Under the pieces are notes generated by a model. That model was not told the origin of the DNA and ran no database searches. It was given only the letters and a program-made list of their open reading frames with translations. 64,000 nucleotides of DNA from Rhodospirillaceae bacterium. Its GTDB lineage: Bacteria; Pseudomonadota; Alphaproteobacteria; Bin65. Shown here in pieces: positions 1-64,000 of the stretch (positions are counted from its first letter, which is position 1; each line of letters begins with the position of its first letter). The stretch is taken from NCBI GenBank assembly GCA_011523655.1, contig WTGH01000024.1, positions 1 to 64,000 on the forward strand. The letters run 5' to 3'. A program made the translations under genes and the position numbers.

Positions 1-58
1 CGAGTAGGCGCGCCAGCGCCGTATCGAGGGGGCCGTATCGAGGGGGCCGTATCGAAGG
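1..58. repeat. Tandem 15-bp repeat next to a palindromic repeat arm
   Basis: The first bases match one arm of the paired palindromic repeat found four more times in the window (motif CGAGTAGGCG...CGCCGTATCGAG). Immediately after it the unit GGGGCCGTATCGAGG recurs in tandem about three times. The motif CCTGCCCTGAGCCTGCCGAAGG follows directly and is related to the copies at 3430-3475 and 5672-5698. The repeats run directly into the reading frame of the Slam-like gene, so they may have displaced its original 5' end. Confidence 0.7.
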
Positions 59-105
59 AGCCTGCCCTGAGCCTGCCGAAGGGGGCCGCCGGCCTCGCCG
101 CGGCC

Positions 106-1509
106 TTGCTGCTGGCGGTCTTCGCCGGCGCGTTCGCCGCGCCGGCTCTGGCGCAGACGACGGCCCAAAAGCCGGCGCAAACGACCGCGCAAGGCAAACC
201 CGCCGCGCCGCAATCCGTCGCCGCGCGGGCGGCGGCGCTGCTGCGGGCCGGGCGGCCGGTCGACGCGCTGAAGCTGCTGCTGCCCGCCGTGGCGGCGCGG
301 CCGAACGATCTCCGGCTATTGTTCCTGGTCGGCGAGGCCGGCCTCGCCGCGGCCCAGAGGCATACGGGCCGGACGGACGCCGACGACAGGGCGCGCACCG
401 CCTTTCTCGACGCCGCCATCGCCGCCCTGCGGCGCATGCTGACTCTCCAGCCCGGCCTGGTGCGCGCCCGGCTCGAACTGGCCCGCGCCTTCTTCTTCAA
501 GGGCGAGGACAGCCTCGCCCGGGAGCATTTCGAGCGGGTGCTGGCCGGCAAGCCGCCGGCGCCGGTCGTCGCGAACGTGCAGCGCTTTCTCGGCCAGATC
601 CGGGCGCGCAAGCGCTGGAGCGTGCGCGTCGGCATGGCCCTGGCGCCCGACAGCAACATTTCCGGGCGCACCGACGAGCGGACGATCCTGATCGATACCC
701 AGTTCGGCCGGCTGCCCTTCACCTACAACACCGACGACGCGCCGGCCTCCGGCATCGGCCTTGCCATCTGGGCGGGCGGCGAATACCAGCATCCGCTGGG
801 CGGCCCCCGGAGCGCCTGGCGGCTGCGGGCGGGCGGCGACGTCTCGCGCCGGGAATACCAGTCGGACCGGTTCGACCGGATGTTCGTAGGCGCCCATCTC
901 GGCCCGCGCTGGCTGATCGGGCCCAGGACCGAGGCCAGCCTGCTGGCGAGCCTGCGGCTGAGCTGGCTCTCCGACGAGCCGGACTCCCGCGATCTCGGCC
1001 TGCGCTTCGAGGGCCGGCACCGGCTCACCCGACGGCTCTCGGCGACCCTCGACGCCTCCTGGCACGACCGGCGCAATCCGGGCCGCGCGCGGCTCGACGG
1101 GCCGGTGGTCGATCTCGCCGCGGGGCTCGGCTGGACGGCAACGCCGACCGTCCGCATCGACGCGGCGGCGGGCTGGGGCCTGCAAAGGACGGAACAGGAG
1201 AACCTGCGCCACAGCTATCGCTGGCTCAGGGCGGGCGCCGCGGCGCTGCTGCCCTGGGGCTTCACCGTCGGCGGCTCGGGCACGGTGCGCTGGACCGGCT
1301 ACGAAGGCAACTGGGCGCCCTTCGTCCTCGGCGGCGGAGAGCGGCGCGACCGGACATATTCGATCCGCCTGAACGTCCACAACCGCGCCGTCACCCTGCG
1401 CGGCTTCAGCCCGCAACTCTCGGTCGTGCACGAGTGGCGGCGGTCCAACGCGCAACTGCACGACTACCGGCGCACCTTCGGCGAATTGCGCCTGGTGCGC
1501 CTGTTCTGA
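106..1509 (+). CDS. Surface lipoprotein assembly modifier (Slam-like, DUF560), N-terminus uncertain
   Basis: Slam proteins are outer-membrane translocons that move lipoproteins such as TbpB to the cell surface. The product has a hydrophobic signal segment ending in APALAQ, a TPR-like helical domain (about residues 35-165, with RARLELARAFFFKGEDSLAREHFERV-type repeats) and a beta-barrel of about 290 residues ending in the outer-membrane signature LVRLF. It is closely similar to the second Slam gene at 19439-20815, and the similarity continues about 20 bp past the stop codon, so the two loci arose by duplication. The TTG at 106 lies inside the hydrophobic stretch. The frame stays open to the window edge through repeat DNA, so the true start may be upstream or lost. 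No cargo lipoprotein gene is adjacent on the visible side. Family assignment is firm; functionality is unsure. Confidence 0.8.
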   Translation: MLLAVFAGAFAAPALAQTTAQKPAQTTAQGKPAAPQSVAARAAALLRAGRPVDALKLLLPAVAARPNDLRLLFLVGEAGLAAAQRHTGRTDADDRARTAFLDAAIAALRRMLTLQPGLVRARLELARAFFFKGEDSLAREHFERVLAGKPPAPVVANVQRFLGQIRARKRWSVRVGMALAPDSNISGRTDERTILIDTQFGRLPFTYNTDDAPASGIGLAIWAGGEYQHPLGGPRSAWRLRAGGDVSRREYQSDRFDRMFVGAHLGPRWLIGPRTEASLLASLRLSWLSDEPDSRDLGLRFEGRHRLTRRLSATLDASWHDRRNPGRARLDGPVVDLAAGLGWTATPTVRIDAAAGWGLQRTEQENLRHSYRWLRAGAAALLPWGFTVGGSGTVRWTGYEGNWAPFVLGGGERRDRTYSIRLNVHNRAVTLRGFSPQLSVVHEWRRSNAQLHDYRRTFGELRLVRLF

Positions 1510-1519
1510 GCCATAAACG

Positions 1520-1625
1520 CGGCATCGGCCGGGGGCAGGGGCTATTCAGGGTGAGGGTGGAGGCAGCCAAACCTTCCCCTCATCCCGAGCAGCCCCGGAT
1601 TTAATCCGGGGCGTATCGAGGGGCG
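1520..1625. repeat. Paired palindromic (REP/BIME-like) repeat
   Basis: Two arms of the same palindrome face each other: GGGGCTATTCAGGGTGAGGG near 1537-1556, and CCCTCATCCCGAGCAGCCCC followed by GGATTTAATCC and GGGGCGTATCGAGG at about 1576-1622. The same arrangement recurs at about 3316-3430, 5566-5670 and 18778-18903. The downstream stretch to 1704 holds another repeat motif (CCGGACGGAGCGCAGCGACG) that reappears in reverse orientation near 28012-28035. Confidence 0.75.
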
Positions 1626-1703
1626 GCGGCCGGGATGCCCACCATGATCCCACCCTCCCTTGCCACCCCGGACGGAGCGCAGCGACGATCGGGGGCGGCA
1701 AAG

Positions 1704-1962
1704 CCATGACTCCCCCTCCCCCTGGATTCCTCTGCGAAACGCCGCAAGTGTCCGCCAACGGACGCTTTGCTTTCCCTCCCCCTCTTCAGAGGGGGAGGTC
1801 AGGTGGGGGTGCAGTCGCGTCAGGCACGGCCTTACCGGCGCGCGGACACCCCCATCGACCTCGCTGCGCTCGGCCACTTCCCCCTCTGAAGAGGGGGAAG
1901 GACAGGTTTCCGGCGGCCTGCGCCCCTTTCGCAGAGGCATCCCCCGGGGGAGGGGGATTCGG
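1704..1962. mobile_element. Nested-hairpin MITE-like element, copy 1
   Basis: The inner part (about 1773-1903) begins and ends with a palindrome of the type TCCCCCTCTTCAGAGGGGGA and carries inner inverted motifs AGGTGGGGGTG and ACCCCCATCGACC. An outer shell is also inverted: CCTCTGCGAAACGCC at about 1730-1745 against TTTCGCAGAGGCATCCCCC at about 1927-1945. Three further copies of the inner element occur at 7086-7234, 17092-17254 and 58896-59047, two in each orientation. No protein is encoded, so any movement would be in trans. This copy lies upstream of the integrase gene. Confidence 0.75.
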
Positions 1963-2090
1963 CCTGCGGCGGCGTCCGTCCGGGCGATCGGGGGTAACTT
2001 TTCGATAAACCGGATCGCCGGTTCCGGCGCGCAAAATGTTCGTTGCATATCGCATTTTTTGCCCGTTAACTTTCTCGTTAAATCGATTTG

Positions 2091-2107
2091 TTTGCCAATG
2101 GTTTGCC
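2091..2107 (+). promoter_or_regulatory. Direct-repeat site TTTGCC-N5-TTTGCC upstream of the integrase
   Basis: GTTTGCCAATGGTTTGCC places two TTTGCC hexamers 11 bp apart, one helical turn. The same arrangement with one change, inverted, lies at 5406-5422 beside the truncated porin, and a half-preserved third copy is at about 5486-5502. Arm-type integrase sites or operators for a shared regulator are both possible. This is a sequence observation only. Confidence 0.4.
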
Positions 2108-2161
2108 GGATTATCCTCGGCGTTTCCGACGCTCCCGACGCTCCCGAGGGTAATTCGCGGC

Positions 2162-3364
2162 ATGACGAAGCGCATTCGCAAGCTGACCAACCGCGCGGTC
2201 GAGGGGCTGCGCGCGAACGGCGGCGACGCCGTCTACTGGGACGGCGAACTGACCGGCTTCGGCGTCAGGGTCCGCGCTTCGGGCCGCAGGAACTACGTCG
2301 TCCAGACCCGGATCCGCGGCCGGCTGCGCTGGTTCACCATCGGGCCGCACGGGCCGCTCACCGCCGGCGAGGCGCGCGGCCGGGCGCTGGAAATCCTCGC
2401 GATGGCGCGCAAGGGCATCGACGCGCGCGAGGCCGAGCCGGCGGCGGACCCGCACGCGGTCTCGGACCTCGGGCGCCGGTTCCTGGAGGAATATGTCCCG
2501 GTCCACTGCAAGCCGAGCACGGCGGCGCAATACCGCCGCATGACGGCGCGCTTCGTCGAGCCCGCGATCGGCGGCCTGGCGGTGGCCGACGTGCAGCGCA
2601 AGGACATCGCCGACCTGCACTATGCCATGCGCGGGACGCCCTACCAGGCCAACCGGACGCTGGGCATGCTCTCCAAGATGTTCTCGCTGGCCGAGGTCTG
2701 GAACTGGCGGCCCGACGGGTCGAACCCGTGCCGCCACGTCCGGACCTACCGGGAGCACAAGCGCGAGCGCTTCCTGTCCGAGGCGGAGACGGCGCGGCTC
2801 GGCGCCGTGCTGCGCGAGCTGGAGGAGGAAATGCCGTCGGCGGTGGCGGCGATCCGCCTGCTGCTGCTGACCGGCTGCCGGATGGCGGAGATCCGCGACC
2901 TGCGCTGGGCCTGGGTCCGGGAGGGCTGGATCGAGCTGCCGGACAGCAAGACCGGCGGGCGCATCGTGCCGCTGGGCCCGGAGGCGCAGGCCGTCCTGGC
3001 GGCGATCCCGCGCGAGAAGGGCAATCCCTGGGTGTTCACCGGCCGCTATCCCGGCACCCACCGCACCGACCTCCAGAAGCCCTGGCGGCGCATCCGCAAG
3101 CGCGCCGGGCTGGAGGACGTCCGCCTGCACGACCTGCGCCACTCCTTCGCCTCGCGGGCGCTGGCGCTGGGCGAGAGCCTGTCCATGATCGGCAAGCTGC
3201 TCGGCCACACCCAGGTCCAGACCACGGCGCGCTACGCCCACCTCGCCCGGGATTCGATCCAGACCGCCGCCGCCCGCATCACCGGCAGCATCGGCACCGA
3301 CCTGCAGGAGGGCGCCCCCTCGATACGGCGCCCAGGCGCGCCTACTCGGGATGAGGGTGTGTAA
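2162..3364 (+). CDS. Tyrosine recombinase / phage-type integrase
   Basis: The product is a site-specific tyrosine recombinase of 400 residues. An N-terminal DUF4102-like arm-binding domain (about residues 1-85, with GFGVRVRASGRRNYV) is followed by a SAM-like core-binding domain (about 100-190) and a catalytic domain. The catalytic set is visible: Arg in LLTGCRMAEIRDLRW, HDLRHSFASR (His-x-x-Arg), LLGHTQVQTTARYAHL (His and the nucleophile Tyr), so the enzyme looks intact. The ATG at 2162 was chosen because GAGGG lies about 12 bp upstream and the protein then starts at a typical MTKRIRKLT. The last residues (roughly SIRRPGAPTRDEGV) are encoded by a palindromic repeat, so the original C-terminus was replaced. 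No tRNA lies next to it and no attachment sites could be defined. Confidence 0.9.
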   Translation: MTKRIRKLTNRAVEGLRANGGDAVYWDGELTGFGVRVRASGRRNYVVQTRIRGRLRWFTIGPHGPLTAGEARGRALEILAMARKGIDAREAEPAADPHAVSDLGRRFLEEYVPVHCKPSTAAQYRRMTARFVEPAIGGLAVADVQRKDIADLHYAMRGTPYQANRTLGMLSKMFSLAEVWNWRPDGSNPCRHVRTYREHKRERFLSEAETARLGAVLRELEEEMPSAVAAIRLLLLTGCRMAEIRDLRWAWVREGWIELPDSKTGGRIVPLGPEAQAVLAAIPREKGNPWVFTGRYPGTHRTDLQKPWRRIRKRAGLEDVRLHDLRHSFASRALALGESLSMIGKLLGHTQVQTTARYAHLARDSIQTAAARITGSIGTDLQEGAPSIRRPGAPTRDEGV

Positions 3365-3480
3365 TGAATTCACCTTCCTTCACCCTCATCCTGAGTAGCC
3401 CCGGATTTAATCCGGGGCGTATCGAAGGGCCTGCCCCTTCGGCAAGCTCAGGGCAGGCTCTGAGCCTGCCGGAGGACGGG
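3314..3480. repeat. Paired palindromic repeat overlapping the integrase 3' end
   Basis: Two opposed arms (CTCGATACGGCG...CCTACTCGGGATGAGGG and CCCTCATCCTGAGTAGCCCC...GGGGCGTATCGAAGG) are separated by a short spacer containing GAATTC. They are followed by a second palindromic motif, CCTGCCCCTTCGGCAAGCTC then AGGGCAGGCTCTGAGCCTGC. The left arm supplies the final codons and the stop codon of the integrase gene. Confidence 0.75.
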
Positions 3481-3481
3481 C

Positions 3482-3514
3482 AAAAAAAGGGCCCGGACGT
3501 TGCCATCCGGGCCC
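3482..3514 (-). terminator. Rho-independent terminator after the small lipoprotein gene
   Basis: Read on the minus strand, GGGCCCGGA pairs perfectly with TCCGGGCCC around an 8-base loop and is followed by seven T. It lies 70 bp past the stop codon of the lipoprotein gene at 3584 and should end the porin-lipoprotein transcript. Confidence 0.85.
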
Positions 3515-3536
3515 GAGCGATTCTTCGGGAAGCGGG

Positions 3537-3590
3537 CCCTGCCCCGGACCTGATCCAGGGTCAGCCCCGGACCTGATCCGGGGTCAGCGG
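3537..3590. repeat. Two tandem CCCCGGACCTGATCCGGGG-type hairpins
   Basis: The unit CCCCGGACCTGATCCRGGGTC occurs twice in tandem. Each copy is a self-complementary hairpin typical of REP sequences. The second copy touches the stop codon of the lipoprotein gene at 3584. Confidence 0.65.
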
Positions 3591-3952
3591 CGGACCTTTT
3601 GGGGCTTGCCGCTCCGGCCCGGCGATTGGCCCTCGCCCTTGCGGAGCAGGACGAAGCCGTCCTCGTCGTTGCTGAGCAGGCCCTTGCCGGGCCGCACGTC
3701 GCCATAGACCCAGGGCTTCTCCGTCGGCTCCTGGCCGGACCGCGTCATCCGCTGCCACCAGGATTGGGATTTACCCTTTTCCTTCTCGCCGTCCTGCGCC
3801 TTGGCGGCCTGTTGGCCCGCCGGCCCCGCCGCGGAGGATTGCTCCGCGGACGGGGCCATGCAGGCGCTGGCCGTCAGGGCCAGGCCGGCGGCCAGGGCGA
3901 GCGGCAGGCCGCCGGCCCTGGGGCGGGAGAGGGAGAGGGAGAGGCGACGCAC
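3584..3952 (-). CDS. Small lipoprotein, KPWVYGDVRPGKG family, copy A
   Basis: The product is a predicted outer-membrane or periplasmic lipoprotein of 122 residues with a type II signal peptide; the likely lipidated Cys is residue 31 in LTASAC. It shares KPWVYGDVRPGKGLLS and the following D-DGFVL-RKGE with the protein at 22421-22726, while the linker between lipobox and this motif is variable and charged. Both genes start with GTG and both lie about 30 bp downstream of a porin gene on the same strand. That repeated pairing suggests the protein serves the porin, for example as an anchor, assembly factor or plug, but no function is known to me. A strong terminator follows. The porin upstream of this copy is truncated, so this copy may be poorly expressed. 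Confidence 0.8.
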   Translation of the reverse strand: MRRLSLSLSRPRAGGLPLALAAGLALTASACMAPSAEQSSAAGPAGQQAAKAQDGEKEKGKSQSWWQRMTRSGQEPTEKPWVYGDVRPGKGLLSNDEDGFVLLRKGEGQSPGRSGKPQKVRR

Positions 3953-3982
3953 CGGGCTCGCTTCCGTGACGCCGTCAGCCGC

Positions 3983-5299
3983 CTAGAACTTCAGGCGGAC
4001 GCCGGCGACGAAGTTGATCACGCCGTCGCGGTCGATTTCGCAGGTGTCGCCTTTGGCGGCCCTGACGAAGGGGGTTGTGGCGCTCGCGTTGGTGCCTGCC
4101 CGGTAGCAGGGCGTCGCCTCGGTCGCCAGCGGAAGCACGAGGTCGCCGCCGGCCGGTGTACCGGTACCGGCGCGGTCCTGGGCGATCGCCTCGGCCTCGC
4201 TCACCGTGTGGGTGACCGAGCCGCTGTCGTAGGAGATGCCGGCATAGACGTCGGCGGCCGCGGCATCGATTTTCTGCACGACAGCAACCCAGTATTGCTG
4301 CGCCGTGGCTTCCAGACCGTCGGTCGAGCGGTTGTAACCGATGCCGATGGACATGCCGCCGGAATCGTTGACTTTCCCGCTCCAGCCGGCGGAGACGCCC
4401 CACTGGCTGTTCTTGGGATCGCCCTCGGCGACCTTGCCGTCGGAGTCGAAGTGGCCGCTGACGTTGAAGCCCGACGAATGCTTGATGCCGCCGGACACGG
4501 CCCAGGCGGTCGTGTCGTCATCGTTCTTGCGATAGCCCGCGGCGAACAGGGCGGAGAAGTTCTTCACCCCCGGAGGCGCGCCGGCATAGCTCAGGCCGAC
4601 CGACCAGGTCTTGGCCTCGCCGTAGGACGCGCTGAGGCGGGCGCCCATCAGGCTCGGCGTGTCGTAGCGGATCCGGTTCTGGCGGAAGCCGAAGAAGTTG
4701 AACGGCCGATAGCCGCGATCCTTCTCGCGCACGTTCATCGTGGACTCGATGCCGGTGGTGTCTTCGGCCGCAGGGCTCCCGTCGGTCGGGGTTATGGCAC
4801 CGCCGGTGATGACCTTCACCGCGGCGTCCGCCTTGGTGCCGTCGGTGCCGTTGGCCCCGGCGAAGCCGTAGACGAAGCTCACGCCGGTCAGCTCGTACAG
4901 GCCCGATGCGTCGCCGGCCATCGAGCCGTGACCCATCGAGAGCTTGCCGAAGTTCTTGTGATCCAGCCACAGATCGACATGGCGGGCCCGGACGCGCGCC
5001 GTGCCCGTGCTGCCCTGGTCGGTGCCGCTGCGCGCGTTCTCCTGCCATTCGAGCTCGTGCAGGGCCCCGATGGTCAGGTTCGGGTTGGCCTTGCCGACCG
5101 CCCGGACGCCGAGGCGCGAGGACGAGCCGTCATTGTCGACGCTCGTGATCTCGGTGTTGTCGCCCGTATTGGCGAAACGGATCGCCCGGTTGACCTGGCC
5201 GTAGAGCGTGACCTTCACGCGGCTGTTGCCCGACTGGATATTCTTGTCGGCGGGTTTAGCCATCATGGCCGATTTCATCTGGTTCTTGAGGAGCGTGAC
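3983..5299 (-). pseudogene. 5'-truncated porin (signal peptide missing)
   Basis: This is a general porin-type beta-barrel with SRVKVTLYGQVNRA, DNDGSSSRLGVRAVGK, a C-terminal FVAGVRLKF and many alternating hydrophobic strands. It is paralogous to the intact porin at 22757-23986. Similarity starts abruptly at VTLLKNQMKSAMMAKPADKN. The signal peptide and the coiled N-terminal helix present in the paralogue are absent, and the DNA upstream is unrelated. The open frame continues upstream to an ATG at 5410, but those 37 residues look like translated non-coding GC-rich DNA with no signal peptide. I infer a pseudogene, or a copy waiting for a new 5' end. The downstream lipoprotein gene is part of the same duplication. 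Confidence 0.7.
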
Positions 5300-5405
5300 C
5301 GCAGGAATTGCCGGGCGGTTTCCGGCCGCTCCGGGGGTGCAAGGCGCGGAAAACCGGCAATTCCGCCCGCCGCGCCCGCCCGACGGCGCGCCGCACAGGC
5401 CGGTT

Positions 5406-5502
5406 GGCAAACAATTGGCAAACGCCGCGGCACGGCCGGCGCGCGAAATTTGCCGCCGGATCGCCGAATCGCCCGCCGCGCCGCCAGCGAACGATTGGCA
5501 AA
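5406..5502 (-). promoter_or_regulatory. TTTGCC-type direct-repeat sites upstream of the truncated porin
   Basis: GGCAAACAATTGGCAAAC at 5406-5423 is the inverted counterpart of the site at 2091-2107 (TTTGCCAAT-N-GTTTGCC). A third related site, GCGAACGATTGGCAAAAG, lies at about 5487-5504. The copies bracket the integrase, lipoprotein and porin remnant. The function is unknown. Confidence 0.4.
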
Positions 5503-5522
5503 AGAACTTATGGCGTTGCCGC

Positions 5523-5561
5523 TAATCATAAAATTTTATTTATATATTTATTTACGAAAGC
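5523..5561. other. AT-rich island in GC-rich DNA
   Basis: About 39 bp made almost only of A and T (ATAAAATTTTATTTATATAT and neighbours) lie between the truncated porin and the repeat block before dnaN. It could be a promoter or UP element, a helically unstable stretch or a scar of insertion. No DnaA box of the TTATCCACA type is next to it, so I do not call it an origin. Confidence 0.5.
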
Positions 5562-5565
5562 GCCC

Positions 5566-5700
5566 TTCGATACGCCCCGGCCTGGCGGCCGGGGCTACTC
5601 AGGATGAGGGTGAAGGGGGAGGTTAATTCACCACACCCCCTCATCCCGAGTAGGCGCGTCAGCGCCGTATCGAGAGCCTGCCCTGAGCTTGTCGAAGGGG
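5566..5700. repeat. Paired palindromic repeat before dnaN
   Basis: The arm CCCTTCGATACGCCCCGG...GGGGCTACTCAGGATGAGGG faces the arm CCCTCATCCCGAGTAGGCG...CGCCGTATCGAG, with a spacer containing TTAATTC. The motif CCTGCCCTGAGCTTGTCGAA follows at about 5675-5694. This is the same architecture as at 3314-3480 and 18778-18903. Confidence 0.75.
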
Positions 5701-5737
5701 ACGCCCCGGACGGGCGGGCGAATCGGTCGATTAGTCT

Positions 5738-5764
5738 TTGGGTTCAAGGGGATTCTGCTATACT
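5738..5764 (+). promoter_or_regulatory. Candidate dnaN promoter
   Basis: A good -10 hexamer, TATACT, sits at 5759-5764, with a weak -35 (TTGGGT, 5738-5743) 15 bp upstream. It lies about 135 bp before the dnaN start. A short tandem repeat, GGGCTCGATCCGG twice, lies in the leader at about 5839-5865. Confidence 0.4.
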
Positions 5765-5899
5765 TGCGGCCCGGTGCGGCGCCCCTGTCCGCCGGGCCGC
5801 CGCAGGCCGGCTCCTCTTCAAATTCCGGGTCCGTATCGGGGCTCGATCCGGGGGCTCGATCCGGGGCCGCACAAGACCAGAAAGCGTTGGCCGCATCCC

Positions 5900-7030
5900 A
5901 TGAAGATATCGATCGAACGCGCCGCCCTGCTCCGCTCGCTGGCCCATGTCCAGAGCGTGGTCGAGCGGCGCAACGCCATTCCCATCCTGTCCAACGTGCT
6001 GATCGAGGCGAGCGGCGCGACCCTGCGGCTCAACACCACCGACATGGACATCTCGATCGTCGAGGGGACCGAGGCGGCGGTGGCCGTCGCCGGGGCGACG
6101 ACGACGCCGGTGCACACGCTGCACGACATCGTGCGCAAGCTGCCCGACGGCGCCCAGGTCGAGCTGGCGCTCGAGGACGACGGCGGCCGCCTGGCATTGC
6201 GCGCCGGCCGCTCCAGCTTCCGGCTGAGCTGCCTGCCGCGGGAGGATTTTCCCGCGCTCGAGGGCGAGGGCCTGCCCCACGAGTTCGCCATGAGCGCGGC
6301 CGACCTGCGCACGGTGATCGAGCGCACCCGCTTCGCCATCTCGACCGAGGAGACCCGCTACTATCTCAACGGCATCTACTGGCACGCCAAGGAGGAGAAC
6401 GGCGTCCAGCTGCTGCGCGCCGTGGCGACCGACGGCCACCGGCTGGCCCGGCTGGAAATGCCGCTGCCGGAGGGCGCGGCGGGCATGCCCGGCGTGATCG
6501 TGCCGCGCAAGACGGTGAACGAGCTGCATCGCCTGATCGCCGAGGCCGAGGCGTCGGTCCAGATCGGCCTGTCGGAGAACAAGATCCGCTTTTCCTTCGG
6601 CGATATCGAGCTGACCTCGAAGCTGATCGACGGCACCTTCCCGGACTACGAACGGGTGATCCCGGTCGGCAACGACCGGGCGATGACCGTGGCGACGAAG
6701 CTGTTCCGGGAGGCGGTCGACCGGGTCTCGACAATTTCGACCGAGAAGTCGCGCGCCGTGAAGCTGATGCTCGGCCCCGGGCCGTCCGGGGGCGGCCTGA
6801 CCCTCCAGGCGACCAGCCCGGACGCCGGCAGCGCCACCGAGGAGCTGGAGGTCGCCTATGCCGACGAGAGCATGGAGATCGGCTTCAACGCCCGCTACCT
6901 GCTCGACATCGCGACCCAGATCGAGGGCGAGGAGCTGAAGTTCGAGCTGGCGGACAGCGGCTCCCCCACCGTGATCCGCGACCTCGCCGACGAAGCCTCC
7001 CTCTACGTCCTGATGCCGATGCGGGTCTGA
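5900..7030 (+). CDS. dnaN: DNA polymerase III subunit beta (sliding clamp)
   Basis: The beta clamp is the ring that tethers DNA polymerase III and repair partners to DNA. The product is 376 residues, the usual length for the family. It begins MKISIERAALLRSLAHVQSV and ends with the conserved YVLMPMRV; the ATG at 5900 gives this canonical N-terminus. Three clamp domains are recognisable, for example by VPRKTVNEL and FPDYERVIP. It is followed by recF and gyrB, the classical replication cluster. A nested-hairpin element sits in the dnaN-recF gap and may affect transcription into recF. Confidence 0.97.
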   Translation: MKISIERAALLRSLAHVQSVVERRNAIPILSNVLIEASGATLRLNTTDMDISIVEGTEAAVAVAGATTTPVHTLHDIVRKLPDGAQVELALEDDGGRLALRAGRSSFRLSCLPREDFPALEGEGLPHEFAMSAADLRTVIERTRFAISTEETRYYLNGIYWHAKEENGVQLLRAVATDGHRLARLEMPLPEGAAGMPGVIVPRKTVNELHRLIAEAEASVQIGLSENKIRFSFGDIELTSKLIDGTFPDYERVIPVGNDRAMTVATKLFREAVDRVSTISTEKSRAVKLMLGPGPSGGGLTLQATSPDAGSATEELEVAYADESMEIGFNARYLLDIATQIEGEELKFELADSGSPTVIRDLADEASLYVLMPMRV

Positions 7031-7085
7031 AACCCCTGCCCGATCGAATGGACCAGACAGTCCGGGTGCAAGCACCGCCGCCTTA

Positions 7086-7234
7086 TCCCTCCCCCTCTTT
7101 AGAGGGGGAGGTCAGGTGGGGGTGCAGTAGCGTCGGGCACGCACTGCCTGACTGCCATTTCGGCTCGCACGACACGGCACCCCCATCCCCTTCGCTGCGC
7201 TCAGGGACTTCCCCCTCTGAAGAGGGGGAAGGAT
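7086..7234. mobile_element. Nested-hairpin MITE-like element, copy 2
   Basis: Ends of the type TATCCCTCCCCCTCTTTAGAG and its complement bound about 149 bp, with inner motifs AGGTGGGGGTGCAG and CACCCCCATCCCC and the motif CTTCGCTGCGCTCAGGGACTT beside the right hairpin. The element fills most of the gap between dnaN and recF. It has the same orientation as copy 1. Confidence 0.75.
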
Positions 7235-7278
7235 ATCGTCCGCCGCCAGGCGAACGGACATCACCCCCCACCTTCGCC

Positions 7279-10997
<3,719 letters not shown>

Positions 10998-11027
10998 CTT
11001 TTCGTGCGCGCATTACCGGGGCGCTGC

Positions 11028-11747
11028 GTGACACGAGCGATCCCGCCGGAGGAGCGCCTGATCCTGGCGCTCGACGTGCCGACCGCCGACGAGGCGCGGG
11101 CGATCGTCACCGGCCTCGGTGAGTCGGTGCGCTTCTACAAGATCGGCTTGGAGCTGATGACAGGCGGCGACTATTTCACCCTGCTCGACTGGCTGACCGC
11201 CCGGCAGAAGAAGGTCTTCGCCGACCTCAAATTCTTCGATATCCCGGCGACCGTCGCCGGCGCGGTGCGCAACCTGTCGGGCCGCGGCGCCACCTTCTGC
11301 ACCGTGCACGGCAACGACGCCATGATGGAAGCGGCGGTTGAAGCGGCGGACGCGGCCGGCGACGGGCTCGGCATCCTGGCGGTCACGGTGCTGACCAGCC
11401 TCGACCGGGGCGATATGGACGATCTCGGCTTCGAGGCGGATATCGACCGGGTCGTGCTGTCCCGCGCCAGGCGGGCGCTCGCGCTCGGCTGCGCCGGCGT
11501 CGTGTCGTCGGGTCTAGAGGTGCAGGCGCTGCGCGCAGAGGTCGGCGACGAGCTGATCGCGGTCTGCCCCGGCATCCGGCCGGGCCTCAACCGGCCGGTG
11601 GACGACCAGAAGCGGTCGGTCGATATCGAAGAGGCGTTCGACCTCGGCGCCGACTATCTGGTGATCGGCCGCCCGATCCGCAGCGCCCCCGACCCGGCGG
11701 CGGCCGCAGCGGCAATCCAGGAGCGAATCGCGGCAAAGTTCGCGTGA
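11028..11747 (+). CDS. pyrF: Orotidine 5'-phosphate decarboxylase
   Basis: PyrF converts OMP to UMP in pyrimidine synthesis. The product is about 239 residues, a TIM barrel with LILALDVP at the N-terminus, the catalytic FADLKFFDIPATV, VHGNDAMMEAA and the phosphate-binding CPGIRPG and YLVIGRPI. The GTG at 11028 (VTRAIPPEERL) is preferred, while the GTG at 11004 would add eight residues. The gene follows gyrB by about 30 bp and may be co-transcribed with it. Confidence 0.94.
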   Translation: MTRAIPPEERLILALDVPTADEARAIVTGLGESVRFYKIGLELMTGGDYFTLLDWLTARQKKVFADLKFFDIPATVAGAVRNLSGRGATFCTVHGNDAMMEAAVEAADAAGDGLGILAVTVLTSLDRGDMDDLGFEADIDRVVLSRARRALALGCAGVVSSGLEVQALRAEVGDELIAVCPGIRPGLNRPVDDQKRSVDIEEAFDLGADYLVIGRPIRSAPDPAAAAAAIQERIAAKFA

Positions 11748-11789
11748 GCGACTGGATGTTCGCGGGATTTGAGAAATTCCCGGCGAACT

Positions 11790-12047
11790 TCAGCGCAATT
11801 CGTCCTGGTGATCGGGCGGAATGTCCGGCGCCTTTTCCAGAAAATGCGTGAGGTCGCCTTCGGTCGCACCCGCCGCCCGGCCCCTAAGAAAGTCCTCTGC
11901 CGTCTCGACCGCCCCGATCTTCTGGGCAACCGCCGAGACAATCCACTGATTTAGCGAAACGCCGTCCTGCCGGGCAAGGCGCATCGCCGTGTCCTTGAGG
12001 GACACGGGCAGTTGCAGCGGATACTTGTAGCGCGGCGTGCCGGTCAT
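11790..12047 (-). CDS. HicB-like / ribbon-helix-helix antitoxin
   Basis: The product is 85 residues, with LPVSLKDTAMRLARQDGVSLNQWIVSAVAQKIG, typical of short antitoxins of the HicB/RHH group that occur beside COG1569 PIN toxins. It should neutralise the PIN protein encoded upstream and repress the operon by binding the palindrome at 12478-12497. Its start overlaps the toxin stop codon (ATGA), so the two are translationally coupled. The gene order is toxin first, antitoxin second. Confidence 0.8.
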   Translation of the reverse strand: MTGTPRYKYPLQLPVSLKDTAMRLARQDGVSLNQWIVSAVAQKIGAVETAEDFLRGRAAGATEGDLTHFLEKAPDIPPDHQDELR

Positions 12048-12463
12048 TGTTTCAACCTCATTAAGATGGTGCCGGGGGTCGCAATTTCGATTCCCAGCGT
12101 GTGGGACAACCGGAAGTCCCTGACATTGTGTGTCGCAATCGCATCGGCATTTCCGTTCAGCGCGGTTTCTAGGACCATTTCATCGTCGGCGTCCCGCAGC
12201 ATTGGCCGAAACCGGAAAGAAATATCGACCGGTTCGCTGAGGGCAGCGAACGCACGCATAATGCCGGCAACATCATTGAGGTCATGTCCGGTTGCCTCCC
12301 GCGTTTCTTCGCGGCTGAGAACAGCCTCGTATTCGAGGAACAAAGCCGTAGAGCATAACGGCGTCACTCGTCCCGCTTCGACCTGCTTCAGAAGCGCGTT
12401 GCTCGCACCCCGGCGGCTGCGGAACGCGGCGACGAAGACGTTGGTGTCGAGCACCAGCCTCAT
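12044..12463 (-). CDS. PIN-domain toxin (COG1569 type)
   Basis: PIN proteins are Mg-dependent ribonucleases, often toxins. The product is 139 residues, starting MRLVLDTNVFVAAF with the first acidic residue. Later acidic positions are visible in LEYEAVLSREE, DADDEMVLETAL and ATHNVRDF. The size fits the putative PIN-family toxin component of toxin-antitoxin systems. It is followed directly by its antitoxin and preceded by a perfect palindrome that should be the autoregulatory operator. The target RNA cannot be inferred. Confidence 0.85.
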   Translation of the reverse strand: MRLVLDTNVFVAAFRSRRGASNALLKQVEAGRVTPLCSTALFLEYEAVLSREETREATGHDLNDVAGIMRAFAALSEPVDISFRFRPMLRDADDEMVLETALNGNADAIATHNVRDFRLSHTLGIEIATPGTILMRLKQ

Positions 12464-12477
12464 TATTTTAGAAGATA

Positions 12478-12497
12478 TGACATCTTAAAAGATGTCA
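12478..12497 (-). promoter_or_regulatory. Perfect palindromic operator of the PIN toxin-antitoxin operon
   Basis: TGACATCTTaaAAGATGTCA has 9-bp arms with a 2-bp spacer and lies 15 bp upstream of the toxin start codon. An overlapping partial copy (AAGATATGACATCTT) shares one arm. Such palindromes are the usual binding sites of ribbon-helix-helix antitoxins. Confidence 0.7.
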
Positions 12498-12567
12498 AGC
12501 TAGACTAGACAGATCGATATTATCGGTGCCGGTTACTGCGGCACAACCAATCGCACGCCTGAAGGCC

Positions 12568-12601
12568 CAAAGAAAACGGCCCGGCGCTGGGGCCGGGCCG
12601 T
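12568..12601 (-). terminator. Rho-independent terminator of the Bax-inhibitor-1 gene
   Basis: On the minus strand ACGGCCCGGC pairs with GCCGGGCCGT and is followed by TTTTCTTT. It lies about 26 bp past the stop codon of the gene at 12627. Confidence 0.8.
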
Positions 12602-12626
12602 CTTGTGCGTCAGCGATGCCGCCGGG

Positions 12627-13376
12627 CTATTCGCGGTTGCCGAACAGCATCAGCAGCATCAGGAACAGGTTGACGAAGTCGAGATAGAGCTGCAGCGCGC
12701 CCATGATCGCCTTGCGGGTCATCACGGCGGTGCCGTCGGCCGCGGCGTACATCGACTTGATGCGCTGGGTGTCGTAGGCGGTCAGGCCGACGAAGACCAG
12801 CACGCCGATCACCGAAATGGCGAAATGCAGCGCCGGGCTCGCCAGGAAGATGTTGACCACCATGGCGATGATGATGCCGATCAGGCCCATCATCAGGAAC
12901 GAGCCCCATCGCGTCAGGTCGCGCTTGGTCGTGTAGCCGTAGAGGCTCATCGCGCCGAAGGTGGCCGCGGTCATGAAGAAGACCTTGGCGATGCTCATTG
13001 ACGTGTAGACGGCGACGATGGGCGCCAGCGCCAGGCCCATCAGCCCGGCATAGACCCAGAACAGGGTCTGCGCCGTGTTCGGGTCCATACTGTGCAGCCG
13101 CGAGGCGAACACCCAGACGAACAGCAGCGGCGCGAACAGCGCGATCCAGCCGAGGATCGTCAGCTGGGTCGCGAGGCCGTAGCTCGTCTGGACCGTGGCG
13201 AAGAACAGACTGGAGATCGCCGGGACGTTGATCACGGCGAAGGCCACGGCGCCGGTCAAGACGAGGCCGACGACCATGTAGTTGTAGACCTTGAGCATGT
13301 ATGCCCGCAGGCCTTCGTCGAACGCAGCGGCGGTCGCGGCGCCGCTGGCGAAACCACCCTGGTAACGCGGATCCAT
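12627..13376 (-). CDS. Bax inhibitor-1/YccA (YbhL-like) inner-membrane protein
   Basis: The product is 249 residues with seven predicted membrane helices and the BI-1 family pattern, for example [42 protein letters not shown] near the C-terminus and a short hydrophilic N-terminus (MDPRYQGG). Members are proposed to act as pH-sensitive calcium leak channels or as quality-control partners of FtsH; the precise role here is unknown. It is a single-gene unit with its own terminator. Confidence 0.9.
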
Positions 13377-13505
13377 GATTCTGGATGTCCCTTGGTTGAG
13401 TTGATTGAAGCCTGGACGCTATTTTGGAGTCCGGGCGGAAAAAATCAATGGGCTTCGCCCGCACATGATCGCCATTTCCCCCCAATCCGGCAGGTCATTC
13501 CCCCT

Positions 13506-16106
13506 TTATTCGTTGCGCAGCAGGGCGGCGGGCTTCTGGCGCATCGCCCGCCAGGTGCCGACGAAGCCGAACAGCAGCATGACGGCGAGGCAAAGCAGGG
13601 CGGTGCCGATCGCCGTGCCGGGCAGGAGGGTCCAGGGCGACCGCATCGCCAGGGTCAGCACCGCCCAGGCCACGACCGCGCCGAGAACGGCGGCGATCGC
13701 CGCGGTGACGAGGCCGAGCAGGCCGTATTCCAGCAGGAAGGCGCGCAGCACCCGGCCGCGGGTCGCGCCCAGCACCTTGAGCACCACCGCGTCGTAGACC
13801 CGCCGCCGGTGCCCCGCCGCAATCGCGCCGGCGAGCACCAGCAGGCCGGCGAGCAGGGTCACCGTCGCGGTCGAGCGCAGGGCGACGCCGATGGTCTCCA
13901 GAATGCCGGCCGCCGATTCGAGCGCGTCGCGCACCCGCACGCCCGAGACGTTGGGCAGCGCGGTGTTGACCGCCGCCAGCAGGCGCATCTCCGCCTCCGG
14001 TTTGGCATAGACCGCCGCGATATGGCTGTGCGGCGCGGATTCGAGCGTGCCGGGCGCGAAGATGACCGTGAAGTTCATGCCGACCGTGCGCCACTGCACC
14101 CGGCGCAGGTTGGCGATCGTCGCCGTAATCTCCCGGCCGAGCACGTTGAAGGTGATCGTGTCGCCGACCGCCAGGCCCATGCCCTGCGCCAGCTCGGCGT
14201 CGAACGAGACCTGCGGCGGGCCGCGATAGTCCGCCGGCCACCAGTCCCCTGCGATCAGCCGGGAGCCTTCCGGCATCGCCGCGGCATAGGTCAGCCCGCG
14301 CTCGCTGCGCGTCGCCCAGCGCGCGTCCGGATGGACCGCCGCCTCGGCGGCCGGCACGCCGTTCAGCTTCACGATGCGCGCGCGCACCATCGGCATGCGG
14401 GTCGTCCGGGTGGCGCCGCCGCTCCCGTCGACCGCCGCGTCGAAGCGCGCCGCCTGGTGGGGCAGGATGTCGATGAAGAAGAAGGCGGGCGCCCGGTCCG
14501 GCATCTGGCGGCGCACCTGGTCCATCAGGTTGCCCTGGATCAGCGCGATGGCGACGAGCACCGTCGCGCCCAGGCCGAGGGACAGGATGACGCTGGCCGT
14601 CGGCGCGCCGGGCCGGTGGATGTTGGCCAGCGCCAGGCGCAAATTCGGCCCGCGCCGCATGCCGCGCGCCGGATCGGAGAGCCGGGCCGCGCCGCGCGCC
14701 ACCAGCCAGGCCAGGCCGCGGAACAGCAGGAAGGCGCCGGCACAGCCGCAGATGAAGATCGTGGCGATGACCGGGTCCGCCGCGGTGAGCAGCGCCAGCC
14801 CCGCCAGCGCGGCGACGAGCAGCGCCGTGATCGCGATATAGAGCGGCTTCGGCCGGCCTTCGACAGCCGAGACCGTCTGCCGGAACAGCATGGCGGGCGG
14901 CACCTCGCGCGCCCGGGCGAGCGACCAGAGCGAGAAGGCGAGCGCGGTCAGCAGGCCGAACAGGGCCGCGACCGCCAGCGGCGCAGGATAGAGGCCGAGG
15001 CGCAATGTGACCGGAAAGACGCTCTCGACCAGGCCGGCCAGCGCCGCCGGCAGGACCGCGCCCGCGACCAGGCCGATGGCGATGCCGGCGAGCGCCAGCA
15101 CGAGCACCTGGATCAGGTAGGTCAGGAAGACGATGCGCGCCGAGGCGCCGAGGCATTTGAAGGTGGCGATGGTCGCGATGCGGCCGTCCAGCCAGGCGCG
15201 CACGCCGTTGGCGACGCCGAGCCCGCCGACCAGCAGGGCCGTGAGCCCGACCAGGGTCAGGTAGAGCGCGATCCGGGCCAGAAAGCGCTGTGCCGCCGGC
15301 GTCGCCTCGCCGAGCGAGCGGACGCGCCACCCCGCCTTGGGCAGCGCGGCCTTCAACCGGTCGGCGAAGGCCGCGGCGTCGGCGCCCGGCGGCAGTTTCA
15401 GCCGGTAGTGGAAATAGATCAGGCTGCCGTGGCGCACGAGGCCGGTCGCCTGGAGGCCCGCGCGGCTGACCAGGATGCGCGGGCCGAGGGTGAACAGGCG
15501 GGTGCCGCGGTCCGGCTCGCCGGTCAGCAGGCCGCGGATCTCGAACGATTGCCCGCCGATGCGCAGCCGGTCGCCGATGGAGACGCCGAGGCGGACCGGC
15601 AGTGCCGGATCGACCAATGCGCCGTAAACGCCGCCCCCGTGGACGTCATTGCGCGCCGCCAGCAGCGCGGCGAGCCGGTCATGCCCGGCCGGCTTGCCGT
15701 CGACCGATGCGCTGCCGTAGAGCGGCCAGAGCCCGTCGACGCCTTTCAGTTCCACGAGGACCCGGCGGCGCTGTGCCGGGTCGCCGCCGGCCGTACCCCG
15801 AACCGTATAGGCCATCGCCCGCAGGTCCGCCGCTTCCGAGACCGTCGCGTTGCGCCGGAGCCAGCTCCGCTCCGCCGGGCTCGCCTCGCGGTGGATCAGC
15901 CGCACCGCAACGTCGCCGCCGAGAATCTTCTGCGCGTCGGCGCGCAGGCCCTCGCGCACCGCCATGCCGAGCGACCCGATGCCGGCGATCGCGGCGACGC
16001 CCAGCGCAAGGCAGGCGAGAAAGATGCGGAACCCGCGCACGCCGCCGCGCAGTTCCCGGCGCGCCAGCCGGGCGGCGATGCCGAGATCGCCGGCGAGGCT
16101 AGTCAT
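13506..16106 (-). CDS. ybbP: YbbP-like ABC transporter permease (FtsX domains)
   Basis: The product is a permease of 866 residues with an N-terminal membrane anchor ([27 protein letters not shown]), a large periplasmic domain and two FtsX modules holding the remaining membrane helices. Its length and organisation match YbbP of the MacB-like lipoprotein/lipid exporter superfamily. The start overlaps the stop codon of the ATPase gene (ATGA). With YbbA and the divergent TesA-type esterase it forms a widely conserved locus whose substrate is not established. Confidence 0.92.
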
Positions 16107-16828
16107 GCGGCGGCTTCGGCGGGCGCCAGGCTTGGATCGGCCCCCCGATCGGTCCCCCGATCGATCCCGGGTTCGGCAATCCGGCCGTCGGCCATGCGCA
16201 CGATGCGGCTGCAGCGCCCGGCCAGCCCGGTTTCGTGGGTGATCAGCAGCAATGTCAGGTCCAGCTCGTCGCGCAGGCGGAACAGCAGGTCCATGACCGC
16301 GCCGCCGGTCTCGCCGTCGAGATTGCCGGTCGGCTCGTCGGCCAGGATGAGCCGCGGCCGCGCCGCGCAGGCCCGGGCGAGCGCGACGCGCTGCTGCTCG
16401 CCGCCGGAAAGCTGGGACGGATAGTGGGTCAGCCGGTGGTCGAGGCCGACCTGGGCGAGGCCGTCCGCCGCCAGGTCGAAGGCGTCGGCCCGGCCGGCGA
16501 ATTCGAGCGGCATGGCGACATTTTCCAGCGCCGTCATGGTCGGCACCAGATGGAAGTTCTGGAAGACGATGCCGATATTGTCCCGGCGGAACAGGGCGAG
16601 CGCGTCCTCGTCCATCGCCGTCAGTTCCTGCCCGGCGACGGCGACCGTGCCCGCGCTGGGCCGCTCCAGTCCGGCCAGCACCATCATCAGGGTCGACTTG
16701 CCCGACCCCGACGGGCCGACCAGCGCCGCCGCCTCCCCGGCCTGAAGCGACAGGTCGATGCCGCGCAGGATATGCACCTCCCCGGCCAGGCTGGGCAGGC
16801 GCAGGTGAATGTCGGAGAGTTCGATCAT
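16103..16828 (-). CDS. ybbA: YbbA-like ABC transporter ATP-binding protein
   Basis: The product is an ATPase of about 241 residues: Walker [11 protein letters not shown]-loop VFQNFHLVP, signature [14 protein letters not shown], Walker [13 protein letters not shown] and the H-loop [10 protein letters not shown]. It powers the YbbP permease encoded directly downstream. The ATG at 16828 ([14 protein letters not shown]) gives the standard N-terminus. The C-terminal tail contains three 12-bp tandem repeats (16135-16170), which encode an R-G-x-D periodicity absent from typical family members. Confidence 0.94.
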
Positions 16829-17091
16829 GGGCGGTCCGGGAAGCTCTGCCGGTTGAACGCGCCGGCCGCGGAATTCCGGCATGGAGTCCTGTCGGGGAGT
16901 CCTGTCATGGATACCTGTCATGGATTCCGGGCGCGCCGGTCCCCAGATAGGGGTATCCCACGAACCGGCCCGGCCCGAAACAGGATCCCGGGCCGGCGAA
17001 CCGCGAGACGTCCGCCATGCCATATGTGCCCGCCCGCCGCCGGATCAACCGTTGGGGGTTCTCTCCCGTTGGAAGAGGCGGCTCCGAGCCG
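16829..17091. other. Intergenic region between ybbA and the hairpin element
   Basis: No gene is supported. The stretch holds short direct repeats (GAGTCCTGTC and ATACCTGTCATGG at about 16885-16922) and a motif CCCGAAACAGGATCCCGGG at about 16974-16992, which resembles sequence in the gyrB 5' end near 8547-8580. The promoters of the divergent ybbAB and tesA genes should lie here. Confidence 0.5.
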
Positions 17092-17254
17092 ATTCTTCCC
17101 CCTCTTCAGAGGGGGAAGTGGCCGAGCGCAGCGAGGTCGATGGGGGTGTCGTGTCGTTCGAGCCGGAATGGCTGCCCGGCGGTGCGTGCCCGGCGCCGCT
17201 GCACCCCCACCCAATTCCGGTCCGGGCCTCCCCCTCTGAAGAGGGGGAGGGATA
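17092..17254. mobile_element. Nested-hairpin MITE-like element, copy 3
   Basis: About 163 bp between TTCCCCCTCTTCAGAGGGGG and CCCCCTCTGAAGAGGGGGAG, with the GAGCGCAGCGAGG and GTCGATGGGGGTG motifs next to the left hairpin. The orientation is opposite to copies 1 and 2. The right end abuts the signal-peptide codons of the esterase gene, with only about 12 bp between. Confidence 0.75.
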
Positions 17255-17265
17255 AGGAAGCGGCG

Positions 17266-17898
17266 CTGTCCTTCCGCCGGGCAACGCTCTGCGCCCTCGC
17301 CCTCGTCCTGTTATGCGGCCTCTTCGCCCCGGCCCCGGCGCAGGCCGCGGACCGCACGCTGCTGGTGCTGGGCGACAGCCTGGGCGCCGGTTTCGGCCTG
17401 CCGGCGGCGGAGGGCTTCGTCCCGCGGCTGGAGGCGGCGCTGCGCAGCCGGGGCCACGACATCCGGGTCGCCAACGGCAGCATCTCCGGCGACACGACGG
17501 CGGGCGGCCGGGCCCGGCTCGGCTGGGCGCTGTCGTCGAAGCCGGATTTCGTCATCGTCGCGCTCGGCGGCAACGACGGCCTGCGCGGCCTCGATCCGGC
17601 CGAAACGCGGGCGAATCTCGGGGCCATCCTGGCGCGGCTGAAGGAGCGGAAAATCCCCGTCCTGCTCGCCGGGATGAAGGCGCCGCGCAATCTCGGCCCG
17701 GAATACGAAGCCGCCTTCAACGGCGCCTGGCCGGCGCTGGCGAAGCGGTACGGCGCCGTGCTCTATCCCTTCTTTCTCGACGGCGTGGCGCTCGACCCGG
17801 CGCTGAACCAGCCCGATCTCATCCACCCGAACGCGGCCGGCGTCGCCGTGATCGTCGAGCGGATCCTGCCCTATGTCGAACGGCTGATCGCCCGCTAG
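17266..17898 (+). CDS. tesA: TesA-type arylesterase / acyl-CoA thioesterase (SGNH/GDSL)
   Basis: The product is a periplasmic hydrolase of the SGNH family: signal peptide LSFRRATLCALALVLLCGL...AQA, block I VLGDSLGAGFGL (nucleophile Ser), Gly block NGSISGDTTAGG, block III VALGGNDGLRG and the catalytic DLIHPNAAG. Neither ATG, GTG nor TTG precedes the signal peptide between the hairpin element and the hydrophobic core; only CTG at 17266 is in frame. Initiation could also occur in frame inside the element, because the frame is open through it. The element therefore seems to have landed on the native start. The gene is divergent from ybbAB, the conserved arrangement. Confidence 0.85.
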   Translation: MSFRRATLCALALVLLCGLFAPAPAQAADRTLLVLGDSLGAGFGLPAAEGFVPRLEAALRSRGHDIRVANGSISGDTTAGGRARLGWALSSKPDFVIVALGGNDGLRGLDPAETRANLGAILARLKERKIPVLLAGMKAPRNLGPEYEAAFNGAWPALAKRYGAVLYPFFLDGVALDPALNQPDLIHPNAAGVAVIVERILPYVERLIAR

Positions 17899-18212
17899 GC
17901 GACCGCTCCGAGGCCGTTTTTCTCCACCAGCGTCAGCAGCTTCAGCGACGCGCCCCGCGGGCGCTTCTCGCCGCGCTCCCACTGGCTCACCAGACCTGCG
18001 GTCACGTTGAGATAGCGCGCGAACACCGCCTGGCTCGCCCGTTCGCGCAGCCGGAGCGCGCGGATGTCCTCGGGCGTCATGTCCCGCACCGGCGTCAGGC
18101 ACATCTCGTCGAACTTGCGCATGGTCCGCTTCGATATAAGGCCCGCCTCGGCCAGGCCGAGCGCCGCCTCGTGGGCCGCCGCCAGCGCCTCACTCCTGTA
18201 TTGCTTGGTCAT
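17895..18212 (-). CDS. HTH antitoxin (HigA/NadS-like)
   Basis: The product is 105 residues: an N-terminal linker, the PVRDMTPEDIRALRLRE segment and an XRE helix-turn-helix (SQAVFARYLNVTAGLVSQWERGEKRPRGASLKLL). This is the usual antitoxin partner of RelE-type toxins of the group encoded upstream. Its start lies 23 bp inside the toxin gene. Its last bases overlap the tesA stop region on the opposite strand, so the two genes converge tail to tail. Confidence 0.85.
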   Translation of the reverse strand: MTKQYRSEALAAAHEAALGLAEAGLISKRTMRKFDEMCLTPVRDMTPEDIRALRLRERASQAVFARYLNVTAGLVSQWERGEKRPRGASLKLLTLVEKNGLGAVA

Positions 18213-18579
18213 TGCATTCCACCTCGATGATCGCTCCGGTCGCCTGGGCCGCCGCCAGGCCCGTTCCGTCCAACGCCAGATACTCGTCGGCCAGCAGCCG
18301 GTAGGTCGCCAGTTCGTCGCGGCGCAGGTTCTCCCGGTCGCTCTTGGCGAAGCCGTACACGAAGAATGCCAGCTCCCCTCTGCGGAAGAGCACGATCGTG
18401 CGGAACCCGCCGGAACGGCCGCCGCCCTTGCGGGGGATCCGCTGCTTGATCACGCCTCCTCCGAGGTCGGCATCGATCAGCCCGTCCCGTGCCCGCCGCA
18501 CGGCCTCGCACAACGCCGCGTCCTCTATTCCCTCGCGCTGGGCGAAACGGGCGAACGCCTTGGTCTTGAACGTCTGCAG
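18190..18579 (-). CDS. RelE-type toxin with abnormal start
   Basis: The product is a ribosome-dependent or related mRNA interferase of the RelE superfamily: FKTKAFARFAQREGIEDAALCEAV, DADLGGGVIKQRIPRKG, GGFRTIVLFRRG and FFVYGFAKSDREN are all family hallmarks. In this frame the only upstream start is CTG at 18579 (MQTFKTKAF...). A strong ribosome site AAGGAGAT and ATGAAAG stand at 18605-18615 but in another frame. Removing one A from ATGAAAG would give MKRALARFGLQTFKTKAF in frame. Either the toxin uses CTG or a one-base frameshift has disarmed it. The antitoxin gene overlaps downstream. Confidence 0.7.
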   Translation of the reverse strand: MQTFKTKAFARFAQREGIEDAALCEAVRRARDGLIDADLGGGVIKQRIPRKGGGRSGGFRTIVLFRRGELAFFVYGFAKSDRENLRRDELATYRLLADEYLALDGTGLAAAQATGAIIEVECNDQAIQE

Positions 18580-18604
18580 TCCGAACCTCGCGAGCGCCCG
18601 CTTT

Positions 18605-18642
18605 CATATCTCCTTTTATAACACCCAGTGCGGCTTTTTCAA
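18605..18642 (-). promoter_or_regulatory. Promoter and ribosome site of the RelE/HTH operon
   Basis: On the minus strand, -35 TTGAAA (18642-18637), a 16-bp spacer and -10 TATAAA (18620-18615) form a strong sigma-70-like promoter. The -10 overlaps the AAGGAGA ribosome-binding sequence, and the predicted transcript start falls at or next to ATG 18607, so the message may be nearly leaderless. Confidence 0.6.
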
Positions 18643-18777
18643 TTGGCCTGCGCTTCCGCGTTGCGCCGGTCCGGTTCGGCCGACTTCGCGGGCGTCGCCG
18701 CCGGAAAACGGCCCGGAAGAGGCCGGAGAAAACCGCAAACGCCGGTCGCCCGGCGATTAAATACCGGCATCGCCGCC
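18643..18777. other. Intergenic stretch without recognisable gene
   Basis: GC-rich sequence between the toxin-antitoxin promoter and the palindromic repeat pair. I see no coding signal and no convincing regulatory element. Confidence 0.5.
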
Positions 18778-18903
18778 CCTCGATACGGCGCGCTGGCGCG
18801 CGCCTACTCGGGATGAGGGGGTGGTAATTCTTCGGAGTCTCAGCCCCCCTACACCCTCATCCTGAGTAGCCCCGGCCGCCAGGCCGGGGCGTATCGAAGG
18901 GGC
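18778..18903. repeat. Paired palindromic repeat at the end of the Slam locus
   Basis: The arm CCCTCGATACGGCGC...GCCTACTCGGGATGAGGG faces CCCTCATCCTGAGTAGCCCC...GGGGCGTATCGAAGG, with a spacer containing GGTAATTC. It is the same BIME-like pair as at 3314-3480 and 5566-5700 and marks the left limit of the Slam/TbpB-like locus. Confidence 0.75.
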
Positions 18904-18932
18904 CGTCCCTGTCATCTTTCAGAACTCATGCC

Positions 18933-19438
18933 TCAGAACTGCCGCACGGCCCGCAGTTCGCCCCGGGTCCGCCGGTAGCTGGAGAGTTGCGCGTTGGAAT
19001 CGCGCGCCTCGTAGATGCCGACGAGCTGCGGGCTGAAGCCGCCCAGGGTGAAGGCGCGGTTGAACAGGCTCAGCCGGTAGGTCTGCCCCCGGTCCACGCG
19101 CCGGGCGCCGCCGCGCGTCAGCACCCGCCAATAGGGGCTGGCCTTGTAGGTCGTCCGGTAGAAGTTGGCCGACGCGCCGACCGTAAAGCCCCAGGGCAGC
19201 GCATAGCTCGCCGAGACCTGCACCCAGGGCCGCGTGTTGCGCTGGTGGGACACGCGCGGCTCTTCCGCGGACCAGCCGGCGTTCGCGCCGACCGACAGGG
19301 TCGGCGTCGCCTGCCAGCTCAGGTTGAACGAGGCCTGCCAGCGCGGCCCGTTCAGCCCGCCGCTGTCCTCGTAGATCCGCTGGTGCCAGCTCGCGGCTTC
19401 GCGGGCGAACAGGCGCGGGCCGATACCGCGTCCATGGC
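18933..19438 (-). pseudogene. 3' fragment of a third Slam gene
   Basis: About 165 codons match the last part of the Slam beta-barrel: WQATPTLSVGANAGW, ALPWGFTVGASANFYR, RGQTYRLSLFNRAFTLGGFSPQL and ARDSNAQLSSYRRTRGELRAVRQF align with the end of the two complete Slam proteins but are clearly diverged. There is no N-terminal half, signal peptide or plausible start. The fragment begins directly at the stop codon of the Slam gene at 19439. I read it as a remnant of a divergent Slam paralogue left by recombination or duplication. Confidence 0.75.
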
Positions 19439-20815
19439 TCAGAACAGGCGCACCAGGCGCAATTCGCCGGAGAGGCGCCGGTAGTCGTGGAGCTGCGCAT
19501 TGGACCGCCGCCATTCCTGCACCGCCGAGACCTGTGGGCTGAAGCCGCGCACGTCGAGCCGGCGGTTGAGGACGTTGAGCCGGATCGAATATGTCCGGTC
19601 GCGCCGCGCCCCGCCGCCGAGCACGAAGGGCGCCCAGTTGCCTTCATAGCCGGTCCAGCGCACCGTGCCCGACCCGCCCAGGGTAAAGCCCCAGGGCAGC
19701 AGCGCCGTCGCGCCCGCCCGGATCCAGCGGGACGCATTGCGCTGGTTCTCCTGTTTCGTCCGTTGCATGGCCCAGCCCGCTGCCGCATTCAGGCGCAGCG
19801 TCGGCAGCGCCGCCCAGCCGAGCCCGGCCGCAGCGTCGACAAGCGGCCCGTTGAAGTCGGCGCGTCCCGGATGGCGGCGCTCGTGCCAGGAGGCGTCGAG
19901 GGTCGCCGAGAGAAGCGGGGTGAGCCGGTGCCGGCCCTCGAAGCGCAGGCCGAGATCGCGGGAATCCGGCTCGTCGGAGAGCCAGCTCAGCCGCGCGCTC
20001 GCCAGCAGGCTCGCCTCGGTCCTGGGCCCGATCAGCCAGCGCGGGCCCAGGTGCGCGCCCACGAACATCCGGTCGAAGGCGTCGGACTGGTATTCCCGGC
20101 GCGAGACGGTGCCGCCCGCCCGCAGCCGCCAGCGGTCCGACAGCGGATGCTGGTATTCGCCGCCGGCCCAGATGGCAAGGCCGATGCCGGACGCCGGCGC
20201 TTCCTCCTGATTGTAGATAAAGGGCAGCCGGCCGAACTGGGTATCGATCAGGATCGTCCGCCCGTCCGTGCGCCCGCCCAGGTTGCTGTCGGGTGCGAGC
20301 GCCATGCCAACGCGCACGCTCCAGCGCTTGCGCGCCCGGATCGCGCCAAGATAGCGGTTGACGTTCGCCACGACCGCCGGCGGCGGCTTGCCGGCCAGCA
20401 CCCGCTCGAAATGCTCCCGGGCGAGCGAATCCTCGCGCTTGAGGAAGAAGGCGCGGGCCAGTTCCAAGCGCACCCGGACAATGTCTGGCCGCCGCACCAG
20501 CATGGCGCGGAATGCGGCGATGGCCTCATCCAGCAGGGTGTCGCGCCTTTCTCCGGAGAGACCGGGTTTCCGGGAGGCGCCGACTGCCGCGAGGCCGACG
20601 TAGAAGAGTACATTCGCAGGGACCGTTTTGCCCCGTACCAGCGGGCGCAGCATGGCCAGCGCTTCGTCGAACCGGCCCTGTTGAACCAGGGCCTGCGCCT
20701 CGGCTAGGCCGGCAGCTGGCGTGGGTGAGGTCGCCGTCGCCGGGCCGCTGGCAGGGACGGCGAGCAGGAGGCCCGTGGCAATCGCGAGGACACGGGGGAG
20801 AGAGCAGCGCTGCAT
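19439..20815 (-). CDS. Surface lipoprotein assembly modifier (Slam-like, DUF560)
   Basis: The product is a predicted outer-membrane translocon for surface lipoproteins, 458 residues. It has a signal peptide (VLAIATGLLLAVPASGPATA), a TPR-like domain (LAEAQALVQQGRFDEALAMLRPL and VRLELARAFFLKREDSLAREHFERV), then a 14-strand-type barrel ending in LRLVRLF. ATG 20815 has GAGGG just upstream and the hydrophobic segment follows at once, which sets the start. The gene lies directly downstream of a TbpB-like lipoprotein gene on the same strand, the known cargo-translocon arrangement in Neisseria-type Slam loci. A terminator between them suggests a lower dose of Slam than of cargo. It is the closest paralogue of the protein at 106-1509. 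Confidence 0.88.
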   Translation of the reverse strand: MQRCSLPRVLAIATGLLLAVPASGPATATSPTPAAGLAEAQALVQQGRFDEALAMLRPLVRGKTVPANVLFYVGLAAVGASRKPGLSGERRDTLLDEAIAAFRAMLVRRPDIVRVRLELARAFFLKREDSLAREHFERVLAGKPPPAVVANVNRYLGAIRARKRWSVRVGMALAPDSNLGGRTDGRTILIDTQFGRLPFIYNQEEAPASGIGLAIWAGGEYQHPLSDRWRLRAGGTVSRREYQSDAFDRMFVGAHLGPRWLIGPRTEASLLASARLSWLSDEPDSRDLGLRFEGRHRLTPLLSATLDASWHERRHPGRADFNGPLVDAAAGLGWAALPTLRLNAAAGWAMQRTKQENQRNASRWIRAGATALLPWGFTLGGSGTVRWTGYEGNWAPFVLGGGARRDRTYSIRLNVLNRRLDVRGFSPQVSAVQEWRRSNAQLHDYRRLSGELRLVRLF

Positions 20816-20844
20816 TACGGCCCTCAAAAGGAACTGAAGGGAAG

Positions 20845-20875
20845 AAAAAAGAGGGTGGCGTTCTTCGCGCCACCC
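20845..20875 (-). terminator. Intrinsic terminator between the TbpB-like gene and slam
   Basis: On the minus strand GGGTGGCG, a 7-base loop and CGCCACCC are followed by TCTTTTTTC. It lies 65 bp after the stop codon of the TbpB-like gene and 30 bp before the Slam start, so it should reduce read-through into Slam unless slam has its own promoter. Confidence 0.75.
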
Positions 20876-20940
20876 CCAATACGGAACGCCGGGGATCAGG
20901 GTCAGGGTCCCAGCGGAACCAGACCCTGTCCTCGAAGCGA

Positions 20941-22395
20941 TTACTCCTCCACGTGCGCGCCGAACGCGCCAAGCATGTGGCCGACCGTGCCGTGGGTCGC
21001 GTTGAACATGCCCGTAGCCACTGTCGGCACATTGTTGTCGTCTTCCGCGCGGAGACCGCCCGACCATGTCCCGGCTTCAGCTCCGTCAACCCCACCGATG
21101 GTCCAGACCACGCCGTCGCCGGTATCAGGAGCGCCGGTGGCGCTGTCGAACGTGCCCGTTCCGGTAAGCGCCGTCTTTCCGAGCTTGACACTCCAGTCCA
21201 TGGCCTCACCGCCTGCCATGAAGTTGTCGATCATACCGCTGATCATTCCGGGGACATCCTCAGCTCCCCACTCGGCGGTCAGGGTCGCGTCAGCTGTCCA
21301 GTGGCCGCCAGAGGCGGCAGAGAGGCCCGGGTTGATGGCATACTTGCCGGCCGCCGCGCCCTTATAGGTGGCCGTACCACCCAAGGCGTTTATGTCGGTG
21401 GGCGCTGCAAGCAACTCGGCATCTCCGGTGCCGTCTGTCACGCCGTGGAACACGCCAGCCTCGACACCTTCGGTGGTGCCCTTGTTCAGCCACCAGCCGA
21501 AATAGGCGTAGGACGGGTCGGCCATCATGGCCATGGCACCGGAATCGGGATCGAAGATCCACGCCCCCTCAAGCCTCACAACACCATTACCAGCGTCGTG
21601 GGACGCGCATGCGTTCGCGGTAGCTGCCAAGCAACGGTACTCGCCGGACGCCCCGTTGAAGGTGCCCCTGACCATGGCGACATCGGTCGTCGAGTCAGGA
21701 TCGGGATCGTGATTCATTCTGCCGGCATGTGTGAACGCCGTCGCCTTGACCTTGGACCGGTTGGCCGCAGCGATAACCGTAGCGTTGGCCAAGTCTCCGT
21801 TCGTGTCGAGGTCGTACACGTCGCCGAAGGGAACCGCCTTCGCCGCCGCGATGTCGGTATAGACAACCACGGTGCTGCTAGTACCGGGGTTAGTGGCAGC
21901 ATCGTCGGCATTGGCGTCGGACAGCATCGTGCCCTGCCACATGCCCAGCATGGGCTCGGCGGATTTCATCACGTCGTCTCCGCCGACGCCGGGAATCAGG
22001 CCCGTGGCCGTGACCGAGGCCATGCCGCCGCCGTGCTTATCGGCTACCGCAGTGACCCCAACCGTCAAGTTAGAAGTGTCGCCTATCCCGGCGAACAGCG
22101 CCATGGCATCCTTTGCATTCCTCAAAGTCGCGGCGTCCCGCTCGTCCTGAATCCGCTCCGCCAAGTCGGCGGCCTGCTGCTGTAGCTCGGCGATACTGTC
22201 GCTCAGGTTGCCGTCCGCTCCCAGGCCGAGTTGCGCCCGAAGAGCGTTGATCTGGCCCTGCAACATTGCGATCTGTTCCGCCTGCGTCGGACCCGGGTCA
22301 GGCGCCATCGAGGTGCCGCCTCCCCCACCGCCGCAGGCGGCGAGAGCGAACGCCGCCGCAAAGCAGATTCCTGCCAGTTTAAGTCGTGAACTCAT
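20941..22395 (-). CDS. TbpB-like surface lipoprotein (transferrin-binding-protein-like beta-barrel)
   Basis: The product is a predicted surface-exposed lipoprotein of 484 residues. The type II signal peptide ends ALAAC with Cys at residue 21, followed by a Gly run. A short coiled-coil segment follows (about residues 40-95, EQIAMLQGQINALRAQLGL and QQQAADLAERIQDERDAA). The C-terminal half has the small barrel typical of TbpB, HpuA and factor-H-binding relatives, ending GMFNATHGTVGHMLGAFGAHVEE. The ATG at 22395 is preceded by GGGAGA. The gene lies between the small lipoprotein gene and slam, all on one strand, so it is the likely Slam substrate. Base composition appears lower in GC than its neighbours, which hints at transfer. 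The ligand is unknown; iron- or haem-carrier binding is only an analogy. Confidence 0.85.
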   Translation of the reverse strand: MSSRLKLAGICFAAAFALAACGGGGGGTSMAPDPGPTQAEQIAMLQGQINALRAQLGLGADGNLSDSIAELQQQAADLAERIQDERDAATLRNAKDAMALFAGIGDTSNLTVGVTAVADKHGGGMASVTATGLIPGVGGDDVMKSAEPMLGMWQGTMLSDANADDAATNPGTSSTVVVYTDIAAAKAVPFGDVYDLDTNGDLANATVIAAANRSKVKATAFTHAGRMNHDPDPDSTTDVAMVRGTFNGASGEYRCLAATANACASHDAGNGVVRLEGAWIFDPDSGAMAMMADPSYAYFGWWLNKGTTEGVEAGVFHGVTDGTGDAELLAAPTDINALGGTATYKGAAAGKYAINPGLSAASGGHWTADATLTAEWGAEDVPGMISGMIDNFMAGGEAMDWSVKLGKTALTGTGTFDSATGAPDTGDGVVWTIGGVDGAEAGTWSGGLRAEDDNNVPTVATGMFNATHGTVGHMLGAFGAHVEE

Positions 22396-22420
22396 CTTTG
22401 TTCTCCCGATACCGGCGCCG

Positions 22421-22726
22421 TCAGCGCCGCACTTTGGAGGGTTTAGTCGAAGCGGAGGAATCGGCTTCCCCCTTGCGGTAGAGGACAAAACCGTCCCCGT
22501 CTTTGCTCAGCAGGCCTTTGCCCGGGCGCACGTCGCCGTAGACCCAGGGCTTGAAGTCCGCCTCGCGGCTGTATTGCGACAGCTTCCACCAGGGCTGTCC
22601 GGTCCGGCCTTTCTCCGCACTGCGGGACGCCGCCCCGTCCGCGGTGGATTTCTCCGCGGACGGAGCGGCGCAGGCGCCGGCCGTCAGAGCCAGCGCCGCC
22701 GCTGCAAGGAGAGGAAGGGCGCGCAC
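22421..22726 (-). CDS. Small lipoprotein, KPWVYGDVRPGKG family, copy B
   Basis: The product has 101 residues, a lipoprotein signal peptide with Cys at residue 19 (LTAGAC), a variable linker, then KPWVYGDVRPGKGLLS, DGDGFVLYRKGE and a basic tail (PSKVRR). It matches the protein at 3584-3952. It lies 30 bp after an intact porin gene and 25 bp before the TbpB-like gene, so it is probably part of one transcript with both. The conserved core of about 30 residues is unlike any domain I can name. A structural partner of the porin is the simplest idea, supported only by the repeated gene order. Confidence 0.82.
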   Translation of the reverse strand: MRALPLLAAAALALTAGACAAPSAEKSTADGAASRSAEKGRTGQPWWKLSQYSREADFKPWVYGDVRPGKGLLSKDGDGFVLYRKGEADSSASTKPSKVRR

Positions 22727-22756
22727 CGGACAGGGATCCCGTTGGAGAGCTGTCGC

Positions 22757-23986
22757 CTAGAACTTCACGCGGGCGCCGGCGATGAAGATGTACACGTCAT
22801 CGCGTTTCTCGGAGGCGTCTCCCGCAGCATTCGCCGCGTCGCCGGAGTCCATGGCCAGACCGGCATAGACGTCCGATGCCGCCGCATCGAGATTCTGGTT
22901 CAACGCGACCCAGACCTGCTGGGAGTCGAGATACATATCGTCGTTGAACTTGCCGTAGCCGATGGCGGTCTGGGTCTTGCCGGCGTCGATCAGCTTGCCG
23001 GCCCAGCCCAGTTCGGCGAACCAGGCGGTCGGCCGGGCGTCGCTGCCCTGGCTCCGCTGTGCGCTGTAGTTGCCGCTGACGCTGATGCCGGAGGCCGCGT
23101 GCGCGATGCCGGCGGACAGGCCCCAGGACGTATCCGTGTTGCCGCTGCCGTCGGCGTGGTCGTTGGGATCCTGGCGATAGCCGGCCCACAACATGACCCG
23201 CATCCCCTTGCCCATGGGCGTGCCGCCGTAGCGCAGCCCGGCCGAGAAGGAATCGTTCTGGCCGTAGGACAGGCGGATCGAGGCGCCCATGATGCTGGGC
23301 GTGACATACATGATCCGGTTCTCGCGCGCGCCGAAGAACTTGAAGGTGCGCCAGCCGCGGGATACGCCGGTCTCGTCGCCCCGGGTCGCCGTCGTGCCGT
23401 CGGCCGCATGGCCGGCGGTGCCGAAGACGTGGCCGACTCCGCCCAGGCTGATCAGGTCGGCGGCGTCGCCGGCGATCGAACCCTGGCCGATATGGACTTG
23501 GCCGGCGCTCTTGTGGCTGATTTGCAGGTCGACATGGCGGGCGCGGATGCGTGAATTGCCTTCGGCGCCTGTGGCGGACCGGCGGTTGTATTGCCATTCG
23601 AGCTCGTGCCAGCCGACGATCGAAATGTCCTTGTCGATTTTGCCGACCGCCCGGATGCCGATGCGCGAGGACGACCCGTCGTTGTCGACCACGTCGACCT
23701 CGGTGTCGCCGCCGGAACTCGATACCCGGAGCGCCTTGTTGACCTGGCCGTAAATCGTGACCTTGACGCGGCTGTTGCCGGATTGGATGTTCTTGTCTGC
23801 CGGCTTCGCCATCATGGCGGATTTCATCTGACTCTTGAGGAGCGTGACCTCACGCTCCAGATCGGCGACACGCTTGTCCATGCCGGCCTTGGCCATCGAC
23901 GCGGCCGACGCGGCCGAGATCGAAAGAGCCAAAGCGGAACCGGCAAGGAGGGCGCATTTGCCTACGGATTTGACGACTCCCGTCAT
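22757..23986 (-). CDS. Outer-membrane porin
   Basis: The product is a general diffusion-type porin of about 409 residues. The signal peptide (SVGKCALLAGSALALSISAASA) is followed by a short helical stretch (DKRVADLEREVTLLKSQ), the first strand SRVKVTIYGQVNKALR, the conserved DNDGSSSRIGIRAVGK, and a C-terminal IFIAGARVKF with the terminal Phe needed for barrel assembly. ATG 23986 is preceded by GGAGAGGGAG. It is the first gene of the porin, small lipoprotein, TbpB-like, Slam series. A truncated paralogue lies at 3983-5299. The solute is not predictable. Confidence 0.9.
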   Translation of the reverse strand: MTGVVKSVGKCALLAGSALALSISAASAASMAKAGMDKRVADLEREVTLLKSQMKSAMMAKPADKNIQSGNSRVKVTIYGQVNKALRVSSSGGDTEVDVVDNDGSSSRIGIRAVGKIDKDISIVGWHELEWQYNRRSATGAEGNSRIRARHVDLQISHKSAGQVHIGQGSIAGDAADLISLGGVGHVFGTAGHAADGTTATRGDETGVSRGWRTFKFFGARENRIMYVTPSIMGASIRLSYGQNDSFSAGLRYGGTPMGKGMRVMLWAGYRQDPNDHADGSGNTDTSWGLSAGIAHAASGISVSGNYSAQRSQGSDARPTAWFAELGWAGKLIDAGKTQTAIGYGKFNDDMYLDSQQVWVALNQNLDAAASDVYAGLAMDSGDAANAAGDASEKRDDVYIFIAGARVKF

Positions 23987-24403
23987 CTCCCTCTCCAATG
24001 CTGCTGCGTTGCCCGGCGGCCGGGACATCCCGGAGCGGGGAACGCACGGTTGAACACCGAAACGAAAAACCGCCCGGATTGGCTTGTTCCCCGCCGTCCG
24101 CCCCTCCGGGGCGCCGCAGGCGGGGACCGCTCCAGTCGGCAGGGCGGGTATAGCGGGCGCGGGCGCGTGGCCGGAAGGAAATACAATCGATTCCCGAATG
24201 ATTGTCCGGGTTGTGTTGCATAATTGCAACAAAGGAGCGGGGCGGGGCGGGGCAGCGGTACGAATTCCGGCGCCGATGCAATTCCCTAACATTTGCCTCC
24301 CCGGACCGAGCGCAGCGGAGATCCGTGTGTGGACGTCTCCCTGGATGCAAGCGGTTTTTGGTCCGCGCGAAGCCGGCGCCAGACCGCCCCCCTATCCCCG
24401 CCC
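23987..24403. other. Intergenic region between dnaA and the porin gene
   Basis: This 417-bp stretch should contain the porin promoter. Visible elements are the palindrome at 24214-24231 and a repeat-like motif CCCCGGACCGAGCGCAGCGG at about 24301-24320. No gene is supported. Confidence 0.5.
24214..24231. promoter_or_regulatory. Palindromic site upstream of the porin operon
   Basis: TGTTGCATAATTGCAACA has 7-bp arms around TAAT. It is about 230 bp upstream of the porin start, in otherwise GC-rich DNA. A repressor or activator of the porin/lipoprotein/TbpB-like/Slam genes could bind here; the sequence alone does not identify which. Confidence 0.45.
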
Positions 24404-25939
24404 CTAACCCCGAAGGGCACGGATCAGGATTTCGACGTCCTCGTTGATCGAGGGGTCGACGGCGCGCAGCTCCTCGATCTTGCGGACCGCGTGCATGACC
24501 GTGGTGTGGTCGCGGTTGCCGAACTTGCGGCCGATCTCCGGCAGCGAGCGGCTGGTCAGCATCTTGGCCAGATACATGGCGATCTGGCGCGGCCGCGCGA
24601 CCGCCCGGGCCCGGCGGGCCGAGGACATGTCGGTCATCTTGATGTTGAAATGGGCGCAGACGTTGCGCTGGATTTCCTCGATCGTGATGTGGCGCTCGTT
24701 GGCGCGCAGCACGTCCTTCAGCACGTCGGCGGCCATCTCGATGGTGAGCGTGCGGCCGACCAGGCTGGCGTGGGCCGCCATCCGGTTGAGCGCGCCCTCC
24801 AGTTCGCGCACGTTGGACTGGATCTTGTGGGCGATGAATTCGAGCACCTTGTCCGGGAAGGCGCAGTCCATCTTCGCGGCCTTGGCCTGGAGGATGCTGA
24901 GGCGCAGCTCGTAGGTCGTCGGATGCACGTCGGCGACCAGGCCCCAGTTGAAGCGGGAGATCAGCCGCTCCTCGATGCCGGACAGCTCGCTCGGCGACTT
25001 GTCGGCCGAGACGACGACCTGGCGGCGCTCGTCCATCAGGGCGTTGAAGGTGTGGAAGAACTCCTCCTGGGTCGCGCCCTTGTCGGCCATGAACTGGACG
25101 TCGTCGATCATCAGCACGTCGACCGAGCGGAACTGCTCCTTGAAGGCCAGCGTATCCTTGAAGCGCAGCGCCCGGATGAACTGGTACATGAATTTTTCCG
25201 CCGAGATGTAGGCGACCCGGCGCCAGGGCGTGCGCTCGCGGATGCGCCAGGCCATGGCGTGCATCAGGTGGGTTTTGCCGAGGCCGACGCCGCCGTGGAT
25301 GAACAGCGGGTTGAAGGGGATGTCCTCCGAATCGGCGACGCGCTGGGCCGCGGCGCAGGCCAGCTCGTTCGGCTTGCCGACGACGAAGCTGTCGAAGGTG
25401 TAGCGCGGCTCCAGCGGCAGGCTGGGCGTGCTGTCGGCCTCCTCGTCCGGCCCGAAATCCCGCAGGGCGCTGCCGGCCGGGGCCGCGGCCGGGCCCCGCG
25501 ACGGGGCCCCCGCATGACCCCATGTCCGGCCGGGGACGCCGGCGGCCGGCGCCCGGCCGGTCATGGTGTGGGAGTCAGGACCGGTTTCGGGCGCCGCCAC
25601 CTTGGCCACCAGATCGACCGCCTCGATCGCCGGCAGTTCGGCGTGGAAATGGGCGAGGATGCGGTCCCGGTAGTTGGTCGACACCCAGTCGCGCAGGAAG
25701 CGCGACTTGATCGAGAGGATGGCCGTCGCGCCGCGCACGGCCTCGAGTGTCAGCGGCCCGATCCAGCTGCGGAAGGCCTCGTCGCCGAATTCGCTGCGCA
25801 ATCCGGCGCGGGCGCGCGCCCAGGCTTTCGACACCGTCGGCGACACCGTCGGCGATACCGTCGGGTCGGCCGCCGCCCCATGGCCCGGCGTTGCGGCGGC
25901 GGCACCTGCGGACTGCATGCCGCCCGTCTCCTTCTCCAT
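24404..25939 (-). CDS. dnaA: Chromosomal replication initiator DnaA
   Basis: DnaA binds DnaA boxes and melts the origin. The product has 511 residues. Domain I is at about 38-110. Domain II is a Pro/Ala/Gly-rich linker (110-180). The AAA+ domain has Walker A GGVGLGKT at 216-223, Walker B VLMIDDVQF and sensor motifs. Domain IV carries the DNA-binding signature GNRDHTTVMHAVRKI. The start at 25939 leaves about 37 residues before domain I, including PTVS three times, encoded by a perfect 12-bp tandem repeat (25829-25864). dnaN is 18 kb away and no DnaA-box cluster is visible beside dnaA; the best candidate origin is at 46.7-46.9 kb. Confidence 0.97.
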   Translation of the reverse strand: MEKETGGMQSAGAAAATPGHGAAADPTVSPTVSPTVSKAWARARAGLRSEFGDEAFRSWIGPLTLEAVRGATAILSIKSRFLRDWVSTNYRDRILAHFHAELPAIEAVDLVAKVAAPETGPDSHTMTGRAPAAGVPGRTWGHAGAPSRGPAAAPAGSALRDFGPDEEADSTPSLPLEPRYTFDSFVVGKPNELACAAAQRVADSEDIPFNPLFIHGGVGLGKTHLMHAMAWRIRERTPWRRVAYISAEKFMYQFIRALRFKDTLAFKEQFRSVDVLMIDDVQFMADKGATQEEFFHTFNALMDERRQVVVSADKSPSELSGIEERLISRFNWGLVADVHPTTYELRLSILQAKAAKMDCAFPDKVLEFIAHKIQSNVRELEGALNRMAAHASLVGRTLTIEMAADVLKDVLRANERHITIEEIQRNVCAHFNIKMTDMSSARRARAVARPRQIAMYLAKMLTSRSLPEIGRKFGNRDHTTVMHAVRKIEELRAVDPSINEDVEILIRALRG

Positions 25940-26052
25940 TCGTTACGTCCTCGCTCCGTCCCGGCGGGCGGTTGCCGCCAGCGTCGGTTTCAGCGTTTCA
26001 TCCTGCGGCGGCCCGCGCCAACTGCCGCGCTTTATCTTCCGCCCTCCGGGCG

Positions 26053-26481
26053 TCAGTCCTGGCGCCAGGGCAGGCCGTCGGCCTTCCAGCCGCCGCGCGT
26101 CCCCCGGTGGCCCGCCGCGTCGCGGTCGCCCTCGAAGCCCGTGGCGACGTTGAAGCAGGGGCCGTAGCCCAGCGCCGTCATGGCGATCGCCGCATCGCGC
26201 GACCGCACGCCCGAGCGGCACAGGAAATACAGCGCCGCGCCCCGCGCCACACCCGACGCCGCGACCGCCTCGGCAAAGCCGGGATTGACCGCCATCGACG
26301 GAAAGCGTTTCCACTCGACCGTGACGGGCGTCTTGCCGAGCGCGCCGAGATCGGGCAGGCCGACATAGGCCCATTCGGCAACCGTGCGCACATCGACCAG
26401 CCGGGCATCGGCATCCGAAGACAAAGCAGTCCATGCTGCTTCCGGCGAAACGTCGCCGGCATAACCGACAATTCGTGACAT
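26053..26481 (-). CDS. Rhodanese-like domain protein
   Basis: This is a single-domain rhodanese of 142 residues. ARLVDVRTVAEWAYVG is the typical N-terminal motif, and the active-site loop is CRSGVRS, with the catalytic Cys present near residue 88. Such proteins transfer sulfane sulfur or act as sensors; no specific role can be inferred. It lies about 110 bp upstream of dnaA on the same strand, and the pair may be co-transcribed. Confidence 0.88.
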   Translation of the reverse strand: MSRIVGYAGDVSPEAAWTALSSDADARLVDVRTVAEWAYVGLPDLGALGKTPVTVEWKRFPSMAVNPGFAEAVAASGVARGAALYFLCRSGVRSRDAAIAMTALGYGPCFNVATGFEGDRDAAGHRGTRGGWKADGLPWRQD

Positions 26482-26885
26482 GCGGCAATGGCGGAGAAAG
26501 AGTTGGGCGGCGGGAGCGCCAGTCTTGGCGGCGGACTAGTTACGGCCAATTCAGGCCCTGGGAGGCGGTTCCGGCCGGTCGGGTATGCACGTCAAATAAA
26601 AATAGATCATTACATCACCCTCCCGGTTTTTATTTAATTTCAGCTGGCAATTACTTGTGTTCCGCTGAAATTTGAAATAACTGTAATACAGGCTCCGGCG
26701 CGGCGCAACGGCAAAGATGGCGAATCCGGCGCCGGGCCGGGGCGGAAAAGGCGACCCTTGCCGGTCCTTTCCGGCAGCCTCCGGATCGTTGACGAAGCCG
26801 TTGATTTCCTGTCGTTTGTCCGCCGGCAAAATGGTCGCCGGGCGGGGCGGAACAGACTGAAATTTCCATAATCCGCGGGATCACG
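26482..26885. other. Intergenic region with an AT-rich patch
   Basis: This 404-bp stretch lies between divergent genes. It contains an AT-rich patch at about 26594-26690 (AAATAAAAATAGATCATTAC and nearby TTTTTATTTAATTTC), unlike the flanking DNA. A minus-strand frame of 92 codons is open across it, but I do not trust it as a gene. Promoters for the rhodanese and epimerase genes should be here. Confidence 0.45.
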
Positions 26886-27872
26886 ATGGCGTGGGACGAA
26901 AAAAAAATTGCCGGCTCCAGCGCCATCCGGCTGCTGCTGATCGGGCGCGGCTATGTCGCCCGACGGTTGACGCGCCGCCTGACCGGCCCGCCCGCGCCCG
27001 GCGCAACCGGAGCCGACACAACCGGAGCCGACACAACCGGGGCCGGCGGCCATTATACAGACCTGTCTGTCCTGGGCGCGACCCACCGGGCAGGCGGCGC
27101 GCCGCGGCAGCCGGGCGATTTCCCGTTCGGCGACAGCGCCGCCGCCGGGCCGTTGCTGGCGCAGGCGACCCATCTGCTGATTTCGGCGCCGCCCGACGCG
27201 GCGGGCGACCCGACGCTGCGCTGGCTGGGCCGCGACGGACTGGCGGCGCTGCCGGCGCTGCGCTGGATCGGCTATCTCTCCTCGACCGGCGTCTACGGCG
27301 ACCATGGCGGCGCCTGGATCGACGAGACGGCGCCGCTGCGCCCCCGGGGCCCGACCGCGGAACGCCGGGCGCGGGCGGAAGCCCAGTGGCTCGATGCGCG
27401 GCTCGACGCGCGCAGCCCGGCGGACGGGCGGCGCGGCCTGCCGGTCACCGTCTTCCGGCTGTCCGGCATCTACGGACCGGGGCGCAGCGCCTTCGATGCG
27501 CTCGAGGCCGGCACCGCGCGCCGCATCGACAAGCCCGGCCATGTCTTCTGCCGCTGCCATGTCGACGACATCTGCGCGGTGCTCCGGCGGTCGATGGCCG
27601 GCGCCGGGGCCTCTCCGATCTACAATGTCGCCGACGACCTGCCCGCGCCGCAGCGCGCCGCGGTCGAGTTCGCCGCCGGGCTGACCGGCGCCGCGCCGCC
27701 GCCGCTCGTGCCTTACGACCCGGATGCCCTGCCGGCCGCCCTGCGCCGCTTCTATGAAGCCTGCCGGCGCATCCGCAACGCGCGGATCAAGGACGAACTG
27801 GGCGTCCGCCTGCGCTATCCGACCTACCGCGAAGGCCTGCGGGCAATCGCCGAGGAGGAAGGGCGGATATGA
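26886..27872 (+). CDS. NAD(P)-dependent epimerase/dehydratase-like protein (YeeZ type)
   Basis: The product has 328 residues and an SDR-extended Rossmann fold. The nucleotide-binding motif is LLLIGRGYVARRL, followed by LISAPPDAAGD, YLSSTGVYGDHGG (the Ser/Thr-Tyr region typical of YeeZ-like members), FRLSGIYGPGRSAFD and CRCHVDDICAVL. The atypical active site means the substrate is open, and oxidoreductase activity is not certain. A 15-bp tandem repeat (27004-27044) inserts TTGAD units in an early loop. Confidence 0.85.
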   Translation: MAWDEKKIAGSSAIRLLLIGRGYVARRLTRRLTGPPAPGATGADTTGADTTGAGGHYTDLSVLGATHRAGGAPRQPGDFPFGDSAAAGPLLAQATHLLISAPPDAAGDPTLRWLGRDGLAALPALRWIGYLSSTGVYGDHGGAWIDETAPLRPRGPTAERRARAEAQWLDARLDARSPADGRRGLPVTVFRLSGIYGPGRSAFDALEAGTARRIDKPGHVFCRCHVDDICAVLRRSMAGAGASPIYNVADDLPAPQRAAVEFAAGLTGAAPPPLVPYDPDALPAALRRFYEACRRIRNARIKDELGVRLRYPTYREGLRAIAEEEGRI

Positions 27873-27934
27873 CCGGGTGCGCCGGCCAACGGATACCGGG
27901 CGGGAGCAGGCGATGAAGCGCCGCCGTCAAATAT

Positions 27935-28095
27935 CCAATGATGCCGCCCCGGACTTGTTCCGGGGCCCAGGGACGACCCGAAGAAATTGCCCATGGCCCC
28001 TGGTCCCCGGATCGTCGCTGCGCTCCGTCCGGGGCGGCAAAGAGGGGCGGCGCCGAACGGCGCGGCGCGTATCGAAAGCCTGCCCTGAGCCGGCC
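27935..28095. repeat. REP-like hairpins
   Basis: CCCCGGACTTGTTCCGGGG (about 27947-27965) and CCCCGGATCGTCGCTGCGCT followed by CCGTCCGGGG (about 28006-28034) are self-complementary and related to the motif near 1665-1690. A short GCCTGCCCTGAGCCGGCC motif follows near 28078, then two copies of GAGCCGGCCAAC. They fill the gap between the convergent epimerase and hydrolase genes. Confidence 0.6.
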
Positions 28096-28124
28096 AACGA
28101 GCCGGCCAACGGGCGGGCCGGCGA

Positions 28125-28964
28125 TCAGCCCGCCCCTTCCGCAACCAGCCGGCAGACCCCTTCGGTCGTGCGGATCAGCCGGTCCAGGTCGTGCGGTTCG
28201 GACAGGCGGTGGTCGCCGGCCTTGACGAGGAGGATTTCGACGTCGGCGCCGGCGAAGGCGTCGGCGACCTTGAGCGCGTGGCGCCACGGCACGTCCGGGT
28301 CCGCCATGCCCTGAATGATCCGCACCGGCCCGGCGAAGGGAAAGGGCGTGCGCAGGACGAGCCGCTCCCGGCCGTCCTCGATCAGCCGGCGGGTGATCGG
28401 CGTCGGCTCGTCGCTGTAATCCGACGGTTCGTAGTGGACCCCGTCGCGCTCCAGATCGCGGCGCAGGGCGGGCGAGGCGTTCGCCATGATCAGGTCTTCG
28501 GTGAAGTCCGGCGCCGGCGCGACGCCGACCAGGCCGGCAACCCATTGCGGGGCGACCCATTGCGGGGCGACCGGGTGCGGCCCGTTTCGTTCGGCGAGGG
28601 CGCGGGCGGCCAGCATCATGATCCAGCCGCCCATGCTGGAGCCGACCAGCACCAGCGGCCCGGCGGTCAGCGCCTCGATGGCGAACACGGCGTCGTCCGC
28701 CCACTGGCCGATCGTTCCGTCCTCGAAGGACCCGGAGGACAGGCCGTGGCCGGTATAATCGAACCTGAGGAAGCCCCGGCCCTCGGCCCGGCACCGGGCC
28801 TCCAGCGCCAGCGCCTTGCCGCCCTCCATGTCGGAGCGAAACCCGGGCAGGAAGACAATTGTGGGCGAGGCCGCAGTGCCGCGCCGGGGGCCGCGGCCCT
28901 CTGTCCGCCGATAGGCGATTGTCGCGCCGTCGCCGGCACGCGATAAGAAGCTGGGCGCGTCCAC
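28125..28964 (-). CDS. Alpha/beta hydrolase (serine hydrolase)
   Basis: The product has 279 residues and the canonical alpha/beta-hydrolase fold. It shows VFLPGFRSDMEGGKAL (oxyanion loop), FDYTGHGLSSG, the nucleophile elbow VLVGSSMGGWI, the acid in GMADPDVPW and the His in AGDHRLSEP, which together match cytosolic carboxylesterases related to ABHD10. The start is GTG at 28964 (VDAPSFLSRAGDG) behind AAAGGAA. A 15-bp tandem duplication (28541-28570) doubles VAPQW. The gene is divergent from the glycosyltransferase gene at 29047. Confidence 0.88.
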   Translation of the reverse strand: MDAPSFLSRAGDGATIAYRRTEGRGPRRGTAASPTIVFLPGFRSDMEGGKALALEARCRAEGRGFLRFDYTGHGLSSGSFEDGTIGQWADDAVFAIEALTAGPLVLVGSSMGGWIMMLAARALAERNGPHPVAPQWVAPQWVAGLVGVAPAPDFTEDLIMANASPALRRDLERDGVHYEPSDYSDEPTPITRRLIEDGRERLVLRTPFPFAGPVRIIQGMADPDVPWRHALKVADAFAGADVEILLVKAGDHRLSEPHDLDRLIRTTEGVCRLVAEGAG

Positions 28965-29046
28965 CGCGGATTCCTTTGATTCCGGCCGCCCGGCACCGCC
29001 GGGCGGCGGCGGATGCGAGCGGCGCACGAAAGCATGACGGACGGAG

Positions 29047-30249
29047 ATGGGCAACCCGGCAGCCAGCCAGTCCGGACGGTCCGCCGGCTTCGGCCTTACC
29101 GTGCTCCAGGTCCTGCCCGGGCTGGAGACCGGCGGGGTCGAGCGCGGCGCCGTCGATGTCGCCGCTGCCGTGGTGGAGGGCGGCGGGCGGGCGCTCGTCG
29201 TCTCGTCGGGCGGCCGGATGGAAGCCGAACTCCGACGCACCGGCGCCGAGCATGTGACGATGCCGGTCAACCGCAAATCGCCCGGACATCTGTGGCGCAA
29301 CGCCAGGCTGCTTGCCGGCCTGATCCGCAGGGAGCGGATCGATATCGTGCACGCCCGGTCGCGGGCGCCGGCCTGGAGCGCCCGGGCGGCGGTGCGGCGG
29401 GCCGGGGTGCCGTTCGTCACCACCTTCCACGGCATCTACGGGACCGGCTTTCCCCTGAAGAAATCCTGGAACCGGATCATGGCCGACGGCGACCGGGTCA
29501 TCGCCATTTCCGGTTATGTCGCCGACCATGTGATCCGGCGCTACCGGACGCCGGTGGAGCGCGTTGTCCTGATTTATCGCGGCGTCGACCTCGACCTGTT
29601 CGACCGCCGGGCGGTGTCCGAGGCGCGGGTCGTGCAGCTCGCCGAGGCGTGGCAACTGCCGGACGGCGTGCCGGTCGTGATGCTGCCAGGCCGGTTCACC
29701 CGGCTGAAGGGCCACGCGGTCCTGATCGACGCCCTGGCCCAGGTGCAGCGTCGGGATGCCGTTGCGCTGCTGATCGGCGCCGACGCGGGCCGGGCCGGCT
29801 ATCGCGACGAATTGCTGAAGCGGGTCCGGCGCCGGGGCCTGGAAGGCGCAGTCCGCTTCGTCGGCCATTGCAACGACATGCCGGCCGCCTACATGCTCGC
29901 CGATGTCGTGGTCAGCGCCTCGACGCAGCCGGAAGCGTTCGGCCGGACGGTGGCGGAAGCCCAGGCGATGGGCCGGCCTGTGATCGCGACCGACCATGGC
30001 GGCGCGCGGGAAACGGTCGTCCCCGGCCGGACCGGCTGGCTGACGCCGCCGGGCGACGCGCAGGCCCTGGCCCACGCCCTCGATGCGGCGCTGTCGATGA
30101 CGGCCGACGAAAGGAGCCGCATGGCGCGGACGGCGGTCGACAATATACGGCGCAATTTCTCGAAGCGGGTCATGACGGACCGGACGCTGGAGGTGTATGC
30201 CGAGCTTGTGCGGGAAAGCCGCGGACCGGCGCGGCAGCGGGGCCGGTAA
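29047..30249 (+). CDS. Glycosyltransferase family 4
   Basis: The product is a GT-B glycosyltransferase of 400 residues. The N-terminal LQVLPGLETGGVERGAVDVA is typical of GT4 enzymes of envelope polysaccharide synthesis. The C-terminal donor site is EAFGRTVAEAQAMGRPVIATDHGGARETV, with the E-x7-E motif. Acceptor and donor sugars are unknown. The last 47 codons and about 140 bp downstream are repeated 95 percent identically at 33460-33746, on the far side of a small island, so the island lies immediately downstream of this gene. Confidence 0.9.
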   Translation: MGNPAASQSGRSAGFGLTVLQVLPGLETGGVERGAVDVAAAVVEGGGRALVVSSGGRMEAELRRTGAEHVTMPVNRKSPGHLWRNARLLAGLIRRERIDIVHARSRAPAWSARAAVRRAGVPFVTTFHGIYGTGFPLKKSWNRIMADGDRVIAISGYVADHVIRRYRTPVERVVLIYRGVDLDLFDRRAVSEARVVQLAEAWQLPDGVPVVMLPGRFTRLKGHAVLIDALAQVQRRDAVALLIGADAGRAGYRDELLKRVRRRGLEGAVRFVGHCNDMPAAYMLADVVVSASTQPEAFGRTVAEAQAMGRPVIATDHGGARETVVPGRTGWLTPPGDAQALAHALDAALSMTADERSRMARTAVDNIRRNFSKRVMTDRTLEVYAELVRESRGPARQRGR

Positions 30250-30388
30250 GACGCCACAGCGCGTCTTTCAGCCGGTTTTCCGGCCGTGTTGACAACGGCA
30301 GACCGTTATCCCGCATGGCTGCCGCGGCGACCGCTCGGCGCGGCAGGCGGTATCCGGTCCCGGGCGGCCTTGCGCAAGTCCGGGTGCA
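30102..30388 (+). repeat. Left 287-bp direct repeat of the 30-34 kb island
   Basis: This copy comprises the 3' end of the glycosyltransferase gene and about 140 bp of downstream DNA. It matches 33460-33746 with about a dozen substitutions and no visible gaps. Both copies begin at GGCCGACGAAAGGAG and end at GGGTGCA. It is the copy in its native context. Confidence 0.9.
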
Positions 30389-30889
30389 TGCGTCCGCATG
30401 ATTCCATGCCCGTCGCGGCGATTCCCGCCTGCCGGTGCGGGGATTGAGAGCATCGGGAGTGCCGGACGGCATCGCGATGCGCAAGACGGAACGCCCCGGC
30501 CGGATTGCAAGCGAAAGCGTGACATCTGGGCAGAGTTCGTTCTGTGGGCGTGTGTCAGCGCCATCGCGCCGGAGCGCACGCATTGGCGCGAACGGCGCGA
30601 CATTGCCGGATTTTCCCGAACCGTCGGCTTTGAAGACCTCGGCGGTTCGGCCTACCTTCGCTGCGTCGGCACGCGTTACAGGCGGCAAGAGCGACGCTTC
30701 CTGTCGTGGCCGCGAACGGTCGCGAACGGGCTGGCGGCGCGGAACGACCGACAAATCCGCCAAGCGAGCGGGTGGGCATCATCGGCAACGACGACAGCGG
30801 CTTCTTCGACACCTGGCGCGCAGCGGAGTATTTCGGCCTCTCGCGCTGCATCCCAGTTGGGGATGTAGTCGACCTCGACCGCGGAGCGG

Positions 30890-31228
30890 TCACGCGGGTT
30901 CGGCAGCGGCGATGCGCAGCCTTGCGCCTTCGGCGGAGCGGGGCTGGCGGATGACGATGTCGATGTCGCGCCCCAGCGCGTTGAGCAGCCGGAACAGGCG
31001 CTCCAGCGAATACTCGCGGAAGTCGCCCCGCAGCAGCCGCGACACGTCGGGTTGGGACAGGCCCAGCAGCCGCGCGGCCTCGGTCTGCGTCAGGCCGCGA
31101 CCGCGCACGATGTCGTCGATGCGGCTGACGAGATCGGCCTTGACGAGGTGGGCGTCGGCGTCGGGAAAGCCGAGATCGGCGAAGACGTTGCCGCTGCCGC
31201 GCTCCACGGTGGTGTCGGTGGGTTCCAT
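30890..31228 (-). CDS. HTH (XRE-type) antitoxin
   Basis: The product has 112 residues, with an N-terminal NVFADLGFPDADAHLVKADLVSRIDDIV and a helix-turn-helix, LTQTEAARLLGLSQPDVSRLLRGDFREYSLERLFRLL, the form of antitoxin usually paired with phage Gp49/HigB-type toxins. ATG 31228 starts 5 bp after the toxin stop codon. It should neutralise the toxin and repress the operon. Confidence 0.88.
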   Translation of the reverse strand: MEPTDTTVERGSGNVFADLGFPDADAHLVKADLVSRIDDIVRGRGLTQTEAARLLGLSQPDVSRLLRGDFREYSLERLFRLLNALGRDIDIVIRQPRSAEGARLRIAAAEPA

Positions 31229-31232
31229 GGCC

Positions 31233-31589
31233 TCAGTCTCCACGATGCGTGTCACGGTAGTGCCGCTCGGCGGCGGCGAGGCGGCGGCGGATAAGGTCGA
31301 GTTCCTGCTTCGGGGTCGCAATGCCGCGTTTCGCCTTCTTCTGGAAGGCGTGCAGGACATAGACGGCGCCCTCGAAGCGGACAGTGTAGACGGCTCGGAA
31401 GGTGTCGCCGTCGTGACGCGCGACAACCTCCACGACGCCCGGGCCGAAGCCTTTCAGAGGCTTCGCGTCGCGGTGCCGGCGTCCGAGTTGGGCGCGGTAA
31501 ATCGCAAACCCCATGCGGCCCTGCACCGGGTCGGGGAAGCGCTTCAGATCCGCCTTGCTCGAACCCATCCATTCGACTGGCTTCAACAT
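31233..31589 (-). CDS. RelE/HigB-type toxin (phage Gp49-like)
   Basis: The product has 118 residues: MLKPVEWMGSSKADLKRFPDPVQ, PLKGFGPGVVEVVARHDGDTFRAVYTVRFEGAVYVLHAFQKKAKRGIATPKQELDLI. The block YVLHAFQKK(AKRGI)ATP is diagnostic for Gp49-like RelE-superfamily toxins, predicted mRNA interferases. It is encoded first, with the antitoxin directly downstream. It looks intact. Confidence 0.88.
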   Translation of the reverse strand: MLKPVEWMGSSKADLKRFPDPVQGRMGFAIYRAQLGRRHRDAKPLKGFGPGVVEVVARHDGDTFRAVYTVRFEGAVYVLHAFQKKAKRGIATPKQELDLIRRRLAAAERHYRDTHRGD

Positions 31590-31727
31590 GTCACTGTCGA
31601 TTCGCCACTATAGGGGATTCACCATAGACGGGCAAGACGGACGGTGCCGAGAGACAGGCGGGGCCGACACCAGTTGCGGACGCCGGAGGGCCGGCTGCGC
31701 AGCAGGAAACCGCCTCGGTCCGTGGAG

Positions 31728-33158
31728 TCAGCGGCCGAAGACGATGTCCTTCCAGACAGGCTCCTGCCCGGAGCGGAGCCGCTTCAGGATGGCCAGCCTG
31801 CAAATTTCCTGTCCGTCCGTCAGCAGCTTTTCGGCGGTCTTCTTGGCGCTGCCGGAATGGGCCGCACCGGAAGCAACGCCATAGAGTTCCTTGAGGGTGT
31901 CGAAACGCTGCCGCCTACCCGCCGGATTGCGACCCGTATACCAGGCGCCGTTGGTTGCCAGGCGGTAGGCGAGCTCCGCATTGTTGCCGCGGTCAAGGAA
32001 AAGTGCTTCCAGTGCGGTCCTCAGAAACACCAAGCGATCCGCAAGATCGGGACGACGCGCCTTGGACTTCAGCCAGTATCGCAAGGCGGTCTCCGCACTG
32101 TCGGGCATGTTGCGGAACTTGGGCTGAAGCCGAAGGGCTTGCTTGAGATCGTCCGCCGTCAACGTCGAGCCGGTGGCGGTTCGGGGCGTCGGTTCACTGC
32201 TGCTGTAGTTGGAGAAGCCCAAGTGCCTGCCGAAATGAGCATGGTCGAGGTAGTCGGTCCAGATCATGGGCGTCTCGACCGCCACGTCGCATACCAGTGA
32301 CAGGGCGCGGCTGAGCTCCAGGACACCGCCGGGCGGCAGTGGCCAGGATGATTTGATGTTAGCCGAGGTTTCCCATGATGTGGCGGGAGTGCCGTCATGT
32401 TGCGTGGTGATCTTGGTGGCCTTCGACAGCACGGGAGCGATTTTGCACGGAATGCGGAGCAGCGTGCGGTCCAGGTAGTCGGACAGCGCGAGTCCAAAAC
32501 CGGTGGGGAACGAGCCGTCGAGATCCTCGCTCTTGCGTGGCAGCCGCTCAACGGCGAGACCGCCGGCGAGGGTGAAGGAAGAGGCTGCGTCCAACCGGCC
32601 GAGCAGGACGCGTGTCTCAAAGGCGAGCGGGGCGCCGCGCGCCCAGCGGAGTACCTTGTTCGCCGTGCGCCGGGGTGTGGCGAGGCAGGCATCGACGAGA
32701 AGGTAGCCCCACAGTTCCGGGGTTTCGGAGACACCGATGGTCTTGAGCGGGGAATCGGATTCGAGAAAGGTCGAACCGTCACGGGCATTGAGAACCGAGC
32801 CGAGGGCGTGGGCGACGTGGCCTTCGGACAGGACGCCGATGTCATCGAGAAGGCGTTCGAAGTCTTGGAGGCGGGCCGTGCTTTCGACGCCGCGGGTAAG
32901 CGGTTTCACGCTGACATTCGACCGGAACCGTTGCTGCTTCCAGTCGCCTTCCTGGTGGAGGGCCTTGATGCCCTGCGCGTCAAGCTTCTTCTCGGAGGTT
33001 TCTTCGAGCCGGGTCACGGTGCCGGTGGGGTCCGCGCCCGAAACGAGCTCGATGTTGGCGGGTGCGAGACGGGTCATGGAAAAGCGGGCGTCGCGGAGTT
33101 CGGCGCGCAGGAACCTCGTCAATGCGGAAGCCCTGTTCCTGTCCTCGGCTGAATTCAT
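31728..33158 (-). CDS. Large protein with ApeA/HEPN-like C-terminal domain (putative defence protein)
   Basis: The product has 476 residues and starts MNSAEDRNRASALTRFLRAELRDARF (ATG 33158 chosen over an upstream ATG because upstream residues are unlike the rest). The first 300 residues are not recognised. The C-terminal part (about residues 370-465) reads LVFLRTALEALFLDRGNNAELAYRLA...LKELYGVASGAAHSG, the pattern of HEPN domains in ApeA-type abortive-infection proteins: a long helix, an E-LAYRLA motif and a Y-x-x-x-S-x-x-x-H-G end. The Arg usual in the R-x4-6-H RNase motif is Ala here, while the His is kept. The neighbours are a toxin-antitoxin pair in a small island, which supports a phage-defence role by context. 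Function is inferred. Confidence 0.6.
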   Translation of the reverse strand: MNSAEDRNRASALTRFLRAELRDARFSMTRLAPANIELVSGADPTGTVTRLEETSEKKLDAQGIKALHQEGDWKQQRFRSNVSVKPLTRGVESTARLQDFERLLDDIGVLSEGHVAHALGSVLNARDGSTFLESDSPLKTIGVSETPELWGYLLVDACLATPRRTANKVLRWARGAPLAFETRVLLGRLDAASSFTLAGGLAVERLPRKSEDLDGSFPTGFGLALSDYLDRTLLRIPCKIAPVLSKATKITTQHDGTPATSWETSANIKSSWPLPPGGVLELSRALSLVCDVAVETPMIWTDYLDHAHFGRHLGFSNYSSSEPTPRTATGSTLTADDLKQALRLQPKFRNMPDSAETALRYWLKSKARRPDLADRLVFLRTALEALFLDRGNNAELAYRLATNGAWYTGRNPAGRRQRFDTLKELYGVASGAAHSGSAKKTAEKLLTDGQEICRLAILKRLRSGQEPVWKDIVFGR

Positions 33159-33217
33159 GCCCCGATCTCGCGACGAATGCAGGGTACGTTGAATCGGAGT
33201 GCGGTCGAGACCGTCAC

Positions 33218-33459
33218 TCAATGCCAAGCGTCGGTGTCGGGATCGCCGTCCTCGGTGCGCATCGAGGCGGCCGCCATGGCGGTCCAGCCTTCCCAGTCGT
33301 ATCCGAGCCTGCGGTTCAGCTTGTCGCAGATCGTGAGCGCGTCGTCGAGGTCGAGCGCGATGAGGGCGGTCGGGACGTGGCCGGCGAGGTCCTCGACGAC
33401 GATGCGGATCTGCTGCACATCGGTCTCGACGTCGTAGGCCGGCAGGAAACAGATGTTGG
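33218..33459 (-). pseudogene. 3' part of an unrecognised gene cut by the right repeat
   Basis: About 80 codons (from FVGPNICFLPAYDVETDVQ through ALIALDLDDALTICDKLNRRLGYDWEGWTAM to the stop) look genuinely coding, and the frame loses all coding character exactly where the 287-bp repeat begins. The N-terminus has therefore been replaced by glycosyltransferase-derived DNA. I do not recognise the family; the acidic DLDDAL and DWEGW motifs are all that stand out. Confidence 0.6.
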
Positions 33460-33746
33460 GGCCGACGAAAGGAGCGGTATGGCGCGGATGGCGGTCGACA
33501 ATATACGGCGCAATTTCTCGAAGCAGGTCATGACGGACCGGACGCTGGAGGTGTATGCTGAACTTGTGCGGGAAAGCCGCGGACCGGCGCGGCAGCGGGG
33601 CCGGTAAGGCGCCACAGCGAGTCTTTTGGCCGGTTTTCCGGCCGTGTTGACAACGGCAGACCGTTATCCCGCATGGCTGCCGCGGCGACCGCTCGGCGCG
33701 GCGGGCGGTATCCGGTGCCGGGCGGCCTTGCGCAAATCCGGGTGCA
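33460..33746 (+). repeat. Right 287-bp direct repeat of the 30-34 kb island
   Basis: This second copy of 30102-30388 includes the last 47 codons of a glycosyltransferase (MARMAVDNIRRNFSKQVMTD...) without the rest of the gene. It joins directly to the broken ORF on its left and to the Phd antitoxin region on its right. Confidence 0.9.
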
Positions 33747-33776
33747 GGACCCAAGTACGGGGACGGGAGCGGCGAT

Positions 33777-34046
33777 ATGAGCAGGGCATGGCGGGCCCAG
33801 GAGGCGAAGGCCCGGTTCGGTGCATTTCTCGAGGCAAGCCTCCGGGACGGACCGCAGTTCGTAACGCGGCGCGGCGTCGAGACGGCGGTGCTCCTTCCCA
33901 TCGAGCAGTGGAGGCGGTTGCAGGAAACGGCGGTGCCCGGCCCGTCCGACCTGAAGACTCTGCTGCTCGCACCAGGCGTGCGCACGGAATTCTTCGCGCC
34001 GCCCCGCGCGAAGCATCGCTCCCGCCCGACGTCGGCCCTCGCATAG
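33777..34046 (+). CDS. Phd/YefM-type antitoxin, orphan
   Basis: The product has 89 residues. WRAQEAKARFGAFLEASLRDGPQFVTRRGVETAVLLPIEQWRRLQ is the Phd/YefM DNA-binding fold, and a C-terminal tail that would bind the toxin follows. The toxin gene normally next to it has been reduced to its first eight codons (34051-34074), so this is an orphan antitoxin. It may still bind DNA or cross-neutralise a related VapC. Confidence 0.85.
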   Translation: MSRAWRAQEAKARFGAFLEASLRDGPQFVTRRGVETAVLLPIEQWRRLQETAVPGPSDLKTLLLAPGVRTEFFAPPRAKHRSRPTSALA

Positions 34047-34050
34047 GGCG

Positions 34051-34074
34051 GTGTATCTTCTCGACACGAATGTT
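34051..34074 (+). pseudogene. vapC remnant (first eight codons)
   Basis: GTG at 34051 opens VYLLDTNV, the near-invariant N-terminus of VapC PIN toxins, four bases after the antitoxin stop codon. After DTNV the sequence changes abruptly to non-PIN DNA. This marks a deletion or insertion breakpoint within vapC. Confidence 0.6.
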
Positions 34075-34300
34075 GGCACCGGCTGTCGGCAGATTGCGAT
34101 CGGCAAATTCCGCCGAACAGTGCCGAGTTTTGACGAACGCCGTAGATGCGTGCTTGTTAGCCTGTATTCGGGCCACCGACCGGGAGCCGATCCATTTGTC
34201 ACAAGACCCCTTAAGCGCGCCGACTGTAATCGGGGCCGGGGCCCACCGGGCGCCGGAGACCAGACCAGGAAACAGCGATCGCGGCACACCGGTCAACATC
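34075..34300. other. Intergenic DNA after the vapC breakpoint
   Basis: About 225 bp without a recognisable gene. It must carry the promoter for the glycosyltransferase/FkbM-YrbL pair. The composition is less GC-rich than the surroundings around 34080-34200. Confidence 0.4.
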
Positions 34301-35062
34301 GTGACGCTGAAATGGGGCGCCCGCTACGGGCCGGTTTTCGTCAATCGGCTTTACCGGGCCATCGAACGCCATCTGAGCCGGCCGTTCCGTTTCCTGTGCT
34401 TTACCGACGACGAAGCCGGGCTGCTACCGGAGATCGAGACGCATCCCTTGCCCGCGCTCGATCTGCCCGAGCGTTTCGCCCGGACGACCTGGCTCAAGCT
34501 CGGCCTGTTCGCTGACGGTCTCGCCGGAATGGAAGGCGATTGCCTGTTTCTTGATCTTGACCTGCTGATCGTCGACTGCATTGATTGTTTTTTCGACTAC
34601 GCACCCGGAAACCGCTGCATCATTCACAACTGGACGCTGCGGCACCAGATATTCAAAAAGCGGCCTGATGTCGGCAACTCGTCAGTTTTCCGCTGGCGGG
34701 CGGGCACGACCCAGTTCGTCGTCGACGATTTTCTCCGGGAGAAAGACCGGCTCCTACAGCATTACGGCTTCAGATCGCCCCAGCGATACCTGACCGTCGG
34801 CATCGGCGAGCGGCGTTGGTGGCCGGAGGCGTGGGTGCAAAGCTTCAAGCGCCATTCAGTGCCGGCGTTTCCGCTCAACCTGGTTGCCGCCCCAAGGCTG
34901 CCCACAGGCGCCCGGATTCTGGTTTTCCACGGCCGGCCGGACCCCGATCAAGCACTAAATGGCTGGCAACAAGGCAAATTGCATCGGCGCACCCGCCCTG
35001 CACCCTGGATTGCCGACCATTGGCATGACGGGCCGGACGAGACGAGACCGGGCCGCGCATGA
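34301..35062 (+). CDS. Glycosyltransferase-like protein (GT8-like, DLD motif)
   Basis: The product has about 253 residues, beginning (with GTG 34301) VTLKWGARYGPVFVNRLYRAIERHLSRPFRFLCFTDD, with GDCLFLDLDLLIVDCID as the probable metal-binding DxD near residue 85, PDVGNSSVFRWRAG in the middle and ARILVFHGRPDP near the end. The pattern resembles GT-A glycosyltransferases that modify surface polysaccharides. No ATG precedes the domain, so the start could be a few codons upstream. Its stop overlaps the start of the next gene (ATGA), so the two proteins are probably made together. Confidence 0.75.
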   Translation: MTLKWGARYGPVFVNRLYRAIERHLSRPFRFLCFTDDEAGLLPEIETHPLPALDLPERFARTTWLKLGLFADGLAGMEGDCLFLDLDLLIVDCIDCFFDYAPGNRCIIHNWTLRHQIFKKRPDVGNSSVFRWRAGTTQFVVDDFLREKDRLLQHYGFRSPQRYLTVGIGERRWWPEAWVQSFKRHSVPAFPLNLVAAPRLPTGARILVFHGRPDPDQALNGWQQGKLHRRTRPAPWIADHWHDGPDETRPGRA

Positions 35063-36513
35063 TCCGGAAGCTGAAACGCGCCTGCGGCATTCACTTTTCG
35101 ACCAAGGCGCTGGTCCGAAATCCCGGCGTGCATCTACGTCAAATGTCCCGGCGACACCGCAGCTTCCGCGGCCTGCTTGACGAACTCGCCGACGAACGGC
35201 GCATCGTGGTCGTCCAGGTGGGTGCGAACGACGGCGGCGATGCGCTCGGCAATCTAATTCGGGACCGCCCGGAGCGAATCGAGAGGGCTCTGCTGATCGA
35301 GCCGCAGCGGTCTGCATTTGACCGTTTGGCCCGGCGTAACGAAGCCGTGTCCGATGTGGTCTGTCTCAACGCCGCCATCGACCGCCAAGCCGGCGAGCGA
35401 ACGATTTATTCCGTGAACCGGGGCGCCGTCGCTCGCCTCGGCGACGGCATCGCCTCGTTCGACCGGCACCATGTCGAGAGGGCGATTCGGGCGAGGACGA
35501 AGCTCCGCTCCGACGGGGAGATCGAGGCGCTGATCACGGCGACGCCGGTGCCGGTCACAACGCTGGCGCACGCCGCCGCCGGTGCGGGAATTGTGCATCC
35601 CGATGTGTTCATGGTCGATACCGAAGGCTTCGACGCGGAAATCGTCCGCATGGCGTTCGAAGCGGGATGGCTACCCGCCGTCATACAATACGAGCACAAG
35701 CATCTGAGCCGAGGCGACCGCAGAGACCTGTCGACGGTTCTGGAGCGGCGCGGCTACCGCCTGTGGGCCGATCAGGCGGATGTCTGGGGCCTTCGTGCCG
35801 GCGCGCACCGGACTTCACCTTCGGGTGGTGCCGGCCATGGAGCCAGCGCCACCCCGATACCTTCGAATTCCGGAAGGAACACGCCCCTGCGCTTCGAACG
35901 CTGTGTCGCGCCGGACGGTCGGCCGTTCGTTCTCTCCGGGTCCGAGCCGTTCGCGAAGGGCGGCTACCGGCATTGTTACGTTCACCCGGACAACACCGAC
36001 CTTTGCATCAAGGTGGTTGCGCGCCCCCATGATTGCCGCTGCCACGACCAGCAGCGGCAAGAGATCGCAGACCTGGTGTGGCTGCGGAAACGCCGATCAG
36101 ACGCATTTTCCAACCGCATTCCGGCGTTCGAGGGGCTTGTCGATACCGATTTCGGCGTTGGCATCGTCACACGGCTTTGCCGGGACTCCGACGGCCGGAT
36201 ATCCCGTGACCTGGCCGAGATCATCCGGGAGCGCAGTCTATCGCCCCCCTTAATCCGAGCGGTCGATGACCTGGAGCACTGGCTGCGGCAACACCGCTTG
36301 TTAATCGGTGACGCGGGGCCGAAGAATGTCGTCGCCGTGCGATCGGACGGCGACGACTGGACATTGGTCATAATCGAAGGCTGGCGGCACCGTCGATGGC
36401 ATTGGCTGGCCCGGCTCCATCCTCTCTTCGCCGACTGGCTGATCCGGCGGCAGATGCGCAAGTTCCGCCGGCGGGCGACAATAATTGCAAAATGCCGCCA
36501 TCGTGTCTCCTGA
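35059..36513 (+). CDS. FkbM-family methyltransferase fused to a YrbL-like kinase domain
   Basis: The product has 484 residues. The N-terminal FkbM-type SAM methyltransferase (about 45-235) shows VVVQVGANDGGDALG near residue 50 and VFMVDTEGFDAEIVRMAFEAG near 184. A Ser/Gly-rich linker (255-280) is followed by a protein-kinase-like YrbL domain (about 290-440): FAKGGYRHCYVHPDNTDLCIKVV with the presumed ATP-contacting Lys, then LLIGDAGPKNVVAV as catalytic loop and VIIEGW in place of the usual IDG. The Asp-to-Glu change in the metal-binding motif is unusual. It overlaps the glycosyltransferase gene upstream. I infer modification of a sugar or lipid-linked glycan by methyl and perhaps phosphoryl transfer; the acceptor is unknown. 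Confidence 0.78.
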   Translation: MIRKLKRACGIHFSTKALVRNPGVHLRQMSRRHRSFRGLLDELADERRIVVVQVGANDGGDALGNLIRDRPERIERALLIEPQRSAFDRLARRNEAVSDVVCLNAAIDRQAGERTIYSVNRGAVARLGDGIASFDRHHVERAIRARTKLRSDGEIEALITATPVPVTTLAHAAAGAGIVHPDVFMVDTEGFDAEIVRMAFEAGWLPAVIQYEHKHLSRGDRRDLSTVLERRGYRLWADQADVWGLRAGAHRTSPSGGAGHGASATPIPSNSGRNTPLRFERCVAPDGRPFVLSGSEPFAKGGYRHCYVHPDNTDLCIKVVARPHDCRCHDQQRQEIADLVWLRKRRSDAFSNRIPAFEGLVDTDFGVGIVTRLCRDSDGRISRDLAEIIRERSLSPPLIRAVDDLEHWLRQHRLLIGDAGPKNVVAVRSDGDDWTLVIIEGWRHRRWHWLARLHPLFADWLIRRQMRKFRRRATIIAKCRHRVS

Positions 36514-36522
36514 CGCGCCACC

Positions 36523-36551
36523 TTGACATCGCCGGCCGCCGCTTCGATATT
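36523..36551 (+). promoter_or_regulatory. thrS promoter
   Basis: TTGACA at 36523-36528, a 17-bp spacer and GATATT at 36546-36551 form a near-consensus sigma-70-type promoter 10 bp after the stop codon of the preceding gene. The expected transcript start is at about 36558, so the leader peptide ATG at 36559 would be leaderless or almost so. Confidence 0.75.
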
Positions 36552-36558
36552 CCGCGCT

Positions 36559-36618
36559 ATGACGTATCCGACGACCGCGACCATGACCACGACTACGACC
36601 CGCTGCGGAGGGCCGTGA
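36559..36618 (+). CDS. Threonine-rich leader peptide of thrS
   Basis: A 19-codon ORF reads MTYPTTATMTTTTTRCGGP then TGA. Nine of 19 residues are Thr, with five consecutive Thr codons (36586-36600) followed by Arg, Cys and Gly codons. It sits directly behind a strong promoter and 31 bp before a terminator hairpin, in the position of leader peptides in ribosome-mediated attenuation such as thrL of enterobacteria. When charged tRNA-Thr is scarce the ribosome should stall in the Thr run and change the folding of the downstream leader. Confidence 0.85.
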   Translation: MTYPTTATMTTTTTRCGGP

Positions 36619-36679
36619 CGTCCGGTATGGCAAATGTCCGGACCAGCGACCCTCCCGGCCGAAGCCCGGAGGGTTTTTT
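36607..36679 (+). terminator. thrS attenuator (alternative hairpins and terminator)
   Basis: The terminator is CCCTCC (36650-36655) pairing with GGAGGG (36668-36673), extended by GG/CC and followed by six T (36674-36679). An upstream GGAGGG at 36607-36612, inside the last codons of the leader peptide, can pair with the same CCCTCC and would act as antiterminator. A middle hairpin, TCCGG/CCGGA, lies at about 36620-36642. Ribosome stalling in the Thr codons would leave the upstream GGAGGG free and prevent the terminator. Confidence 0.82.
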
Positions 36680-36747
36680 GATGCCTTACGGCGGGGAAAG
36701 CGCCCGATGACAGCAGCCTTTCCCGACCGGAAACGAAGAACGAGACG

Positions 36748-38763
36748 ATGACGGACCAACCTTCACACATCGCGGTGGAACCGGCGGACCGGCCGGTGCC
36801 GCCAAATGGAAATCGGGCCGACGGACATCCGGCGGACCGGCCGGTCGCGATCTCGCTGCCCGACGGCAGCGTCCGGCACTATCCGGCGCCGGTGACGGGC
36901 GCGGATATCGCGGCCTCGATCGGTCCGGGCCTGGCGAAAGCGGCGCTGGCGGTCCGGGTCGACGGCGAACTGCGCGATCTCGCCCGCCCGATCGAGGCGG
37001 ATGCGGCGGTCGAGATCGTCACGCTCAAGGACGACGCGGCGCTGGAGCTGATCCGGCACGACGCCGCCCATGTCCTGGCCGAGGCGGTGCAGGAACTCTA
37101 CCCGGGCACGCAGATCACCTTCGGCCCGGCGACGGAAGACGGCTTCTACTACGATTTCCACCGGGAGGAGCACTTCACGCCGGCGGACTTCGAGGCGATC
37201 GAGGCGCGGATGCGCGAGATCGTCGACCGGAACGAGGACATCGTGCGCGAGGTCTGGGACCGCGACGCCGCCGCGGACCATTTCCGGCAGGCCGGCGAAA
37301 GCTTCAAGGCCGAATGGGTCGGCGAACTGCCGCCCGGCGAAGAGCTGACGATGTACCGCCAGGGCGGCTGGATCGACCTGTGCCGCGGCCCGCACCTGCC
37401 CTCGACGGGCAAGCTGCCCAAGGCGTTCAAGCTGATGAAGGTGGCCGGCGCCTACTGGCGCGGCGATGCCGCAAACCCGCAGCTCCAGCGCATCTACGGC
37501 ACGGCCTGGCGCAGCGAGAAGGAACTGAAGGCCTGGCTGCGCCTGCTGGAGGAGGCCGAACGGCGCGACCATCGCCGCCTCGGCCGGGAGATGGAACTGT
37601 TCCATATCCAGGAAGAGGCCGTCGGCAGCGTGTTCTGGCATCCCCACGGCTGGACGCTCTACCGCCTGTGCGAGGACTATATGCGCGCGCGGCTCGAACG
37701 GGCCGGCTATGTCGAGGTCAGAACGCCCCAGATGATCGACCGGGTGCTGTGGGAGCGCTCCGGCCACTGGGAGAAATTCCGCGAGCACATGTTCACGGCC
37801 GACGACGAGCGCGAGCGCGTCCTCGCCCTCAAGCCGATGAACTGCCCGGCCCATGTCCAGATTTTCCGGCATCTCGGCATCGTCAGCTACCGCGACCTGC
37901 CGCTGCGCATGGCGGAGTTCGGCACCTGCCACCGCAACGAACCCTCGGGCGCGCTGCACGGCCTGATGCGGGTGCGCGCCTTCACCCAGGACGACGCCCA
38001 CATCTTCTGCACGCCGGAGCAGATCAACAGCGAGGCCAAGGCGTTCTGCGACCTGCTCTCGTCGGTCTATCGCGATTTCGGCTTCGAGGACGTGACGATC
38101 AACTTCGCCGACCGGCCGCCGGTGCGCGCCGGCGACGACGCGACCTGGGACCGCGCCGAGGCGGCGCTCATGCAGGCGGTCGAAGCCGCCGGCATTCCCT
38201 ATGAGATGAACCCGGGCGAGGGTGCCTTCTACGGCCCCAAGCTGGAATTCGTGCTGCGCGACGCGATCGGGCGCGACTGGCAGTGCGGCACGCTGCAGGT
38301 CGATTTCGTCCTGCCGGAGCGGCTCGACGCGTCCTATGTCGGCGAGGACGGCGAAAAGCACCGGCCGGTCATGCTGCACCGCGCCATCCTGGGCTCCTTC
38401 GAGCGTTTCATCGGCATCCTGATCGAAGAAAATGCCGGCCGCCTGCCGCTCTGGCTCGCGCCGGTCCAGGTGATGGTCGCCACGGTGGTCGGCGATGCCG
38501 ACGCCCATGCAAAGAAGGTCGCGGAACGGCTGGCGGCGGCGGGCCTGCGGGTCGAGACCGACCTGCGCAACGAGAAGATCGCCTACAAGGTCCGCGAGCA
38601 TTCGACCGCCAAAATCCCCGTGATCGCCGTTGTCGGCCGGTCCGAAGCGGAGGAAAATACGGTTTCCCTGCGCCGGTTGGGCGGAAAAACGCAGGAAGTG
38701 CTTGCCTTGGAAGCCGCGGTCGATACACTGTCGGCTGACGCTGCGTCGCCGATCCAACAATAG
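36748..38763 (+). CDS. thrS: Threonyl-tRNA synthetase
   Basis: This class II synthetase of 671 residues charges tRNA-Thr. It has an N-terminal TGS domain ([27 protein letters not shown]), the editing domain ([35 protein letters not shown]), the catalytic core ([14 protein letters not shown] with a zinc ligand, [47 protein letters not shown]) and an anticodon-binding domain. About 35 residues precede the TGS domain, longer than in most homologues. It is controlled by the attenuator upstream and followed by infC, the conserved order. Confidence 0.97.
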
Positions 38764-38884
38764 CCGAGGTTTTCAGTAACAACAGTGCTCCGGATCGTGC
38801 GGGGCGCTGATATCGGTGTTTGCCCGTTCCCCGGAGGAAGTCCGGAAGAATCGGGCAGGAACGTAGACGAAAGGAAGCCAGCCC

Positions 38885-39421
38885 ATACGACGCCCAATCG
38901 GTCCCATTGCGCCGGTCCACGAAGGCCCGCGCATCAACGACATGATCCGTGTTCCCGAGGTTCGCCTGATCGACGAACAGGGCATTCAGATCGGCATCGT
39001 GCCAACGGAGGATGCGCGCCTGCGCGCTTCGGATGTCGGCCTCGATCTGGTCGAGGTCTCGCCCAACGCCGAGCCGCCGGTCTGCAAGATCATCGACTAC
39101 GGCAAGCTCAAATACGAGAAGCAGAAAAAGAAGAACGAGGCCCGCAAGAAGCAGAAGACCATCGAGGTCAAGGAAATCAAGATGCGGCCCAACATCGACA
39201 CGCACGACTATGACGTGAAGATGCGCGCCATCAACAAGTTCCTCGGCGAAGGCGACAAGGTGAAGGTGACCCTGCGCTTCCGCGGCCGCGAGCTGGCCCA
39301 TCAGGAACTGGGCCTGAAGCTGCTCGAAAAGGTCCGCGACGCGCTGGAGGAACAGGCCAAGGTCGAGCAGTTCCCCAAGCTGGAAGGCCGCCAGATCACC
39401 ATGGTCATGGCGCCGCGCTGA
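38885..39421 (+). CDS. infC: Translation initiation factor IF-3, rare AUA start
   Basis: IF-3 binds the 30S subunit and proofreads initiator selection. The full N-terminus [21 protein letters not shown] is conserved in the family but lies upstream of the first ATG (38942). Between the in-frame stop TAG (38864) and that ATG only ATA (38885), ATC and ATT occur. ATA is placed seven bases after GGAAG, making it the likely start. IF-3 genes commonly use rare start codons so that the factor represses its own translation. The rest is typical: [36 protein letters not shown] and [13 protein letters not shown]. The length is 178 residues. Confidence 0.93.
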
Positions 39422-39734
39422 GGCGAAGCCGTATCCCTGATTCGTCATATCGACCGCAGCGATCCGAAGGATCGCGAAGCGGAGATATCTTTCCTGCGCG
39501 GTGCAATGGTCGAAGCGCCGTCGCGAAAAGATTTCTCCACTGCGCCCCGGATTAAATCCGGGGCTCCGGTCGAAATGACGGGTCGGGATTCACCTGGCCC
39601 GGCGCGCCGATATGGAACGCGAAGCCGGCGAATGCCGCAGCAGCCGTTGGCGCGGTCCCGGATAACGGACTTGCCATAACCGGCCCCTCCCGCCAGTCTC
39701 GGCCCTGACCGCTTCTGCTAGAGGCTACCCGACC
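39422..39734. other. Intergenic region with a REP-like hairpin
   Basis: rpmI and rplT, which often follow infC, are absent. The stretch contains CCCCGGATTAAATCCGGGG (39545-39563), a hairpin with the same core as the repeats at 1600 and 3400, next to GTCATATCGACC and GTCGAAATGACG, which are themselves inverted copies. No gene is visible. Confidence 0.6.
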
Positions 39735-40652
39735 GTGCGCGTCGTTTCGCTGATTTGCAGCGCCACCGAAATCGTCTGCGCCCTGGGCCGCGGCGGCGAT
39801 CTGGTCGGCCGGTCCCACGAATGCGATTTTCCGCCCGGCATCGAGGCGCTCCCGGTGCTGACCGCGCCGCAATTCGAGATCGCCGGCGCCAGCGCCGAAA
39901 TCGACCGGCGGGTCAAGGATCTCGTGCGCGACGGGCTGGCGATCTACGGCATCGACGCCGACCTGCTGCGCGACCTGCGGCCCGACGTGATCGTCACCCA
40001 GGATCAGTGCGAGGTCTGCGGCGCCAGCCTGGCGGACGTCGAGGCGGCGGTGGGCGACTGGACCGGCACGGACGTCCGGATCGTGTCCTGCAAGCCGCTC
40101 GGCCTGGAGGACGTGTGGACCGACATCCGCAACGTCGGCGACGCGCTGGACGCCGGCGATGCGGCCGAGCGGACGATCGCCGGATTGCAGGCGCGCATGG
40201 ATGCGATCTCCGCGGCGGCGGCCGAAATGCCGGAAAAGCCGACCGTCGCGACGGTCGAGTGGATCGATCCGCTGATGGCCGCCGGCAACTGGATGCCGGA
40301 ACTGGTGGCGATGGCCGGCGGGCGCAACCTGTTCGGCGCGGCCGGCGGCCACGCGCCCTGGATATCGTGGGCGGACCTGCGCGCCGCCGATCCGGACGTC
40401 GTCCTCGTCCTGCCCTGCGGTTTCGACATGGACCGCAGCATCGCCGAAATGCCGGCGCTGACGGCGCAACCCGGCTGGGCCGGGCTGCGCGCCGTACGGA
40501 ACGGCCGGGTCTTCGTGACCGACGGCAACCAGTATTTCAACCGGCCGGGCCCGCGCCTCGCCGAATCGCTCGAGATCCTAGCCGAGATCCTGCACCCGGC
40601 GCAGTTCGGGTTCGGCCGGGAAGGCAAAGGCTGGCGCCGCTACGCCGGATAG
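39735..40652 (+). CDS. BtuF-like cobalamin/metal-chelate binding-domain protein, cytoplasmic form
   Basis: The product has 305 residues with the periplasmic-binding-protein class III fold of PF01497: RVVSLICSATEIVCALG, LVGRSHECDFPPGI, LRPDVIVTQDQCEVCG and ATVEWIDPLMAAGNWMPELVAMAGG. No signal peptide is present, since the GTG at 39735 starts directly at the first strand; such versions occur widely and are annotated as cobalamin-binding proteins. Two Cys in DQCEVCG and a His-Glu-Cys (HEC) motif may bind a metal. The role is uncertain. Confidence 0.82.
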   Translation: MRVVSLICSATEIVCALGRGGDLVGRSHECDFPPGIEALPVLTAPQFEIAGASAEIDRRVKDLVRDGLAIYGIDADLLRDLRPDVIVTQDQCEVCGASLADVEAAVGDWTGTDVRIVSCKPLGLEDVWTDIRNVGDALDAGDAAERTIAGLQARMDAISAAAAEMPEKPTVATVEWIDPLMAAGNWMPELVAMAGGRNLFGAAGGHAPWISWADLRAADPDVVLVLPCGFDMDRSIAEMPALTAQPGWAGLRAVRNGRVFVTDGNQYFNRPGPRLAESLEILAEILHPAQFGFGREGKGWRRYAG

Positions 40653-40670
40653 CCGTTTCGTCCGCTTCGC

Positions 40671-41264
40671 CTACAGCGCCCGGCGGGCTTTCATGGCGGC
40701 GGTGAGCGTGCCGTCGTCGAGATAGTCGAGCTCGCCGCCGACCGGGACGCCGTGGGCCAGCGCCGTGACCCGGACGCCGGCATCGGCCAGCCGGTCGGCG
40801 ATATAGTGGCCCGTCGTCTGGCCCTCGACCGTGGCGTTGGTCGCCAGGATGACCTCGGCGACCGCCGGGTCCGAGGCCCGGCGGACCAGGGCTGGAATGC
40901 GCAATTCGTCCGGGCCGACGCCGTCGAGCGCCGAAAGCGCACCGCCGAGCACATGATAGCGGCCCCGGAAAATGCCGGCGCGCTCCATCGCCCACAGGTC
41001 GCCGACCTCCTCGACCACGCACAGCGCCGCCGGGTCGCGGCGCGGGTCGGCGCAGATGCCGCAGGGATCGGTGGTATCGACATTGCCGCACTGGCTGCAG
41101 GCGCCGACCTTCTCGACCGCTTCGGTCATCGCGCGGGCGAGCGGCGCCATGAGCCGGTCCTTCTGCTTGACCATCCGGAGGGCGGCACGGCGCGCGCTGC
41201 GCGGACCGAGCCCCGGCAGTTTCGCCAGGAGCTGGATCAGCCGTTCGATTTCGGCGCCGGCCAC
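40671..41264 (-). CDS. recR: Recombination protein RecR
   Basis: RecR works with RecF and RecO in gap repair. The product has 197 residues with an N-terminal helix-hairpin-helix ([19 protein letters not shown]), a four-Cys zinc finger ([18 protein letters not shown]) and a TOPRIM domain ([34 protein letters not shown]). It follows ybaB by 12 bp on the same strand, the conserved dnaX-ybaB-recR operon. Confidence 0.96.
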
Positions 41265-41275
41265 GGAACCGGCGC

Positions 41276-41599
41276 TCAGAACGGCAGCTTGAGGCCGCCG
41301 GGCAGGTTCAGCCCGCCGGTCAGCTTCGACATTTCTTCCTGCTGATGCGCCTCGACCTTCGATCGGGCGTCGGCGAAGGCGGCGACGATCAGGTCCTCCA
41401 GGACCTCGACTTCCGAGGCGACCGCCGCGGACGGGTCGATCCTGACCGACGTCACCTCGTTCCGGCCGTTCATCGTGACCGTCACGAGGCCGGCGCCGGC
41501 GCGGCCTTCATGCTGCGAGTCCGCCAGCTGCTGCTGCATGGCCTCCAGTCGGGCCTGCATCTCCCCGGCCTGTTTCATCAGGTCGCCCAGATTCTTCAT
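41276..41599 (-). CDS. ybaB: YbaB/EbfC nucleoid-associated protein
   Basis: A small DNA-binding protein of 107 residues: [22 protein letters not shown], then [20 protein letters not shown] and a C-terminal helix, the complete YbaB pattern. It forms dimers that bind DNA. Its start overlaps the dnaX stop codon (ATGA). Confidence 0.95.
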
Positions 41600-43713
41600 G
41601 CCGCGTCTCCTTCCGGATCGGTGCGGTCGCCCTGCCCGGAGTCGGACACAGAGTCAGACACAGGGCCGGACATCGGGCCGGACACATTCGTCAGCACGCT
41701 GCCCTCGAACCGGTCGAGCACGGTGCGCACCAGCGGGTCCTGCGCCGCTTCGTCCATAAGCTGCTGCCGGGCCGCCGCGTCCTGCTGCTTCAGGGTCGGC
41801 GCGCCCGGCGCGTCGGACACGGCGACGATCCAGCGCTCCCCGGTCCATTCCTGCAACAGGGCGGCAACCCGGCCGGAAAGCTCGCGGCCGGCGCCCGCCT
41901 CGGGGCGGATTTCCAGCCTGCCGGCATCGAACGAGACCGGATGAACCGAATTGTAAAGCTGCCCGTAGAGGATCATCTCCTTGCGCTCGCGAAACAGGTC
42001 GACCAGCGCCCGGAAATCCGCCGGGGGAGCGGCCGGGGCGGCCGGGGCGGCTTCGACGGCGGCCGGCGGCCGGCTTGGCGCCGGCACGGACGCTTCGGCG
42101 GCGATTTCCGGACCGGGCGCGGGCGCGTCCGGGACCGGACCGCTCCCCGCCGCACGCGCCAGCGCGGCGGCGGGCGGACCGCCGTCGCCCGCCGGCATAT
42201 CCGAAGGCGGATCCGGCGGCGCTTCCGGCAATCCGGGGCCGGGTGGAGCATCGGCGGGCCGGACCGGCGCGGGAAGCGCGTCTCCGGGGCGGAATTCTTC
42301 GGGGGGAGCTTCTTCGGGACGGGTCTCTTCCGGCGGGGGCGCAGCGCGCTCGGGCAGCGGCGGCTCCGCGGCGGCGCTCCCCGCCCGGTCCGGCGCGGTT
42401 GGCGCCGGGCCGTTGCCCGCCGCGGGCGCGGCCGGTGCAGGACGGGAAACGGCTGTGGCCTCCGGGCCGGAGCGATTGTCCAGCCGCCGGACCAGATCGG
42501 CGGGCGTCGGCAGTTCGGCGGCATAACACAGCCGGACGATCAGCATCTCCAGCGCCGTCATCGGCTGCGGTGCAAGCTGAACCTCGGCGGCGCCTTTCAG
42601 CAACATCTGCCAGGCCCGGCTCAGCGCGCCCATCTGCAGCCTGCCGGACAGGGCGGCGGCGCGCTGCCCGTCGGTCGCCGTCGCGCCGGCGCCCGACGCC
42701 GCGGCATCCGGCGTCAGTTTCAGCCGCGTCAGCCAGTGGACGATATCCATCAGGTCCTGGACGACGAGCAGCGGCGCGGCGCCGTCGCGATACATGGCGC
42801 CGGCACGGTCGATCGCGCCCGGGGCGTCGCCGGTAGCGATCCTTTCGAACAGGTCGAGGGACTGAGACCGGTCCGCCATGCCGAGCAGCGCGCGTACGCG
42901 GCCAGCCGTAATGGGGCCCGCTGCCTCATCGGACGCATCGTCCGATCCGCCGTCCGGCCCGACATTGGTTTGCGCGATCACCCGGTCGAGCAGGGAGAGG
43001 CCGTCGCGCACCGACCCGTCCGCGGCCCGGGCGAGCAGGGCGACGGCCTCGCCCGAGACCGCGGCTCCTTCCCGGCCGGCGATATCGGCGAGATGGGCGG
43101 CCAGTTCGGCCTCGTCGAGCCGGCGCAGGTCGAAGCGCTGGCAGCGCGACAGGATGGTCACCGGAACCTTGCGGATTTCCGTCGTCGCGAAGACGAACTT
43201 CACATGCTCCGGTGGCTCCTCCAGCGTTTTCAGCAGGGCGTTGAAGGCGTTCCTGCTGAGCATGTGGACTTCGTCGATAATGTAGATCTTGAATTTTGCC
43301 GCGACCGGCCGGTAGCGCGCGCTGTCGATGATCTCCCGGACATCGTCCACGCCGGTGTTGGAGGCGGCGTCCATCTCCATCACGTCGACGTCGCGGTCCT
43401 CGGCGATCGCCACGCAGTGGACGCAGGCGCCGCACGGCTCGATCGTCGGGCCGCCCGCGCCATCCGGGCCGACGCAGTTGAGCGCGCGGGCGATCAGCCG
43501 GGCGGTCGTCGTCTTGCCGATGCCGCGCACGCCGGTGAGGATGAAGGCGTGGTGGACCCGGTTCAGCCGGATGGCGTTGGTCAGCGTCCGGACGAGGACG
43601 TCCTGGCCGATCAGTTCATCGAACGTGGCGGGCCGGTATTTGCGCGCGAGAACGCGGTATTCCGGAGCATCCTGCGGCGGCACCGTTTTTGCGGGTTCGG
43701 GACTGTCGGCCAT
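41596..43713 (-). CDS. dnaX: DNA polymerase III subunit gamma/tau
   Basis: DnaX is the clamp-loader ATPase and replisome organiser, 705 residues. The AAA+ core shows YRPATFDELIGQDVLVRTL, Walker A GVRGIGKTT, a zinc module (CGACVHC, with an upstream Cys in LNCVGPDG and a His replacing the fourth ligand region), IDEVHMLS and the SRC arginine finger. A Pro/Ala/Glu-rich linker (about 410-580) is followed by the tau C-terminal domain. ATG 43713 (MADSPEPAKTVPP) is the start. The final 20 residues contain four 12-bp tandem repeats (41643-41690). I see no A-rich slippery site for a short gamma form. Confidence 0.95.
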   Translation of the reverse strand: MADSPEPAKTVPPQDAPEYRVLARKYRPATFDELIGQDVLVRTLTNAIRLNRVHHAFILTGVRGIGKTTTARLIARALNCVGPDGAGGPTIEPCGACVHCVAIAEDRDVDVMEMDAASNTGVDDVREIIDSARYRPVAAKFKIYIIDEVHMLSRNAFNALLKTLEEPPEHVKFVFATTEIRKVPVTILSRCQRFDLRRLDEAELAAHLADIAGREGAAVSGEAVALLARAADGSVRDGLSLLDRVIAQTNVGPDGGSDDASDEAAGPITAGRVRALLGMADRSQSLDLFERIATGDAPGAIDRAGAMYRDGAAPLLVVQDLMDIVHWLTRLKLTPDAAASGAGATATDGQRAAALSGRLQMGALSRAWQMLLKGAAEVQLAPQPMTALEMLIVRLCYAAELPTPADLVRRLDNRSGPEATAVSRPAPAAPAAGNGPAPTAPDRAGSAAAEPPLPERAAPPPEETRPEEAPPEEFRPGDALPAPVRPADAPPGPGLPEAPPDPPSDMPAGDGGPPAAALARAAGSGPVPDAPAPGPEIAAEASVPAPSRPPAAVEAAPAAPAAPPADFRALVDLFRERKEMILYGQLYNSVHPVSFDAGRLEIRPEAGAGRELSGRVAALLQEWTGERWIVAVSDAPGAPTLKQQDAAARQQLMDEAAQDPLVRTVLDRFEGSVLTNVSGPMSGPVSDSVSDSGQGDRTDPEGDAA

Positions 43714-43792
43714 AGAGTTCCGGAGGCGTCGCCACGCTGCCGCGCCGCGCCGGCCAGGGTGCCCGTCGTGCGGACGCAAAGGGAAACGGTGG

Positions 43793-43882
43793 AAGACCGG
43801 ACAGCGACCCGGGCGAAACTCGTTACGGCTGCTTCCTTCCGGACCTGACCGGGTTGGCGAGGCGCCCGTCCGCGCCGGTCTT
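43793..43882 (-). ncRNA. ffs: Signal recognition particle RNA (bacterial small type, 4.5S)
   Basis: The strand contains GGTCAGGTCCGGAAGGAAGC, the universally conserved apical domain that binds Ffh. The outer ends AAGACCGG and CCGGTCTT pair exactly, giving a 90-nt hairpin of the usual small bacterial type. It lies just upstream of dnaX on the same strand, a standard alphaproteobacterial arrangement. Confidence 0.95.
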
Positions 43883-43890
43883 CCGAATCG

Positions 43891-43896
43891 AGTATA
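43891..43896 (-). promoter_or_regulatory. -10 element of ffs
   Basis: TATACT on the minus strand ends 8 bases before the predicted 5' end of the SRP RNA, a textbook position. The matching -35 region is not close to consensus. Confidence 0.6.
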
Positions 43897-44278
43897 TCAG
43901 GTTTCCGGCGCGACGGCGCAAGCGGAGACTGCGCCGACGGCCGGATGGGGCGACGGGCGGCCGGGGCGGCGCGGCGCGGCGCACCCGCTATGCCGGACCC
44001 GTCATGCCCGACCCGTCATGCCCGATATGCGCCGGAGCGGACCGAATTTCATTCAAATCCGGCCGGAGCGGGCCATATAACAGGCGACAGCCGGTTCCGC
44101 CGGGCGCCGCGCCGCGGAAACCGGGCCGCCGCGAACGCCGTCAAACACAGTTGGACAGACCCGCCGGAAAGCGCCGGCGACCCCGAAGGGCGATCATGAA
44201 GACTTGCGCACAGATGCCGGCCGGGCCGCCGTTCGGGCCCAGCGCCTCGCCGTCCGGTCCGGCGGTCCGGGCCGCCGC
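43897..44278. other. Intergenic region between ffs and the antiporter gene
   Basis: The stretch holds a 14-bp tandem repeat, CCCGACCCGTCATG, in two to three units at about 43987-44022, and a less GC-rich patch (ATTTCATTCAAATCC, CCATATAAC) at about 44046-44082 that may contain the promoter for the antiporter gene. No gene is supported. Confidence 0.5.
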
Positions 44279-45262
44279 ATGATTCTGCTGATCGCGGAGG
44301 TGGCGGGCGGGCTTGTCCTGCTCTACTACGGCGGCGAGTGGCTGGTCAGGGGCGCCGTATCGCTGGCCGACCGCTCGGGCGCATCCCCGTTGATCATCGG
44401 TCTTTCGGTCGTCGCGGCCGGCACCAGCGCGCCGGAGCTGTTCGTCAGCCTCATCTCCGTCTGGGAAAACAAGCCGGCGATTGCCATCGGCAACGTCGTC
44501 GGCAGCAATATCGCCAACATTCTGCTGGTGCTGGGCATGGCGGCGCTGATCTGGCCGGTCGTTGCGCGGATGAGCGTCAACCGGTGGGACGGCCCCGTCC
44601 TGATTGCGGCCACCGCCGTGTTCTGCGCCCTGGCAAGCTTCGGCGAAATCGGCCGCCTCGCCGGAATTTTCATGATTCTCTGCCTGGGCCTCTACCTCTG
44701 GCGGTCCTACCGCCTCGACCGGAAGGACATGCAGGCGCGCCGGGAAATCGAGGAGGAGGTCGCCGAACTGGGCGGCGATTACGGACCCCGGCGGATCGCG
44801 ATCTATCTGATCGCCGGATTTGCCGGCGTTATCGGCGGCGCCGAGCTGCTGGTATTCGGTGCAGCCGGAATAGCAGCCGATTTCGGCATTTCCGAGGCCG
44901 TGATCGGCGTTACGCTGGTCGCGGTCGGCACCTCGCTGCCGGAACTGGCAACCGCCGTCGCGGCGGCGCGCAACCGCCATACCGAACTGGCGCTCGGCAA
45001 CGTGATCGGCAGCTGCATATTCAACATCCTGGCGATCATCGGCATCGTTTCCCTTGTGCGTCCGCTTGCCGTGCCGGAAGAAATCCTCGCCTTCGATCTG
45101 TGGGTCATGGGCGGCGTCACCCTGGGCTTCATCGCGCTGACCCTGGCGACGCCCCGGCTGGGCCGGACAATCGGCGCGATTATGCTGCTGTGCTATGCCG
45201 CGTATATCGTCTCCCAGTTCACCGGACTGTCGGCCATGCCGGCGATGTACCGGCCAGCCTGA
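44279..45262 (+). CDS. Calcium/sodium antiporter (YrbG-type CaCA exchanger)
   Basis: The product is an inner-membrane cation exchanger of 327 residues with two inverted Na/Ca exchanger repeats: VVAAGTSAPELFVSLIS with NVVGSNIANILLVLG in the first, and LVAVGTSLPELATAV with NVIGSCIFNILAIIG in the second. These alpha-repeat motifs carry the ion-binding Glu residues. A cytoplasmic loop rich in charge (RKDMQARREIEEEVAEL) separates the halves. ATG 44279 places the first helix at the N-terminus. Confidence 0.93.
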   Translation: MILLIAEVAGGLVLLYYGGEWLVRGAVSLADRSGASPLIIGLSVVAAGTSAPELFVSLISVWENKPAIAIGNVVGSNIANILLVLGMAALIWPVVARMSVNRWDGPVLIAATAVFCALASFGEIGRLAGIFMILCLGLYLWRSYRLDRKDMQARREIEEEVAELGGDYGPRRIAIYLIAGFAGVIGGAELLVFGAAGIAADFGISEAVIGVTLVAVGTSLPELATAVAAARNRHTELALGNVIGSCIFNILAIIGIVSLVRPLAVPEEILAFDLWVMGGVTLGFIALTLATPRLGRTIGAIMLLCYAAYIVSQFTGLSAMPAMYRPA

Positions 45263-45306
45263 CACCGGCTCTGACACGCGTCCCGACACCGGATTCCGAC
45301 GCCGCC

Positions 45307-46089
45307 ATGACCGATCGCCGACCGGAAATCGCCCCCACGACCGCCCTCGTCACCGGCGCGGCGACGCGGATCGGCCGGGCGATCGCCCTTGGCCTGGCGG
45401 ACGAGGGATGGACGGTGGCGGTCCACTACCGCCGCTCGGAGAGCGAGGCGCTCGAGGTCGTCGACCTGATCCGCGGCACTGGCGGCCGGGCGGCGCCCGT
45501 GCAGGCGGATCTTTCGGTCGAGGCCGAAGCAGCCGCGCTGCTGCCGTCGGTTCACCGCGAGATCGGGCCGGTCGGGTGCCTGGTCAACAACGCCAGCGAA
45601 TTCGAACGCGACGAAATCGGCGACCTGAGCCGGACGAGCTGGGACCTGCATCTCGAGACCAACCTGCGCGCGCCGGCGCTGCTGATGCAGGACATGGCCC
45701 GGCTGCTGCCGGACGGCCGGAACGGCGCCATCGTCAATCTGCTCGACCAGCGCGTGCTCAACCTGACGCCGCATTTCGTCAGCTATACGGTGAGCAAGGC
45801 CGCCCTGTGGACCCTGACGCGGACCATGGCACTGGCGCTGGCGCCGCGCATCCGGGTCAACGCGATCGGGCCGGGGCCGGCGCTGCCGAGCAAACGGCAG
45901 AGCCGGGCCGACTTCGACCGCCAGATCGGCAAGCTGCCGCTGCGCTGCGCCGGCACACCGCAGGAAATCGCCGCGGCGATCCGGTTCATTCTCGCCATGC
46001 CGTCGATGACCGGCCAGATGATCGCCCTGGACGGCGGCCAGCATCTGGGCTGGGCGCAGCCGCGCGGAGACGGCGGAGACAGGGAATGA
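45307..46089 (+). CDS. SDR-family reductase (FolM/pteridine-reductase-like)
   Basis: The product has 260 residues: cofactor motif ALVTGAATRIGRAIA, VHYRRSESEA (the Arg after the second strand suggests NADPH), LVNNASEFERDEIGD and the YTVSKAALW active-site Tyr-x3-Lys. The usual catalytic Ser region reads LLDQRVLNLTPHFVSY. The combination TGAATRIG, NNAS and DQR is typical of pteridine or dihydromonapterin reductases. It lies 52 bp upstream of folB, which supports a pterin role. Confidence 0.85.
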   Translation: MTDRRPEIAPTTALVTGAATRIGRAIALGLADEGWTVAVHYRRSESEALEVVDLIRGTGGRAAPVQADLSVEAEAAALLPSVHREIGPVGCLVNNASEFERDEIGDLSRTSWDLHLETNLRAPALLMQDMARLLPDGRNGAIVNLLDQRVLNLTPHFVSYTVSKAALWTLTRTMALALAPRIRVNAIGPGPALPSKRQSRADFDRQIGKLPLRCAGTPQEIAAAIRFILAMPSMTGQMIALDGGQHLGWAQPRGDGGDRE

Positions 46090-46141
46090 TCCGCGCCGGC
46101 GCCCCTCTGTGTGATTTATTTCATAGAATGGACGGGATCCG

Positions 46142-46591
46142 ATGACGCGACCGCTTGAAGCGATGGTTCCGCACCTGGCCTCGGGCTCCGACTCGCCGCG
46201 GCTTGCCGACACGCTGGGCGGGCAGCGCCACATCTTCGTGCGCGACCTGGTCCTGAGCTGCAACATCGGCGTCTACCGCCACGAGCGCGATGCGCCCCAG
46301 CGGGTCCGGCTGAACATCGACCTGGCGATCGCCGACGACGCCGCGGGCGCGACCGACCGGCTCGAAGACACCGTGAGCTACGAGCAGATCGTCGGCCGTG
46401 CCTGCGCCATTGTCGACGCGCGGCACTACAATCTGGTCGAGACGCTGGCCGAAGCGCTGGCGGCCATGTGCCTGGACGATCCGCGCGTGCGCGCCGCCCG
46501 CATCCGCGTCGAGAAGCTCGACGTCTTCGCCAACACCGGCGCCGTCGGCGTCGAGATCGAACGGCCGCGCCGCAGCCGGCCGGAAAAGTGA
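46142..46591 (+). CDS. folB: Dihydroneopterin aldolase
   Basis: FolB catalyses an early step of folate synthesis. The product has 149 residues; the core begins HIFVRDLVLSCNIGVYRHERDAPQRVRLNIDL, with YEQIV and the catalytic HYNLVETLAEALA. About 28 residues precede the core, so ATG 46142 may be early, but no better start is visible. It forms a pair with the upstream SDR gene. Confidence 0.93.
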   Translation: MTRPLEAMVPHLASGSDSPRLADTLGGQRHIFVRDLVLSCNIGVYRHERDAPQRVRLNIDLAIADDAAGATDRLEDTVSYEQIVGRACAIVDARHYNLVETLAEALAAMCLDDPRVRAARIRVEKLDVFANTGAVGVEIERPRRSRPEK

Positions 46592-46635
46592 TGTGGCGTC
46601 GTGGGTTACGCCGTTTGTTCACACGCTGTCCGAAG

Positions 46636-46663
46636 CAGGCGCCTGTACCGGTTTCGAACCGGT
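46636..46663. other. Two adjacent perfect hairpins
   Basis: CAGGCGCCTG (46636-46645) is directly followed by ACCGGTTTCGAACCGGT (46647-46663), a 7-bp stem with a TCG loop. On the minus strand the second hairpin looks like a tRNA T-arm (GGTTCGAAACC), but no acceptor, D or anticodon arm can be built around it. It could act as the folB terminator despite lacking a T-run. Confidence 0.5.
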
Positions 46664-46699
46664 CTGCCAGTCTCGTTACAGAACCGTGACATCGCGACG

Positions 46700-46880
46700 G
46701 CCTAATAATTTTTAATTTTCAATGCGTTAGGCGATTCTGCCCAATAAACCGGCAATGATTTCCGCGACGCGGGATTCTGCGGAATCTCCGCGCCGCCGAA
46801 GGTTGTCCCACAGACTTATCCACAGAGTTCGTGGACAAGCGCCGACGCCCCGCGCCGGGCCGAAAAATCGTTGCCGATTC
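46700..46880. other. Candidate replication origin (DnaA boxes, AT-rich element, GANTC sites)
   Basis: Between folB and uvrC lie an AT-rich tract (46703-46722, TAATAATTTTTAATTTTCAA), a consensus DnaA box TTATCCACA (46816-46824), a near match TTGTCCCACA (46803-46812) and an inverted near match (GTGGACAA, 46831-46838) that makes an inverted pair with the consensus box. Four GANTC sites (46733, 46773, 46782, 46876) occur in 150 bp, far above chance. These are the parts of an alphaproteobacterial oriC. It is 20 kb from dnaA, so experimental support is needed. Confidence 0.6.
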
Positions 46881-46950
46881 AATCGGCTAGCCCGATCGGG
46901 CGGCGCCGCGGTCGATTGACCCCGCCGGTTTCGGGCGCAACATTAGCGCC

Positions 46951-48912
46951 ATGGCGTCGAAAACCAGACCGAAAGCGGCGCGGGAGGAACGCGCACCGGC
47001 GATTCCTGCGGCAGCCCCCGAACGGGCCGTGCCCGCCTCCCTCGCCGCCGGCGCCGCCTACCTGAAGGCCGAACTGCCCCGGCTCTCCGCCGGACCCGGC
47101 GTCTACCGCATGATCGACCGGCGCGGCGAGCCGCTCTATGTCGGCAAGGCGCGCAATCTGCGCCGCCGCGTCGCCAGCTATGCGACGCCGGCCAAGCTGC
47201 CGGAAAGGCTGCGCCGCATGGTCGCGGAAACGGCCCTGCTCGAGATCGTCGAGACCCATACCGAGGTCGAGGCGCTGCTGCTCGAATCGAACCTGATCAA
47301 GCGGCTCCGCCCCCGGTATAATATCCTATTGCGCGACGACAAGTCCTTTCCCTATATCCGGATCGGCAAAAAAGACCTGCGCGCCGCGCCGGAGAAGCCG
47401 GGCCGCTGGCCGCGCATCACCAAATACCGCGGCAGCCGGCGCGAACCGGGTTCCTATTTCGGCCCCTTCGCCTCGGCCGGCGCCGTCAACCGCACGCTGA
47501 ACGCCCTAGAACGGGCCTTCCTGCTGCGCTCGTGCAGCGATTCGATGTTCTCGTCGCGCACCCGGCCCTGCCTGCTGTTCCAGATCAAGCGGTGCAGCGC
47601 GCCCTGCGTCGGGCGGATCGGCGAAGCGGAGTACGGCGCCCTGGTCGCCCAGGCCGAGGCTTTCCTCTCCGGCCGCGACGGCGCGATTCAGCGTGACCTC
47701 GCCGGGCGCATGGAGGAGGCTGCCGAGGCCCTGGAATTCGAGACCGCCGCCTATCTGCGCGACCGCATCCAGGCGCTGGCCCACATCCAGACGCGCCAGG
47801 ACATCAACCTCCCGGTGCCGGACGATGCCGATGTCGTCGCGGTGTGGCGCGAAGGCGAGCACAGCTGCATCCAGGTGTTCTTCTTCCGCGCCGGCCGCAA
47901 CTATGGCAACCGGGCCTATTATCCGCGCCACGACAAGTCGGCCGCCGACGCCGATATCCTCGCGGCGTTCCTGGGCCAGTTCTACGACAACAAGCCGCCG
48001 CCCCGACTGGTCCTGACAAGCCGGCCGGTCGCCGACGAAGCGCTGCTCGCTGCGGCGCTGGGCGCCAGGGCCGGGCGGAAGGTTGAGCTTGCCGTGCCCC
48101 GGCGCGGCGACAAGCGCAAGCTGATCGAGCACGCGCTGGCCAACGCGAAGGCGGCGCTCACCCGCCGGCTGTCGGAAAACGCCTCGCAGCGCCGGCTGCT
48201 CGACGGGGTGGCCGACGCCTTCGGCCTGGACGCGCCGCCGGAGCGGATCGAGGTCTACGACAACAGCCACGTCTCCGGCACCGACGCCGTCGGCGGCATG
48301 ATCGCGGCCGGCCCGGACGGGCTGATCAAGACCGCATACCGGAAATTCAACATCCGCTCGGCGAGCCTGGCGCCGGGCGACGACTACGCCATGATGCGCG
48401 AGGTGCTGACCCGCCGCTTCAGCCGGGCGATCCGGGAGGATCCGGCGCGCGAAACGGGCATCTGGCCCGATCTGGTGCTGGTCGACGGCGGCCGCGGCCA
48501 GCTGAGCAGCGCGCTGGCGGCGCTGGCCGACCTGGGGATCGACGATCTTGCCGTGGTCGGCGTCTCCAAGGGGCCGGACCGCAACGCCGGCCGCGAGACC
48601 TTTCATATGGCCGACGGCCGCAGCTTCGGCCTGCCGCCGAACGATCCGGTGCTGTATTTCCTGCAGCGGCTGCGCGACGAGGCGCACCGCTACGCCATCG
48701 GCGCCCACCGCACCCGGCGGGCCAACGCCCGGACCCGCTCGGCCCTCGACGACATCCCCGGGATCGGCGCCCGGCGCAAGCGGGCGCTGCTCAACCATTT
48801 CGGCTCGGTGCGCAATATCGAGCGGGCCGGCCTGAGCGACCTTGAGACCGTCGACGGGATCAGCCGCACGGTCGCCCGGACCGTGTTCGACTGGTTCCAC
48901 GCCGAAGCCTGA
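46951..48912 (+). CDS. uvrC: Excinuclease ABC subunit C
   Basis: UvrC makes both incisions in nucleotide-excision repair. The product has 653 residues with a GIY-YIG domain (GVYRMIDRRGEPLYVGKARNLRRRVASY), a central UvrB-binding UVR motif (DLAGRMEEAAEALEFETAAYLRDRI), the RNase H-like domain (IEVYDNSHVSGTDAVGGMI, LVLVDGGRGQL) and tandem helix-hairpin-helix motifs at the C-terminus (LDDIPGIGARRKRALLNHFGS). The first 45 residues are Ala/Glu/Lys-rich and variable. Confidence 0.97.
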   Translation: MASKTRPKAAREERAPAIPAAAPERAVPASLAAGAAYLKAELPRLSAGPGVYRMIDRRGEPLYVGKARNLRRRVASYATPAKLPERLRRMVAETALLEIVETHTEVEALLLESNLIKRLRPRYNILLRDDKSFPYIRIGKKDLRAAPEKPGRWPRITKYRGSRREPGSYFGPFASAGAVNRTLNALERAFLLRSCSDSMFSSRTRPCLLFQIKRCSAPCVGRIGEAEYGALVAQAEAFLSGRDGAIQRDLAGRMEEAAEALEFETAAYLRDRIQALAHIQTRQDINLPVPDDADVVAVWREGEHSCIQVFFFRAGRNYGNRAYYPRHDKSAADADILAAFLGQFYDNKPPPRLVLTSRPVADEALLAAALGARAGRKVELAVPRRGDKRKLIEHALANAKAALTRRLSENASQRRLLDGVADAFGLDAPPERIEVYDNSHVSGTDAVGGMIAAGPDGLIKTAYRKFNIRSASLAPGDDYAMMREVLTRRFSRAIREDPARETGIWPDLVLVDGGRGQLSSALAALADLGIDDLAVVGVSKGPDRNAGRETFHMADGRSFGLPPNDPVLYFLQRLRDEAHRYAIGAHRTRRANARTRSALDDIPGIGARRKRALLNHFGSVRNIERAGLSDLETVDGISRTVARTVFDWFHAEA

Positions 48913-48941
48913 GCGCCATCGGCCTGCCGGAGAGCCCGCCC

Positions 48942-49511
48942 TTGCCCGTATCGCGATCGACCCTGCTTCAGGCCCCGAACCTGCTGACCCTCGGCCGGGT
49001 CGCACTCGTGCCCTTCTTCGTCGCCGCCTTCTGGCTGCCCGAGCCGGCGCTCCACTGGGCCGCCTTCGGGCTGTTCGCGCTCGCCGGCGTCACCGACTGG
49101 CTGGACGGCTGGCTGGCCCGGCGCACCCAGCAGGAGTCGGACTTCGGCCGCTTTCTCGACCCGATCGCCGACAAGATCCTGGTCGCGGCGGCGCTGGTCA
49201 TGCTGGCGGCGACGGACCGGCTGTCGGACACCGGGGTTATCGCCGCGCTGATCATTCTGGTGCGCGAACTGGCGGTCGCCGGCCTGCGGGAATTTCTCGC
49301 CGGCACGGCGGCGATCCCGGTGTCGCGCCTCGCCAAATGGAAAACGGCGGCGCAGTTCCTCGCCATCGCCGCGCTGCTGGTCGCTGGCGCGTTCGCCGAC
49401 GGCGCGGCGCTCGCCGTGGCGGGCGAGGCGCTGCTCTGGCTGGCCGCGCTGCTCGCCGTCGTCACCGGCGCGGCCTATCTGCGCGCCGGATTGCGCAAGA
49501 TGGACCGGTAG
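48942..49511 (+). CDS. pgsA: CDP-diacylglycerol-glycerol-3-phosphate 3-phosphatidyltransferase
   Basis: PgsA makes phosphatidylglycerol phosphate in the inner membrane. The product has 189 residues with several membrane helices and the complete CDP-alcohol phosphotransferase motif in [20 protein letters not shown] followed by LDPIADK. The TTG at 48942 gives [20 protein letters not shown], the usual N-terminus. It follows uvrC by 30 bp, a conserved pair. Its 3' end overlaps the frameshifted tail of bioB on the other strand. Confidence 0.95.
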
Positions 49512-50524
49512 ACCGGAGCGGGGCGGCGGATCAGGCCGGCATCGCCCCGATGCCGAGGCGCTCGAACAGGGCAGCGTCGCGCGCGGGCCGGATTGGGCGT
49601 CGTCAGCAGTTCGGGCCCGACGAAGATCGAATTCGCGCCGGCGAGAAAGGCCAGCGCCTGCATCTCGTCGGACATCCGCTCCCGTCCGGCGGAAAGGCGG
49701 ACCACCGAATGCGGCATGGCGATCCGCGCCGCTGCGACCGTGCGCACGAACTCGAAGGGGTCGAGCGGATCGACGCCGTCGAGCGGCGTGCCCGCGACCT
49801 GCACCAGCATGTTGATCGGTACGCTCTCCGGATGAACCGGCAGGCTGGCGAGCGTGGCGATCATGGCCGCGCGGTCGCGCCGGGATTCGCCCATGCCGAC
49901 GATGCCGCCGCAGCAGACCCGGATACCGGCGTCGCGGACATGGGCCAGGGTCTCGAGCCTGTCCCGGTAGGTCCGCGTCGTGATGATCTCGCCGTAATAG
50001 TCCTCGGATGTATCGATATTGTGGTTGTAATAGTCGAGGCCGGCGTCGGCGAGGCGCGCCGCCTGGGCTGCGCTCAGCATGCCGAGGGTCGCGCAGGTCT
50101 CCATGCCCAGCGCCCTGACGCCGGCGACCATGGCCGCGATTGCCTCCAGGTCCCGGTCTTTCGGGCTGCGCCAGGCGGCGCCCAAGCAATAGCGCGTCGC
50201 GCCGGCATCGCGGGCGTGCCGGGCCTCGGCCAGCACCTTGTCGAGCGGCATCAGCTTCTCCGCCGCGACGCCGGTGTCGTAGAGCGCGCTCTGCGGACAG
50301 TAGGCGCAGTCTTCCGGGCAGCCGCCGGTCTTGACGCTCAGCAGCGTCGACAGCTGCACCTCGTTGGCGTCGAAGTGGCGGCGGTGCACGGTCTGTGCGC
50401 GGAAAACGAGATCGGCGAAGGGCAGCGCCATCAGCGCCTCGACCTCTTCGGCCGACCGGTCGTGCCGGAGACCGGGTAACGCCCCGGACGGCGGGTCCGT
50501 GCAGACCACTCCGATTTCGTCCAT
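49475..50524 (-). CDS. bioB: Biotin synthase with C-terminal frameshift
   Basis: BioB is a radical-SAM enzyme that inserts sulfur into dethiobiotin. The cluster motif [11 protein letters not shown], the region [35 protein letters not shown] and the second-cluster residues are present up to [12 protein letters not shown]. The frame then continues as [15 protein letters not shown], unlike the family. One base out in the CGCGCG run at 49577-49587 restores [15 protein letters not shown] and a stop at 49531-49533, the expected end. The catalytic part is intact and the lost tail is short, so activity may persist. Start ATG 50524 ([12 protein letters not shown]). Confidence 0.9.
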
Positions 50525-50682
50525 GATCGGCTTTCTCAGGGTGCAACGGCGGCAGGATAGGGCCGTTCCCCGCCGGGTCAAGAAATCGGCATTCCGGAGG
50601 GGCCGCAGGGACGGGCGCGGCGGCCCGGGCGACGCGACGCTCGGTTGCAGCCGGGCCCGGAAACGAAGCGGCGCGGCGCGCG

Positions 50683-50711
50683 TTGACTCCGTTTTGTAAC
50701 ATCCAATATGG
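50683..50711 (+). promoter_or_regulatory. Candidate etfBA promoter
   Basis: TTGACT (50683-50688), a 17-bp spacer and ATATGG (50706-50711), about 145 bp before etfB. The -35 is good and the -10 is weak. Confidence 0.4.
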
Positions 50712-50855
50712 TGCAGTGCGAAAAACGGGGGCCGGTCCGGATGCCGGAGCCGGCCTCCTGCCATACCGGATCGGATCAACGGACGCCGCCGGGCGCGACA
50801 ACCCTGTCACCCAAAGGGGCGCCGCACCGGCCGCACTCTTTCGGAAAAGCCGCCG

Positions 50856-51605
50856 ATGAAAGTCCTCGTCGCTGTCAAGCGCGTGATCGATTACAACGTG
50901 AAGGTCCGCGTGAAATCCGACGGCTCGGGCGTCGAGCTCGCGAACGTCAAGATGTCCATGAACCCGTTCGACGAGATCGGGGTCGAGGAGGCCGTGCGGA
51001 TGAAAGAGGCCGGCACGGCGAGCGAGATCGTCGCCATCAGCCTCGGCGTCCAGCAGTGCCAGGAAACCATCCGCACCGCGCTCGCCATGGGCGCCGACCG
51101 CGGCATCCATGTCGTGACCGACGATCCGCTGGAGCCGCTCGCCGTCGCCAAGCTGATCGCTGCCGCGGTCGCGAAGGAAAATCCCGACATCGTGATCCTG
51201 GGCAAGCAGGCGATCGACGACGACGCCAACCAGACCGGCCAGATGCTCGCCGCCCTGCTCGGCTGGCCGCAGGCGACCTTCGCTTCGGAAGTGACGGCAG
51301 AAAACGGCGGGCTGACGGTGACCCGCGAGGTCGACGGCGGACTGGAAACCATCAAAACGAGCCTGCCGGCGGTCGTCACCACCGATCTGCGCCTCAACGA
51401 GCCGCGCTACGCCTCGCTGCCCAACATCATGAAGGCGAAGAAGAAGCCGATCGACCGGCTGACTCCGGAGGAGCTCGGCGTCGATACCGCGCCGCGGCTG
51501 GAAGTCCTGAGCGTCGTCGAGCCGGAGAAGCGCGCCGGCGGCGTCAAGGTCGAGAGCGTGGCCGAACTGGTCGGCAAGCTGCAGAACGAAGCGAAGGTCA
51601 TCTGA
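50856..51605 (+). CDS. etfB: Electron transfer flavoprotein subunit beta
   Basis: The AMP-binding subunit of the ETF heterodimer, which passes electrons from acyl-CoA and other dehydrogenases to the quinone pool. The product has 249 residues: [37 protein letters not shown], the ETF-beta signature around [24 protein letters not shown], and [12 protein letters not shown]. The etfA gene follows after 67 bp. Confidence 0.96.
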
Positions 51606-51672
51606 CCGGCAGGATTTCGGCCGGCGGGGCGCTCCATGGCCCGGACCGGCGGACGGAAGGAGACGGCGGAAC

Positions 51673-52623
51673 ATGACGGTTCTCGTCCTTGCGGAACACG
51701 ACAACGCCAGCCTGAACGTCGCGACGCTTAGCGCCGTAGCCGCCGCGCAGGATATGGGCGGCGACATCCACATGCTGGTCGCCGGCGAAAGCTGCGGCGC
51801 TGTTGCGGAAGAGGCCGCCCGCGTCGGCGGCGTCGGCAAAGTGTTGCACGCCGACGGCCCGCATCTGGCGCACGGCCTGGCGGAAGACCTGGCGGCCCTG
51901 CTCGCCGGGCTGGCCGGCGGCTATTCCCATCTGGTTGCGACGGCGACGACCCACGGCAAGAACGTCATGCCGCGGGTCGCGGCGCTGCTCGACGTGCAGC
52001 AGGTTTCCGACATCACCGGCGTCGAGAGCGCGGACACCTTCGTCCGGCCCATCTACGCCGGCAACGCGATGGCGACCGTGCGCTCGACCGACGGCGTCAG
52101 GGTCGTCACCGTGCGCCAGACCGCGTTCGACGCTGCCGACGCCGAGGGCGGAAACGCGGCCGTCGAGACGATCGACGCGGGCGCCCACGTCGAAGGCAGC
52201 GCGTTCGTCGGCCAGGCGCTTTCCAAATCCGACCGGCCGGAGCTGACCTCGGCCCGGGTCGTGATATCCGGCGGGCGGGGCATGCAATCGGGCGAGAATT
52301 TCCCGATGCTGGAGGAGGTGGCCGACAAGCTGGGCGCGGCGGTCGGCGCGTCGCGCGCCGCGGTCGATGCCGGCTTCGTTCCGAACGACTACCAGGTCGG
52401 CCAGACCGGCAAGGTGGTGGCGCCGGACCTCTACATCGCCGTCGGCATCTCGGGCGCGATCCAGCATCTCGCCGGCATGAAGGATTCGAAGGTCATCGTG
52501 GCGATCAACAAGGACGAGGAAGCGCCGATCTTCCAGGTCGCGGATTACGGCCTGGTCGCCGACCTGTTCAAGGCGGTGCCCGAATTATCGGCCGAACTGG
52601 ACAATATCGAGGTGCGCAGGTAA
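51673..52623 (+). CDS. etfA: Electron transfer flavoprotein subunit alpha
   Basis: The FAD-binding subunit of ETF, 316 residues: [15 protein letters not shown] at the start, a C-terminal FAD domain with [63 protein letters not shown]. It is partnered with EtfB upstream and a 3-hydroxyacyl-CoA dehydrogenase downstream, a common fatty-acid or hydroxybutyrate oxidation cluster. Confidence 0.96.
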
Positions 52624-52687
52624 CGCTCCGCTACGCGGCCGCCGTCCCCGACGGGCGGGCGGCCGCGGTGTTGAAAGGATTGGGACG

Positions 52688-53563
52688 CTGACAATCGAGA
52701 AAGTGGGCGTCATCGGCGCCGGCCAGATGGGCAACGGAATCGCGCACGTCTCGGCGCTGAACGGCTATGACGTCGTTCTGAACGACATCGACGAGGCCGC
52801 GCTGGACCGGGCGATGACGACGATCCGGGGCAATCTGGAACGCCAGTTGCGCCGCGGGGTCATCGCCGACCGGGATATCGACGATGCACTCTCGCGCATC
52901 GTACCGTCCCTCGGCCTCGAGGCGATGCAGGAATGCGACATCGTCATCGAGGCGGCGACCGAGGACGAGGCGACCAAGCGCGCCATCCTCAAGGATCTGT
53001 CCGGCAACCTGAAGGCGGACGCGATCATCGCGTCCAACACCTCCTCCATCTCGATCACCCGGCTGGCCGCGGTTACCGACCGGCCCGAGCGCTTCATCGG
53101 CATGCATTTCATGAATCCGGTGCCGATGATGCAGCTGATCGAGCTGATCCGCGGCCTGGGGACGAACGAGGAAACCTACAAAACGGTCGCCAGCCTGGCG
53201 CGCAACCTGGGCAAGACCGTCGCCCAGTCCGAGGATTTCCCCGCCTTCATCGTCAACCGCATCCTGCTGCCGATGATCAACGAGGCGATCTACACCCTCT
53301 ATGAGGGCGTCGGCACGGTGGAAGCCATCGACACGGCGATGAAGCTGGGCGCCAACCACCCGATGGGGCCGCTGGAGCTGGCCGACTTCATCGGCCTCGA
53401 TACCGCGCTCGCCGTGATGCAGGTGCTCTATGACGGGCTGGCCGATTCGAAATACCGGCCCTGCCCGCTGCTGGTGAAATATGTCGAGGCCGGCTGGCTG
53501 GGCCGCAAGGTCAATCGCGGCTTCTACGACTATTCCGGCGATACGCCCGTCCCGACGCGGTAG
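52688..53563 (+). CDS. 3-hydroxybutyryl-CoA dehydrogenase
   Basis: This NAD-dependent enzyme interconverts acetoacetyl-CoA and 3-hydroxybutyryl-CoA. The product is about 291 residues: VGVIGAGQMGNGIAHVSALNGYDVVLNDI binds NAD, with ASNTSSISITRLA, the catalytic GMHFMNPVPMMQLIELIRG, and the C-terminal NHPMGPLELADFIGLDT and RKVNRGFYDY. The preferred start is CTG at 52688 (MTIEKVGVIG), eight bases after AAAGGA; GTG 52703 would begin inside the first strand. It lies 65 bp after etfA and is probably in the same operon. Confidence 0.92.
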   Translation: MTIEKVGVIGAGQMGNGIAHVSALNGYDVVLNDIDEAALDRAMTTIRGNLERQLRRGVIADRDIDDALSRIVPSLGLEAMQECDIVIEAATEDEATKRAILKDLSGNLKADAIIASNTSSISITRLAAVTDRPERFIGMHFMNPVPMMQLIELIRGLGTNEETYKTVASLARNLGKTVAQSEDFPAFIVNRILLPMINEAIYTLYEGVGTVEAIDTAMKLGANHPMGPLELADFIGLDTALAVMQVLYDGLADSKYRPCPLLVKYVEAGWLGRKVNRGFYDYSGDTPVPTR

Positions 53564-53611
53564 ACGCCCGCGGCCGCCGTATCGCCGGGGCCGCCCTTCG
53601 AAAGGACCGGG

Positions 53612-54934
53612 GTGAACCTGCGCGAAGACCCGGCCCGGCTGTGCGCCCACGCGGCGCTGGTCGACATCCTGCACCGCCGTCTCCCGCTGGACAGCGCGCT
53701 GGCGCCGCGCCTGGACGGGCTGGCCGACGACCGGGACCGGCGCTTCGCCCACCGGCTCGTGCTCACGGTTCTGCGCCACCGCGGCATCCTGCAGTCCGCG
53801 GTCGACAGCCTGCTCGACCGGCCTTTGCCGGCCGGGCGGAATCGCGTGCACGTGCTGCTCGAAACCGGGCTCGCCCAGCTGCTGCTGCTCGACATCCCGG
53901 ACCATGCGGCGGTTGACAGCAGCGTCGCGCTGGCCGCCCCGTTGCGCCTGGAAAAATACCGTGCGCTGGTCAACGCGATGCTGCGCCGGGCCCAGCGCGA
54001 GCGCGGCCGCCTCGAAGCGATGCTGGACGGGCCGTTCGCGGCGCTGCCCGAGTGGCTGACCGCGCGCTGGATCGACCGTTTCGGGCCGGAGGCGGCGGCC
54101 GGCATCGCCGGCGCCCTGCGCGCCGAACCGCCGCTCGACATCAGCGTCGCCCGCGACCCCGAGGGCTGGGCGGCGCGGCTGGGCGGCGCGGTTCTGGCCG
54201 GCAACACGGTGCGGCGGGCGAGCGGGCCGGTCACCAACCTCGACGGCTACAGCGACGGCCGTAGCGGAGGGGGCGGCCATGACGGAGGGGGCGGCTGGTG
54301 GGTCCAGGACGCCGCGGCAGCCCTGCCGGCGCGCCTGCTTCCGGTACCCGAAGACGGCCTCGTGCTCGATCTGTGCGCCGCGCCGGGGGGCAAGACGGCA
54401 CAGCTGGCGGCGGCTGGTGCGCGGGTCGTCGCCGTCGACCGGTCGGCCCGGCGCCTGCACCGGCTGCGCGACAACTTGCACCGGCTCGGGCTGGAGGCGG
54501 AGATCGTGGCAGCCGACGCCGCATCGTGGCGGCATCCGGAGCCGGCCGGCGCAATCCTGCTGGATGCGCCGTGCAGCGCCACCGGCACGCTGCGGCGCCG
54601 GCCCGACGTCGCGTGGACCAAGACGGCGGCCGATATCGCTGCGCTGGCCCGCGTGCAGGCGGCGCTGCTCGCCAACGCGGCGGCGCAACTGCGGCCCGGC
54701 GGCGTTCTGGTCTATACCGTCTGTTCGCTGGAAGCGGAGGAGGGGCCGGACCGGATCGCCCGCCTTCTGGCCGAAAACCCGGCGCTGGAGCGCGCGCCGG
54801 TCGAGGCGTCGGCGCTCGGCCCGATAGCGCCGGCCGCGACGCCGGAGGGCGACGTGCAGACCCTGCCCTGCCATCTGGCGCAGACGGGCGGGATGGACGG
54901 CTTCTTCATCGCCCGGCTCAGGCGGCGCGCCTGA
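53612..54934 (+). CDS. rsmB: 16S rRNA (cytosine-5)-methyltransferase RsmB-like
   Basis: The product has 440 residues: an N-terminal NusB-like helical domain (about 1-130), a linker, and an RsmB-type SAM methyltransferase: VLDLCAAPGGKTAQLAAAGARVVAVDRS, ILLDAPCSATGTLRRRPDVAWTK with the first catalytic Cys, and VYTVCSLEAEEGPDRIARLL with the second. A Gly-rich insert (RSGGGGHDGGGGWW) precedes VQDAAAALPARLL, where homologues usually read directly. rpe and the heparinase gene follow in the conserved order. Confidence 0.94.
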   Translation: MNLREDPARLCAHAALVDILHRRLPLDSALAPRLDGLADDRDRRFAHRLVLTVLRHRGILQSAVDSLLDRPLPAGRNRVHVLLETGLAQLLLLDIPDHAAVDSSVALAAPLRLEKYRALVNAMLRRAQRERGRLEAMLDGPFAALPEWLTARWIDRFGPEAAAGIAGALRAEPPLDISVARDPEGWAARLGGAVLAGNTVRRASGPVTNLDGYSDGRSGGGGHDGGGGWWVQDAAAALPARLLPVPEDGLVLDLCAAPGGKTAQLAAAGARVVAVDRSARRLHRLRDNLHRLGLEAEIVAADAASWRHPEPAGAILLDAPCSATGTLRRRPDVAWTKTAADIAALARVQAALLANAAAQLRPGGVLVYTVCSLEAEEGPDRIARLLAENPALERAPVEASALGPIAPAATPEGDVQTLPCHLAQTGGMDGFFIARLRRRA

Positions 54935-55077
54935 GCGAAATCCGGCATGTTGACGAGGCCATGAACCGCACCGGGCCAATTCGCTTCATTTTCGCCGCCA
55001 CTTCATTCAATTAGAGGAGGACTCCGCGACCTCCTTCCGGTTCGTCCGGGAAAGCGCCCGTCGTGAAAGCGCCCGTC

Positions 55078-55740
55078 ATGGCAGAACCCGTGCTCATCGC
55101 CCCCTCGATCCTTTCGGCCGACTTCGCCCGCCTGGGCGAGGAAGTGCGCGCCATCGACGCCGCCGGCGCGGACTATATCCATATCGACGTCATGGACGGG
55201 CATTTCGTACCGAACCTGACCATCGGGCCGGGCGTGGTGAAGGCGCTGCGCCCGCATTCCGACAGGCCGTTCGACGTCCATCTGATGATCGCCCCGGTCG
55301 ATCCGTTCATCGACGCCTTCGCCGAGGCCGGCGCCGATATCGTCACGGTCCACGCCGAGGCCGGACCGCACCTCCACCGGACCCTCCAGAAAATCAGGGG
55401 CCTGGGCCGGAAGGCGGGCGTTTCCCTCAATCCCGGCACGCCGGCGGCGGCGGTCGAGCCGGTGCTGGACATGGTCGATCTGATCCTGGTCATGTCGGTC
55501 AACCCCGGCTTCGGCGGCCAGAGCTTCATCGCCTCCCAGCTCGAGAAGCTGCGCACGCTGCGCCGCATGATCGAGGGGCAGGACCGGCCGATCGACCTCC
55601 AGGTGGATGGCGGGATCAACGCCGAAACGGCGCCGCTGGCGATTGCGGCGGGGGCGAGCGTCCTGGTTGCCGGCACCGCCGTTTTCGAGGGCGGGCCGGA
55701 GCGTTACGCGGCGAATATCCGCCGCCTGCGCGGTCACTGA
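55078..55740 (+). CDS. rpe: Ribulose-phosphate 3-epimerase
   Basis: Interconverts ribulose 5-phosphate and xylulose 5-phosphate. This TIM barrel of 220 residues shows [37 protein letters not shown] (metal and catalytic residues), [20 protein letters not shown] and [15 protein letters not shown] 55078 is preferred; GTG 55063 lies in a short repeat (AAGCGCCCGTC, two copies) and would add five residues. Confidence 0.96.
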
Positions 55741-55741
55741 C

Positions 55742-57403
55742 GTGCGGCGGCGCTTCGTGGCCAGGGGCTATTCGATATCGGTACGGCGCGGCGTCGAGAG
55801 CCTGCGCATACGCCTTGCGGGCGCCTGGTACCGCAGCGCCTTCTATCAGTGGCGGCTCGGCGGCACGCGGGCGACCCAGGTCCTGCTGGTGCCGCACGAT
55901 CCGTGGCCCGGCGATTCGGAGGTCGGCAAGGCGATCCTGCGCGGCGCGTTCAATTTCAGGAACGACAGGATCTGGCGCGGCGAGGAGCTGCCGCTCGAGC
56001 CCCACGATTTCGCCTGGCTGCGCGACCTGCGGGCGACCGGGTCCGACGCCGGCCGCCGGCTGGGCCGCGAACTGATGAGCGACTGGATCGACCGGTTCGG
56101 CCGGTACCACCATCATGGCTGGCGCGCCGATATCGCCGCCGAGCGGCTGATCAACTGGCTGAGCCAGTACGACTATTTCTGCCGGGGCGCGGAAGACCGG
56201 TTTCGCGACCGGGTTCTCCAGAGCGTCCACCGGCAGGCGAAGCATCTGGCGAACGTGACGCGGAAGACGACTCGCGGCGCCAGGCGGGTGCGGGCCGCCA
56301 AGGGCCTGATCTATGTCGGCGCCTGCCTGCCCAGCGCTCATGCCCGGCTGTTCAGGGGGCTTGCCCTGCTGGAGCATGAAATCGAGCACCGGATCCATGC
56401 CGACGGCGGCGTTGCCGAACGCTGTCCGACCCTGCAGCACGAAATCCTGCGCGACCTGATCGACGTGCGCAGCGTGCTGGCGTCGAGCCATCAGGACGCG
56501 TCGCCCGTGGTTCAGGGCGCCATCGACCGGGCGGCGCCGATGCTGCGCGGCATGCGCCTCGGCGACGGCGGGCTTGCCGTGTTCAACGGCAGCTTCGAAG
56601 AGCAGGACTGGCAGATCGACATGACGCTGAACCAGTCCGGCTCGACCGGGAATCCGCCGGAGCATCCGCCGCATACCGGCTTCCAGCGCGTCATCGCCGG
56701 GCGCACGATGATCGTCATGGATACCGGCATGCCGCCGGCGCCCGGCCATGACGATCTGGCCCATGCCGGCCTGCTGGGCTTCGAGATGAGCGCCGGCCGG
56801 GTCCGTCTGATCGTCAACTGCGGCAGCTATTGGAAACGCAACAGCGACTGGGCCTTCGCCGGGCGGATCTCGGCGGCCCATTCGACGCTGGTCGTCGCGA
56901 ACCGCAATTCGTCGCAACTGCACCGAAACGGCGGTCTGGGCCGGCGGCCGGCCAAGGTTGACGCCGACCGGAAGGACCTGCAGGGCGCCATCCTGATCGA
57001 GGGAAGCCATGACGGCTATGCGCCGGCCTTCGCCGTGGTCCACAGGCGGCGCATCTACGTCTCGGCCAACGGCGAGGATGTCCGCGGACAGGATATCCTC
57101 TCCCGCCCCGAGCAATCGCGCCGCAATGCGGACGTCGAGTTCGCCGTCCGCTTCCATCTGCACCCGGACGTTTCCATCGATTCGATGTCGATCTGGGAAA
57201 AGGGCGGGCGGATCATCGATTTCAGCCGTCCGGGCGCGGGAAGCTGGCAATTCCACACCGAGAGCGGCGTCACGATCGGGGTCGAGGACAGCTTCTACCA
57301 GGGCATGCGCAACGAACGGCAGCGGACCCGCCAGATCGTCCTGTCCGGCGAATATCGCGGCGCAGAGCCCCGCTCCGTGCGCTGGGCGATCCGGCGGCGC
57401 TGA
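55742..57403 (+). CDS. Heparinase II/III-family protein
   Basis: The product has 553 residues. The N-terminal (alpha/alpha) toroid (FNFRNDRIWRGEELPLEPHDFAWLRDLRA, RYHHHGWRADIAAERLINWL) is followed by a beta-sandwich heparinase II/III domain (HAGLLGFEMSAGRVRLIVNCGSYWKRNSDWAFAGRISAAHSTLVV). Members degrade acidic polysaccharides; in alphaproteobacteria one copy is regularly found between rpe and purH, but its substrate is unknown. The start GTG at 55742 follows the rpe stop by one base. No signal peptide is visible, so the protein would be cytoplasmic. Confidence 0.9.
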   Translation: MRRRFVARGYSISVRRGVESLRIRLAGAWYRSAFYQWRLGGTRATQVLLVPHDPWPGDSEVGKAILRGAFNFRNDRIWRGEELPLEPHDFAWLRDLRATGSDAGRRLGRELMSDWIDRFGRYHHHGWRADIAAERLINWLSQYDYFCRGAEDRFRDRVLQSVHRQAKHLANVTRKTTRGARRVRAAKGLIYVGACLPSAHARLFRGLALLEHEIEHRIHADGGVAERCPTLQHEILRDLIDVRSVLASSHQDASPVVQGAIDRAAPMLRGMRLGDGGLAVFNGSFEEQDWQIDMTLNQSGSTGNPPEHPPHTGFQRVIAGRTMIVMDTGMPPAPGHDDLAHAGLLGFEMSAGRVRLIVNCGSYWKRNSDWAFAGRISAAHSTLVVANRNSSQLHRNGGLGRRPAKVDADRKDLQGAILIEGSHDGYAPAFAVVHRRRIYVSANGEDVRGQDILSRPEQSRRNADVEFAVRFHLHPDVSIDSMSIWEKGGRIIDFSRPGAGSWQFHTESGVTIGVEDSFYQGMRNERQRTRQIVLSGEYRGAEPRSVRWAIRRR

Positions 57404-57460
57404 CGCGCTGTGATTTCCGGCGGGTCGGTTCCCGCCGGGGCGGTTGCGGCGCCCGGCGAC

Positions 57461-58726
<1,266 letters not shown>

Positions 58727-58895
58727 GCTGCCGAAACGTCTCCTGCGTCGAGTGCGCGGTCGCCGCGTGGCGGCCAAAACCGTTATGCGCCGCGGTCGCC
58801 GCCCGGCATGTGCGGCATTTTCTTCGCCGGGCGCATCCGTTTCGCCGTCCGGCCCTTCGGGGTTTCTCTACGAAACGAGCTCACGCCGCAAAACA

Positions 58896-59047
58896 AATCC
58901 TTCCCCCTCTTCAGAGGGGGAAGTCCCGGAGCGAAGCGGAGGGGATGGGGGTGCATTGGGCCGCCGGAGGATTCGCCTTGCGGCGAAGCGCGTCTGCCGA
59001 CGCGCCACCCCCACCTGGCCTCCCCCTCTGAAGAGGGGGAGGAATAG
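58896..59047. mobile_element. Nested-hairpin MITE-like element, copy 4
   Basis: About 152 bp between TCCTTCCCCCTCTTCAGAGG and CCCCTCTGAAGAGGGGGAGG, inner motifs GGGGATGGGGGTG and GCCACCCCCACC, with GAGCGAAGCGGAGGGG beside the left hairpin. Outer arms are also present: TTTCTCTACGAAACGAG at about 58862-58878 and GGCTCTTCGCAGAGGAATCC at about 59064-59083. Orientation is the same as copy 3. It lies about 180 bp before purH. Confidence 0.75.
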
Positions 59048-59230
59048 AGTTGTGGGGACGCGCGGCTCTTCGCAGAGGAATCCCTTGGGGCAGGGGGATT
59101 CAGTCGGTGCCCGATTTGCAGATGAATGCGTTGGGGCGGGCATGGCGATGCGGGTCGTGACCGAAATGCGAAATCCGGGTTAGACTCGGCGTTCCCATCC
59201 GGCCGTCCGCTGTCTTCCTGCAAAGGACCG

Positions 59231-60808
<1,578 letters not shown>

Positions 60809-60817
60809 GCGCGCCGG

Positions 60818-62113
60818 TTATTCCGGGGCCGACTCGTCCGGTGCAACCTTCCCGGTGTCGACCTTCAGCAGGATCACGGCGCCGATCACCAGGAAAGGCA
60901 CGACCGTCGCCATGCCCCAACGCGGGCCCGCGGCCAGGGTGACAGCACCGAAAATCCACGGGCCGAGAAAGGCCGTGCATTTTCCGGCAAAGGCGTAGAG
61001 CCCGAACATCTCGGCCTCCTGCCCCCGGGGCGCGAGATGGCTCATCAGCGAGCGGCTTGCCGCCTGGGCCGGGCCGAAAAACAGGCCCATGACGCCGCCG
61101 AGGACGTAGAACCAGGTCTTGTCGTCGACAAACAGCATCGGGATGCCGCAAACCGTGACGCCGGCGACGCCCAGAAGCACGGTCGCCTTGGCGCCCAGCC
61201 GATCGTCCAGCCAGGCGAAGGCGAAGGCGCCGAGGCCGGCCGTGACATTCACGATGATGCCGAATATCAGGACCTCCGCCGTGCCCATGCCGAAGACCGT
61301 GGCGGCGTAGATCGCCCCGACGGCGAAGATCGTGTTCAGCCCGTCGACATAGAAGATCCGGGCGATCAGGAAGCGTGCGATGTTGGCGTGCTTGCGGACA
61401 TTGGCCAGGGTGTTGCCCAGCGTGCGCAGCCCGGCGCCGACCGCCTGGCCCATGGGCAGCCCGGTCCCCGGCGTATCCGCCGTCAGGAAGAACAGCGGCA
61501 GGCTGAAGACCAGCGCCCACACGGCGACGATCGGCCCGGCGATCCGGATATGCTCGGCCGCAGACTTGTCGAGCCCGAAGGGCGCGACCTCCGGCTGTAC
61601 GAACACGAACAGCAGCAGGATCAGGCAGGCCAGGCCGCCGATATAGCCCAGCCCCCAGGACCAGCCGGAGAGCCGGCCGATATGACTGGCCGGGGCGAGA
61701 CCGGGCAGCATGGCGTTGTAGAAAACGAGGCCCATCTCGAAACCGATCACACCGATGAACGCCGCGGTGAGCACGAGGGCCGTCGACTCGATGCCCGGCG
61801 CGCCCCACCACAGCGCGGCCGATGCGGCGACCATGACCAGGGTCCAGAACACGATCCAGGCCTTGCGGCCCTTGCCGTGGTCGGCGATGGCGCCGAGGAT
61901 CGGGCTGAGGATCGCCATGACGAAGGCCGCCGCGCCCTGGGTGAACGCCCATTGCGAGGCGCCGGTCGTCTTGTCCGGCGCGATGGCGCCGGCGAAATAG
62001 GCCGCGAAGATGAAGGTCGTGACGACGGTGGTGAACGGCGAGTTCGCCCAATCGTAGAGCGCCCAGCCGAAGGCGGATTTGCGCCCGCCGGTCCAGACCG
62101 GGCGGGCCGTCAC
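60818..62113 (-). CDS. MFS transporter, UMF1/Atg22-like family
   Basis: The product is an inner-membrane transporter of 431 residues with twelve predicted helices. The first segment [28 protein letters not shown] is the hallmark of the UMF1/Atg22-like branch. The substrate is unknown; related proteins have been linked to amino-acid or other small-molecule efflux. GTG 62113 overlaps the stop codon of the DUF2147 gene (GTGA), so the two are coupled. Confidence 0.9.
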
Positions 62114-62556
62114 TTCACCCGCTTCCAGATCTGGGACCGGCAGCGTATCCACTTGCAGCCGCTGACCTTCAGGGTGTCCCGACCCTTCATTTCCATTTCC
62201 GAACTGAAGGTCTTTCCGGTCTTCGGACTGTAAATCCTGCCGTCGTCCCATACGCCGTCCGTCGGCTTCTGCGGGAACCCGGTCAGCAAGGGCAACCCCA
62301 GGATCGGTCGGGACCGCAGCGACTCTTCTTCGTTCCTGGCGTCCCGCAGCGGCTGACCCTTCTTGTTGTTCGGCTGCTTGAGCCAGACGATCCGGCCGCA
62401 CAGCTTGTCGCCGCACGGCGCGATCTCGACATGCGAGTTGCCGCCGGGGGTAAGCCAGACCCCCGTGGGACCCGCTTCGGAATCCGCGAGGGTGCTACCG
62501 CCGCAAGCGAGGCAGAAAACCGCGGCAAATGCAGACAGGCATCTTGCCGATATCAT
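62110..62556 (-). CDS. DUF2147 secreted protein
   Basis: The product has 148 residues with a signal peptide (MISARCLSAFAAVFCLACGGSTLA) followed by the DUF2147 pattern: GVWLTPGGNSHVEIAPCGDKLCGRIVWLK, DGRIYSPKTGKTFSSEMEMKGRDTLKVSGC, and WKRV at the end. These are small periplasmic beta-barrel proteins of unknown function. The four Cys in the mature part may form disulfides. GGAGGTG precedes ATG 62556. It is upstream of and coupled to the MFS gene. Confidence 0.9.
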   Translation of the reverse strand: MISARCLSAFAAVFCLACGGSTLADSEAGPTGVWLTPGGNSHVEIAPCGDKLCGRIVWLKQPNNKKGQPLRDARNEEESLRSRPILGLPLLTGFPQKPTDGVWDDGRIYSPKTGKTFSSEMEMKGRDTLKVSGCKWIRCRSQIWKRVK

Positions 62557-62767
62557 GGATGGCACCTCCCCGGACCGCAGCCGCCCGCCCGAACGGCGGA
62601 TCCGCTCCACGAAGACATGGCGCGCCGAGCCGGCGGAGGCGGAACGGGCACCATGCAGCCTCCGGTTATACGGCATTCCGGCCGGCGGCGAAACGGGAAT
62701 CCGGGCGGGCGGGCAGCGCCGGTGGCCAGTGGCGCGGTTCCGGACCGCTTTTTATATGTTCGCTCGT

Positions 62768-63496
62768 TTATGTATCGTCGAGCAGCGCAAGCGCCTGTGC
62801 CGGATCGATTTTTCCGTCATAGAGCGCCCGCCCGCAGATGACGCCGGCGATGCCGCTCGCCGCTTCCTGCTTCAGCGCCCGGAGATCGCCCAGCCCGGCA
62901 ACGCCGCCGGAGGCGATGACCGGCGCCCCGACCGCCCGGGCGAGCGCCGCCGTCGCCGCGACGTTGACCCCCCGGAGCGCGCCGTCGCGCTCGATATCGG
63001 TATAGACGATGGCGGCGACGCCGGCATCCTCGAACAACCGTGCGAGGTCCGCAGCCGTCACGTCGGAGGTCTCGAGCCAGCCCTGGGTGGCGACCCGGCC
63101 GCCGCGCGCGTCGATGCCGACAGCGATCCGGCCGGGAAAGGCGCGCGCCGCCCGCCGCACCAGGGGCGGATCGCGCAGCGCGGCCGTGCCGAGGATCACC
63201 CGGGCCAGGCCGCGGTCCAGCCACATCTCGATCCCGGCCATGTCGCGGATGCCGCCGCCCAGCTGGACCGGGATCGACACCGCGCCGAGAATCGCCTCGA
63301 CGCCCGCCCGGTTGACGGCCCGGCCTTCGGCGGCGCCGTTCAGATCGACGACGTGCAGCCAGCGGAAGCCTTGGGCCTGGAAGCGCGCCGCCTGGTCGGC
63401 CGGGTCGTCGTTGAAAACGGTCTCCTGCGCGAAATCGCCCTTGAGCAGCCGAACGCAGCGGCCGTCCTTGAGGTCGATGGCCGGATACAGGATCAT
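62768..63496 (-). CDS. hisA: HisA, phosphoribosylformimino-5-aminoimidazole carboxamide ribotide isomerase
   Basis: HisA acts in histidine synthesis. This TIM barrel of 242 residues shows [19 protein letters not shown] with the catalytic Asp, [39 protein letters not shown] with the second catalytic Asp, and [10 protein letters not shown]. The start overlaps the stop codon of the upstream acetyltransferase gene. No other his gene is in the window. Confidence 0.95.
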
Positions 63497-64000
63497 CCCG
63501 GCCCGCCCCCGGATGGATCCTCGGCCGCGCTCAGGTCCTTCCAGTAATACAGGCCGGCGACCGGCTTGCCCTCGACCCGGGCGTAGAAGGGATTGCGGCC
63601 CCAGCGGACGTAGCCGTGGGTCTCGTACAGCCGGATCGCCCGCTTTTGGGTCGCGCGGACATCGAGGGTGATGACGTCGAACCCCTCGTTGCGGGCCAGC
63701 ACCTCGGCCTTTTCCATCAGCAGGCGGGCGAGGCCGTGGCCGCGGGCCCAGGGCGCGATGAAGGCGTGTTCGAGCTGGACGGCAAAGGCCTGCGCCTCGT
63801 TGTTCGGCGGCGGGCGGACCAGCTGCGCCGCGCCGCAGATCGTGCCGTCGATCCGGGCGACGATCAGGATGCGCTCGGGCACGACCAGAACGCCCTTCCA
63901 GTAGCTTTCGAGCGTGTCCCGCTCCGGCGCGCGCAGCCAGCCGAAGCCGCCGCCGGCGTCGATCGCGCTTTCCGCGGCGTCGCAGATATCGTGCAGGTCG
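63493..64000 (-). CDS. GNAT N-acetyltransferase (5' end outside window)
   Basis: The frame runs from the stop at 63493 to the window edge. Its readable product includes [43 protein letters not shown] and the acetyl-CoA site [28 protein letters not shown], followed by [21 protein letters not shown]. This is a GNAT acetyltransferase; the acceptor is unknown. The GTG at 63882 is internal to the conserved N-terminal region, so the gene continues beyond the window. It overlaps hisA by four bases. Confidence 0.85.

Follow-up and report, generated by a model that had tools for sequence, protein, structure and literature searches.

What controls thrS, the threonyl-tRNA synthetase gene, in the 64,000-nucleotide stretch of Rhodospirillaceae DNA analysed here (contig WTGH01000024.1, positions 1 to 64,000; referred to as the window)? 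Leader-peptide attenuation is a textbook mechanism, exemplified by thrL, trpL and hisL, and the preliminary description of the window placed thrS under its ribosome-mediated, transcriptional form. On the grounds of conservation and folding in silico, this has become the best-supported reading: with a probability of roughly 0.9, thrS is controlled by a Thr-specific ribosome-mediated transcription attenuator with a probably leaderless ORF, which would sense the charging of Thr-tRNA.

Anatomy of the thrS leader

The elements of the predicted attenuator are located upstream of thrS and downstream of a gene on the same strand, at 35059-36513 (Table 1). The near-consensus promoter originally proposed is there; in shuffles of the leader region, promoter-like sites occur at a mean of 0.1. 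The 19-codon ORF with nine Thr codons, five of them in a row, is read directly from the sequence. Its run is the only one of at least five Thr codons in the six frames of the 64-kb window, and among the window's 634 short ORFs (distinct stops, 10-60 codons) it alone has 40% Thr or a Thr run of at least 4. The GGAGGG segment that had been named as the antiterminator (36607-36612) is part of the last sense codons of this ORF and is indeed complementary to the terminator arm (p 0.007).

The CCCTCC/GGAGGG terminator with its six T is present in the sequence as well as in the fold. RNAfold and our own terminator scan both detect it; another terminator scan calls no site at this hairpin because its stem rule rejects the internal C-C mismatch. 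The whole-leader fold is slightly more stable than its shuffles (z -1.4). Of the middle hairpin that completed the preliminary description, the pairing itself (GTCCGG/CCGGAC) stands, but its status as a separate element does not: it caps the antiterminator stem and is compatible with the terminator too, which leaves it no switching role of its own.

Table 1. Features of the thrS leader in the window, and loci carrying leaders of related type
Feature	Positions	Strand	Remarks
Sigma-70-type promoter TTGACA-17-GATATT	36523..36551	+	10/12 consensus matches; -35 TTGACA at 36523-36528, -10 GATATT at 36546-36551, spacer 17 nt
Leader peptide ORF MTYPTTATMTTTTTRCGGP, ATG to TGA	36559..36618	+	19 codons, 9 Thr; predicted leaderless; ATG 7 nt past the -10; TGA at 36616-36618
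Five consecutive Thr codons (codons 10-14)	36586..36600	+	predicted stall site
Antiterminator 5' strand GGAGGGCCG, codons 17-19 of the leader ORF	36607..36615	+	pairs with 36647-36655
Apical hairpin GTCCGG/CCGGAC of the antiterminator	36620..36643	+	arms 36620-36625 and 36638-36643
Shared strand CGACCCTCC: antiterminator 3' strand and terminator 5' arm	36647..36655	+	mutually exclusive pairings in folding
Intrinsic terminator hairpin and six T	36649..36679	+	from the fold; between leader ORF and thrS; stem 36649-36674, ACCCTCC-C-GGC-CGAA-GCC-C-GGAGGGT; six T at 36674-36679
thrS, threonyl-tRNA synthetase, full-length	36748..38763	+	Pfam TGS, tRNA_SAD, tRNA-synt_2b, HGTP_anticodon
Short-ThrRS leader loci			L224/L284, L226/L264, L233/L257, L258, L259, L260, L261, L263, L265, L266, L272, L283, L249, L250, L251
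asd leader loci			L297, L299, L300, L302, L303, L310, L312, L314, L316

The thrS product is the single full ThrRS match, and the only ThrRS found, in its own genome; it is 92% identical to ThrRS of Spongia_Bin9 and 90% identical to that of bin65, the nearest named loci, by which the window would belong to a sponge-type lineage of Rhodospirillaceae MAGs. The infC gene (window 38884-39421) lies 3' of thrS, as in E. coli. The conserved N-terminus of its product extends upstream of the first ATG, and the start codon is therefore probably an ATA, which fits the rare start codons that infC is known to have in other organisms. The gene at 35059-36513 encodes an FkbM methyltransferase domain fused to a YrbL-PhoP_reg domain, an unusual pair.

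Conservation within the genus

An alignment of relatives had been set beforehand as the test of the proposal, and in it both the Thr codons and the stems are conserved. The leader is present in all seven same-genus genomes, with an ORF of 18-20 codons in which Thr occurs 9, 8, 9, 8, 9, 7 and 6 times. The -35, the GATATT and the 17-nt spacer are invariant in all seven, and the GGAGGG-type strand and the terminator are kept in every one. The terminator core is identical within the genus and its loop is variable; in other families the terminator keeps its position but has another sequence. In the most distant of these genomes (L007) the apical hairpin reads GGTTGG/CCAACC instead of GTCCGG/CCGGAC, that is, with three two-sided changes, in an alignment whose gap was shifted by hand. 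The GGAGGG/CCCTCC pair itself is nearly unvarying, and the evidence for its covariation consequently rests on more distant loci.

The window and L003 encode ThrRS proteins that are 99% identical, yet differ in sequence upstream of the promoter; L003, L004 and L007 all differ from the window there, with the leader conserved. Linkage to the preceding gene is therefore not enough to account for the conservation of the leader. The same comparison weighs on the simplest alternative, that the hairpin is the 3' terminator of gene 35059-36513 and the Thr-rich ORF a chance low-complexity stretch. That gene does lie on the same strand, ending at 36513, and ACG/ACC repeats arise easily in GC-rich DNA, but the promoter sits between gene and hairpin, the leader persists downstream of unlike sequences, and the frame, start spacing and Thr codons of the ORF are conserved, its Thr run being unique in the window; so incidental an origin is scarcely credible.

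The leader peptide is variable except for Thr and the C-terminal GG-type codons. This variability speaks against a role in trans of the peptide and/or the terminated leader RNA (~120 nt), in the manner of rnTrpL and peTrpL of Sinorhizobium meliloti, which is suggested by a layout identical to that of the leaderless trpL attenuator; both the RNA and the peptide of trpL function in trans (PMC7298713). Such a role is unlikely here, and it would add to attenuation rather than replace it. Repression of thrS by ThrRS protein bound to the leader is known from E. coli (established knowledge; named in PMC2965389), but what is conserved in these leaders is codons, a terminator and an alternative pairing; no tRNA-like domain is seen in the leader, which also has no Rfam match, and a repressor of this kind is hard to credit. 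Two known RNA families were considered and set aside: a T-box riboswitch, since an Rfam scan of the window matched SRP RNA only, and the Rfam thr_leader type, since no Rfam family matched this leader at its gathering score and none matched in eight related loci even with E values as high as 1.

A probably leaderless ORF

Transcription normally starts ~7 nt past the -10, so that the RNA would open directly with the start codon of the thrS leader ORF. The spacing from -10 to start codon is 7 nt across the genus (L007 is ambiguous, with GTG at 7 nt and ATG at 10) and 6-8 nt when the Reyranellaceae thrS leaders and the more distant thrS leaders L054 and L136 are included. Its constancy across families speaks against transcription beginning only after the ORF. 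The thrS leader ORF is thus probably leaderless, and judged by this spacing leaderless leader ORFs would be the rule for this type of attenuator in several alphaproteobacterial families.

The predicted switch: ribosome position and alternative pairing

The transcript start, the stalling, the read-through and the physiological signal are inferred to fit together as follows. Transcription would start with the A of the leader ATG or an adjacent nucleotide, and ribosomes would load on the leaderless ORF. With Thr-tRNA plentiful, the ribosome should pass the Thr codons and reach the stop, covering GGAGGGCCG; CCCTCC would then be free, the terminator would form and thrS would not be transcribed. When charged Thr-tRNA is scarce, whether through threonine shortage or because ThrRS is inhibited or in too small amount, the ribosome would stall near the start of the Thr run, and GGAGGGCCG could pair with CGACCCTCC in a stem that has the GTCCGG/CCGGAC hairpin at its tip. 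The antiterminator so formed would block the terminator and allow thrS to be transcribed.

Folding of the leader with the ribosome placed at successive codons follows this scheme. The RNA under the ribosome, taken to reach 12-16 nt past the A-site codon's first base, was removed, and pair probabilities were computed for what remained, with the T run as the 3' limit; the calculation is one of equilibrium thermodynamics and does not include co-transcriptional kinetics. In the window, the antiterminator is favoured only when the ribosome is at about codons 8-11, at the start of the Thr run, with probabilities of 0.59, 0.91, 0.97 and 0.70 for codons 8, 9, 10 and 11, respectively. The terminator has a probability of 0.99 without a ribosome and of 1.00 with the ribosome anywhere from codon 14 to the stop. 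The antiterminator peak of the relatives usually coincides with a Thr codon or adjoins one (when 22 leaders were folded automatically, the peak codon was itself Thr in 12), and the antiterminator is weaker in the main Thr run of L004 (~0.2), L006 (0.3) and L007 (~0.5). A regulatory codon run, an intrinsic terminator and a position-dependent antiterminator, the last in silico only, are the marks of an attenuator, and the thrS leader has all three.

The alternative pairing can also be assessed by complementarity between the end of the leader ORF and the 5' arm of the terminator, relative to dinucleotide shuffles (300 for the window). The duplex of 36607-36615 with 36647-36655 has a computed energy of -29.6 kcal/mol, as compared with a shuffled mean of -17.1 (p 0.007). 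The p value is at most 0.05 in 18 of 25 leaders; Fisher's combined value of 5e-15 over 24 leaders is uncorrected for relatedness and only indicative, because related leaders are not independent.

At its third pair, the antiterminator has A-U in the genus apart from the congener L003, which has G-U; most other lineages have C-G (GGCGGG/CCCGCC), and L249 has U-A (GGTGGG/CCCACC). L054 has GGCGGGGT in the ORF and ACCCCGCC in the arm, matching an altered terminator, GACCCCG/CGGGGTC. When the columns of 16 distant leaders were shuffled 500 times, covariation in the terminator exceeded that of all but one shuffle; covariation in the antiterminator was not significant in these same leaders (78/500), because the strand is nearly invariant. 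The antiterminator's partner columns pair in 87% of cells, versus 29-55% when slid.

Leaders of the same type at other genes

In the window's own genome, a covariance model of the genus leaders (R1) scores above 21 bits at no site but that of thrS, and no second copy of the leader is claimed there. Among other genomes, weak matches (E 1e-5 to 1e-2) were retained only when accompanied by a leader ORF and a terminator; several lay inside genes or repeats and were discarded. Most full-length thrS genes of the class have no such leader. Outside the genus, a Thr leader with a terminator precedes full-length thrS at L020 (in the same family), L054 and L136; at L018, a relative of L020 that is cut at a contig end, the end of the ORF and the terminator are kept.

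Through the same search, Thr leaders were also located upstream of a short ThrRS paralog (~400 residues), which has only the catalytic and anticodon-binding domains and belongs to the thrS equivalog TIGR00418. In a sample of 15 such genes from 8 families (Table 1), each is preceded by a leader ORF and then a terminator; 14 of the leader ORFs have 4-9 Thr codons, mostly in runs, and that of L260 has three scattered Thr only. In equilibrium folding, the terminator of the short-ThrRS leaders is favoured at nearly all ribosome positions, and the case for their switch therefore rests on complementarity, which is not individually significant for L258, L284, L250 and L251. With a second model (R2), the same cassette is found at nine loci before asd, the gene for aspartate-semialdehyde dehydrogenase (three of the downstream proteins were confirmed by models and the rest by near-identical N-termini). 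Lys codons are mixed with Thr codons in the runs of the asd leaders, as in MMRFATKTTTTKTTTFGGPARTCA and MNRSRAIKTTTPKTTRCGGPSVGGMR. Codon content thus tracks the target gene, Thr before short and full-length ThrRS and Lys plus Thr before asd, as amino-acid-specific attenuation predicts.

These distributions bring to mind, tentatively and at somewhat less than even odds, a portable leaderless attenuator cassette of the Alphaproteobacteria, its codon run matched to the target (Thr for full-length thrS and for the short ThrRS without editing domain, Lys plus Thr for asd), with the short ThrRS as a reserve that the cassette turns on upon failure or inhibition of the main ThrRS. The presence of the same kind of switch at every short ThrRS paralog examined suggests that this second ThrRS is inducible; speculatively, a Thr-charging switch would make it an inducible reserve, for instance against ThrRS inhibitors.

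Leaders of this type are also found upstream of a GNAT-like gene at L313 and of an ABC transporter at L315. At L230/L307, with a similar leader in L308, the leader ORF MFAQMHARKNAAMTRSGGPCGEFVR and a terminator of the same type are located ~0.3 kb before an AAC(3)-IV-like gene, whose match to the aminoglycoside acetyltransferase covers the N-terminal part only and is below the curated cut-off.

The thrS genes of Reyranellaceae (L127, L046, L047, L153-L180) have a leaderless 17-codon leader that ends in ...RT* and lacks a U-rich terminator. In its consensus fold, ACCACC and CCGAAC at the end of the ORF pair with two segments immediately 5' of the thrS ATG, GTTCGG and GGTGGT, and this suggests a translational version of the switch. 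Other Reyranellaceae genera have fewer Thr codons and retain a CGAACTTGA...CGGCCGG block.

Might thrS of the window likewise be regulated in translation rather than transcription, with a stall on the Thr codons exposing its ribosome-binding site? The Reyranellaceae arrangement, with the ORF end pairing near the thrS ATG, is a precedent, and the thrL-thrS leader of Streptomyces lividans is another that has no clear terminator, but the hairpin of the window lies 70 nt before the thrS ATG and is followed by six T, and its conserved elements are explained without any pairing to the thrS start region. Translational control is accordingly very improbable at this locus.

Comparison with known attenuators

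The E. coli thrLABC operon has a Thr-codon leader peptide, an antiterminator and an intrinsic terminator; it serves threonine biosynthesis, senses Thr and Ile, and its leader ORF is leadered, whereas the target in the window is a synthetase and the regulatory codons are Thr only. A synthetase gene under leader-peptide attenuation is found in E. coli pheM-pheST. Lopatovskaya et al. (2010) reportedly predicted attenuation of aminoacyl-tRNA genes, and theirs is the survey likeliest to hold related predictions; the open literature searched, which did not extend to that survey, yielded no report of Thr attenuation of an alphaproteobacterial thrS, and this does not prove that there is none.

Leader-peptide transcription attenuation also governs the synthetase genes leuS and trpS of Streptomyces (PMC1262725), and trpS of Caulobacter is preceded by a leader CDS (PMC4117421). 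Attenuation of a synthetase is what pheST and Streptomyces leuS and trpS share with the switch predicted in the window; the amino acids and the lineages differ. The attenuator RNA of S. meliloti trpL-trpE(G) starts at the ATG of the leader ORF (PMC7298713, PMC10117765); this is an alphaproteobacterial leaderless attenuator, as is predicted for the window, but with Trp codons and a biosynthetic target.

Of the published cases, thrL-thrS of S. lividans TK24 comes nearest: a Thr-containing ORF, leaderless by RNA-seq, precedes thrS there (PMC8079986). The idea that thrS is without known leader-peptide control gives way to this report. The S. lividans leader differs in belonging to an actinobacterium, in having only two Thr codons (MKRVRPFLETTPGFVPAR), in lacking a clear terminator, and in showing no sequence similarity by eye. 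The preliminary interpretation stands; the mechanism that it predicts is not new, since its kind is known from thrL, pheST, S. meliloti trpL and S. lividans thrL-thrS. What the thrS leader offers is a convincing, conserved candidate attenuator of moderate interest: a strong case for tRNA-charging control of thrS by classical attenuation, whereas E. coli uses a translational mechanism for the same gene.
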